A DNA stretch of 40,393 bases, taken from positions 1 to 40,393 of the forward strand of contig CAIMSU010000153.1 in assembly GCA_903844155.1 (NCBI GenBank). The letters are read 5' to 3'. Shown in pieces: positions 1 to 40,393 of the stretch; the stretch's first letter is position 1, and each line of letters starts with the position of its first letter. The notes under the pieces were generated by a model. The model was not told the DNA's origin. It was given only the letters and a program-made list of their open reading frames with translations, and did not search any database. The DNA comes from an uncultured Pseudomonadota bacterium (GTDB taxonomy: Bacteria; Myxococcota_A; UBA796; SXON01). A program made the position numbers and the translations under genes.

Positions 1-342
1 AGTACCGAATTGCCGCGACTTTGCGCGGGCGCGAGCGCCGGAGTACCGGCGGGCGCCCGCGCAAAGGTCCGGGCCGGCCGCTCGATTTGGTCTGAGGTGT
101 GGTTCCGGGGGCCATTGCGAGCGCAAGCGCCTGCCCCCCTCCGCCGCGCGGGGCGCGGCTACCCCCCGGGCCGGGCCCTAACGGCAATTCGGAGTACCGA
201 ATTGCCGCGACTTTGCGCGGGCGCGAGCGCCGGAGTACCGGCGGGCGCCCGCGCAAAGGTCCGGGCCGGCCGCTCGATTTGGTCTGAGGTGTGGTTCGGG
301 GGGCCATTGCGAGCGCAAGCGCCTGCCCCCCTCCGCCGCGCG
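1..342. repeat. 192-bp tandem repeat with palindromes, two copies
   Basis: Bases 1-150 recur at 193-342 with a single mismatch (106 versus 298). The 42 bp at 151-192 separate them, giving a 192-bp period. The left copy starts at the window edge, so the array probably continues outside. Each unit carries a GC-rich hairpin (arms 20-41 and 46-65; 212-233 and 238-257) around a central AGTA. The same AGTA forms the loop of a second palindrome at the unit junction (182-207). A degenerate piece of the unit, matching 101-118, recurs at 351-368. No convincing gene lies here; the open frames read through the repeat and have low-complexity Ala/Arg/Gly/Pro composition. Whether this is a tandem array, a MITE-like element or a palindromic intergenic repeat cannot be decided from this window. 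Confidence 0.85.
182..207. repeat. Perfect 11-bp inverted repeat around AGTA
   Basis: Arms CGGCAATTCGG (182-192) and CCGAATTGCCG (197-207) are exact reverse complements around the tetranucleotide AGTA. The site sits at the junction of two copies of the 192-bp unit. The truncated copy at 1-15 shows the loop and right arm of the same palindrome at the window edge. It could be a protein-binding site, a recombination site or a cruciform. Confidence 0.8.
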
Positions 343-377
343 GTGAAGGTGGCTCCGGGGGCCATTGCTGGCGCGTG

Positions 378-434
378 ACAACGCTCATCCCGCATTTCGT
401 ATCACGCTGATACGAAACGCGGGATGAGCATTGT
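378..434. other. Long imperfect hairpin over a stop codon
   Basis: Arms 383-404 and 408-429 pair over 22 bp with one mismatch around a 3-nt CGC loop. Four further pairs (378-381 with 431-434) extend it past one mismatch. It covers the last codons and stop of the small minus-strand ORF at 402-548. Neither side has a clear T-tract, so it is not a classical intrinsic terminator, although it could still end transcription or protect an mRNA 3' end. It separates the repeat array from the first genes. Confidence 0.6.
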
Positions 435-548
435 AACGATCCCCAACCCCGTGGTGAACAGGGTCAGCGTGATCAGCACGGCGATCGCTGCGCCGCAGCC
501 CGATTTTCGGGGCTTCATCCGCTTCCGGAGCCAGTCCGCGTCGTTCAC
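402..548 (-). CDS. Small putative membrane protein, 48 aa
   Basis: A GTG start at 548 overlaps the stop codon of the upstream double thioredoxin-fold gene by 4 nt (GTGA), the same coupling seen at many true junctions in this window. The product has a basic N-terminus (WLRKRMKPRK) and one strong hydrophobic segment at about residues 19-43, ending in PRFVSA, so a single-pass inner-membrane protein is likely. I recognise no family. The 3' end lies inside the hairpin at 378-434. The main doubt is its size; the overlap and clean membrane segment argue for a real gene. Confidence 0.45.
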   Translation of the reverse strand: MNDADWLRKRMKPRKSGCGAAIAVLITLTLFTTGLGIVTMLIPRFVSA

Positions 549-1828
549 GCGTTGCCCGCGAGCGGTCCGGTGTTGAACGGGTCGTCCATCGCGCCCGGTG
601 CGAGCCAGCCCGTGAGCACGTCTTCGAGCTGGCCGATGCGGTCCGAGCCCCAGAAACGCAGGATCCTGCCTTCGCCGTACCCCGACGGCCAGCGCACGAT
701 GAACGTCGGCGTGCCGAAAACGCCCGTCCCCACGGCCTCCGCCGTCGCAGCGGTCAGCGCGTCCCGCTGCCCAGCCGCGGCCTCCGGATCGCCGCCGAGG
801 CCGACCAGCACGCGCGGATCGGCGATGTCCAGCCCGTCGACCCACGCCGCCCGGAAGACGCGCTCCATGAACCCCCACGGCTCCGGGTGCGCGAGCGTGC
901 ACCGCAACGCCAGGACCGTCCGCAACGGGAAGTGCGGCGAGAACCGGAACCCCTCCGATCCCCGGGCCCCCGCAGCCTGGAGCATCAGGTCGCGCAGGTA
1001 CCACCGCCGTTTTGCGTCGGAGAACGCAAACAGCGGGACATCGGCCTGGCCGAAGGCGCGGAACACGGCGCCCAACAAAAACGGCCGCAAGCATAGCTTT
1101 GCGCCCGTTCGTTCCGCGAGCGCCCGGACCTGCGTGCTGGCGAGGAACGCGAACGGCGAGCTGTAGTCGAACCAGAAGTCGACGCTCGCATCGCTGGGCG
1201 GGTCGAGCGGGAGACGGGCCGGCGGAGGGGAGCCGCCAAGTGCCGCTTCGACCGCGTCCAGGCGGTCATGCCCCCAGTAGAAACCCCCGTCCTCGGCCGG
1301 GGAAACGACGAAGGCTGGCGCTCCGAACACGCCGATGGCGATGGCCTCGTCGGTCTGCCCGCGGAGCTCGTGGCGTTCAGCTTCGAGGTCAAGATCGAGA
1401 AAGCCGTGGGCGCTCGCGATCGCGCGCACGCAGGCTTCGTCCTCGATCGGGGCATTCTCCGCCCAGTAGGCGCGAAAGAAAGCGTGGATCAGCGGCCGGT
1501 GGTCGGGTCCGCCCGAGCGTTGGCGTCTTGCGGCGGCGAGCGTCGCGCGCAGCGCGTGGACGGTGCGACGCGGGTGCTCCATCGGGAACGAGAGCGGCAG
1601 CCCCGCGCGGACCAGCGCCCGCTGCTGATCGTGGAGGAGGTGGAGCGCCTTTTGCGGAGAGAGCGTCGTCGCGAGGTTCTGCGACGTGCCGACGGCGCGG
1701 AACACGCCGCCAAGCAGGAAAGGTCGGTAGCGGAGCGTCGCGCCGGTGCGCTCAGCGACCCCTTCGACGAGGCCGGAGGCGGCGTAGGCGTAGGGGCAGG
1801 AGTAGTCGAACCAGAAGTCGAGGACCAT
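545..1828 (-). CDS. Tandem HCCA isomerase / GST-kappa-like (DsbA-fold) fusion
   Basis: This 427-aa protein carries two copies of the DsbA-like fold of 2-hydroxychromene-2-carboxylate isomerases and kappa-class glutathione transferases. Each half begins with a family-like strand (DFWFDYSCPYAY near residue 4; DFWFDYSSPFAF near residue 223) and ends with the cis-proline region (GVFGAPAFVV; GVFGTPTFIV). Family members are normally single ~200-aa domains, so this is an internal duplication and fusion. The first copy has Ser-Cys and the second Ser-Ser at the active-site position, where the family uses Ser. The likely role is glutathione-dependent isomerase or oxidoreductase work in the cytoplasm; no signal peptide is seen. 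ATG 1828 was chosen because the family strand starts directly after it. The substrate is unknown. Confidence 0.8.
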   Translation of the reverse strand: MVLDFWFDYSCPYAYAASGLVEGVAERTGATLRYRPFLLGGVFRAVGTSQNLATTLSPQKALHLLHDQQRALVRAGLPLSFPMEHPRRTVHALRATLAAARRQRSGGPDHRPLIHAFFRAYWAENAPIEDEACVRAIASAHGFLDLDLEAERHELRGQTDEAIAIGVFGAPAFVVSPAEDGGFYWGHDRLDAVEAALGGSPPPARLPLDPPSDASVDFWFDYSSPFAFLASTQVRALAERTGAKLCLRPFLLGAVFRAFGQADVPLFAFSDAKRRWYLRDLMLQAAGARGSEGFRFSPHFPLRTVLALRCTLAHPEPWGFMERVFRAAWVDGLDIADPRVLVGLGGDPEAAAGQRDALTAATAEAVGTGVFGTPTFIVRWPSGYGEGRILRFWGSDRIGQLEDVLTGWLAPGAMDDPFNTGPLAGNA

Positions 1829-1902
1829 TCGGCGGCCTAACCACCCCGGGTGTGACGGAAGAAGACGGCGTTTGGGAGGGGGGCCGACGATACTGGTGTG
1901 CG

Positions 1903-2859
1903 ATGAAGAGCGTCCTGCCCCTGATGTTCCTCGGCACCGTCGCCCTCTCGGCAGGCGGCGGCGTGTGGTGGGCGTATGGCGTGGGAACGTCGGTCCAGGC
2001 AACGGCGGCCGCGTCCGCGCTCGCGGCGCCTTCGGGATGCCCAAAGTTCACGACGCACGACCTTGGCCGCGTGAACGCGCCTGAGCTCCGCGAGGCGTCC
2101 GGGATCGTCGCGAGCCGACGGAACCCTGGCCTGCTCTGGGTCCACAACGACGGTGGCCACGGCCTGCTCTACGCGATCGACGAGCACGCCCAGCTCGTTG
2201 AAACGTTCCGGCTGACCGGCGTGCAGATGACCGACTGGGAGGACATCGCCGTCGGCCCCGGTCCCGACGCTGGCGTGGCGTACCTGTACGTCGGCGACAT
2301 CGGCGACAACAACGACGATCGCGTCTCCGCCGCCGTCTACCGCGTCCCGGAGCCCGTGGTCACGCCGTCCCTGGCGTCCGTGACCACCAGCCTCCCCGGC
2401 GCCGTCGCCCTCCCGTTCACCTACGCGGACAAGGCGCACAACGCCGAGACGCTGCTGCTCGATCCCGCTACCGCCGACCTCTACGTCGTGACCAAGCGCG
2501 GCAAGCACCCATCAGGCGTCTACGCGGATCCGGCCCCCCAGTCGACGACGACGATGGACCTCGCGGAGGTGGACGAGCTGGCGTTCGGAACCGGGATGCT
2601 CGCGGGCAGCAACAGGGCCACGGGCGGTGACATCTCGCCAGACGGCCAGTCCATCCTGTTGCGGACGTACAGCAACGCCTTCCTGTGGAAGCGGGCGGGC
2701 AGGTCTGTGGCGGCGACGCTGGCCGGGGACCCATGCCCTGTGGCGTTGGCGCAAGAGCCCCAGGGGGAGGGGATCGGGTTTTCGGCAGATGGAAAATCGT
2801 ATTTCTCAATCAGCGAGGGCATTTCACCGACGTTGTACCGGTATGATCCCGTGCCGTGA
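1903..2859 (+). CDS. Secreted propeller-like protein
   Basis: A 318-aa product beginning with a signal peptide (MKSVLPLMFLGTVALSAGGG). The mature part has beta-propeller-type features: GLLWVHNDGGHGLLYAID, a DWEDIAVGP element, YLYVGDIGDNNDDR, AETLLLDPATADLYVVTKR and GEGIGFSADGKSYFSISEG. Together these suggest repeated blades with Asp-rich turns. I infer an exported protein, perhaps a phytase-like or esterase-like propeller, but no catalytic motif is certain. Upstream (1829-1902) is the divergent promoter region shared with the isomerase fusion. ATG 1903 gives a clean signal peptide; a G-rich stretch at 1875-1883 is a poorly spaced Shine-Dalgarno. It converges on the M56 protease gene, 21 nt away, with a short CGGGC/GCCCG hairpin (2860-2872) between them. 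Confidence 0.75.
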   Translation: MKSVLPLMFLGTVALSAGGGVWWAYGVGTSVQATAAASALAAPSGCPKFTTHDLGRVNAPELREASGIVASRRNPGLLWVHNDGGHGLLYAIDEHAQLVETFRLTGVQMTDWEDIAVGPGPDAGVAYLYVGDIGDNNDDRVSAAVYRVPEPVVTPSLASVTTSLPGAVALPFTYADKAHNAETLLLDPATADLYVVTKRGKHPSGVYADPAPQSTTTMDLAEVDELAFGTGMLAGSNRATGGDISPDGQSILLRTYSNAFLWKRAGRSVAATLAGDPCPVALAQEPQGEGIGFSADGKSYFSISEGISPTLYRYDPVP

Positions 2860-2880
2860 CGGGCGCTGCCCGGTGGTGGA

Positions 2881-3762
2881 CTACCGCGCCACGTTGCTCG
2901 CCAGCGTCGGCCGCGACCCCTCGCCGAGCCTGAGAAGCCCGCCAACGAGCTCCTCGCCCGTCACCACCCCGAGCGCCAGAGCGACCAGGACCAGCATTGC
3001 GAAGGGGCCGGCGACGCGACGGGTTGCCGAGACCGGCGCGAGGCCAGCGAGGAGCCGGGCGACGCGCTCCCGGAGCAACGCGCTCTCACCCGCGAGCAAC
3101 GCCGCGATCGTCGGAGCGCCGTCGGTCGGGAGGAAGCTACACCCCAGCCGGGCGACACGGATGATCGCCGCGGCCAGGTCCGGCCCGGCGACGCCGGCCT
3201 CACGCGCCTCCTCGTCCCGAGCGAGCTCGAGGGCCATGCGCCAGGTGGCGAGGCGGTCACGCGCACCCGGGAGCCCGAGCTGCAGGTCCGTGACCAACCC
3301 GGCGAGCCAGATGCGGAGCGGATCATGGTGGACAACGTGCGCCTGCTCGTGCGCCAGCGCAGCCGCACGCTCATGGGGCGCGAGCGCGGCGTCCGCCCGG
3401 GGCTCCACGTGGATCGTCGGATGGAGCAGGCCGACGACGCCCACGGCCGGTCGACCGCCCTCCCGCGCGCTCGCCCAGGCGCGCCAGGCAGACCTCAGCA
3501 CGATGCAAACGCCCACCCCGCTGATCACCCGCCCGTCCACCGGCAGCCCCTCCGCCGTGTTCGGCTCCTGCAACGCCCACCCGAGCAGGTAGCCGAACAC
3601 CAGGGCCGAAGGCGACACCGGAAGCCAGAGCCGCCTCCAGGCCGCGCGCTCGAATGCCCGGCCCGATGCCAACGGCGCCACCTGGCCCGTGAACAAACCG
3701 GTGAGCACCGGCAGCGTTGCCGCCGTCAGCGACAGCGCCGTCAGCAGCCGCTCACGCTCCAT
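2881..3762 (-). CDS. BlaR1/MecR1-like M56 metalloprotease without sensor domain
   Basis: A 293-aa integral membrane protein of the M56 family. The zinc site is HEQAH at about residues 137-141, inside the typical ALAHEQAHVVHHDPLRIW context. Hydrophobic segments near the N-terminus (about 8-28 and 48-70), around 85-100, and near residue 260 suggest a four-helix membrane protein with the protease loop on the cytoplasmic side. In the family the protease cleaves its partner repressor when a signal is sensed. The C-terminal penicillin-binding sensor of BlaR1 is absent, as in many short M56 proteins, so the signal is unknown. ATG 3762 overlaps the blaI-like stop by 11 nt, showing one operon with the repressor. 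Confidence 0.85.
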   Translation of the reverse strand: MERERLLTALSLTAATLPVLTGLFTGQVAPLASGRAFERAAWRRLWLPVSPSALVFGYLLGWALQEPNTAEGLPVDGRVISGVGVCIVLRSAWRAWASAREGGRPAVGVVGLLHPTIHVEPRADAALAPHERAAALAHEQAHVVHHDPLRIWLAGLVTDLQLGLPGARDRLATWRMALELARDEEAREAGVAGPDLAAAIIRVARLGCSFLPTDGAPTIAALLAGESALLRERVARLLAGLAPVSATRRVAGPFAMLVLVALALGVVTGEELVGGLLRLGEGSRPTLASNVAR

Positions 3763-4135
3763 TGGGGCGACCACGACGCGCGGCGACCTCCCGATCCAGC
3801 TCGTCCAGCAGCCCGGGGTCGATCTCGTACAGCGCATCCACGAGCGCTGCGACCGAAGCCTGCGGCTTTGGGCCGAGCAGGCGCTCCAACGCCGCCCCGG
3901 CGCGGCTCCGCTCAACCTCCGCCCGCTGCCCGACTGCCTCGTAGAGGTACCCGCGCCCATCCCGCGCCCGCCGCAACGATCCCTTGGCATGAAGGCGCTC
4001 AATCACCGTGCCAATCGTGGTGTACGCCAGCCCGCGCGCGACACCGACGCGCTCGTGCACCTGGCGCACGGTCGCCGGGCCGAGGTCGAAGAGCGCGCGC
4101 ATCACTTCGATCTGGAGATCGGGAGGGGAGTCCAT
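3752..4135 (-). CDS. blaI: BlaI/MecI-family transcriptional repressor
   Basis: A 127-aa protein with the BlaI/MecI layout. A winged helix occupies about residues 1-75 (LQIEVMRALFDLGPATVRQV, then the recognition-helix region AYTTIGTVIERLHAKGSL and the wing RDGRGYLYEAV). A C-terminal helical dimerisation region contains the usual protease-sensitive stretch. It pairs with the overlapping M56 protease gene, so the two form a derepression switch. The gene is divergent from the glucosaminidase gene at 4209, and a TTGAC-AC-GTCAA dyad lies in the shared region, consistent with autoregulation and control of the cell-wall enzyme. The symbol names the family only; no beta-lactamase gene is present in the window. 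Confidence 0.88.
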   Translation of the reverse strand: MDSPPDLQIEVMRALFDLGPATVRQVHERVGVARGLAYTTIGTVIERLHAKGSLRRARDGRGYLYEAVGQRAEVERSRAGAALERLLGPKPQASVAALVDALYEIDPGLLDELDREVAARRGRPNGA

Positions 4136-4176
4136 GCAGGGAGCTTAGCCGGGTTTTCGCGTGGCGGGGTGGGCTC

Positions 4177-4188
4177 TTGACACGTCAA
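4177..4188. promoter_or_regulatory. Candidate BlaI operator dyad
   Basis: TTGAC (4177-4181) and GTCAA (4184-4188) are exact inverted repeats separated by AC, lying in the 73-bp region between the divergent repressor and glucosaminidase genes. BlaI-type repressors bind short dyads in such regions. The left half also resembles a -35 hexamer (TTGACA), but I found no good -10 box at 16-18 nt in either direction. Confidence 0.4.
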
Positions 4189-4208
4189 CATAAATGCAGG
4201 TTTCACCG

Positions 4209-5342
4209 ATGTTGTTAGCTGGGCGGGCTCTACTGGAGGAGCTGCTGGAACGCCTCGGACTGCTCGCAACGTTGGCCTGTGCCGTCGCGCTCGCGCTCAG
4301 CGCGATGGGCGCGGCGTCGGGCGGCGGTCCCCGTTCGGGAGCGACCCTGGCCAGCCTCGTCCTTCCAGCCGCGGAGGCCTCGGACAGTTGGATGGACGCG
4401 GGGGCCGGGGGTGCGGTAGGCGCACACGCGGCGCTGGCGAAAGTGCCCCCCAGCCCGGTGCTGACGGTCGCAAGCTTTTCCGACGGGACGCCGGCGGGTC
4501 GGGCGCTTCAGATCGTGTCCGAAGGGGGCGTCGCGGTCAACCGCGCGATCGCGGACGGCGACGCGATGACCGCACGCGTCCTCGTCGACCAGCTCCTTGG
4601 CTCGCTCCACGCCAGCGTGGCCGCCGGAACGATTGGCCGTACCGACGCCGCCCCGGTCGCTGCACAGCTCTGCAGCTTGCGCGCGGAGACGGTCTGGGCC
4701 CTCGGGGCGCCCCCACGCGGCTGGCAGGGGAGCTTCCTGCGGCGCACGGCAGCCGCCGCCACGCTCGGGGACTGGCAATGGGGCGTGCCGGCCGCCATCA
4801 CGCTCGCCCAGGCCGTGCTGGAGAGTGATTGGGGGCGATCGGCGCCCGGTCACAACCTGTTCGGGCTCAAGGGCGCGGGACCTGCGGGCTCCACGGTCCG
4901 GCGCGTGGTCGAGTTCCGCCACGGCCGCAGCATGACGCGCCTCGACCCCTTCCGCGCCTACGACGACGAAGCGGAGGCCCTCGCCGACCACGCCCGCATC
5001 CTCGGCACGTCGAACGCGTACGCGCCGGCGCGGCTCGCTGGCGACGACGACGCTGCCTTTGCGCGAGCCCTCGTCGGCACCTACGCCTCCGACCCGCGCT
5101 ACGCGGGCAAGCTCTCGAACCTCGTCACCGTCCTCCGCCTCGATCGCTTTGACTGGCGCGCGAGCGACGGCGGCGTCGCTCCCTCGGAGACCTCGTCGCC
5201 CGTCTCCGAGGCCGATCCCGCGGGGATCGGCGCGGTCACCACGATCGACGCGACCTGGGTCACTGCGGCCGGCCCGGACCTTTGCGACGGCGCCCGGCCG
5301 TCCTCGGCCGCTTGCGGCGGAGCAAACGTGCTCGACCGGTGA
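4209..5342 (+). CDS. Secreted endo-beta-N-acetylglucosaminidase
   Basis: A 377-aa exported or membrane-anchored murein hydrolase of the FlgJ/Atl glucosaminidase family. The N-terminus has a hydrophobic segment (LLATLACAVALALSAMGAA). The catalytic domain spans about residues 165-315 and shows the diagnostic AITLAQAVLESDWGRSAPG-HNLFGLKG, with the presumed catalytic Glu at about residue 205. It also has FRAYDDEAEALADHARIL, typical of the domain's second half. A ~110-residue Ala-rich linker precedes it and a Ser/Pro/Ala-rich tail follows. It should cleave glycan strands of peptidoglycan in the periplasm. ATG 4209 was chosen for an AGG eight nt upstream; an in-frame ATG at 4194 has no ribosome site. 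Its divergence from blaI/M56 suggests it is part of that regulon. Confidence 0.85.
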   Translation: MLLAGRALLEELLERLGLLATLACAVALALSAMGAASGGGPRSGATLASLVLPAAEASDSWMDAGAGGAVGAHAALAKVPPSPVLTVASFSDGTPAGRALQIVSEGGVAVNRAIADGDAMTARVLVDQLLGSLHASVAAGTIGRTDAAPVAAQLCSLRAETVWALGAPPRGWQGSFLRRTAAAATLGDWQWGVPAAITLAQAVLESDWGRSAPGHNLFGLKGAGPAGSTVRRVVEFRHGRSMTRLDPFRAYDDEAEALADHARILGTSNAYAPARLAGDDDAAFARALVGTYASDPRYAGKLSNLVTVLRLDRFDWRASDGGVAPSETSSPVSEADPAGIGAVTTIDATWVTAAGPDLCDGARPSSAACGGANVLDR

Positions 5343-5359
5343 CCATCCCACGAGGTTTC

Positions 5360-5731
5360 ATGATAATCCCACTCATGGTCCCCGTCGTCACCCCCGCCGC
5401 TCCGCCCGCGTACCTCGACTGGCTCACCGAGGTCTTCGAGGAAGCCCAGGTCCCGCAGGACGACACCTCGCGCTGCTACCTGGACGTCGCCCTGCGCCGC
5501 ATCGCAAAGTGCCCCACGGGAACGGAGGAACAGGTGTACCGCGCGCTTCGGGACCGGTGGCTCCGCCACGGCGCCCCGGGACGTCAACTCCTCGCCGGCT
5601 TGCTGCGCGATGAGGTCTTTTCGCGCCGCGATTCGCCGCTACGCCCGACCGAGGGCAATGCGTACTACACGAACGCGTACGAGCCCGCCACGGTCCTTCC
5701 CCACGTCGGACCCGCGCGCGGGCAGGCCTAG
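5360..5731 (+). CDS. Hypothetical 123-aa protein
   Basis: An open frame 17 nt downstream of the glucosaminidase and 32 nt upstream of smc, same strand. GAGG at 5352-5355 lies just before ATG 5360; an alternative ATG is at 5375. The product is soluble and appears helical (DWLTEVFEEAQVPQDD, CYLDVALRRIAKCPTGTEEQ, VYRALRDRWLRHGAPG), ending in a less ordered segment. I recognise no family. It fills the gap between two real genes in the same direction, and its sequence looks protein-like instead of Arg/Ala/Pro shadow composition, so it is probably real. It may be co-transcribed with either neighbour. Confidence 0.5.
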   Translation: MIIPLMVPVVTPAAPPAYLDWLTEVFEEAQVPQDDTSRCYLDVALRRIAKCPTGTEEQVYRALRDRWLRHGAPGRQLLAGLLRDEVFSRRDSPLRPTEGNAYYTNAYEPATVLPHVGPARGQA

Positions 5732-5763
5732 GGTCGGCGCGCAGCCCCTGCACGGCGGGCACG

Positions 5764-8700
5764 ATGCGCATCCGCAAGCTTGAGCTCCAGGGGTTCAAGT
5801 CGTTCGCCGATCGGGCGATCTTCCACTTTGGCGCTGGTATCTCCGGCGTCGTCGGGCCAAACGGGTGCGGCAAGTCCAACGTCGTCGACGGCGTGAAGTG
5901 GTGCCTTGGCGAGCAGCGCGTCAAGACGCTGCGCGGCGACACGATGGCGGACGTGATCTTCGCGGGGAGCACCGGGCGCGGCAGCGTGAGCTTTGCGGAG
6001 GTCTCCCTCACGTTTGAGGCGGGCGCCGAGCCTTTTCCGGGCATCTGGGAGCGTCACGCGGAGCTGGACGTCAGCCGCCGGCTCTACCGGGATGGGTCCA
6101 GCGAGTACCGGATCAACGCTGAAAAAGTGCGACTTCGCGACGTCAACGAGCTGTTCCTGGACTCGGGCGCCGGAAACCAGCTCTACAGCTTCATCGAGCA
6201 GGGCCGCATCGGCCAGATCGTCGCCGCCCATCCGGAGCAGCGCCGCAGCCTGATCGAGGAGGCCGCGGGCATCTCCCGGTACAAGCAACGCCGGGAGGAG
6301 ACCCTGGAGAAGCTCGCGTCCACCCGCGCGAGCCTCGACCGCGTGGGCGACATCGCGGAGGAGCTGGCGAGGCAGCTACGGGGCGCCGAGCGAGCAGTGG
6401 TGCGGGCGATGAAGGCGCGGGAGGTGACCGCGCGGCTGCGTCAGGAGGAGATCCGGCTGGGTCTCCTGCGCTGCCACGGGTTGATCGCCGAGCGGCGCGC
6501 CCTTGGAGTCGCGGTGCGGGAGGCGACGGCGGCCATGGCGCTGGCGACGAGCTCTCAAGACCGCTCGGAGGCGGAGCTGACCGCGCGACGTGCCGCGTTG
6601 GAGGCTGGAGAAGCGGAGGTCGGCGAGGGGAGGGACGCGCTCGGGAAGGCCGAGGCGGACCGACGCGTGGAGGAGTCGGCGGTCCAATTTCAGGCACGCG
6701 AGGCGACGTCTGTACGGCAGCGCCTGGAGCAGCTTGCCCGGGACGTCGACGGGTTGCGCGCGGAGCGGGATCTGGCGACGGGTGAGGCCGTAGCGGCAAA
6801 ATCGCTCGCGGACGCTGCCGACGGAGCGCTGCCCGGCTTGCGGGGCGTGGCGGCGGCCCTGGGGGAGGATGCGCAGAGCATGGGCCTCGCGGTGAGCCGG
6901 GTTCGGGCGACGCTCGAGGAGGCCCGGGCGGTGGCGGTGGCGTCGTTGGAGGCGGCGGTGCGGGCGCGGGGCGCGAGGGACGGGGTTGCGCTGCGGCTGC
7001 GGGATCTGGACGAGCGTGCCCGGCGGCACGAGCAGCGGGTGGTCGAGGCGCGCAGTCTGCAGGCCCGGCTGGGCGACGAGGTCGCGCGCGTGGAGGCGCA
7101 GGTGGTGGACGCAGACACCCGGGTGAACGCCGCGAAGACGATGCTGCTGGCCCGCGCGGAGGAGCAGACGGTGGCGCAGGCAGGGCGCGACCAGGCCGGC
7201 GCGGGGGTTCGGGAAGCCGAGGCGGTCCTGGCGGCTGCCGCCGAGGCGCTCGCGGAGGTGCAACGCCGGGTTTCCGGGCAGGAGGCGGCGTTGCGGCAGG
7301 CGACGGCGCTGGTACAGGAGCGGTTTGGGACGGTCCGAAAGCGCGAGGAGGCGTGGACCAGCGTCGACCGCGACAGGGCCGCCCTCCTCGCCCGGATCGA
7401 CGCGCTGGACGACGCCCTTCGTCGAAGCACGGACGCGCCCGATGGGCTTCGGAAGGCCCTGGCCGTGCCCGGTGTGTTGGGCCTCCTCGCCCCGCGCCTC
7501 GACGCTGCAGAGGGCCGCGATGTTGTCCTCGCCCGCGCGCTCGACGGGGGGCTCGAGACGGTGCTCGTGCCGGACGTGGCGACGGCCGTTCGCGTGGCGA
7601 CGGTCGCGGCGGGGACCCGGGCGCGGGTGCTGGTGGTGCCCTCGATGGAGGGGTCGCGCGAGGGGCTGGAGGACGTCGGCGGGACCGTGGACGGGCGACG
7701 GGCGCTGGCCGCTCTGGCGCCCTCGGTGGCGGAAGTCGCGACCGTGGCAGACGCGTTCGCGGCGCGGGCCGTGGACCGGGGGCGGACCCGATTCGTCACG
7801 GCAGACGGGGCGGTGCTGCGCGAGGATGGCGTGCTGCTGCTGGGTGTGGGTGTGGCCGGGACGGAGGCCTTTGCCAGAAAGCGCGAGCTGGTGGGCTTGC
7901 GAGAGGGGCTGCTCGGCCTCGAGGCGGTCGTGAAGGCGGCGGCCGAGGCCGTTCGGGCGGCGCGGGCGAGCGTGGTCGCGGCGGAGGCGGCGCGGGCCGA
8001 GGTGACGACGAGCCGGAACGCGGAGGTCGCAGCCGTATCTGAGGCGCAAGCGCAGGTGGATCTGGCGCGGGCGACGGTGCAGGAGCGGGCACGGGCCGTC
8101 GCGCCCGTGGAGGCCTCGGTGCGCGTCGCGGGCGCTGCGGTTGAGGCGGCGCGGGCGGCGTTGCGATCGGCGGAGAGCGTCGCGAGCGAGATCCGCGCGC
8201 GCCTGGAGGCGCGGGTGGGGTCGGTGGCGGAGGCGGTGAGGACGGGAGAGCAGCTTGTGGCGGCCGGGGAGGCGATCCGCGGGGCACGGGCGGCGTTGGA
8301 GGCCGATGAACAGGCAGCCGCGGATGCGATCCGGGTGGCCGAGGAGCGGCAGGGGGCGTCGGAGGAGGCGGTCCGCCTGGCACGGCGGGATCTGGCCGAG
8401 GCAGAGCCGAAGCTGACGGCGTTGCAGGCCGAGATCGCGACGGCGCGCATGGCGGTGGCCGCGGTCCAGGCGACGCTGCAGACCCAGGGCGGGCTCGCAG
8501 ACACAGCGCGGGCGCGGGCCGAGCGGGCAACGGCCCGGATCGGTCAGGCCGGGCAGGAGCAGAGCCGGCTTGAAACGCGGCTCGTCGAGATTGCGGTCGA
8601 GGCAGAAGCAGGCCAGAATCGTCTGCAATCGCTCGGTGAGCGCATCGGCGTCCTCCGCGACGAGCTCGACGCTGGGCGCGCGCGGGTGGTCGATCAGCGC

Positions 8701-9657
8701 GCGACCGTACGCCAGGGCGAGGAGGCCGCTCGGCTCGCCCGCGACCGTCGGGACGCCGCTCGGGACGCCCTCACCGCCGTCGAGACCCGCTTCGCCGCGG
8801 TGAAGGACGCGCTCGAACGCCTCCGCGGCGACGTGGAGGCCCGGCACGAGGTCAGCCTCGTCGCCCTCCTCGACCGCCTCGACCGCGATGGTCAGCTCCT
8901 CCTCGACGGTTGGACTCCCGTGCCCGTCGACGGTATCGCCACGCCCGAGCCCGTCGCCACGCTCCGCATCGGCCGCGGCGAGCTGGACACCGACGAAGCC
9001 GGGCCTGCCGCGCTCGCCGAGCTCTCCACGCGCGTCGCCGACCTGCGCGCTTCGCTCAATCGCCTCGGCGACGTCCAGCCCGGCGCGGAGGACGAGTACC
9101 GCGAGGTGAGCGCCCGCCACGCCGAGATCGTGCGCCAACGCGCCGATCTCGAAGAGGCCATGCGGATCATCGAGGACGTCATCGCCCAGCTCAACCGCAC
9201 CTGCCGCGAGCGGTTCCGCGAGACGTTCGACCAGGTCGCCGACCACTATGCGGACGTCTACCCGCGCCTCGTCGGCGGAGGCACCGGCCGCCTGGCGCTC
9301 ACCGACGAAGACGATCTGCTCGTCACCGGCGTGGAGATGTACGTCCAGCCGCCCGGCAAGAAGATACAGCAGCTCTCGCTCCTCTCCGGCGGGGAAAAGG
9401 CGATGGCCGCGATCGCGTTGATCTTCGCCCTCTTTCGCGTCAAGCCCTCCCCCTTCTGCCTGCTCGACGAGGTCGACGCACCGCTCGACGAGGGCAACGG
9501 CGCGCGCTTCAACGACATGCTCCGCGAGATGGCGCAGAGGTCCCAGTTCATCGTCATCACCCACAACAAGAAGACGATGGAGTGTGCTGATGTGCTCTAC
9601 GGCGTGAGCATGCCGGAGCCCGGGGTCAGCCGGTTGGTGACGGTGAAGTTGGAATAG
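5764..9657 (+). CDS. smc: Chromosome segregation SMC ATPase
   Basis: A full-length 1297-aa SMC protein that compacts and segregates the chromosome with ScpA/ScpB (not in this window). The N-terminal head begins MRIRKLELQGFKSFADRA and has Walker A GPNGCGKSN near residue 35 and the R-loop KTLRGDTMADVIFAG. Two long Ala/Glu/Arg-rich coiled coils flank a hinge at about residues 565-690 (VPGVLGLLAP, ETVLVPDVATAVRVA, RFVTADGAVLREDGVLL). The C-terminal head has the signature LSLLSGGEKAMAA near residue 1207, Walker B FCLLDEVDAPLDE and the terminal ITHNKKTMECADVLYGVSM. It is slightly longer than the ~1150-1200 aa typical of bacterial SMCs, probably through longer coils. Its stop codon abuts the stop codon of the convergent ftsY. 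Confidence 0.97.
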   Translation: MRIRKLELQGFKSFADRAIFHFGAGISGVVGPNGCGKSNVVDGVKWCLGEQRVKTLRGDTMADVIFAGSTGRGSVSFAEVSLTFEAGAEPFPGIWERHAELDVSRRLYRDGSSEYRINAEKVRLRDVNELFLDSGAGNQLYSFIEQGRIGQIVAAHPEQRRSLIEEAAGISRYKQRREETLEKLASTRASLDRVGDIAEELARQLRGAERAVVRAMKAREVTARLRQEEIRLGLLRCHGLIAERRALGVAVREATAAMALATSSQDRSEAELTARRAALEAGEAEVGEGRDALGKAEADRRVEESAVQFQAREATSVRQRLEQLARDVDGLRAERDLATGEAVAAKSLADAADGALPGLRGVAAALGEDAQSMGLAVSRVRATLEEARAVAVASLEAAVRARGARDGVALRLRDLDERARRHEQRVVEARSLQARLGDEVARVEAQVVDADTRVNAAKTMLLARAEEQTVAQAGRDQAGAGVREAEAVLAAAAEALAEVQRRVSGQEAALRQATALVQERFGTVRKREEAWTSVDRDRAALLARIDALDDALRRSTDAPDGLRKALAVPGVLGLLAPRLDAAEGRDVVLARALDGGLETVLVPDVATAVRVATVAAGTRARVLVVPSMEGSREGLEDVGGTVDGRRALAALAPSVAEVATVADAFAARAVDRGRTRFVTADGAVLREDGVLLLGVGVAGTEAFARKRELVGLREGLLGLEAVVKAAAEAVRAARASVVAAEAARAEVTTSRNAEVAAVSEAQAQVDLARATVQERARAVAPVEASVRVAGAAVEAARAALRSAESVASEIRARLEARVGSVAEAVRTGEQLVAAGEAIRGARAALEADEQAAADAIRVAEERQGASEEAVRLARRDLAEAEPKLTALQAEIATARMAVAAVQATLQTQGGLADTARARAERATARIGQAGQEQSRLETRLVEIAVEAEAGQNRLQSLGERIGVLRDELDAGRARVVDQRATVRQGEEAARLARDRRDAARDALTAVETRFAAVKDALERLRGDVEARHEVSLVALLDRLDRDGQLLLDGWTPVPVDGIATPEPVATLRIGRGELDTDEAGPAALAELSTRVADLRASLNRLGDVQPGAEDEYREVSARHAEIVRQRADLEEAMRIIEDVIAQLNRTCRERFRETFDQVADHYADVYPRLVGGGTGRLALTDEDDLLVTGVEMYVQPPGKKIQQLSLLSGGEKAMAAIALIFALFRVKPSPFCLLDEVDAPLDEGNGARFNDMLREMAQRSQFIVITHNKKTMECADVLYGVSMPEPGVSRLVTVKLE

Positions 9658-10743
9658 TCAGCCGAACAACCCGCGCGCGAACGCTGCCGCATCGAAATCC
9701 CGCAGGTCGTCCAGCTTCTCGCCGCATCCAACGAGCTTCACCGGGAGGCCCAGCTCCTCCGCGATCGCGACCACGACGCCGCCTTTCGCGGTGCCGTCGA
9801 GCTTGGTCAGGACGATGCCGGTCACCTTCGTGACCTCGCGGAACACGCGCGCCTGCGACATGGCGTTCTGCCCCATCGTGCCGTCGAGCACGAGCAGGAC
9901 CTCGTGGGGCGCGCCAGGGTGCAGCTTGTGGACGACCCGGACGATCTTCGCCAGCTCGTCCATGAGGGCGGCGTGGGCCTGCAGGCGACCGGCGGTGTCG
10001 AGGATGACGACGTCGATCCCCTTCGCCAACGCCGACTTCACGGTGTCGTGGCAGACGGCGGCGGGGTCCGCGCCCTCCTGGTGGGCGACGACGGGCACGC
10101 CGGCTCGCTCGCCCCAGACCTTCAACTGTTCGATTGCCCCGGCGCGAAACGTGTCTGCCGCGCCGAGCATCACGCTCTTGCCAGCGAGCTTGTAGCGCGA
10201 CGCCAGCTTGCCGATCGTGGTCGTCTTGCCCGCCCCGTTCACGCCCACCACCAGGATCACGGTCGGACCGGTCGCGTCCGCAGGTCGAGGTGCGAGCGTG
10301 AAGTCGAAGCGGGAAATACGGCGTGCAACCTCGTCTCCCAGCCAACCGCGTAGCGCCTCGGTGGCGACCGCAGCCTCCCGCGCGCCGTGGATCAACGCTG
10401 TTGCCGTCTTCGGCCCGATGTCGGCCCGGATCAGCGCCTCCTCCAGATCGGACCACGCAGCGTCCTCAACCGGCTTCCCAGGGACAAACGCCCCGAACAC
10501 GGTGTTGAAGGTCGCGCGGGTGCGAGCGAGCGCGTCGCCAATCCGGCCGAGGACCGAGGGACCGCGGCCGGGGACGAGCGTGGTCGCTGTTGCCGGGTCC
10601 TCGCCGAGAACCGGGCCCCGGGTGGCGTCCGGAGGGGGCGCGAAGAGCGAGGGAGGAGCCGGCCGACGGGTGAACCAGACGAGCCCGCCCGCGACGCCAA
10701 GCAGCAGCAGGATCCCGACGATGAGCCCGACGATCCCCGTCAC
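9658..10743 (-). CDS. ftsY: Signal recognition particle receptor FtsY
   Basis: A 361-aa SRP-family GTPase that docks ribosome-SRP complexes at the inner membrane. Residues 4-25 are a transmembrane helix (IVGLIVGILLLLGVAGGLVW) followed by a Pro/Ala-rich linker, instead of the long acidic A domain of E. coli. The NG domain follows: G1 GVNGAGKTT near residue 167, the insertion-box DTFRAGAIEQLKVW, G3 DTAGRLQAH near residue 247, G4 TKLDGTAKGG near 311, and the C-terminal GEKLDDLRDFD with FARGLFG. It starts at GTG 10743, overlapping the UbiB-like stop by 4 nt, so the pair is translationally coupled. It converges on smc with no intergenic base. Confidence 0.95.
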   Translation of the reverse strand: MTGIVGLIVGILLLLGVAGGLVWFTRRPAPPSLFAPPPDATRGPVLGEDPATATTLVPGRGPSVLGRIGDALARTRATFNTVFGAFVPGKPVEDAAWSDLEEALIRADIGPKTATALIHGAREAAVATEALRGWLGDEVARRISRFDFTLAPRPADATGPTVILVVGVNGAGKTTTIGKLASRYKLAGKSVMLGAADTFRAGAIEQLKVWGERAGVPVVAHQEGADPAAVCHDTVKSALAKGIDVVILDTAGRLQAHAALMDELAKIVRVVHKLHPGAPHEVLLVLDGTMGQNAMSQARVFREVTKVTGIVLTKLDGTAKGGVVVAIAEELGLPVKLVGCGEKLDDLRDFDAAAFARGLFG

Positions 10744-12089
10744 GACGCCGCGCCGCCAGCCGCCTCAGCCTCGCGGATGCATTGTCCGCCGACATCGAGG
10801 AACATCGTCCGCCACTCCGAGTGCACGCGGAGCTGCTTCAGGAGCTGGTGCGTGCCGCCGAGCGCGCGGTGCAGGTAGACCAGCTCCTTTGGCGCCTTCA
10901 ACCGGTGCTGGGCGAGGATCCCGGGCATCAGCCTTGTCACCTCGTCCTGAATGGTGTCGTTGTCCGCACCCATGCGAAACCCGCCGGGGACGAACGCTTT
11001 ACCGATGGCGGCGCAGAGCTGCCAGAGCAATTCGTCGGCCTCCGGATGCCGCTCGGTGATGCATCCAAGCTGCATCGCGAGCTTGATGGTGGTCTCGCGG
11101 TCGCCGTGGAGCGTGGCGTGGCCGATGCGCGCGTAGGTGGCCATCCACTGCAGATCGTACCGGCGAACGCAGCCAAAATCGAGGATGCCGACCCGACCGT
11201 CCGGCATGAACAGGTAGTTGCCCGGGTGCGGATCCGCGTGGATCGCCCGCCAGAGGTACTCCATCTTCAGGAATGTGCGCCCGAGCGTCGCCCCCGCGCG
11301 CTGCCGTGCGGCCTCTGGCGCCGTGGATGCGAACACCGAGAGGGGCCGGCCCTCAAGCCGCTCCATGGTCAGCACCTTGCCCGTCGACCAGCCCTCGTGC
11401 ACGAACGGGATGGTGACCTCCGGATCGCGGTCGATCGGGCGCCCCTGCGTGAACTGCCGGCGAAAGAACTGGAGGTTTGCCGCCTCCTGCCGGTAGTCCA
11501 GCTCCTCGTTCAGGCGCTCGGTGATCTCCTGCCAGATGACGTCGACCTCCGCCTTGTCCCGGTTGATGAACCGCCCGGCGAGGAGCATCGATTTCAACGC
11601 GGACATGTCGGAGATCACGCTGTCCTCGATGCCATCGTGCAGCACCTTCACCACCACGCGCGTTCCGTCCGGCAACACCGCCCCGTGCGCCTGTCCCAGC
11701 GACGCCGTCCCGACCGGCTCCTCGTCAAAGCTCTTGTACAACGTGGCAAGATCGCCGCCAAGCTCCCGCTCCACGCGCTTCTTGATCGCTGCAAAGGGGA
11801 TGGGCTCGGCCTTGTCATGCAACTTCCCGAGCATCGCCCGGGCCTCGGGCGGCATGTTCAGCCCGTCCGCCACCTGCGCGACCGCCTGTCCGACCTTCAT
11901 GGCCGCGCCCTTCAGCGACCCGAGGTTGGACACGATCCGCTCGGCGTTCGCCACATGTGTTGCGTCGAGGCTGTTTTTCCGGCCCTGCTCGTCCTGGAAC
12001 AGCCCCTGGATCCGCTGGCCGAGGTACGAGCCGCCCACCTTGGTGGACAGCGTGCCAAGCTGCGCGAGTCGGGAGAGCTTTGAGGCCAT
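10740..12089 (-). CDS. ABC1/UbiB-family atypical kinase-like protein
   Basis: A 449-aa member of the UbiB/ADCK/ABC1 family. The diagnostic KxGQ motif is KVGQ at residues 65-68. An Ala/Ser-rich nucleotide loop (EPVGTASLGQAH) is followed by the VVVKV lysine region, ADPHPGN near residue 285 in the catalytic loop and LDFG near residue 303 for metal binding. Family members support ubiquinone or other isoprenoid-lipid biology as ATPases/kinases. Here there is no quinone gene nearby, and the protein lacks the C-terminal transmembrane pair of E. coli UbiB. It is the first gene of a two-gene unit with ftsY (4-nt overlap) and is divergent from a glutaredoxin-like gene. Exact substrate unknown. Confidence 0.88.
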   Translation of the reverse strand: MASKLSRLAQLGTLSTKVGGSYLGQRIQGLFQDEQGRKNSLDATHVANAERIVSNLGSLKGAAMKVGQAVAQVADGLNMPPEARAMLGKLHDKAEPIPFAAIKKRVERELGGDLATLYKSFDEEPVGTASLGQAHGAVLPDGTRVVVKVLHDGIEDSVISDMSALKSMLLAGRFINRDKAEVDVIWQEITERLNEELDYRQEAANLQFFRRQFTQGRPIDRDPEVTIPFVHEGWSTGKVLTMERLEGRPLSVFASTAPEAARQRAGATLGRTFLKMEYLWRAIHADPHPGNYLFMPDGRVGILDFGCVRRYDLQWMATYARIGHATLHGDRETTIKLAMQLGCITERHPEADELLWQLCAAIGKAFVPGGFRMGADNDTIQDEVTRLMPGILAQHRLKAPKELVYLHRALGGTHQLLKQLRVHSEWRTMFLDVGGQCIREAEAAGGAAS

Positions 12090-12155
12090 GGACCTTCGGG
12101 GGGCTGTCAGCCGGGGATCCGGTGACTATCTGTGCGGCCGAGAGTAAGCACGCCC

Positions 12156-12527
12156 ATGTCCACGTCAGGTTTTGCCTCCCCGTCGCCCGCCCATCACCCC
12201 CTGGCGGACGCGCGCATCGCCGCGTTCCATCCGGACATCGTCAAGCAGGTCGCGGACGCTGTCGCCGCCCACCCGATCGTGGTGGTGGGCATGGCGTGGA
12301 ACCCGAATTGCCCGCGCGGCGTCAAGGCGCTTGAAGCGGCGGGCCACAAGGTCGAGTACATCGAGTTCGGCAGCTACGCGTCGGCCTGGAAGCAGCGCCT
12401 CGCGCTCAAGCTCTGGGCGGGCTGGCCGACGTTTCCGCAGGTCTACGTGAAGGGGCAGCTCATCGGCGGCGCGGATCAGGCCGAGGCGGCGATCAAGAGC
12501 GGGGAATTGGCGAAGATGCTGGGGTAG
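12156..12527 (+). CDS. Monothiol glutaredoxin-like protein with altered active site
   Basis: A 123-aa thioredoxin-fold protein. The strand PIVVVGMAWNPNCPRGVKAL occupies the active-site position, followed by VEYIEFGSYASAWKQRLALK and the cis-Pro and glutathione-binding part WPTFPQVYVKGQLIGGADQA, which is strongly glutaredoxin-4-like. Classical monothiol glutaredoxins carry CGFS and help Fe-S cluster transfer. Here the only Cys is in CPRG, so glutathione and cluster binding may differ. ATG 12156 was chosen; a GTG at 12132 would add eight residues. It is divergent from the UbiB-like gene, and its stop is 3 nt from the stop of the convergent deacetylase-family gene. Confidence 0.8.
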   Translation: MSTSGFASPSPAHHPLADARIAAFHPDIVKQVADAVAAHPIVVVGMAWNPNCPRGVKALEAAGHKVEYIEFGSYASAWKQRLALKLWAGWPTFPQVYVKGQLIGGADQAEAAIKSGELAKMLG

Positions 12528-12530
12528 GCT

Positions 12531-13379
12531 TCAGGCCGGAGGTCGGAGGTAGACCGCGGCGCAGGCGCGCATCGTGTTGTCGTGGATGTCCAGCACCTTC
12601 CGTAGAGGCGTCTGGTAGCCACCGGCGAGGTTCCAGACGATGGGGACGCCAAGGCGCGCCGCCGTTTGGAACACGAGCAGGTCCCGCTCGTACAACTGCG
12701 CGTCGGTGAGCCAGCCACCGAGCGGATCGTCGATGTGCGGGTCCGCGCCGGCCTGGTAGAGGATGACGTCGCAGTCGGCCATGGTCCCCACGATCTCCGG
12801 GATTCGCTCAAGGAACGAGGCGGCGTGTACCGGTTGATGGTACTGGTTGCCGGCCGTGAAGTGGGTGACGAACCGCAGCTTCAACCTCGCGATGATGTCG
12901 TCCGTGCCGTTGCCGTAGTGCTCGTCGAAGTCGAGGATGCCGACCTTGCGCGCCTCGCTGGTGGCGTGGAGCGCGATGGCCGCGATCATCAGCCCGTTGA
13001 ACGTGCAATATCCCTGCGGCTCCGCGTAGGTGGCGTGGTGGAAGCCCGAGCACGGCGCCACCGCAACGCGCCGGTTCCGGATCGCCTCCCGCGCGCCGCT
13101 CAGCATCGCGCCGCTGGTATGGGGGAGTGACGCCGCGACCTCCAGCGACGCGTTCCCGAACCCATTGATGGCTTTCCCGGCGAGGATCCGGTCGACACGG
13201 TCAGGCGAGTGGGCCGCGGCGATCTGGTCGCGGGCCACCGGGGTGGGCGGGATGATCCTGAGCGGGATGCCGAGGTTTCGCCAACTCTCGACCACCGGGG
13301 CCGGTTTTGCGGCGCTTGGCGACGAGCCGGCGGTTTGTGACACCATCGCGGGCGAGTAGTAGACGGGGATCGCGTCCAT
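12531..13379 (-). CDS. Histone deacetylase-family metal hydrolase
   Basis: A 282-aa protein of the arginase/deacetylase fold. It has the substrate-loop histidines FHHATY at 114-115, the zinc motif DFDEHYGNGTDD with ligands Asp152 and His154, the third ligand region QAGADPHIDDPLGG and the closing NLAGGY. Bacterial members remove acetyl groups from small amines such as polyamines, from acetoin, or from proteins; the real substrate here is unknown. No signal peptide, so cytoplasmic. ATG 13379 gives the usual N-terminus (IPVYYSP); the open frame upstream of it runs into the next gene on the opposite reading. The gene is 16 nt downstream of the membrane/toroid gene and probably co-transcribed with it. 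Confidence 0.88.
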   Translation of the reverse strand: MDAIPVYYSPAMVSQTAGSSPSAAKPAPVVESWRNLGIPLRIIPPTPVARDQIAAAHSPDRVDRILAGKAINGFGNASLEVAASLPHTSGAMLSGAREAIRNRRVAVAPCSGFHHATYAEPQGYCTFNGLMIAAIALHATSEARKVGILDFDEHYGNGTDDIIARLKLRFVTHFTAGNQYHQPVHAASFLERIPEIVGTMADCDVILYQAGADPHIDDPLGGWLTDAQLYERDLLVFQTAARLGVPIVWNLAGGYQTPLRKVLDIHDNTMRACAAVYLRPPA

Positions 13380-13395
13380 GCGGTGGCCTATCCGG

Positions 13396-15390
13396 TCAGG
13401 GCAGCATCCCCGCCCGATCCTCCCCAAGCAACGCCAACGTCCCGAGGAGCGCGCCGCCGATGTGCTGGACGCTGTCGATCTGCACGTCGAGGTCGTAGGG
13501 GCCGTCGCGGAAGCCGCCGAGGAGATGGTCGGGCGAGGGGAGGAGAGGAGCGTCGCCGGCGACGTACTGACTCCCGAGGTAGAACGCGGCGTAGTCGAGG
13601 GACGCGGCGCGGAGGGCAGGGGAGGGGTGGTCGAAGGCTCGGGCGACGACCGCCTCAGCACCGCCGGCGGATGGGCCGGCCGCGGGTGGGAGGCCGGCGC
13701 CTGGGGGTGGCGCTGCGAGCGCTGCGATGCTCGCGTAGGCAGCGCAGACGGCGTCGGGGCCGACTGCATCAACGGTGGCAGACGAATCCCGGGCGTTGAG
13801 CGCGTGGATTCCGTGGGCGGCGAGGCACATCCAGTGCTCGTCGTCGACCCAGAGGGGATGCGGGCCGTAGTAGCCCCAGCCGGCGACGAAGGTGCTGGCC
13901 CGGCCGAGGGCATCGCGCGCGCGGGAGGGGACGGTAGGGTCGAGCGGTCGGTCGCTGTGGGCCATCGCGGCGAGCGCCACCATCACCTGACCCTGACCGT
14001 AGCTGTTGGCCTTGTCGGCGACAAAATCGCCGTTCTTCGTCAGCATCTCCCCGCGCACCAGGCCGTCCTCGCCTACGCTCGCGATCACCTGCTCCTCCCA
14101 GCCACGCGCGGATGCCGGCGTGACCGTCGCGTTGTCCCCCCCGAGCGCCTCCACCGCGGCCACCGCCAGCGCCGTCGTCCCGATCCACGCGCGCCCGTCC
14201 GTCCGGGTGGGGTCGAGCACGAACGCGCGCCCGTCGGGCGTGTGCCCGCTCACGTCGTCGAGGTGCTGCAGGCCTGCGTTTGCGGCGGATCGTGCGATGG
14301 GGTCGAGAAGCGCCGTCGCCTCCCGCGCGAGGAACCAGGCTGTCCCGGCGTGCCGTGGATAATTGTAGCCTGGACCGGCAGTTCCATCACCCTTCACAAT
14401 GTACGTGAACTTGCCGTCGGATGTCTGGTTGCGCGTGAGGAACAGGGCGGCGAGGGTCAGGGAGTCACGGATGCTCTGGGCGGTCAGAGGCGGTTCGGGT
14501 GTCCAGCCACGGTCGAGGGCGACGGCGGATGGGAGGACTCCCGCGGGCAGGACGAAGTACGTCGCGACGCGAACGGGCGGATTCTGTACGGTGGAGGCGT
14601 AGAAGCCGGGCAGCGCCTGCGCCTGCTTGCGCGCCTTCCAGACTCCGAGGTCGTTCTCCTGCAGGCGCGCGTCGCGGCCGGGCGAGAGGACGTACGGCTC
14701 GACGCGGGCGGGGCCGGCGACCGGGACGTCGACGATGCGGCCGCCGGGGACGTCGCGAGACAGCGGATCTGAGGCGGGCGTCGTGACAGCGAGAGCGGCG
14801 GGATCGCCAGCATCAGCCGTGTCGACGGGACGAATCCACCAGCCAACGTAGGCGGTGACGCCGACCGCGGCGACACCAGTGGCCCCCAGCGCCACCCGCC
14901 ACGCCCGTCCCGAGAGCAGCACCGCGACCAGCGCGCACCCCCCAAACGTCGACCAGCACTGGATCGTCTGCGCTTCGGACAGCGGCCCGAGCGCGGACGC
15001 CACGCCCCATGCCCTCACCCCGAGGCAGGCCGTGGCGGCCCAGGCAGCGACGGCAGAAGCGGGCACGACCAACCGCAGCGACGCACGGCCCCTTGACACG
15101 TCGAGGGCCCGATCGGGGAGCCAGCCCAGGCATGCCGCGACGGCGAGGAGAGCGACGAGCCCGACGCCCGCGCCGATCTGCACGGCGCGCGCATCCGCAG
15201 CCGTCTCCGCCCCGAAATTCACGGCGGCCGCGTGCGTCGCTGCCAGGAGCGCGAGGAACCCAGCGACATCGCCAACCCCCACGATCAATGCCCCGATCTT
15301 TCGTCCGCGCCCCGACGTCAGCAGCAACACCGCGCCGATAGCGCCCGGCCAGAGCCACGGCGTCAGCGTCATCGCCCCCCAGACATGCAC
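13396..15390 (-). CDS. Membrane protein with C-terminal toroid-like domain
   Basis: A 664-aa protein. The first ~220 residues form five or six hydrophobic helices (PGAIGAVLLLTSGRGRKIGA, GLVALLAVAACLGW, GATGVAAVGVTAYVGWW). The rest is a large soluble, presumably extracytoplasmic domain with helical-hairpin features of alpha/alpha toroids (SLTLAALFLTRNQTSDGKF, YNYPRHAGTAWFLAREATAL, WIGTTALAVAAVEALGG, GQGQVMVALAAMAHS). Such folds occur in uronyl epimerases, glycosidases and related enzymes; I cannot assign one. GTG 15390 is used; the frame stays open and hydrophobic upstream (VGCALALGAV), so the true start may be a rare codon up to ~60 nt further out. It lies 68 nt downstream of the large outer-membrane protein gene. 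Confidence 0.7.
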   Translation of the reverse strand: MHVWGAMTLTPWLWPGAIGAVLLLTSGRGRKIGALIVGVGDVAGFLALLAATHAAAVNFGAETAADARAVQIGAGVGLVALLAVAACLGWLPDRALDVSRGRASLRLVVPASAVAAWAATACLGVRAWGVASALGPLSEAQTIQCWSTFGGCALVAVLLSGRAWRVALGATGVAAVGVTAYVGWWIRPVDTADAGDPAALAVTTPASDPLSRDVPGGRIVDVPVAGPARVEPYVLSPGRDARLQENDLGVWKARKQAQALPGFYASTVQNPPVRVATYFVLPAGVLPSAVALDRGWTPEPPLTAQSIRDSLTLAALFLTRNQTSDGKFTYIVKGDGTAGPGYNYPRHAGTAWFLAREATALLDPIARSAANAGLQHLDDVSGHTPDGRAFVLDPTRTDGRAWIGTTALAVAAVEALGGDNATVTPASARGWEEQVIASVGEDGLVRGEMLTKNGDFVADKANSYGQGQVMVALAAMAHSDRPLDPTVPSRARDALGRASTFVAGWGYYGPHPLWVDDEHWMCLAAHGIHALNARDSSATVDAVGPDAVCAAYASIAALAAPPPGAGLPPAAGPSAGGAEAVVARAFDHPSPALRAASLDYAAFYLGSQYVAGDAPLLPSPDHLLGGFRDGPYDLDVQIDSVQHIGGALLGTLALLGEDRAGMLP

Positions 15391-15458
15391 CGCCCCAAGC
15401 GCGAGCGCACACCCGACCCGCGCGACCCGTCCGGCCCCTCCGCTGTCGAGCCAGCCGC

Positions 15459-17606
15459 TCAGAACGCGAACACCGTCCCGCCCGAGATCTGGGGGATGAT
15501 GCCCGTGTTCTTGGTCCCGGGCTGCGTCTGCTCCAGGTTCTTTCCGCTCATCACGCCGGCCGAGAGGTTCAGGTTCAACCCGAAGCTGTCCGCGACCATG
15601 AAGTCCGCACCGACCCGTGCGCGCGCGCCGAACGCCACGTCAAAGGCGGCGGAGTACGGCGTGATCGTCAGGTCCGCGCCCACGTAGGGGCGGATGCTCG
15701 TCTGCGTTGCCTTGTACTGGATCCCGAGGTTGAACGGCAGGATCGTGTTCCAGGGGTGCGCGTTGATGTCCGTCGGGCTGACGTTCTGCTCCGTCGCGAG
15801 CTGCTGCACGACCTTGTCGGTGAGCGCGCGCTGCGTGGAGAAGCCCTCCAGCCCCGCCTCGAACATGACGCTCGGGGAGATCGGGACCGTCAGCTCGCCG
15901 CCGTACGTCACGAAGTTGAAGTCGTAGTAGCGCGAGTAGCCGACGCGGCCGGTGATCCCGACGCCCGGCTTGTCGGCCTTCGCTGTGCTGTGATGGCTGG
16001 AGCTGGAGTGGCTGCCGGAGTCCCCGTCGTCCGTGTTCCGGGAGTGGGAGCTGCTGCTGCCGCTGCTGTGGTGCGAGGACCCGGAGTCGTCCAGGTTGTC
16101 GTCGCTGGAGTCCGACGACGCGGTGCGCGAGTGGGACGGCTTGTCCAGGTTGTCGTCGCTGGAATCCGAGCTGTCATCGCTGGAGTGATGCGAGGACGTC
16201 GACGCCGTGCGGCTGTGCGAGGAGGTGTCGGGCTCGTCCGAGCTGTCGTCCGTCGAGTGATGCGAGGACGACGACGTCCTTGAGCGCGAAGACGTGTCTG
16301 GCTCGTCGAGGCTGTCGTCCGTCGTGTGGTGCGAGGACGTTGACGCTGTGCGGCTGTGCGAGGAGGTGTCCGGCTCGTCGAGGCTGTCGTCGGAGGAGGA
16401 GGAGCGCGAGGTGGACGCCGTCTTCGAGTGCGACGACGGCGTGGGCGCGTCGAGGTCCAGCTCGTCGTCCGAGGAGGAGCTGTGCGAGGAGGACGAGCCT
16501 GACGAGCTGTGGGACGACGAGGAGTGCGACGGCGCGGGCGTGTCCGAGTCCGAGGAGTCATCGCTGGCGACGGTGGGCGACGCGCCCGGCTCGACCTGGA
16601 TCGCGCTGGCGGCGGAGCCGAAGGAGAAGGCAGCGTCGTCGTCGGACGCCTTCGGGGCGGTCGTGGTCTTGCTGGCGGAGGCGGTCTTTGCGGCCGCTGC
16701 AGCCTTCGCCGCGGCGTCGGCCTTCGCCTGTGCGTCAGCGCGGGCTCGCGCGTCCGCGTCTGCCTTGGCCTGCGCGGCTGCTGCGGCCTCCGCGCGGGCC
16801 TGCGCGTCCGCTCGTGCCTTCGCATCTGCGGCGTCCTTCGCCTGCTGTGCCGCGATCGCCGCCGCACGGGCCCGGGCGTCCGCGTCGGCCTTCGCCTTCG
16901 CATCCGAAGCCGCTTTGGCCTGGGCCGCAGCGTCCGACTTCGCCTTCGCGTCAGCAGCCGCCTTCGCAGCCGCGTCCGCGCGCTCTTCGTCCGGGTCCAC
17001 CTGGTCCTCGATCTGCCCCGGCTTGATGTCCGCCGACATCCTGGTCTTCGCCTGCGTTCCGGAGGGGTTGGCACCGCCGATCTGCATGTCGTCGTCGTCG
17101 GACGAGCTCGCCTTGAAGGTCGGCACGGCGTCGGCGGCCACCGCTGCGGCGGCGCTCTCGCCCGTCGTGATCTCCTTCACCCACGTCCCGGCCTTGTCCG
17201 CGAAGGCCGAGGGCTCGTTCGCGACGTCATAGGTCTTCTTGCGGATGATCGCGTTCTTTTTCACGTCGTAATAGACGATGTAGACCTGCACACCAGCCGT
17301 GCCGGGGCCGATCGAGCCCGTGATGACGGCGTCCGCGTTCCCGGTCTTGCCGATGCCCTGCAGGCACGAGGTGCTCGACAGGCAGGCGAGGTTGAGGGTC
17401 GCGGGCGCGTCCTCGAGCTGGTTCACGGTGTCGAACGCACCGGAGAAGTCGAGCTCCGATGCGACGAGCCCGGTGACGTTGCTGGTGACCTTCGCGTCCA
17501 CGCCCTTGGAGACGAACGGCGCCACAACGGCCGTGCCGCCGGCCCACGCCGCCGAGGGGAGGAGTAGACCAAGGACAAAGGGGAGCTTTTTGGACCAGTT
17601 CGCCAT
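15459..17606 (-). CDS. Outer-membrane protein: TolB-N-like, TolA-like and Ser/His repeat regions plus barrel
   Basis: A 715-aa exported protein. Signal peptide residues 1-22 (KKLPFVLGLLLPSAAWA). Residues ~23-150 resemble a TolB N-terminal domain (SELDFSGAFDTV, NADAVITGSIG, VYIVYYDVKKN). Residues ~205-310 are an Ala/Lys/Asp/Arg helix like TolA domain II. Residues ~340-545 are low-complexity Ser/Asp/His/Glu, with 23-24-residue repeats such as DDSLDEPDTSSHSRTAS. Residues ~550-715 have alternating strands of an outer-membrane barrel (GITGRVGYSRYYDFNFVTYG, TSIRPYVGADLTITPY) and end in Phe (TVFAF), the usual barrel-assembly signal. It may span the periplasm from the outer membrane. Start ATG 17606 follows an AGGTGATCC ribosome site. 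It is divergent from the sulfatase-like operon. Confidence 0.8.
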   Translation of the reverse strand: MANWSKKLPFVLGLLLPSAAWAGGTAVVAPFVSKGVDAKVTSNVTGLVASELDFSGAFDTVNQLEDAPATLNLACLSSTSCLQGIGKTGNADAVITGSIGPGTAGVQVYIVYYDVKKNAIIRKKTYDVANEPSAFADKAGTWVKEITTGESAAAAVAADAVPTFKASSSDDDDMQIGGANPSGTQAKTRMSADIKPGQIEDQVDPDEERADAAAKAAADAKAKSDAAAQAKAASDAKAKADADARARAAAIAAQQAKDAADAKARADAQARAEAAAAAQAKADADARARADAQAKADAAAKAAAAAKTASASKTTTAPKASDDDAAFSFGSAASAIQVEPGASPTVASDDSSDSDTPAPSHSSSSHSSSGSSSSHSSSSDDELDLDAPTPSSHSKTASTSRSSSSDDSLDEPDTSSHSRTASTSSHHTTDDSLDEPDTSSRSRTSSSSHHSTDDSSDEPDTSSHSRTASTSSHHSSDDSSDSSDDNLDKPSHSRTASSDSSDDNLDDSGSSHHSSGSSSSHSRNTDDGDSGSHSSSSHHSTAKADKPGVGITGRVGYSRYYDFNFVTYGGELTVPISPSVMFEAGLEGFSTQRALTDKVVQQLATEQNVSPTDINAHPWNTILPFNLGIQYKATQTSIRPYVGADLTITPYSAAFDVAFGARARVGADFMVADSFGLNLNLSAGVMSGKNLEQTQPGTKNTGIIPQISGGTVFAF
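16105..16400. repeat. ~70-bp in-gene tandem repeats (Ser/Asp/His coding)
   Basis: The minus-strand frame repeats a 23-24-residue unit, roughly DDSLDEPDTSSHSRTAS followed by TSSHH, about three times with drift, followed by shorter related units. The nucleotide sequence repeats too (for example the motif GAGGTGTCCGGCTCGTC recurs with few changes). Such repeats can expand or contract by slippage, so length polymorphism of the surface or periplasmic linker is plausible. Confidence 0.7.
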
Positions 17607-17768
17607 GGATCACCTGCCTCCGGGTAGGGGGTGAACCCCGGACGCGCGCGCATAATGCCACACTTCGGCACAAAATGCACGCCGGCGGGGGTGGAATCCG
17701 CGGTTTCTGCACACGAAAAAGGGAAAGCCTGCGGTGGCGATCCGCGCGCCGCCGGGGCAAAAGGAGGC

Positions 17769-19934
17769 ATGGTCGAAAACGCCCCTCCTGCGCTGCCGAG
17801 CCGCTCCGCGGCCCTCCCGCACGTGGCCCTCGCGTGCGCGCTCGGCGGGGCCCTCTACGGCCTCGCCGAAGCGACCCGCGTCCTCGCCTCCACGCGGCTG
17901 TACCCCTCCGCGGGCGACGTCGTGCTGCTGCTGATCGTCGGCGCGGTCGCCCCCGCCCTGCTCGCCTGCCTTGCGGTCCCCGCCCTCGTCGCGTTGCCCC
18001 CGCGCCCGCTCGGTCGCCAACGCTGGCTCGCGCTGCTGGTCGGCCTGGGCGCGGCCGCCGGCGCAGACCTGCTGGTGTGGTGGTTCTCCGATCCCCCGCC
18101 CTTCCAGGATCCGCTCCCGTTGCAGGGCAACCCCCTCGCGTTCCTTGGCGTCGTCGCGGTGCTCGCAGCGCTCGGGCTCGGGATCTACCAGGCCGTACGC
18201 GGCGAACGCGCCATCCTCGGGGCGACGCTCACCCTGGGCGTCGCCTTCTCCATCTGGACGGCGACGATCCGCTCGGGCCCGGCTGATCCGACCGAGTCGC
18301 TACCGGCGGGAGCGCCAAACGTCCTGCTCGTCACCCTCGACACCACGCGCGCAGACCACGTCGGCGCCTACGGCCACTCCGTCAATTCCATGAGTGTGAC
18401 GCCCAATTTCGACGCCGTGGCCAAGGATGGCGCACTGTTCCTGGACGCGAGCGCGGTGCTGGCCGTGACCGGGCCTTCGCACACCTCCATGCTCACCGGT
18501 TCCGGGCCCTGGGATCACGGCGTGCTGCTCAACGGCATCCCGATTCCCAAGGATCGAACGCTGGTCTCCGAGGTGTTCCACGACCACGGGTACGCGACCG
18601 GCGCGTTCGTCTCCAGCTACGTTCTCGACGGCGACAAGGGCTTCCGGCGCGGTTTTGAGGTCTACGACGACGACTTCGGCGCTTTCCCCGGCGTCTCCTC
18701 CCTCGTCGTCCCGCGGCTGTATGCGATGGTGCAGCGCCACTTCCACCCCGACGACGAGCTCGAGCGCCGGGGCGGGGACACGACCGACCACGCCCTGCGC
18801 TGGATCAAGGATCAGCAGGGACCGTGGTTTTCGTGGGTCCACCTCTTCGACGCACACGGTCCCTACGAGCCGCCGCCGCCCTACGACACCCGCTACTACC
18901 AGGGCGACCCGCGCGACCCTGCGCACACGAGCATGAAGGACGTGAAGAACGTCGCCTCGTACCTGAAGAAGAGCCTGCTTGGCATCACCGACATCAACTA
19001 CGTCGTCGCCGAGTACGATGGCGAGATCAGCTACGCGGACGCCCAGTTGGGCCGGCTGATGGATCAGCTCAAAGCGAGCGGGGCGGCTGACAATACGCTC
19101 GTGGTGGTCATCGGCGATCACGGCGAGTCGTTCGGTGAACACGGCGTCTGGTTCAATCACGGCGACGACGTCTACGAGACCAGCGTCCACGTCCCGTTCA
19201 CCGTGCGTTTTCCGGGCCGCGTGACGCCCGGCGCGAAGATCGACCAGCCGTTTGAAGGCACGGACCTCGCCCCCACCCTCCTCGACCTCGTCGGCCTCCC
19301 CGAAGCGCCAGGAATGACGGGCGCTTCTGCCGCTGGGCTCATCGAATCAGACCCGCCGAAGGGGGCTGGGAAGGGGCGTGTGATGGCGCGGTCGCTCTGC
19401 TTTGACCGCGAGGCGAACGTGGCCGGACGAGCAAACGGCACGTTGACCAAGCCGAAGTGGCGGATGGCCGCGCTGCGCGGGCCGGACAGTCGCTACGTGG
19501 AGCGAGAGGTGCACGGCACCGCCGGCTACACCGGGGCGGGGTCGAGCCCCGAATACTTCGATCTCACCGCCGACCCGACGGGGGAGAAGGACGTCATCGC
19601 CAGCGTGGGCTGCACGCCGGCGGGGCAGGAGCTGCTCGGCCTGCTCTCCGGGCAGACAAAGGAGCTTTTCTCCTCGAACGCCACGGAGCGTAGCGCCGCC
19701 GAGGTGAGCCCGGAGGAGCGCGCGAAGCTGGAGGCGCTTGGCTACCTCTCAGGGACGGACGCCAGCGGGCTCCCGACGGCGTCCGCACCGTCGATCGACC
19801 CCTCCCAGCCCTGCGCCGCCACCGCCGACCCCGTCGCCCCCGCGACGCCGGCCACCCCGTCGCCCGCCCCGTCGCCCGTCCCGGGTCCGCCCGCCGCTGC
19901 ACCCAAAAAACCCGCCTTCCGACCGCAAGAGTAG
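17769..19934 (+). CDS. Membrane sulfatase-fold hydrolase/transferase
   Basis: A 721-aa inner-membrane protein. Residues ~15-175 hold about five hydrophobic helices. A periplasmic alkaline-phosphatase-superfamily domain follows: metal site NVLLVTLDTTRADHVGAYG near residue 190, nucleophile motif TGPSHTSMLTG with Thr234 where sulfatases carry the formylglycine Cys/Ser, and the second metal site VIGDHGESFGEHG near residue 448. The conserved end KLEALGYLSG is followed by a Pro/Ala/Thr tail. A Thr nucleophile is the arrangement of lipid phosphoethanolamine and phosphoglycerol transferases, so phosphodiester or phospho-group chemistry on an envelope lipid is more likely than sulfate ester cleavage. 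ATG 17769 follows AAGGAGG by only 1 nt; an in-frame ATG at 17653 is a weaker option. First gene of a three-gene operon. Confidence 0.85.
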   Translation: MVENAPPALPSRSAALPHVALACALGGALYGLAEATRVLASTRLYPSAGDVVLLLIVGAVAPALLACLAVPALVALPPRPLGRQRWLALLVGLGAAAGADLLVWWFSDPPPFQDPLPLQGNPLAFLGVVAVLAALGLGIYQAVRGERAILGATLTLGVAFSIWTATIRSGPADPTESLPAGAPNVLLVTLDTTRADHVGAYGHSVNSMSVTPNFDAVAKDGALFLDASAVLAVTGPSHTSMLTGSGPWDHGVLLNGIPIPKDRTLVSEVFHDHGYATGAFVSSYVLDGDKGFRRGFEVYDDDFGAFPGVSSLVVPRLYAMVQRHFHPDDELERRGGDTTDHALRWIKDQQGPWFSWVHLFDAHGPYEPPPPYDTRYYQGDPRDPAHTSMKDVKNVASYLKKSLLGITDINYVVAEYDGEISYADAQLGRLMDQLKASGAADNTLVVVIGDHGESFGEHGVWFNHGDDVYETSVHVPFTVRFPGRVTPGAKIDQPFEGTDLAPTLLDLVGLPEAPGMTGASAAGLIESDPPKGAGKGRVMARSLCFDREANVAGRANGTLTKPKWRMAALRGPDSRYVEREVHGTAGYTGAGSSPEYFDLTADPTGEKDVIASVGCTPAGQELLGLLSGQTKELFSSNATERSAAEVSPEERAKLEALGYLSGTDASGLPTASAPSIDPSQPCAATADPVAPATPATPSPAPSPVPGPPAAAPKKPAFRPQE

Positions 19935-19938
19935 CTAC

Positions 19939-20874
19939 GTGGTCATCGAGGAGAACCCGCTGAAGGACGCCTACCGGCGGATGATCTGGGGACCGTACCG
20001 GGAGGCGTTGGAGCGCCTGCCGCCCGGTTGGGAGTACCGTGCCAACGATGCGCTCGGGCACCTGGTCGGCGCCGCCGCGACGAAGAAGATGGCGCAGGTC
20101 GCCGGGAACATCCGGCGGGGCCTGCCCGGGCTGTCCGCGTCCGAGGCGGCAGCGGCAGCCCGGCAGACCATGGGCACGCATTTTCTCAACCAGTACGCGA
20201 GCTTTGCGTTTGGGCGCATCACCGTGGACAATTGGGACACCTACCTGCGCTTTGAGGGGCTGGAGCGGATCGAGGCCCATGCCCGCGCCCGCCGTGGCGT
20301 CGTGCTGCTGCATCCCCACATGGGACCGGCGCAATTGCCGCTCTGCGTCCTCGGCGTCCGGGGGTACCGCGTTCACCAGATCGGTGGAGGGGAGCCGGCC
20401 GTAGAGAAGACCGCTACCGGAAAATGGGCGACAGAGCTGCGGCACTCGCTGGAGGCGCGGATGCCCGTCGTGCTCCACCAGGGCGGTGGCTACCTGCGCT
20501 CGTTGCTGCGCGCGCTGGCGAACGGCGAGATCGTGCTGACCGCCGTGGACGGCACCGGTGGGGGCAAGGAGATCGGGCGTCGGTACCCCCGAAACGTGCT
20601 CGGGCACACGATGGGCGTGCCCGTGGGCGGGTTCTACCTGGCGGCACGGAGCGGCGCTGCCATACATCCGCTCCACACGATCCGGGACCCCGAAAAGCCA
20701 GGTCGCTGGCTGTCCGTCGTCGGGCCCGAGGTCGTTGTCCAGGGAGCGGATCTCGACGCGACGCTCGAAGCCGGGGCGGACTGGACCGCGGAATACCTGA
20801 GTTCGGTGTTGCGGAAGAACCCCGGTGAGTGGCATTTCTGGGACGGCTTTCAACCCGGAGGCCTGATTCCATGA
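19939..20874 (+). CDS. LpxL/HtrB-like lipid acyltransferase
   Basis: A 311-aa member of the lipid A biosynthesis (lauroyl/myristoyl) acyltransferase family by overall layout: the N-terminal helical region IRRGLPGLSASEAAAAARQT, the catalytic strand RRGVVLLHPHMGPAQLPLCV, a middle segment EARMPVVLHQGGGYLRSL, and the acceptor-side EIVLTAVDGTGGGKEIGRR with FYLAARSGAAIHPLHTI. The canonical HX4(D/E) pair is not clear: the motif region reads HPHMGPAQ, so the acid may be replaced or the family subtype divergent. It probably acylates a glycolipid or lipid A-like acceptor at the inner membrane. GTG 19939 starts 4 nt after the preceding stop; ATG 19981 is an alternative. Its stop overlaps the next start (ATGA, 20871-20874). 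Confidence 0.78.
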   Translation: MVIEENPLKDAYRRMIWGPYREALERLPPGWEYRANDALGHLVGAAATKKMAQVAGNIRRGLPGLSASEAAAAARQTMGTHFLNQYASFAFGRITVDNWDTYLRFEGLERIEAHARARRGVVLLHPHMGPAQLPLCVLGVRGYRVHQIGGGEPAVEKTATGKWATELRHSLEARMPVVLHQGGGYLRSLLRALANGEIVLTAVDGTGGGKEIGRRYPRNVLGHTMGVPVGGFYLAARSGAAIHPLHTIRDPEKPGRWLSVVGPEVVVQGADLDATLEAGADWTAEYLSSVLRKNPGEWHFWDGFQPGGLIP

Positions 20875-22646
20875 CGCCCCGCCCAACGCCCTCTCGCGCC
20901 GCGCTCGCTGCCATGCGGCTCACGGCGCTGGCGTCGCTCGGAGGTTCCGCCGTCGTCATGGCCGGCAGCGTCGCCAACCCGTTCTTTTTTGACGAACCGG
21001 GGTTGCTTGTGGTCGCGACCGTGGTGGTCCTGGTCGCCGCCGCGGACCGCGTCGCACGGGTGCTCGCGCTGGTGTCCTGCGCCCTGCTCGTGGCCGCGCT
21101 GGCGCGCGTTCCGCGGGGTCCGGCGTCGACCCAGACCTTTGTGTACGGGGTTGACGGGGCGACGTTTGAGGTCATCGACAAGCACGCTGAGCTCCTTCCG
21201 AATTGGTCGAAGCTGCGGGCTGACGGCACCCGCGCCGTGCTGCACTCGCGTGACCCGATGTTCTCGCCGTTGCTCTGGACCACGATCGCGTCCGGCCGCG
21301 TGCCCGACGAGCACGGCATCCATGGGTTTCACGTTCATTCCAGCGACTGCAAGGTCGCGCGGTTCTGGGACATCGCGGAGGAGAAGGGCTACGCCGTCGG
21401 GCTCTACAAGTGGCTCGTGGATTATCCGCCGCGATCCTTCAAGACGGGCGGCTTTTGGGTCCCGAGTTGGCTCGCGCCGGACGTGCAGACGTGGCCCGAG
21501 AAGCTCTCAGTGGTCAAGGAGCTGGAGCTGTCCAAGCGCCTTCGCCGGAAGCAGGTGGCGGCCAAGGACAGTGCGCAATCCATGGCGGTGCAGCTTGTAG
21601 AGGTCGGCGTTCGGCTCTCGACGGTCACCAAGGCCGCGGAGTGGTCGTTGGAGCAGCGTTTTGGACACCCTGACGCCGTCCGGACAAATGTGGCGATGCA
21701 GGAATTGCGAGGCTGGATCGACCGCGACGTGTTCATCGCCAACGTCTACGCGACCCAACCGAGGATCGCGAGCTTCACCTACTACGCGACGGACGGCCTC
21801 GCGCATTTGTACTGGGACAAGTATGATAAGGCGGAGGCGGTCGCCGACGGGGGAGGCAAGCTCGAGGTTTCCCCCGTCCTGGCCGCCTACGAGCAGTCCG
21901 ACGCGATCCTTGGCGCGATTCGCGGCATCATGGGACCCGACGCGCGCCTGATCGTTGTGAGCGACCACGGCTTCAAGGCCATGGACGGCACCGGGCTCGC
22001 TGGCCAATTCGCCCCGTTGACCGAGGCGTTGCGCGCGCGAGTGGACAAGCTTGTGCCGTCCGCGGCGCCGGTGGACGTCTCCAAGGTCGGCCACAAGCTG
22101 ACGGTCGGGTTCTCGGACCCAAACCAGCGTGACGCCGTCACCGCGGCCATCGCCACCCTCCTCGACAGCAAGGGCGAGCCCTTCTACCGCTCCGAGGACA
22201 TCGACGGGATGGGCGGGGCCGTCGGACTGACGCTCGCGGACGAGCAAATAACCGCCGAACGCCTGAAATCCGACAGTGTAGGCGGCGAGCCGATCAGCCA
22301 GTACGTCACGCTCACGGACGCGTACACCGGCACACACAAGTGGAACGGGGTGTTCTACGCGTACGGCAAGGACGTAGCCGCCGGCAAGGAGCTCGATGAG
22401 GTCCCGCTGCTTGACGCGGCGCCAACGATCCTCGCCGCCGCCGGCCTGCCCGCGGCCAACAACATGCCCGGTAAAGCACACATCTTCGCCGAGCTTCCCC
22501 GCGTGGACTCGTGGGACGCGCTCGTCGAGAACCTGCAGTGGATCGACGTTGGCGAGGGCGGGGAGGGCGTGAACACCGACGCGCTCAAGGCGCTTGGGTA
22601 TGTGGACGATGGGAAGAGCCCGACGCGGGTGCCACCGGCGCCGTGA
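20871..22646 (+). CDS. Membrane alkaline-phosphatase-superfamily phosphodiesterase
   Basis: A 591-aa protein with two or three N-terminal hydrophobic helices (about 14-80). A type I phosphodiesterase/nucleotide pyrophosphatase-like catalytic domain follows: metal ligand TFVYGVDGATFEV, nucleophile region PLLWTTIASGRVPDEHGIHGF (a Thr in the usual position), then TYYATDGLAHLYW and the second metal site LIVVSDHGFKAM. The C-terminal LDAAPTILAAAGLPAANNMPG and LKALGYVDD match the closing part of the first enzyme of this operon. It should act in the periplasm on a phosphodiester-containing lipid or glycan. The start overlaps the acyltransferase stop by 4 nt, which ties the three genes into one expression unit. 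Confidence 0.85.
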   Translation: MTPRPTPSRAALAAMRLTALASLGGSAVVMAGSVANPFFFDEPGLLVVATVVVLVAAADRVARVLALVSCALLVAALARVPRGPASTQTFVYGVDGATFEVIDKHAELLPNWSKLRADGTRAVLHSRDPMFSPLLWTTIASGRVPDEHGIHGFHVHSSDCKVARFWDIAEEKGYAVGLYKWLVDYPPRSFKTGGFWVPSWLAPDVQTWPEKLSVVKELELSKRLRRKQVAAKDSAQSMAVQLVEVGVRLSTVTKAAEWSLEQRFGHPDAVRTNVAMQELRGWIDRDVFIANVYATQPRIASFTYYATDGLAHLYWDKYDKAEAVADGGGKLEVSPVLAAYEQSDAILGAIRGIMGPDARLIVVSDHGFKAMDGTGLAGQFAPLTEALRARVDKLVPSAAPVDVSKVGHKLTVGFSDPNQRDAVTAAIATLLDSKGEPFYRSEDIDGMGGAVGLTLADEQITAERLKSDSVGGEPISQYVTLTDAYTGTHKWNGVFYAYGKDVAAGKELDEVPLLDAAPTILAAAGLPAANNMPGKAHIFAELPRVDSWDALVENLQWIDVGEGGEGVNTDALKALGYVDDGKSPTRVPPAP

Positions 22647-22665
22647 GCGGGTGTAGGATGGGGGG

Positions 22666-24021
22666 GTGATCGCGATCCTCCTTCTGGCACGTCCTGCGCT
22701 CGCCTGGCACCACAGCGACTGGGCCTGGAGCCCGCCAACCGTGGATTGGTGGAGCGATGACGCCGCCGAGGTCGAACTTCCGACCGGATACCCGCAGGAG
22801 GTCGTGCAGACCGTGTTCGACAATTGGGAGGCTGCAGCGGCGTGCGCGCCCATCACCGACAATTATCAGGGTCCGGGGCTGCCTGACGGCGCGGTGAAGC
22901 ATGATGCCGCGTTCTACTGGGAAGATCCGGGGCACGACCTCGGCACGGGGGTGCTCGCGTTGACCGTGTACAACGGGGACGGGACGGGCTCGACCGCGGG
23001 GGGCGAGCAACGCTACAACATCGCCAGCGTCGCCATGATCTTCCAGAACGGGATCGACTGGGCCACCACCCAGGAGGTCGAGGACGGCACCTGCGCAAAC
23101 CAGTACGCCATCGAGCCGCTCGTCTCGCATGAGATGGGGCACCTGTGGGGCCTCGATGATGTGTGCGACGACGGCGAGTCCTGCACGGACCTGGAGATGG
23201 CTTCGGTGATGTCCACCAGCAACCCCGTAGGCGCGAACTGCGACATCAGCCACATGCTCCCGAACAGCGACGATGCGGCGGGCATCGAGGCGCTCTACGG
23301 TCCAGAGATCACGGTGAGCGTGGGCACTGAGGCCGACGCGAGCACCCGTGAAGGCGCGGTGCCCCTGAACGTGTGCTTCGCGGCGTCCGCGGCCGCGAGC
23401 TCCAGCGATCCGAACATCGCGGTGACAGCCGTCCACTGGACCTTCGGCGACGGCTCCGAGAGTGACGAATTGGCCCCCTGCCACACCTACGAGTCGGAGG
23501 CCCAGTTCACCGTCACGGCCACGGTCTCCGCGGGCACCGACGGCGGGGCGGAATGCCCGATGCCCGAACAGACCGGGCTCGGCTACATCACCGCCTGCAA
23601 CGCCCCCTCTCCCGAGCTCGGCGCGGACGGCCTGTTCGCGATCAGCGAGACCTCGGGCTTGACCTGGCAGACCATCAACCACACCGAGATGACCACCGAT
23701 GGCTGCGTTGACACGATCGCGTGGCAGGTCTACAAAGGCACGACCGAAGCCGATATCACGCCGGCGGACCTGGTGACCATCGACGGCGAGACCTCCACCG
23801 GCGCGTGGGCGCCCGCCATCACATTTCCCGAAGCCGGTGACTACCTGGTGGTCCTGAACATCGGCGGGCCGGGGGGGCTGGTCGCGAGCTTTCTGCCGGT
23901 TCATGTGACGGATACGGGGAGCGGCGGGTGTGCAACGGTCCCGAACGGACCGGGGGCCGCGTGGCTCGCGGGCGCGCTGGCGCTCCTTGGGTTGGCTCGG
24001 AGAAAGCAGTGGGCAGGCTGA
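22666..24021 (+). CDS. Secreted matrixin-like metalloprotease with PKD and MYXO-CTERM-like tail
   Basis: A 451-aa exported protein. GTG 22666 is preceded by a G-rich ribosome site and gives a short signal peptide (MIAILLLARPALA). The metzincin zinc motif is HEMGHLWGLDD at residues 155-165, where the third ligand would be Asp165 (HExxHxxGxxD, as in snapalysin-type enzymes). A PKD-like domain follows at about 215-295 (VHWTFGDGS, then HTYESEAQFTVTATV). The end, GSGGCATVPNGPGAAWLAGALALLGLARRKQ split as Cys, hydrophobic helix and Arg-Arg, is a MYXO-CTERM-like sorting tail expected to be processed at the surface. It probably digests proteins outside the cell. It starts 19 nt after the phosphodiesterase gene, so it may be read through from that operon. 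Confidence 0.85.
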   Translation: MIAILLLARPALAWHHSDWAWSPPTVDWWSDDAAEVELPTGYPQEVVQTVFDNWEAAAACAPITDNYQGPGLPDGAVKHDAAFYWEDPGHDLGTGVLALTVYNGDGTGSTAGGEQRYNIASVAMIFQNGIDWATTQEVEDGTCANQYAIEPLVSHEMGHLWGLDDVCDDGESCTDLEMASVMSTSNPVGANCDISHMLPNSDDAAGIEALYGPEITVSVGTEADASTREGAVPLNVCFAASAAASSSDPNIAVTAVHWTFGDGSESDELAPCHTYESEAQFTVTATVSAGTDGGAECPMPEQTGLGYITACNAPSPELGADGLFAISETSGLTWQTINHTEMTTDGCVDTIAWQVYKGTTEADITPADLVTIDGETSTGAWAPAITFPEAGDYLVVLNIGGPGGLVASFLPVHVTDTGSGGCATVPNGPGAAWLAGALALLGLARRKQWAG

Positions 24022-24111
24022 ACCTGGGGCGGAACGGCGCCGGGGCAAACGGCCGTTCCACAGCACGATCTGAACCGGCGAGGGGCCGAGCGAGGCCGCC
24101 AAAAAAGGCCG

Positions 24112-24145
24112 AAAGACCGCGGGGAGTTGACGCCCCGCGGCCTTT
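24112..24145. terminator. Bidirectional terminator between convergent genes
   Basis: CCGCGGGG (24117-24124) pairs with CCCCGCGG (24133-24140) around an 8-nt loop. The stem extends to 24112-24115 with 24142-24145 across one A-C mismatch. On the minus strand, a run of six T (A run at 24101-24106) follows a few bases later. It lies between the ends of the protease (24021) and the CreD-like gene (24156), so it can serve both. Confidence 0.7.
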
Positions 24146-24155
24146 GGAAGTGGGA

Positions 24156-25451
24156 CTACGCGGCCGGGAGGGGCTTGGTCGGCTCGGGGGCGCCAAAGAC
24201 CTCGCTCCACTTGATGCGCCCGGTGAGCTGCATTAGCGCGAACAACGTCAGGATGCCGAGGATGGTGATGGTGAGGCCCGTGTAGCCGTCGAAGAAGTGG
24301 GCGACACCGAAGCCGACCTGGTAGAGGATCTGGGCGATGCCCGCTTCGATGAAGGCAAAGCGCGGGCCAACGACCAGACGCAAGTAGGTGACGGAGAGGA
24401 AGACGCTGACGGCGCTGGCGAGGCCGAAGGCGTACTCGACGGGGAGGTGGTCGGCGGTGTACGCGAAGAGCAGGTTGAAGGCGAAGAAGGCAGACGCGAG
24501 CAAGAGGTAGTTCACCGGGTGGATCTCATACTTCTTGAGCAGGCCGAGCACGTAGATCCAGACGAAGTAGAGCCCGAGCGGGATGGGAGCGGAGAACGAC
24601 AGCATGGAGGCCAACTCGCCGGGTTGGATGTGCGTCGGCATCGTCATCCCGATGGCCTGGCCGGTCACCAGGCGCGCAAAGTCCCAGTTCAGGGCCCAGC
24701 CGGGGCGGCCGTCGAGCGCGGTCTCCTGGGTGGGCGACATCGTCATGCTTGGAAAGTCGATCGCGGTGAAATCGGTGGTCATCGCCAGCTTGAAGTCCTC
24801 GACCTGGCCGACCTCGCGCGTGGGTTGGTAGCGCCACTCAGTCATACCCTGGGAGTGGTAGCCGATGCCAAGCGCGATCACCTGACCCAACTGCACGCCT
24901 CCGGGGAGCGTGGCGGTCACGACGCCCGGGGAATTCACGAGGCTGCGGGCGATGTCCTTGCCGTCCACGAGAAAGCTGAAGTCGTCATACTGGCCCTGCG
25001 GGTCGGGGTAGGCGAACGCCACCTCCACGTGTGAGTTCGCGGGAACATCGCCTTCGATGGGGATCTTCCAGCCGCCCGTGAACGCAACCTTGTAGAGCGG
25101 AAACCACATGAGGCCCTTGCGGCGCTCGTCCAGGGAGAGGTCGGCCGTGATGCGGGTCTGGTTCGGGACCAGCACGCGGGAGCGGGCCTCCCAGGTGGGC
25201 GTGACCTTGGTGGTCACCTGGCCGTTGGCGAGGGTGATCTGCTCCTCGTGATTCACCAGCTCTTCCCAGTTAAGCGTAACGGTCGGTGCGGCCTGCGTTT
25301 GTGGGCTGCCGTAGAGCTGCTGGATGCGCGAGGAGAGGGAGCCGGTCTCATCGTCTGTGCGCGCGGTCGTGATGCCGCCGAGGGTCATCCAGGAGGCGAG
25401 CGCGAAGAGAAAGACGAGGATGATGCCGAAGAGTCGGAGGAACGGGTTCAT
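24156..25451 (-). CDS. CreD-like inner-membrane protein
   Basis: A 431-aa membrane protein with the CreD layout: one N-terminal helix (FGIILVFLFALASWMTLGG), a ~260-residue periplasmic region with the family-like RKGLMWFPLYKVAFTGGWKI stretch, and a cluster of C-terminal helices from about residue 300 (LGLYFVWIYVLGLLKK, INYLLLASAFF-type, YAFGLASAVSVFLSVTYLRL, GLTITILGILTLFALMQL). CreD is a poorly understood envelope-integrity protein controlled by CreBC in enterobacteria. No creBC pair is adjacent, but a cre-tag-like direct repeat lies at 25562-25577 in the divergent promoter region. ATG 25451 begins a good membrane start; the frame stays open upstream but with low-complexity composition. Terminator at 24112-24145. 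Confidence 0.75.
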   Translation of the reverse strand: MNPFLRLFGIILVFLFALASWMTLGGITTARTDDETGSLSSRIQQLYGSPQTQAAPTVTLNWEELVNHEEQITLANGQVTTKVTPTWEARSRVLVPNQTRITADLSLDERRKGLMWFPLYKVAFTGGWKIPIEGDVPANSHVEVAFAYPDPQGQYDDFSFLVDGKDIARSLVNSPGVVTATLPGGVQLGQVIALGIGYHSQGMTEWRYQPTREVGQVEDFKLAMTTDFTAIDFPSMTMSPTQETALDGRPGWALNWDFARLVTGQAIGMTMPTHIQPGELASMLSFSAPIPLGLYFVWIYVLGLLKKYEIHPVNYLLLASAFFAFNLLFAYTADHLPVEYAFGLASAVSVFLSVTYLRLVVGPRFAFIEAGIAQILYQVGFGVAHFFDGYTGLTITILGILTLFALMQLTGRIKWSEVFGAPEPTKPLPAA

Positions 25452-25561
25452 AGGCGGGATCCGGGTGAGGGGGACGCGTGGGGCGGCGGGATGCCGACGC
25501 CCTACTTGTACGTCGCCGATCTGGCGCGCTCGTCGACCGCGTCGGGCGATAGCGACCAGAC

Positions 25562-25582
25562 TTCGTGCAGGATTCGTGCAGG
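25562..25582 (+). promoter_or_regulatory. Tandem 10-bp repeat, cre-tag-like operator
   Basis: TTCGTGCAGG occurs twice, at 25562-25571 and 25573-25582, an 11-bp period. Written as half-sites it is TTCGT-N6-TTCGT, the same geometry as the E. coli cre tag (TTCAC-N6-TTCAC) bound by CreB. It sits between the divergent CreD-like and VTT-like genes. OmpR-type regulators typically bind such one-turn direct repeats. Confidence 0.5.
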
Positions 25583-25632
25583 GCCCGGACAAATTCTGTC
25601 CAGGGCTCAGAATCGCGTAGGGCGTTTCTGAG
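25583..25632 (+). other. Two adjacent stem-loops upstream of VTT-like gene
   Basis: First hairpin 25583-25606: GCCC-GGACA / TGTCC-A-GGGC, nine pairs with a one-base bulge and a 5-nt loop. Second hairpin: CTCAGAA (25606-25612) with TTCTGAG (25626-25632), 13-nt loop. They directly follow the tandem operator-like repeat and end 20 nt before the GTG start at 25653. They could be leader structure or protein-binding dyads; no T-tract follows, so a terminator is less likely. Confidence 0.4.
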
Positions 25633-25652
25633 ACGGGGGGATAGGGAGAGGG

Positions 25653-26237
25653 GTGTCCGCGCCGCCTGCCGTTGAGCCTGCCGAGCTGACGAAGCGGGAG
25701 GTGCTGGTCAACATCGTGCGCGCGCTCGCGATCCTGCTGGTCCTGGTGGTGCTGATCGGGGTCCTGTTTCGCGCGCCGATGGAGGCCGCGGCCGGGGTGT
25801 TCGTCGCCAAATTCGGGCTCTGGGGCGTCTTCTGCGCGGCGCTCATGCTCGACGCCCTGCCCGGCCTCGGGTCGCAGCCCATCGTGCTGCTCGCGTGCGC
25901 GGGTGGTCTGCCGGGCGGGTGGGTGTGGCTCGCGGCGGGGGTGGGGTCGTGGATGTCGGGGTCGCTCGGCTGGGGCGTTGGGCGGGCGCTTGGCCGTTGG
26001 CCGTGGTTTGCGGCGTGGATCAGGCGCACCGGGCTGGAGCGCGGGCTGCTGAAGCACCGTCGCCGGGCGATCTTCCTCGCGTCGCTCATCCCATTCCCGT
26101 ACGGGCTGGTGACGATGGCGGCGGGCGCAGCGGGTTTGCCGTTGGGCGAGGTAGCGCTTGGCGCGACGGGCCGGTTCATCAAGATCGGGCTGAACGTGGC
26201 GATCGTCGTGGCCGGCTGGAGTGCCACGCGGCGGTAG
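25653..26237 (+). CDS. VTT/DedA-like (TVP38/TMEM64, YqaA-type) membrane protein
   Basis: A 194-aa polytopic membrane protein: helix ~19-41 (IVRALAILLVLVVLIGVLF), helix ~52-70 (GLWGVFCAALMLDALPGLG), a Gly-rich re-entrant stretch (LLACAGGLPGGWVWLAAGVG, SWMSGSLGWGVGRALGR) and C-terminal helices (FLASLIPFPYGLVTMAAGAAGL, FIKIGLNVAIVVAGW). The conserved G-x-x-x-G pattern and the IPFPYGLVTMAAGAAG element fit the VTT fold, whose members move phospholipids across membranes or support envelope homeostasis. GTG 25653 is preceded by AGGGAGAG. It shares a promoter region with the divergent CreD-like gene. Confidence 0.72.
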   Translation: MSAPPAVEPAELTKREVLVNIVRALAILLVLVVLIGVLFRAPMEAAAGVFVAKFGLWGVFCAALMLDALPGLGSQPIVLLACAGGLPGGWVWLAAGVGSWMSGSLGWGVGRALGRWPWFAAWIRRTGLERGLLKHRRRAIFLASLIPFPYGLVTMAAGAAGLPLGEVALGATGRFIKIGLNVAIVVAGWSATRR

Positions 26238-26262
26238 GCGCCGCGCGGGGTTAGAGTGCCGT

Positions 26263-28308
26263 ATGATCCTGTTCTCCACCTACTATCTGGACTACCTGCC
26301 GCAGCCGTTGTTGCGCCGGCTGCTGGACGACTCGGAGAGCGTCCCGGGCCTGCCGATGCGGGTGGCGAAGGGCCTGCAGGTGGAGTTCCCAGGCTTGGAG
26401 TCCGTTGCGGCGCTCGGGGTCGTGCTGGAGGTCTACAAGGCGGTGGCCGCCTCGCTCCAGGGCGTGCTCGAGCAGCGGCGGAGGGACCGGGCTTTCATCG
26501 ACGAGGAGACGCTGGCGTGTGTGGCACGGAACGGGGACCGGGGCGTGCGCGATCCGCAGTACGACAGCGTTGTCGGCAAGGTGGGGCCGGGGTTTGGGCA
26601 CGGGTCTCCCCGGGTGATTGTTGGGCCATTGCCACGGTCGGGCGACCCGGTGCGCGTCGATGTCCCGGCCTGGCTCGCCGGAGACCAGATCACGCTTTTT
26701 GGCCCTCCGGACGACCCAAAGCTCTCGATCAACGCGATGAACGCCTTGCACCGTCGCCGGGCCGGGGAGCCAGCGATCGTCGCTGAGCTGGTGGAACGCA
26801 GCGGCATCGTGCCGCGTTGGGGTGCCGACAGCGAAGACAGCAAGACCCCGCTGACGCACAGCCTCCTCCACGCGAGTGAGAACCTTGCGGGCTGCTTCGA
26901 CCACTCGCTGGCGTACACAGATCCCCGCACGGGAAAGCACTACGCGCTGGCGGAGAACAGCCTTTCACTGCCGATCAAGCGCGTTGCCGGGCTGGCGCTG
27001 CCGGACGCAAGCCACTTCTACCTCAACAATCCGCTGCCGCTGCATCTCGTGGAGCTGGTGCAGCATGTCTGGCTGCACCGGGACCGGCCCGAGGCGCTGG
27101 TCTTCTACGTCCCAAAGCTGGAGAACGAGGAAGAAGCCGCCTATGTTGCGGAGCTGGTGCGGACCACGGAACGGGTCGTGCGGGCGCGCCACCCCGCGTA
27201 TGTGCTCGGCAGCGTGCGGCTGATGATCGTGTTCGAAAACCCGCGCGCGATCTTTCGGATCCGAGAGATGGCCGCGGCGCTACACCCCTATTTTGTAGGC
27301 GGCTCGCTGGGGTGGCACGATTTTCTGGCCTCGACCGCCCGGTTGTTCCGGCACGATCCGAACTACCGGATTCCCGTCAAGGCCGATCCCAACATCGTGA
27401 TCCGCCACATCAAGGAGTCGCACCTCATCCTCGCCCGCGAACTTGGGCCGATCGGCGCGCTCAAGCTTGGGGGCATGTATGGGATCCTGCCGCTAGAAGG
27501 CGTCGCCGGCTCCTACGAGGTCGCCATCGTCGGGTTCATCCGGGATGTCGTGACCCAGATGAAGCGTGGGTTGGACGGCTTCTGGGTCGCGCACCCGGAC
27601 TTCGTGCGGCTCGGGATCGCGCTGGTCGCGGCGTGGCGCCTCGATCATCCGACGTCCTCCGAGCCAGCGGGGGGTAACGGGCCGGGCTGGGTGGACCGCC
27701 TCGTCCGGGCGCTGGTGACGGATCCGGACGAGCAAGCGCCGTTGTTGGCGTTCATCGCCGGTCCAGACGTCCCGGGCCTCGCGGTCGACAACGCGCGGTA
27801 CGCACGAGCGGTGCTCGCGGCGGACCTTGCCGTTTCGCCCGTCATCGCGAACGACGATCCAGAAGAGGTCAGGTACAACGTCGTTCAAGCGCTGCAGTAC
27901 CTCACGGACTGGCTTTGCGGCAACGGCTGCGTCGCCCTCCCGACCCACCTCACGAACGCGCGCGGCGAGCGTGTGCCCGTGCGGGTGATGGACGATCTGG
28001 CGACGACCGAACGGTCCCGCTGGGAATTGTGGGCCGAGGTGCACCACGGGCGCGTCCCGGAGGCGCTGTTCGAGCAGATCCTGGGCGACGAGATCGCCCG
28101 GTTGCGCGCCGGGATTGGGGCACAAATCCGCTGGGAGGGGGAGGCTGCGCGTTGGTATCCCGTCGCAGCGCACGTCCTGCGCTGCCTGGTGCTTCAGGAA
28201 GATCCGCCGGAGTTCGTGACCGAGTGGCTGATGCCGTTCACGTGCGACGTCATCCGGTCCGCCGCAAACCCGCTGGCGACAGCGCGGGGGTTCGGGCTCC
28301 GGATCTGA
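26263..28308 (+). CDS. Divergent malate synthase-like protein
   Basis: A 681-aa protein whose central and C-terminal parts read like malate synthase. The segment FYVPKLENEEEA is followed by RLMIVFENPRAIFRIREM, GGSLGWHDFLASTARLF, GLDGFWVAHPDFVRLGIAL, VVQALQYLTDWLCGNGCVAL and MDDLATTERSRWELWAEV, the family's closing MEDAATAE block. Glu325 and Asp353 are 28 residues apart, the spacing of the magnesium ligands in known malate synthases, and Asp578 fits the catalytic base. The N-terminal ~250 residues are not recognisable. At 681 aa it falls between isoforms A (~530) and G (~720). The expected reaction is glyoxylate plus acetyl-CoA to malate, but another acyl-CoA partner is possible. No isocitrate lyase gene is nearby. 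Start ATG 26263, without a clear ribosome site. Confidence 0.75.
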   Translation: MILFSTYYLDYLPQPLLRRLLDDSESVPGLPMRVAKGLQVEFPGLESVAALGVVLEVYKAVAASLQGVLEQRRRDRAFIDEETLACVARNGDRGVRDPQYDSVVGKVGPGFGHGSPRVIVGPLPRSGDPVRVDVPAWLAGDQITLFGPPDDPKLSINAMNALHRRRAGEPAIVAELVERSGIVPRWGADSEDSKTPLTHSLLHASENLAGCFDHSLAYTDPRTGKHYALAENSLSLPIKRVAGLALPDASHFYLNNPLPLHLVELVQHVWLHRDRPEALVFYVPKLENEEEAAYVAELVRTTERVVRARHPAYVLGSVRLMIVFENPRAIFRIREMAAALHPYFVGGSLGWHDFLASTARLFRHDPNYRIPVKADPNIVIRHIKESHLILARELGPIGALKLGGMYGILPLEGVAGSYEVAIVGFIRDVVTQMKRGLDGFWVAHPDFVRLGIALVAAWRLDHPTSSEPAGGNGPGWVDRLVRALVTDPDEQAPLLAFIAGPDVPGLAVDNARYARAVLAADLAVSPVIANDDPEEVRYNVVQALQYLTDWLCGNGCVALPTHLTNARGERVPVRVMDDLATTERSRWELWAEVHHGRVPEALFEQILGDEIARLRAGIGAQIRWEGEAARWYPVAAHVLRCLVLQEDPPEFVTEWLMPFTCDVIRSAANPLATARGFGLRI

Positions 28309-28317
28309 CGTCGGGCC

Positions 28318-29154
28318 CTAATTCTCCCACCGAAACGCCAGGAAGGTGTACGGCGGCCAGGTCGCATGGAAGCGGGAAGCCAGCCAGGCCTGGGAGCCGA
28401 GCACGAACGTCGGCATGGTCGGCCCGTCGTTTGGCTTCCAGAGCGCAAGGACGCCGAGGCGGATGTTCTTGTCGTCTGTGAGCGCGTTGGAGGTCCAATT
28501 CAGGGCGGGCCCAAACCAGAGCTTGCGCGACGTAGGCGTGGCCGGGTTGATCGCGTCGTAGAACGCGTAGACGGTTCGGCGGATGACCCAGCCGTGTGCG
28601 GGCGCGTCGATCTGGTCGGTGGGGTCCCAATAGAGTGTGAGATCCTTGCGATAGCCGTAGACGTCGTTACGGACGAACGTGGCCTCGGCAATTGCGAGGA
28701 TCGGGCCCGCTTTTGCCTTGAGGCGCACGTCCGCGAAGGCCTGGATGCCTCCGCCGCCCTCACGGTCACCGTCGGCGATGGCGCCCTGCTTCCAGGACCG
28801 CGTCGCGTCCGTGTCCCCGACGGGGATGGGAAGGATCGCCGAGAACGTCCCGAAGTACCAGATGCCCCAGGCACCGAGCGAAAAATCGCAGACCGCGAGC
28901 GGCGAGAGCCGGAACGTCGGGCCGACGCGCAGGAACGCCGGCGTGGCTTCCACATGCGCGACGACGGAGGTGAAGTTGTCGGCGGTGAGGGCGTGTGCGA
29001 TGCCCGTGCCGGGGGAGACCGGATAGAGTGAGAATCGCCATTCAGGCTCGAAGATCGCCTGCACCCCCTCGGGAAAAGCCGCGCCGGCGAGCTGCTCCAT
29101 GTGGTGGAAGTCCGCGGCTCGGGTGGGCTGGACGAGGAGGAGCGCTGCGAGCAA
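28318..29154 (-). CDS. Exported beta-rich (putative outer-membrane) protein
   Basis: A 278-aa product with a short signal peptide (LLLVQPTRAADF) and many alternating amphipathic strands: FLRVGPTFRLSPLAVCDFSL, IWYFGTFSAILPIPVG, AFADVRLKAKAGPILAIAEA, TVYAFYDAINPATPTSRKLW, FGPALNWTSNALTDDK, and the end YTFLAFRWEN. This is consistent with a small outer-membrane barrel, though a periplasmic beta-sandwich cannot be excluded. It is the third gene of the START-like/lipoprotein operon; the likely start is TTG 29154, 3 nt after the preceding stop (CTG 29157 is in frame just before). It converges on the malate synthase-like gene, 9 nt away. No family recognised. Confidence 0.7.
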   Translation of the reverse strand: MLAALLLVQPTRAADFHHMEQLAGAAFPEGVQAIFEPEWRFSLYPVSPGTGIAHALTADNFTSVVAHVEATPAFLRVGPTFRLSPLAVCDFSLGAWGIWYFGTFSAILPIPVGDTDATRSWKQGAIADGDREGGGGIQAFADVRLKAKAGPILAIAEATFVRNDVYGYRKDLTLYWDPTDQIDAPAHGWVIRRTVYAFYDAINPATPTSRKLWFGPALNWTSNALTDDKNIRLGVLALWKPNDGPTMPTFVLGSQAWLASRFHATWPPYTFLAFRWEN

Positions 29155-29157
29155 CAG

Positions 29158-29961
29158 TCAGAGTCCCTGGGCGATGATGGCAGCGTCTGTGTCGGAAAGC
29201 ACACCCGTCAGCCCGTCGAGGAGCTGCTGCTCCAGGAAATCCTGCGAGACGAGGCCGTCAATCACCAGCACCATCTCCGTCCATAGCGCCTGGGAGCGGT
29301 GCACAGTACCGTCCGAGGTGTCCATGAACACGTCCAGCGTGTAGGACTGCCGCACGCCGTTCTGGTGGGCGTCATCCCAGCCTTCAACCTCGATCCAGCC
29401 GCGGCTCACCACGGCCTTCTGGTCGTTTCCGTCCGCGTCCGTGTACGTCGCCCACTGATAGTCCTTGAAGTACACGTAGGGGATGGTCACGCCAAAGGCA
29501 GCGGTCTTGATGATGTCGTTGGTGGTCGTCAGCCGCTCGCAGGTCTCGTCCGCAAAACAATCCCCGCCGGTGACAAAAGCACGCTCGTTCTTGGAGTAGT
29601 CGTTGGGGTTCACCACCGACTGATCGGGCAGCATGATGAACGCGACCTGCTGGTCGAGCGTCGCGGTGCTCTGCGCGTCCACGAAGCCGCCGAGCGTGTC
29701 GGCAGGGTCGGTGCCGGGTGGGATCACGATCTGCGCGACGGCGTCGCTCGACAGCGCTGGCAGGATGTAGCCCGGCTCGGCAGCGCCGCGAGTGTCCATC
29801 CAGGTTGCCAGCGAGGTCAGGCCCCCGGAGAGCAACGTGGGGTCGGCCTGATTGCCGAAAAGATACGGGGCAAGGTCTACCAGATCCGTCGGCGCCGACG
29901 CCTGCTTCTTGCAGCCCGTGGCGACGGAGATGCCGGCGAGGATCCAGACGACCTTCTTCAT
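29158..29961 (-). CDS. Lipoprotein of unknown function
   Basis: A 267-aa lipoprotein: KKVVWILAGISVATGC is a signal peptide with a lipobox ending at Cys17. The mature part has no family I recognise. It contains two Cys near the middle (GGDCFADETCERL), which could form a disulfide, and strand-like regions (AAFGVTIPYVYFKDYQWATY, RQSYTLDVFMDTSDGTVHRS). ATG 29961 overlaps the stop of the preceding START-like gene by 4 nt, so the two are translationally coupled. Together with the following barrel-like gene it makes a periplasm-to-outer-membrane set, which suggests it bridges or anchors the START-like protein. Confidence 0.75.
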   Translation of the reverse strand: MKKVVWILAGISVATGCKKQASAPTDLVDLAPYLFGNQADPTLLSGGLTSLATWMDTRGAAEPGYILPALSSDAVAQIVIPPGTDPADTLGGFVDAQSTATLDQQVAFIMLPDQSVVNPNDYSKNERAFVTGGDCFADETCERLTTTNDIIKTAAFGVTIPYVYFKDYQWATYTDADGNDQKAVVSRGWIEVEGWDDAHQNGVRQSYTLDVFMDTSDGTVHRSQALWTEMVLVIDGLVSQDFLEQQLLDGLTGVLSDTDAAIIAQGL

Positions 29962-30533
29962 GCGCCCTCCGCGCGGTGGACCAGGTCAACGAGGTAATCC
30001 TTCACGCCCTGCCCGCACAGCCAGGACTTGATGAAACCGGGGATAGCGGCTCCGAAATCCGTGTCGACAACGTAGCTCAAGCGTTGCCACTGAGGGTTGT
30101 TGGGGCTGGTGCCCAGCGTGTAGACCCCCCGGCTCCAGGTCAGGTCATTCGGCTGCGACGCGTCGAGCTCATGGATCAAGCTGCCATCAGCGCGATCGAG
30201 GAGGTAGTGGTTGTGGTAGGTCACGGAGAACCCGAAGTGTGAGACTTCCCACACCCCCCACTCCTCTGTCGGCGTGCTTGTCCGGTAGTACGCGAACGAC
30301 TTCACCGAGCTGTTGCCCTTGAGCCGCGCCTGAAAATCCAGGAGCGCGGCCCAGACCGCATCGGCCGACGCTGCAACGTCCGCGATTCCTTCCACGCTCA
30401 CGCCGCCGGCGTGGCTTGGGGTGTGGTCGAGCAGCAGCACCTCGCCAGCGGCCAGCGACGCCTCCTGCGCGGGCGCGAGCGGCGCGAGGCCGGCATCGGC
30501 CGTCGGGAGGATGGCGAGGAGCGAGAGGATCAC
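29958..30533 (-). CDS. Exported START/SRPBCC-like ligand-binding protein
   Basis: A 191-aa protein with a signal peptide (ILSLLAILPTADAG) followed by a SRPBCC/START-type fold by pattern: VSVEGIADVAASADAVWAAL is the opening strand-helix of the family (where polyketide-cyclase-like proteins read V-x-A-x-x-x-V-W-x-x-L), then LKGNSSVKSFAYYR, WEVSHFGFSVTYHNHYLL, LTWSRGVYTLG, RLSYVVDTDFGAAIPGFIKSWL and a C-terminal helix ending KDYLVDLVHR. These folds bind lipids or other hydrophobic molecules in a deep cavity. An exported version upstream of a lipoprotein and a beta-rich exported protein points to a periplasmic hydrophobic-ligand carrier. GTG 30533 is the start; the gene is the promoter-proximal member of the operon. 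Confidence 0.72.
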   Translation of the reverse strand: MILSLLAILPTADAGLAPLAPAQEASLAAGEVLLLDHTPSHAGGVSVEGIADVAASADAVWAALLDFQARLKGNSSVKSFAYYRTSTPTEEWGVWEVSHFGFSVTYHNHYLLDRADGSLIHELDASQPNDLTWSRGVYTLGTSPNNPQWQRLSYVVDTDFGAAIPGFIKSWLCGQGVKDYLVDLVHRAEGA

Positions 30534-30568
30534 GCAGCGAGCGTAGCCCGTTGCGGCCTACCCCACGG

Positions 30569-31714
30569 TCAGCGCGCCTTGCGACGCACGCCAACGCGGG
30601 CTTCCGGCGCATCTGCGGTGGGCGCGGCGGCTTCCACCACAGGCGGAGCCACAGCGGGCGCAGGCTTCGCAACAGCGACGACCGCCTTCGGCCCCGGGGC
30701 GGGCGGCCGCGACGGGATCGCGTGGGCGGGCGCTCGGGGTGCGACCGCAGCGCGCGCGGCAACTTTCGGCGTCTTCGGCCCGATTGTCACGCCGGATAGC
30801 AGCCCCGCCATGGTGCCGAACGTGTTCTGCCCGGAGCTGTTGTTCCCGCGCTTTTCGGCCGGGACGTCTGCGGGGGTGTCGGCCGCCTGACGAATTCCCA
30901 GGTTCACCCGTTGCCGGGGCGCGTCGACGGACAGCACCCGCACATTCACGATCTGGCCCTCCTCCAGCGCGTCGCTGGCCTTGTTGAGGCGCGCCTTGCC
31001 GATGTTGGAGATGTGGACCAGCCCCTCGACCCCGTTCGGGAGCCGGACGAACGCGCCGAATTCGCGCAGCGCGATGACGGTTCCCTCGTACACCTCGCCC
31101 TCCTTCAACTCGGTGAGTCGCTCGCCGCGCGTGGCCTTCGCTTCCTCCTCCGCGATCGCCTTGTGGCTCACGATCGCGTCGCGCCCGCGCACGTCGAGGA
31201 TGCGGAACATCATCGTCTGCCCGACGTAGGCGGTGGGATCGGTGTCGATGACGCGGTCGATCTGGCCCATCGGGCAGAAGGCACGCACGCCGCCCGAAAG
31301 CTCGACCTCAAACCCGTGCTCGTTGTGCGACGTCACGCGGCCCTGCACCGGGATGCCCTGCTCCTTGGCCTCGTCGAGCAGCTCGCGCGTGGCCTCGCCC
31401 GAGACCGTGAGCGTCAGCTTGATCTCGCCGTCGCTCGTCGACAGAACGAACACGTCCAGCGCGTCGCCGGCTTGCAACCCGGCGGGGACGTCGATGCGCT
31501 CGAGCGTGGCGTCGGCCTTGGCGCCGATGTCCACGAACACGGTCGAGTCGGAGACACGCGAGACGGTCGCCCGTACGCGCTGACCCTTCCGGAACCCGCC
31601 CTTGTGCTTTGGGGCGAAGTCGCTCATCAATTGGGCAAGCTCGGCGGCCGAGAGATCGGCGACGGCGGTGAGATCGAGGTCGACGGGCGGGGCGGCGCGA
31701 GAGGGGGCGGGCAT
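30569..31714 (-). CDS. S1-domain RNA-binding protein
   Basis: A 381-aa protein with three S1-type oligonucleotide-binding domains: ~43-110 (KGQRVRATVSRVSDSTVFVDIG), ~120-190 (GIPVQGRVTSHNEHGFEVELSGG, ending VSHKA) and ~203-275 (EGEVYEGTVIALREFGAFVRLPNGVEGLVHISNIG, a textbook S1 domain). The last ~100 residues are a basic, Ala/Pro-rich tail. Ribosomal protein S1 in Gram-negatives usually has four to six S1 domains and ~550 aa, so this is a shorter S1-like protein or an accessory RNA-binding protein. ATG 31714 follows AGGAG. It is divergent from queA. Confidence 0.85.
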   Translation of the reverse strand: MPAPSRAAPPVDLDLTAVADLSAAELAQLMSDFAPKHKGGFRKGQRVRATVSRVSDSTVFVDIGAKADATLERIDVPAGLQAGDALDVFVLSTSDGEIKLTLTVSGEATRELLDEAKEQGIPVQGRVTSHNEHGFEVELSGGVRAFCPMGQIDRVIDTDPTAYVGQTMMFRILDVRGRDAIVSHKAIAEEEAKATRGERLTELKEGEVYEGTVIALREFGAFVRLPNGVEGLVHISNIGKARLNKASDALEEGQIVNVRVLSVDAPRQRVNLGIRQAADTPADVPAEKRGNNSSGQNTFGTMAGLLSGVTIGPKTPKVAARAAVAPRAPAHAIPSRPPAPGPKAVVAVAKPAPAVAPPVVEAAAPTADAPEARVGVRRKAR

Positions 31715-31843
31715 CGGGGCTCCTGACCGCGGAACGCGGCCGGGCGGCGGGTAACCCGGTGCGATCCGGTCGTGCAGCGTCCGGGGATGTAGCCGTCCCC
31801 GAGGCGGGCGCTCGGCGAACCTCCCACCGAATTAACGGCCGTC

Positions 31844-32869
31844 GTGCGCGACGACCTCGGCCCCCTCCTCGATCCCTGGGACTTTGCGCTCCCCGACGCG
31901 CAGATCGCCCGTGTACCCGCGGTGATTCGCGACCAGAGCCGCCTCTACGCGGTCACGCCGGCCACGAGCGGCCCCGCAGGCATTTTTGCCGACATCCTCG
32001 CCCGTTTTCGGCCGGGCGACGTGCTCGTCCTCAACGACGTCACGGTCATGCGTGCGCGGCTGCGTGCTCGGCGGGCGACGGGTGGGGCGGTCGAGGTCGT
32101 GGTGTCCGGGCCGGCGGGTGAGGGGACGTTCCATGCCTTTGTTTCTCCCTCGCGACGGCTCTCGGTCGGCGAGCGGCTCGTCTGCGGCGATGGCGAGATG
32201 GTTCTGGTCAAACGGCATGAAGACGGTACGTGGACGGTGTTGCCGGTGCCGGATCTGGCGACCCTGACCGCGTCCGCAGGCGAGGTCCCGCTCCCGCCCT
32301 ACCTGGGCCGAGCGCCCGTCGCCGACGACGTCGCCCGGTACCAGACCGTCTACGCGCGTGAAGGCGAGCTCCGCGCGTCTGCCGCGCCAACGGCGGGGCT
32401 GCATTTCACGCCCGAACTCCTGGCGATGATCGAGGCGAAGGGCGTCGAGGTCCACCGCGTTGCACTCGAGGTGGGCGCGGGGACGTTCAAGCCGTTGGAC
32501 CGGCGGGCGTGGGTGACGGGAAAGCTACATACCGAGCGCTTCTACCTGCCTTTGTACACGTTCGAGGCCGTCTCTCGCGCGCGCATGGACGGAAGACGGG
32601 TGATCGCCGTTGGGACCACGTCGCTGAGAGTCCTCGAGACCGATCCGAAGCCCGGAGCGGGCAGCACGGACCTGTTCATCCGACCCGGCTTCGAATTCGA
32701 GGCGGTGGACGTGCTGATCACCAACTTTCACCTCCCGCGCTCGAGCCTCCTCATGCTCGTCACCACGTTCGGCGGCCACGATCGCGTGATGTCCGCTTAC
32801 AACGACGCGATCGCCGAGGGCTTCCGCTTCTACAGCTACGGCGACGCGATGTGGGTGGAGCGCGGGTGA
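31844..32869 (+). CDS. queA: SAM:tRNA ribosyltransferase-isomerase QueA
   Basis: A 341-aa enzyme that transfers and rearranges the ribosyl part of S-adenosylmethionine onto the queuosine precursor in tRNA, a late step of queuosine synthesis in the cytoplasm. Family blocks are complete: DPWDFALPDAQIARVPA, DVLVLNDVTVMRARL, VPLPPYLGRAP, RYQTVYAREGELRASAAPTAGLHFT, HRVALEVGAGTFKPL, HTERFYLPLYTFE, VIAVGTTSLRVLET, TDLFIRPGFEFEAVDVLITNFHLPRSSLLMLV and NDAIAEGFRFYSYGDAM, split here for length. Length matches the family (~345-355). The start is GTG 31844, since no ATG precedes the conserved region. Its promoter lies in the 129-bp divergent region shared with the S1-domain gene. Confidence 0.95.
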   Translation: MRDDLGPLLDPWDFALPDAQIARVPAVIRDQSRLYAVTPATSGPAGIFADILARFRPGDVLVLNDVTVMRARLRARRATGGAVEVVVSGPAGEGTFHAFVSPSRRLSVGERLVCGDGEMVLVKRHEDGTWTVLPVPDLATLTASAGEVPLPPYLGRAPVADDVARYQTVYAREGELRASAAPTAGLHFTPELLAMIEAKGVEVHRVALEVGAGTFKPLDRRAWVTGKLHTERFYLPLYTFEAVSRARMDGRRVIAVGTTSLRVLETDPKPGAGSTDLFIRPGFEFEAVDVLITNFHLPRSSLLMLVTTFGGHDRVMSAYNDAIAEGFRFYSYGDAMWVERG

Positions 32870-32883
32870 ATTACGAAGGGCGG

Positions 32884-33435
32884 ATGCGCCTGCACACCCT
32901 CCTCCTCCCCGCGCTCCTCGGACTTTACGGCTGTGACGGCGGGATGAAGGTCGTCGTCCCCGACTCCGGCCCGCCGCTCGACTCAGCCGGCTGCCCGACC
33001 GCCGGCAACGGTGATCTGGACGTCGTGGGATTGAGCGTCGGCGGCCTCGTCCTTCCGCAGTATTATTCGGCGGTCTCGGCCGTCCTTGGCGCCGGCTCCT
33101 GCTCCACGGCCACCAACAAGTCCACGTGCGTGTGGGCCGCTGTCGGACAGACCTGGACCTTCACCGACTGCGACGAGGACGGCGTTCCCGACGCGCAAGG
33201 GGTCTGCGACATCCCCAACCAGGACGCGCGGCTCGTCCCGCCCTACAACGGCCGGACGGCGGACGGCCTCGGGCTTGGCGTCTCGCCCGCGTGTTGGGAG
33301 TCCGCGCTTGGGACCCCGACGAGCACACCGGGAAACAGTGACGTTTGGACGTGGAATACGTCAATGGGCGTGAGCGTCGGATTTTCCGGCAGCGGTGCAG
33401 AGACCATCGATCTCGGCTGGGCGATGGACGGGTGA
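32884..33435 (+). CDS. Small lipoprotein of unknown function
   Basis: A 183-aa lipoprotein: LHTLLLPALLGLYGC is a signal peptide with a lipobox ending at Cys17, and a Gly/Asp-rich region follows. The mature part is rich in Cys, Gly, Ser, Thr and Asp, with eukaryote-like calcium-type turn DCDEDGVPDAQGVCD, and ends in strand-like GVSVGFSGSGAETIDLGW. I recognise no family. GAAGGG just upstream favours ATG 32884; a GTG at 32866 would overlap the queA stop by 4 nt and add six residues. It follows queA closely and is likely transcribed with it. Confidence 0.65.
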   Translation: MRLHTLLLPALLGLYGCDGGMKVVVPDSGPPLDSAGCPTAGNGDLDVVGLSVGGLVLPQYYSAVSAVLGAGSCSTATNKSTCVWAAVGQTWTFTDCDEDGVPDAQGVCDIPNQDARLVPPYNGRTADGLGLGVSPACWESALGTPTSTPGNSDVWTWNTSMGVSVGFSGSGAETIDLGWAMDG

Positions 33436-33531
33436 GGCGACCACGGAGCACGGTCAAGGCGCCATGACAGGCCTAGACCCCTTTGGGCCACGTCAGCGGC
33501 GGGCTTGATCGAGGTCCTCGCGCCGCCCGCG

Positions 33532-35034
33532 TCAGTACAGGTACGCCTTCCCCGAAAATGCCCCGCCGTCGTCATTGTAGATCGCGCCGACAAGCAGGTT
33601 GTCCCTGCCATCCCCGTCCACGTCCGAGCCTGAGGCCATCGCGTGCCCGTAGGCGTCCGCGACCTGCTCGCCCGTCAGAATTCGCGCGGCGTCCGCGAGC
33701 GACTGGGAACCGTCGCCAAACGGGCCGAATTCGATGTAGGCCGTACCGGAGCTGTCGCCAGCGCGGTCGTTGGCCGGCGCGCCGATGATCACGTCGATGT
33801 GGCCGTCACCGTCGATGTCCCCGGCGGTCGCGGCGTAGCCGGCCTGATCGTCGGTCGCCTCGCCAGTGAAGGCCGTCAGCTCGTCGCCAAGGGAACGGGA
33901 CTCGTTCGGCGGCCCGGCCACACCACCGTGGACGAGGATCAACGTGCCATTGTTCAGGCCATCTGCGGAGATGAACAGGTCCGCGTAGCCGTCCGCGTCC
34001 ACGTCGCCCGGGGCGAGGACGGGGCTCCCGGCGTAGCTGTATTGTTGCGGTCCGATGAGGGAAAGATCGGCGTCGGTGATGTAGTGCTGCTCGTCCGAGA
34101 CCGGTCCGTAGTAGACCACGACCTTCCCTGTCGACGGCCCCTGCTCGTCGGCGCCGCTCGCACCCAGCGCGATGTCGGGAATGCCGTCGCCATCGATGTC
34201 GCCCGGCATCGTGACGGCATTGCCGACCGCGTCGCCACCGCCGTACCCGCCGTGGGGAGGCGGTGGCGTGGCTGGGGGCGTGATCGGCAGACCCAGGAAT
34301 TGCGTCGTGCAACTGGACAATTCCTGCTCGCCGACGATGGGCCCGGGGCACAGGTAGGCCTTCCCACCGCCCGCCCCACCCGCGTCGTTGCCGCTTGCCC
34401 CGACGATGTAGTCGTCAACTCCGTCGCCCGTCAGGTCCATCCCGCCCGTCACGGCAACCCCGGCGTAGTCGCTGCTGTATTCGCCGAGGAGGCTGCCGGT
34501 GGCGGCGTCCGCGAACTGAATCTCGGCCGGGCCCGAGAGGTCGGCACCCGGCAGGATCCACGCGCGTCCGGCGTTGCTGCCGTTGGTGCCGTCGCCGATC
34601 GCGCCGACGATCAGGTCCTCGCGACCGTCGCCGTCCACGTCGCCCGCACCGTGGATGTCGTAGCCCGAGAAGTCGTAAGAACCAGCACCCTTCCAGCACA
34701 ATTCAGCCGTGTCCAGCGTCCGCCGCTCATCCCCCGCGAGCAGGAGCGCGCCCGAGTACGCGCACACCCGATTCCCGTAGTACGCCGCGACGACCACGTC
34801 GGGAACGCCGTCCCCATCGAGATCGCCGGGCAGCGCGACCGCGTTGCCGGCCGCGTCGGAGGGGCCGCCCACGAAGTCGTAGACGGTCGAGGCGCTCCCG
34901 GTGTCGCCGCTGTCCCCGACTTGCGAGTCGGCCGAGTCGGACGCGGTGGAGTCGGTGACGGGCGCGCTGTCCGAGGACGAGTCTGGCGTCGCGGGGCAAC
35001 CGAGCAGGAGAAAGAGGCTTGGGACCAGGGTCAT
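33532..35034 (-). CDS. FG-GAP/integrin-repeat lipoprotein
   Basis: A 500-aa lipoprotein: LVPSLFLLLGC is the signal peptide and lipobox, then a Ser/Asp/Thr/Gly linker (DSSSDSAPVTDSTASDSADS, QVGDSGDTGSAS) of the type common in Myxococcota. About seven FG-GAP repeats with calcium-binding D-x-D-G-D turns follow: DLDGDGVPDVVVAAYY, DVDGDGREDLIVGAIG, DLTGDGVDDYIVGASG, DIDGDGIPDIALGASG, DVDADGYADLFISADG, DIDGDGHIDVIIGAPAN and DVDGDGRDNLLVGAIYN. The fold should be an alpha-integrin-like beta-propeller at the cell surface or in the periplasm, probably for adhesion or ligand binding. It is the last gene of the six-gene overlapping chain; ATG 35034 overlaps the preceding stop by 4 nt. Confidence 0.85.
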   Translation of the reverse strand: MTLVPSLFLLLGCPATPDSSSDSAPVTDSTASDSADSQVGDSGDTGSASTVYDFVGGPSDAAGNAVALPGDLDGDGVPDVVVAAYYGNRVCAYSGALLLAGDERRTLDTAELCWKGAGSYDFSGYDIHGAGDVDGDGREDLIVGAIGDGTNGSNAGRAWILPGADLSGPAEIQFADAATGSLLGEYSSDYAGVAVTGGMDLTGDGVDDYIVGASGNDAGGAGGGKAYLCPGPIVGEQELSSCTTQFLGLPITPPATPPPPHGGYGGGDAVGNAVTMPGDIDGDGIPDIALGASGADEQGPSTGKVVVYYGPVSDEQHYITDADLSLIGPQQYSYAGSPVLAPGDVDADGYADLFISADGLNNGTLILVHGGVAGPPNESRSLGDELTAFTGEATDDQAGYAATAGDIDGDGHIDVIIGAPANDRAGDSSGTAYIEFGPFGDGSQSLADAARILTGEQVADAYGHAMASGSDVDGDGRDNLLVGAIYNDDGGAFSGKAYLY

Positions 35035-35849
35035 ACGGGCTCCGCGCGCGCGAGGAGTTGCTCGACGACGTCGCGGTCCGGCGCCGAAGGTTCAAGAACA
35101 AGATACCGCCGAAGATCGCGCGCCGCCTCGGTCGGACGCCGGAGGTGCAGCAGCAGGAGCGCCCGGTCGCGAACCACGCCCGACTGCTCGCGGCCAACGA
35201 GCAGCATCCGGTCGATCGCGGCCAGGGCGTGCTCGTGATCGTCCTCGTCGATCCAGAAGTTCTTCAGGTTGGTGAGCATCCGCAGGATGAGCGGGCGCGT
35301 CGGCGTGGGCTCCAACGCGCGACGCGCCGCGTCGGCGTCCCCCGGTCGGACCGAGGGGAGGCGCTCCATCAACTCCCGCGCATCCCGGACTCGCCCCCGG
35401 TGAAAGGGATCAAGGTACATCCTCGCGCCTGGCCGGTCCAGGCCAACGAGGAAATGCCCGGGGAAGCCGATGCCGACGAGCGGAACGCCAATCCGCTCCC
35501 CGATCAGCATCCACACGACACCGAGCGCGATGGGCAGGCCTCGCCGGGTGCGCAGGACGTCGTCGAGGAAGGAGGACTCGGCGCGCGCGTAGACGGCTGG
35601 GTCGCCGTGAAATCCGAGCGTGCCGCCGAGGGCCGAGCCGAGCTGCGCGGCGAGCCGATCGGGCGCGGCCGACGGGGTCACGTCGTCGCGGACCTGCTCG
35701 GCGAGGCGATCCAATTCCGCGGAGACAGCGGCGGAGTCGAGGTCGGGGTTGCCGAGCGAGGCGACGCCGATGGCGAGCGCTTCGAGGTCGAGCACCTCGT
35801 CCGGGGCGGTGGCGGCGAGGGCAAAGCGCGCCGCAGACGAGAGCTTCAC
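35031..35849 (-). CDS. SirB1/transglutaminase-like protein with TPR-type tail
   Basis: A 272-aa cytoplasmic protein. Residues ~60-170 carry the SirB1/transglutaminase-like core: SSFLDDVLRTRRGLPIALGV, VWMLIGERIGVPLVGIGFPG, HFLVGLDRPGARMYLDPFHRG. The tail (RPLILRMLTNLKNFWIDEDD, HEHALAAIDRMLLVG, DRALLLLHLRRPTEAARDL, RRYLVLEPSAPD) looks like TPR-type helical repeats, the usual companion of this core. The family has no well-defined biochemical role. GTG 35849 overlaps the stop of the upstream propeller gene, and its own stop overlaps the FG-GAP lipoprotein start (ATGA), so it sits in the middle of the coupled chain. Confidence 0.85.
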   Translation of the reverse strand: MKLSSAARFALAATAPDEVLDLEALAIGVASLGNPDLDSAAVSAELDRLAEQVRDDVTPSAAPDRLAAQLGSALGGTLGFHGDPAVYARAESSFLDDVLRTRRGLPIALGVVWMLIGERIGVPLVGIGFPGHFLVGLDRPGARMYLDPFHRGRVRDARELMERLPSVRPGDADAARRALEPTPTRPLILRMLTNLKNFWIDEDDHEHALAAIDRMLLVGREQSGVVRDRALLLLHLRRPTEAARDLRRYLVLEPSAPDRDVVEQLLARAEPV

Positions 35850-37309
35850 GCCGAGGCGCTCGGGGCGGGCGCAAACGTGGCGAAGGTGCCGCGGCCAACT
35901 TCGATCGGGCTCGCGGCGAGGTCCACCAGCGAGCGCACCCAGACGCGGGGAGGGGCCGAGAGGTCCGCCTGGCCGTCGCCCGCGGGGTAGCCGGACCAGG
36001 TGACCCAGGCGCCGTCTGCGCTGACGAGAGGGTGGCTGTCGAGGAACTGGTCGAAGAAGTGGAGCCAGAAGAAGAGGTCCCGCGTCGGCCAGAACGTGCC
36101 GAGCACGTGCTCCGCGCCGCTCACCGCGTCCACCCGGACCACGGACATGCAGTTGGCGGGCGCATCGACCCGGAAGACCACGAGGGCCGCGCCGCCGGGC
36201 ACCCACGTGTACGCGAGCAACGGCGCCTCGGACAGCCGCCGAACGCTCGGGCCGTCCACCGCGCCGACATCGATCACATCGATCCCATGGTAAGGCGCGC
36301 CTTCACCGCCGCTCGCCCAGCTCAGGGCCGCCTTCCGATCCGGCCCCGCCGCGAGCGCGATCAGGCCCGGCCGGGCGGTGATCTCCTCCTCGTCCTCCCC
36401 CAGCAGATCGCAGCTCACGAGCATCGACGAGGCAACCCTTCGCCTCGGCACGATCGGGCCAGTGCGTTCGACACCGCCATCGTCCTCGTCTTCGTCGTCC
36501 TCGTCGTCCCCGCCGGCATCCTCAAGCTCGGCCAGCGCGTCGACGTTCACGCCCGGGAGCAGGCCTCCGGCATCCTCCTCGTCCTCGCCGACCTCGTCCA
36601 CAAGGCTCGCGAGCAAAGCCGCTTCTCCTGCGTCAGCCTGATCATCGTCCTCATCGTCGCTCGCCGTTGCAGCCTCCTCCGCCAGCTCCGCGACGGCTTG
36701 CTCCAACGACGACTGGCGCACAGCGATGAAGGTCCGCCCGCCGCAAAACACGGGTGCGCAGAAGCTTCCAGGGGTGCGCGCGTACAGGCGATCCTCGTCC
36801 TCCCCCATCGGATCGCGGATCAGCAAGGAGCCACCTGCCTTTCCGCGCTCGCCGTGGTGCACCCAGAGGCGGCTGCCGTCCGGGGTCCAGTTGAAGAACA
36901 GCGGCACGCCCTGGGCGAGGTCCTTCACGACCCCCAGCCGATCCGCCTGGATCAGCCCGAGGCGCAGGTCCGAGTCCACCTGGGTGAGCACGCAGATGGC
37001 GGTGCCAGCCGGATGCCACTGCAGGTAAAGCGGGGCCGCGTCCGGCAGATCGGCCCATTCGGTCTGGCGCAGGCCGTCGATCGAGGTGGTGACGACGCGC
37101 GCGGGGCCCGACTCATCGTCGCGCGCCACGACCGCAAAAGCGGCGATCCACTGCCCATCTGGCGACCACGTCGGCCAGCTCCAGCCCTCGGCCGGCGCTG
37201 CCCGCAGCATGAAGCTGGGCGGGGACGTCAGGTGGACGGTCGTCGGCCCCGTCTCCCAGTCGGAGACGAGGTGGAGCTGACGGTCGATGCCGACATAGAC
37301 GAGCTTCAC
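35846..37309 (-). CDS. Cytoplasmic TolB/WD40-like propeller with acidic insert
   Basis: A 487-aa protein without a signal peptide. The beta-propeller character is clear from blades such as WSWPTWSPDGQWIAAFAVVA, LYLQWHPAGTAICVLTQV, LFFNWTPDGSRLWVHHGER and LLAYTWVPGGAALVVFRV, all of the TolB/DPP-IV repeat type. At about residues 218-282 there is an acidic, disordered insertion (DDEDDDQADAGEAA, DDEDDEDEDDGG). TolB-like propellers are normally periplasmic; a cytoplasmic one in a regulator-led operon may serve as a sensor or scaffold. Both ends use 4-nt GTGA overlaps (with the membrane protein before it and the SirB1-like gene after it). Confidence 0.82.
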   Translation of the reverse strand: MKLVYVGIDRQLHLVSDWETGPTTVHLTSPPSFMLRAAPAEGWSWPTWSPDGQWIAAFAVVARDDESGPARVVTTSIDGLRQTEWADLPDAAPLYLQWHPAGTAICVLTQVDSDLRLGLIQADRLGVVKDLAQGVPLFFNWTPDGSRLWVHHGERGKAGGSLLIRDPMGEDEDRLYARTPGSFCAPVFCGGRTFIAVRQSSLEQAVAELAEEAATASDDEDDDQADAGEAALLASLVDEVGEDEEDAGGLLPGVNVDALAELEDAGGDDEDDEDEDDGGVERTGPIVPRRRVASSMLVSCDLLGEDEEEITARPGLIALAAGPDRKAALSWASGGEGAPYHGIDVIDVGAVDGPSVRRLSEAPLLAYTWVPGGAALVVFRVDAPANCMSVVRVDAVSGAEHVLGTFWPTRDLFFWLHFFDQFLDSHPLVSADGAWVTWSGYPAGDGQADLSAPPRVWVRSLVDLAASPIEVGRGTFATFAPAPSASA

Positions 37310-37710
37310 CCGAACACGCCGGCGAGGTGGTAGAGCCACAGGACCGCGAGCGACGCGAGGATCGGGAAGACGAAAGCGGATTTTGGCGACGCATGCACCT
37401 CGGCCAGCTCCTCGGCCCGGAGCCGGCGCTCGTCCGCCAATTCCTCGGCGAACCGGCTGGGCAGCCCGCGCTCGGCGTCAAGCTCGCGCATCGCGTGGAC
37501 AGCCGTGTCGTTGTTGGTGCCGAACGCTCCGAGCGGCAGACCGACCGCACCGAGGCACGCGATCAGGTAGCCGAGGGGCGCGTGCCCGGTGACGACACGC
37601 CCGACGACGAGGACAACCCCAGGCGCTGAAGCGAGGAACAGCCCCACGCCGACCCAGCGTAGATTTGCGTGCCGCTGCAGGCGATCGAGCAGGAGGGCCG
37701 AGGCGCTCAC
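37306..37710 (-). CDS. Small three-helix membrane protein
   Basis: A 134-aa protein of unknown family. Two N-terminal hydrophobic helices (WVGVGLFLASAPGVVLVVGR and PLGYLIACLGAVGLPLGAFG), a charged helical middle (LADERRLRAEELAEVHA), and a C-terminal helix (FVFPILASLAVLWLYHLAGVF). Reading starts at GTG 37710, overlapping the TetR stop by 4 nt, and the stop overlaps the propeller start. It could anchor or signal to the cytoplasmic propeller, but that is inference. Confidence 0.75.
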   Translation of the reverse strand: MSASALLLDRLQRHANLRWVGVGLFLASAPGVVLVVGRVVTGHAPLGYLIACLGAVGLPLGAFGTNNDTAVHAMRELDAERGLPSRFAEELADERRLRAEELAEVHASPKSAFVFPILASLAVLWLYHLAGVFG

Positions 37711-38306
37711 GTCCGACCGGGGAGCAGGCCGAACAGCAGGAGGCGGATGCCGTCGCTCGTCAGCCGTTCCACGTCGGGACGCGCCCCAACCGCGCTCTGA
37801 CCCGCGAGGCCGTCGATGATCGCCTTCATCATCTGCGCGACGGCGAGCGGATCGTACACGGCGAAGCTGCCCTCATCCATCCCCTGCTTCACCACCGCGG
37901 CGATGCGGTCCACGAACCGCTGGTGGGTGGCGTTGACCCGCTTGCGGATCCCTTCGTCGCGAATCGCCATCTCGCTCATCAAGAGGAAGAACCGTGGGGG
38001 CGTCTTCAGTCCGGCGAAATAATCCAGGTACTTCTTGCCGAGATCGATGAGCTTGATCTCGGCAGGCCGCAGGTCCTTGTCGGCCTCCTCCAGAAAGCTC
38101 ACGGTGATCGCGTGCTCCTCATCGACGAGCGCATCGAAGATCGCCCGCTTGGAGTCAAAATAGAAGTAGACCGCGCCTTTTGAGAGGTGCGCGCGCTTGG
38201 CGACGTCCTCCACGCGCGCGGCCAGGTAGCCGGACTCGATGAAAACGGATCGCGCCGCCCGGAGGATCTGGGCGCGGCGTTCGGCCTCGGACTGGTGACG
38301 CGTCAC
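37707..38306 (-). CDS. TetR-family transcriptional regulator
   Basis: A 199-aa regulator. The DNA-binding part is residues ~5-55: RRAQILRAARSVFIESGYLA, ARVEDVAKRAHLSKGAVYFY, FDSKRAIFDALVDE, the textbook TetR helix-turn-helix. The C-terminal part is a helical ligand-binding and dimerisation domain (FFLLMSEMAIRDEGIRKRVN, VAQMMKAIIDGLAG), resembling the AcrR-like C-terminal class. The start is GTG 38306, because the family N-terminus begins there and because GTG overlaps the stop of the upstream response regulator by 4 nt. Ligand unknown. It may regulate the operon that contains it. Confidence 0.9.
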   Translation of the reverse strand: MTRHQSEAERRAQILRAARSVFIESGYLAARVEDVAKRAHLSKGAVYFYFDSKRAIFDALVDEEHAITVSFLEEADKDLRPAEIKLIDLGKKYLDYFAGLKTPPRFFLLMSEMAIRDEGIRKRVNATHQRFVDRIAAVVKQGMDEGSFAVYDPLAVAQMMKAIIDGLAGQSAVGARPDVERLTSDGIRLLLFGLLPGRT

Positions 38307-39016
38307 GGGCCGAGCGTATCCCGGCCCTCGGCCCGGAAGCGATACCCCATGCCACGGGCGGTGAGGAAGTGCGCAGGATTGTCGACGTCGTCGAGCTTCT
38401 GGCGGAGCCGGGTGATGAAGTTGTCGACTGTCCGCTCGGTCCCGAAGTAGTTCTCGCCCCACACGGCGTCCAGGATCGCCTGTCTGGTGACGACACGACC
38501 CTCGCGCGAGGCCAGGAATTCCAGCAGCTTGATCTCCCGCGCGGTCGTCTCGACCAGCGCACCCGCACGCCGGATCTCCCCTGAGGTGAAGTCCGCCTCG
38601 ACGTCCCCGAAGCGCAAGACGCGGGTGGGCTCGGCACCCTTGACGCGCCGCAGCAGGGCCTTGATGCGCGCCAGCAGCTCGTGCAGGCCAAAGGGCTTGG
38701 CGATGTAGTCGTCAGCGCCAAGATCGAGCCCCTTGACCTTGTCCATCTCCGCACCTCTCGCGGAGAGCATGAGGATTGGCAACGTCGCCGACTGTCGGCG
38801 TAGCTCCTTGCAGACATCGTAGCCGGAGAGGACGGGGAGCATGACGTCGAGCAGGACGAGGTCGGGCTTCCATGCGGCGGCGGTCTTCAGGCCGGACGCG
38901 CCGTCCGGCTCGACCTTGACCTGGTAGCCCTCGAGCTTGAGGTTCAGCTCCAGGCCGCGCTGGATCGAAGGGTCGTCCTCGATGAGCAGGATGCGTTCGG
39001 AGAGCGTGTTGGGCAC
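38303..39016 (-). CDS. OmpR/PhoB-family response regulator (orphan)
   Basis: A 237-aa response regulator. The receiver domain (residues ~8-120) has the acidic pair IEDDP at 13-14, the phospho-acceptor Asp57 in LVLLDVMLP and Lys107 in IAKPFG. The C-terminal winged helix (about 140-232) shows TAREIKLLEFLASREGRVVT, LDAVWGENYFGTERTVDNFI, TRLRQKLDDVDNPAHFLTAR and GMGYRF, all OmpR/PhoB-type. No histidine kinase gene is adjacent, so it is an orphan within this window. It heads the six-gene overlapping chain and could control it. GTG 39016 is the start; the gene is divergent from rlmN with 73 bp between them. Confidence 0.93.
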   Translation of the reverse strand: MPNTLSERILLIEDDPSIQRGLELNLKLEGYQVKVEPDGASGLKTAAAWKPDLVLLDVMLPVLSGYDVCKELRRQSATLPILMLSARGAEMDKVKGLDLGADDYIAKPFGLHELLARIKALLRRVKGAEPTRVLRFGDVEADFTSGEIRRAGALVETTAREIKLLEFLASREGRVVTRQAILDAVWGENYFGTERTVDNFITRLRQKLDDVDNPAHFLTARGMGYRFRAEGRDTLGP

Positions 39017-39089
39017 GTTGGGGGCTTATCTCCCGCGCCGTGCGAGCGTGCGCCCGAACACCGCGATGGCGGGCGGGTTATCAGCCCGA

Positions 39090-40232
39090 ATGCCGCGCTT
39101 CGCCGACCCAGACGGTCGGGTCGACATCAAGAGCCTCTCTTTTGACGAGCTCACCGCCGACCTCGTTGCCCTCGGCTCGCAGAAGTTCCGCGCCTTGCAG
39201 GTCTGGAAGTGGCTGTGGCAGAAGAAGGTGCGCGATTTTGCGGACATGACGAACGTGTCCAAGGAGTGGCGCGCAAAGCTCGCCGAGCACTTCGTCATCT
39301 ACGAGCTCACGCCCGTCGGCGTGCTCACGAGCGTGGACGGCACGCGCAAGTTCCTCTGGCACACGCGCGAGGGCCAGCAGATCGAGAGCGTGCTGATCCC
39401 CGAGATCGTGGACCCGGAAGAGGGCGGCGGGCGGCTCACGTTGTGCGTCTCGACCCAGGTCGGCTGTGCGATGGCGTGCACGTTCTGCCTCACGGGGGAC
39501 CTTGGCCTCAAACGCCACCTCAAACCATCCGAGATCATCAACCAGCCCGTCCAGATCGCGCGCATCCTCCCTGAAGGCGAGCGCATCACCAACGTCGTGA
39601 TGATGGGGATGGGCGAGCCGCTCCACAACTACGACAACCTCGTCGCCGCGCTGCGCGTGTACCTCGACGAGCACGGGCTCGGCCTCTCGCACCGCCGCGT
39701 GACGGTCTCGACGGTCGGCCTCGTGCCGGCCATGCGCAAGCTGACGGAGGAGCTACCCGTCAACCTCGCGGTGAGCCTCAACGCGTCGACCGAGGAACAA
39801 CGCCTGAAGGTCATGCCGATCACGAAGAAGTGGTCGATGGCGGAGCTGCTCCAGACGTGCCGGGATCTGCCCGTGCACCACCACAAGCGCATCACGTTTG
39901 AGTACGTGATGATGGCCGGGTTCAACGACTCAATCGAGGACGCCGCGCGCATCGTCAAGCTGATGCGGGGCATCCGGTCAAAAGTGAACTTGATCCCGTA
40001 CAACGAGAACCCCTCGCGGGACATCCGACGGCCGGGGCAGGAGGTCGCGAAGGCGTTCCAGCACCACCTCGTCACCCGCGGTGTGCAATGCAGCATTCGC
40101 GCGACCCGCGGCAAGGACATCTCGGCGGCCTGCGGGCAGCTTGGGAAGGCGGATCCGAGCACGGTCGCCATCTTCGGACCGGCCGTGCTGCCGAATCCCG
40201 CGCTGGCCGACGGTGCACTCCCGGTGGACTGA
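39090..40232 (+). CDS. rlmN: 23S rRNA/tRNA adenine-C2 methyltransferase RlmN
   Basis: A 380-aa radical SAM enzyme that methylates adenosine 2503 of 23S rRNA and adenosine 37 of some tRNAs. The iron-sulfur motif is Cys126-x3-Cys130-x2-Cys133 (CAMACTFC). Cys348 in KDISAACGQLG and Cys119 in LTLCVSTQVG are the likely methyl-accepting and catalytic cysteines. Typical blocks are present: KFRALQVWKWLWQKKVRDF, TNVVMMGMGEPLHNYDNL, LAVSLNASTEEQR and VNLIPYNENP. Length matches the family. ATG 39090 is chosen over ATG 39066 because the family-like part starts soon after; no clear ribosome site supports either. Confidence 0.95.
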   Translation: MPRFADPDGRVDIKSLSFDELTADLVALGSQKFRALQVWKWLWQKKVRDFADMTNVSKEWRAKLAEHFVIYELTPVGVLTSVDGTRKFLWHTREGQQIESVLIPEIVDPEEGGGRLTLCVSTQVGCAMACTFCLTGDLGLKRHLKPSEIINQPVQIARILPEGERITNVVMMGMGEPLHNYDNLVAALRVYLDEHGLGLSHRRVTVSTVGLVPAMRKLTEELPVNLAVSLNASTEEQRLKVMPITKKWSMAELLQTCRDLPVHHHKRITFEYVMMAGFNDSIEDAARIVKLMRGIRSKVNLIPYNENPSRDIRRPGQEVAKAFQHHLVTRGVQCSIRATRGKDISAACGQLGKADPSTVAIFGPAVLPNPALADGALPVD

Positions 40233-40272
40233 GGCCGTCGCGGGAGCGTCGGTAACGCTATGATGGCCCCAT

Positions 40273-40393
40273 GGTGCGTCCTGAAGCCTCCGAGCCCGAA
40301 TCCGCGCAGGCGGGGACGAGCGCGGCGGCGGGCTGCATCTACCTTGTGGGTGCAAGTCCCATCCCGGTAGGCGCCGAAGCGCCGGGTAGCAGG
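40273..40393 (+). mobile_element. Probable 5' end of a group II intron (truncated by window end)
   Basis: Starting 41 nt after the rlmN stop, the sequence begins GTGCG, the consensus 5' end of bacterial group II introns. A pattern I associate with their domain I follows: GTCCTGAAGCC, GAGCCCGAATCC, GGGACGAGCG, then GGGCTGCATCTACC and GTGGG-TGCAAGT-CCCAT as a small hairpin (40346-40362). Next comes GGCGC-CGAA-GCGCC, a perfect stem with a 4-nt loop (40370-40383), then GGGTAGC. The reverse transcriptase/maturase would lie beyond the window. The reading frame from ATG 40271 stays open to the end but has no protein character. The identification rests on pattern memory, so alternatives such as another structured RNA remain. 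Confidence 0.5.

Follow-up and report, generated by a model that had tools for sequence, protein, structure and literature searches.

The passage of phospholipids and other hydrophobic compounds through the periplasm is only partly understood, and the freshwater, myxobacterium-like lineage studied here lacks the Mla components that model bacteria use. We analyzed a stretch of 40,393 nucleotides (hereafter the window), which is one contig of an 8.1-Mb draft genome. Three genes on its minus strand at 28318–30533, referred to here as G1, G2 and G3, encode products that all look exported from their sequences.

Gene structure and predicted folds of the three-gene set

G1 (29958–30533, GTG start, 191 amino acids), G2 (29158–29961, ATG start, 267 amino acids) and G3 (28318–29154, TTG start, 278 amino acids) are closely spaced on the minus strand. 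G1 and G2 overlap by four nucleotides (ATGA, 29958–29961, minus strand), and the overlap is identical in three of four congeners. G2 and G3 are separated by a gap of 3 nt (29155–29157, minus strand); a CTG codon directly precedes the TTG of G3, so that the gene may alternatively start at 29157. The N-terminus of G1 carries a hydrophobic stretch ending in ADA, that of G2 a lipobox ending in GC, and that of G3 a short hydrophobic stretch ending in TRA. Coordinates and N-termini thus confirmed the initial annotation, which had described three minus-strand genes with one 4-nt overlap, one 3-nt junction and export signals. Further, every genome of the genus possessed full-length, stop-free orthologues of all three genes in the same order. 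Chance open reading frames would not give that pattern, and we therefore consider G1, G2 and G3 to be real genes. A promoter and terminator scan detected nothing above chance. Many signal sequences of this lineage are very short and have no Lys or Arg ahead of the hydrophobic core, as in 26 of 30 G3 homologues.

An N-terminal hydrophobic stretch was present in 27 of 30 G1 homologues, which argues for an exported START-like family. PF10604 was matched by 21 of the 30 (best 1.4e-10), and the match of the window copy was weak and under the curated cut-off (1.6e-3). When the family profile was compared with the PDB, the START-superfamily entry 5z8o was matched at 3.7e-5, followed by weaker matches to 3tfz, 1ln1 (phosphatidylcholine transfer protein) and 3qsz; the matches are cyclase/START entries. 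Judged by these profiles, G1 is a member of the SRPBCC/START superfamily, and the earlier description of a protein of this type with a signal peptide was borne out. G1-type genes number about three per genome, and a scan of the collection with a narrower G1 alignment returned only the genera already found.

The lipidation Cys of G2 (Cys17, codon 29911–29913, minus strand), as placed by sequence and alignment, is residue +1 of the mature protein and occupies this position in 93% of the aligned homologues. The +2 residue is Lys in the window and varies within the genus (K, K, I, G and S across five genomes). In Myxococcus xanthus, lipoproteins of the inner membrane are marked by Lys at this position (PMC3222651), and anchoring of G2 in the outer membrane is therefore not established. 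G2 also contains a Cys pair in the motif GGDCFADETC (29539–29559, minus strand; codons 29557–29559 and 29539–29541), which was kept in all five congeners and was missing from part of the wider family. The AlphaFold model of G2 (pLDDT 94.9) comprises two N-terminal helices followed by a beta-alpha-beta6-long alpha topology. Foldseek returned 65 PDB matches at E ≤ 1e-3, and among the 50 listed nearly all were START proteins, Bet v 1/PR-10 proteins, ABA receptors or other SRPBCC structures. Among the matches listed, the TM-score reached 0.70 by target (2d4r) and was 0.32–0.44 by query, the latter being low because the matched domain fills part of a query with an extra N-terminal section. Searches of the G2 family against Pfam, NCBIfam and PDB sequences gave no relevant match and none to known START families, and an hhalign comparison of G1 with G2 was negative, indicating no sequence homology. 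From its model, G2 is thus predicted to be a second START-like protein, in which helices at the N-terminus precede a START/helix-grip fold, the fold class being that of G1. G2 had initially been described as a lipoprotein with a Cys pair; lipobox and Cys pair were both confirmed, but the description was incomplete in that the predicted fold is also START-like.

The G2 family had a match in 69 of 74 relatives, with 1–12 copies per genome, nearly all with the lipobox Cys. Members such as L011 and L122–L127 (mostly from genome G031) illustrate the copy number of up to 12 per genome; the fold was predicted for one member. A START or barrel neighbor was absent from most of the approximately 95 G2-family loci examined, which indicates that G2-type proteins have other roles too.

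The AlphaFold model of G3 (pLDDT 91.9, pTM 0.86) shows 12 long strands, with long loops between strands 5–6 and 7–8; like that of G2, it was built from an alignment of 27–29 sequences. Foldseek matched it to autotransporter barrels, FapF, LpxR, NanC and porins, with a best TM-score of 0.55 (Hbp). We therefore confidently predict that G3 is a 12-strand outer-membrane beta-barrel, in agreement with the earlier view of a strand-rich protein that may be a barrel. No family in Pfam or NCBIfam was matched by 27 G3 homologues. Gly, Pro and Leu make up most of their near-invariant residues, joined by R63 and a PPY motif conserved at the last strand, and R63 and Y256 are the only polar or aromatic residues conserved in at least 90% of them. 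Since no Ser, His or acidic residue is near-invariant in the 27 homologues, G3 more probably serves as a channel or dock than as an enzyme. An outer-membrane lipid enzyme of the OMPLA or LpxR type was rejected, as no catalytic residues were conserved across this set; the ten closest homologues do share conserved polar residues, and an enzyme limited to them is possible. Membership in the FadL family was also rejected, given 12 strands versus 14 and no Toluene_X or other Pfam match in the 27 members. Two distant G3-type barrels in other genera (L113:5470–6924 and L109:6525–8005) adjoin an Asp/Gly-rich lipoprotein and lie near an ABC transporter ATPase gene.

Linkage across genomes and neighboring genes

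All five genomes of the genus show the order G1-G2-G3, the genes overlapping or being separated by small gaps. In the sister genus (three of three genomes), G2 was absent and the order was c16-G1-G3-VTT-TetR, with 4-nt overlaps between G1 and G3 and between VTT and TetR in all three genomes and between G3 and VTT in two. The c16 gene encodes another exported START protein, which matches 3qsz at 1.2e-7. Each arrangement thus combines a barrel with a pair of START-like proteins, arrived at in different ways. A third genus (G007) has G1 and G3 on separate contigs. The expectation that the genes co-occur, raised by the initial annotation, therefore met a mixed result: the set was complete in five of five genomes within the genus, but it is not obligate, given the sister genus without G2 and the third genus with its unlinked G1 and G3. 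The genomes compared are drafts, so that absence from a genome or separation on contigs is weak evidence; gene counts per genome were estimated, and the genes of relatives were called with a simple codon-bias caller.

Nine of the 74 genomes had close orthologues of both G1 and G3, and a tenth had one of G3 only. Outside the genus, five genera contributed six loci with adjacent same-strand G1-G2 pairs, most of which overlap by 4 nt; G1 came first in G023, G048 and G029, and G2 came first in G065, G068 and G059. From about three G1-type genes per genome and about 145 listed matches, approximately 0.1–0.2 such adjacencies were expected by chance, a probability that is only indicative, because four of the six pairs were picked from coordinate lists rather than blindly sampled and relatives are not independent. 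Related loci in the databases come from freshwater metagenome-assembled genomes (MAGs). One record, CALQBK020000085.1 (L115), carries the locus at 70% identity and is titled Bifidobacterium breve, which is surely a wrong title for this MAG.

A gene at 25653–26237 (plus strand) encodes a putative VTT-domain (DedA/TMEM41B-like) inner-membrane protein; the VTT_dom profile matched three of seven orthologues (best 6.7e-8) and gave no match with the window copy alone. This neighbor adjoins the set in seven of seven loci where the contig reaches, and in the sister genus it lies inside the operon of G1 and G3. Its family, present in 51 of 74 genomes, is more widespread than the operon, and five distant loci of the family had no START or barrel neighbor. 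VTT/DedA proteins are putative flippases of undecaprenyl-phosphate or phospholipid (PMC10127716), and lipid scrambling is described for TMEM41B and VMP1 (PMC8072408). A functional link of the VTT protein to the set is suggestive only. On the other side, an S1-domain gene (30569–31714, minus strand; PF00575, 1.7e-30) is co-oriented and located 35 nt upstream of G1; it precedes G1 in all five congeners, an arrangement that the sister genus does not share. Downstream, the set faces a convergent malate synthase gene. The TetR gene, which is inside the operon in the sister genus, adjoins G3 in one congener. Elsewhere in the window, 15459–17606 encodes an exported protein with a weak match to the TolB N-terminal domain (1.6e-4) and no propeller match.

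Lipid transport in the lineage and comparison with known systems

MlaA and MlaC were found in none of 23 relatives by family profile searches in which the controls were positive, and MCE/MlaD (1–5 copies) and LolA were present in all 23. Thus, the lineage lacks the standard phospholipid shuttle of the periplasm and already has a system for lipoprotein transport; a role of the operon as a replacement of Lol was rejected accordingly. The loss of Mla is order-wide and includes genomes without the G1-G2-G3 operon. Across the order (23 genomes), MCE transporters occur without their usual shuttle or outer-membrane partner. A link of the set to these transporters was rejected, as none of 11 MCE-gene regions taken from three carrier genomes contained a homologue of G1, G2 or G3, and no MCE gene was located near the operon at the loci examined. 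In two congeners, an exported SRPBCC protein (PF10604, up to 1.5e-8) is encoded about 3 kb from an MCE operon (L195:9130–9645 and L204:9220–9723). The squalene/oxidosqualene cyclase domain SQHop_cyclase_N was not detected in any of the nine carrier genomes, which makes a self-made sterol or hopanoid cargo unlikely, and we rejected it.

LolA and LolB share one fold. Like G1 and G2, they comprise a soluble periplasmic carrier and a lipid-anchored acceptor of a single fold (relay in PMC11885536). The two pairs are not homologous; the present set has a predicted START/helix-grip rather than a Lol fold and an added barrel, and LolA is separate in 23 of 23 relatives, a genuine copy being encoded elsewhere in the genome; homologue profile searches gave no Lol family match for G1 or G2. 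The Mla pathway (MlaA-MlaC-MlaFEDB) resembles the set in combining an outer-membrane part with a periplasmic hydrophobic carrier, but the folds differ, in addition to the distribution described above. The STAR-related protein of Xanthomonas axonopodis (3qsz), whose fragment starts at residue 25, is START-folded and exported like G1. To our knowledge, it is a single protein with no lipid-anchored partner or barrel. The BstA/BstB/BstC proteins of Methylococcus form a multi-protein periplasmic set for sterol transport (PMC10942540); the present set would likewise be a multi-protein periplasmic system, but the folds are unrelated and the genomes that carry the operon lack squalene/oxidosqualene cyclase. 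In eukaryotes, a partnership between a lipid-transfer protein and the TMEM41B/VMP1 scramblases has been proposed (PMC8072408). Here the gene of a putative carrier lies beside a putative VTT gene in bacteria, and ATG2 of the eukaryotic partnership is a bridge, not a START shuttle.

A possible START-based relay at the envelope

Gene structure, export and lipidation signals, predicted folds and recurrent linkage were all observed at this locus. The explanation that we tentatively favor, although it falls somewhat short of probable, is a relay of START-type proteins, encoded by the operon, that would carry a hydrophobic ligand, most probably a lipid, at the envelope of the cell. It is supported by the presence in a single operon of a soluble and a lipid-anchored protein with START-like folds; by the 12-strand barrel encoded with them, which is predicted with confidence and has no residues that point to an enzyme; by linkage in the genus, in the sister genus and in the recurring G1-G2 pairs; by the nine genomes shared by close G1 and G3 orthologues; and by the absence of MlaA and MlaC alongside the presence of MCE/MlaD and LolA. 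Against it speak the incomplete set in the other two genera, the many G2-family loci that have no START or barrel neighbor, an Mla loss that extends to genomes lacking the operon, the variable +2 residue of G2 and the helix-grip domains of proteins that act on other proteins. In such a relay, G1, soluble in the periplasm, would hold the ligand in its START-like cavity, and G2 would take the ligand from G1, or pass it to G1, at a membrane surface. The G3 barrel in the outer membrane would be the entry, exit or docking point, and at the inner membrane the VTT-domain protein may serve to equilibrate the lipid or to present it. Ligand binding, the hand-off and its direction, the membrane in which G2 resides and the involvement of the VTT protein are what we infer in this model. 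A periplasmic carrier set that delivers cargo to or from the outer membrane had already been suggested for this locus; that is still the best reading, but the picture is now one of two carriers of one fold. As that suggestion also held, we found no described system of this make-up in the literature and family libraries searched.

Alternatively, the helix-grip cavity of G1, G2 or both might escort or fold a protein, for example G3, or the set might be an accessory of BAM. There are precedents for helix-grip domains outside lipid binding, in that the periplasmic, membrane-anchored SRPBCC protein CpaB is a chaperone whose gene adjoins that of its substrate CpaA (PMC4713064) and BamC, an outer-membrane lipoprotein with two helix-grip domains, is part of the BAM complex (PMC3359395); a barrel gene also adjoins the carrier genes here. 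Both precedents act on proteins, whereas the 50 listed Foldseek matches of G2 are nearly all START/Bet v 1-type ligand binders and do not include BamC. Further, the G2 family matched no BamC model in Pfam or NCBIfam and no sequence relation to BamC was found, so that an identity of G2 with BamC was rejected; BamC is reported to be absent from delta-proteobacteria (PMC3359395), and G1-G2 pairs exist without an adjoining G3 homologue. We therefore regard a chaperone set as unlikely.

Uptake of an environmental hydrophobic compound, such as a fatty acid, an aromatic, a pigment or a prey-derived lipid, is likewise improbable. G3 would then be a selective porin, G2 and G1 the binders and TetR a ligand-sensing regulator, which would suit the position of TetR in the sister-genus operon and beside G3 in one congener, the long loops of G3 and the occurrence of the lineage in freshwater metagenomes. 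The conserved neighborhood, however, contains no dedicated catabolic gene, the S1 protein, QueA and malate synthase being unspecific; G3 is outside the FadL/toluene_X family, and the VTT neighbor suits endogenous lipids better. Finally, co-expression of mechanistically separate exported proteins, with linkage in the genus due to shared ancestry, fits the lack of G2 in the sister genus, the separation of G1 and G3 in the third genus and the solitary position of most G2 and G3 homologues, but it is quite improbable given 4-nt overlaps that persist across genera, G1-G2 pairs that recur in both orders in five other genera and the nine genomes shared by close orthologues of G1 and G3.

The START-based relay, by comparison, is a small and testable candidate, a compact operon of a soluble and a lipid-anchored START carrier plus a barrel. 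It also gives a predicted fold to the G2 family, which is unnamed in Pfam and NCBIfam. Whether soluble START protein, anchored START protein, outer-membrane barrel and inner-membrane VTT protein together form a lipid shuttle across the Gram-negative envelope, in a lineage without MlaA and MlaC, is a more doubtful proposal, conceivable but on balance rather unlikely. If it is true, START-type lipid transfer, which is known mostly inside eukaryotic cells, would extend to a trans-envelope route in bacteria.
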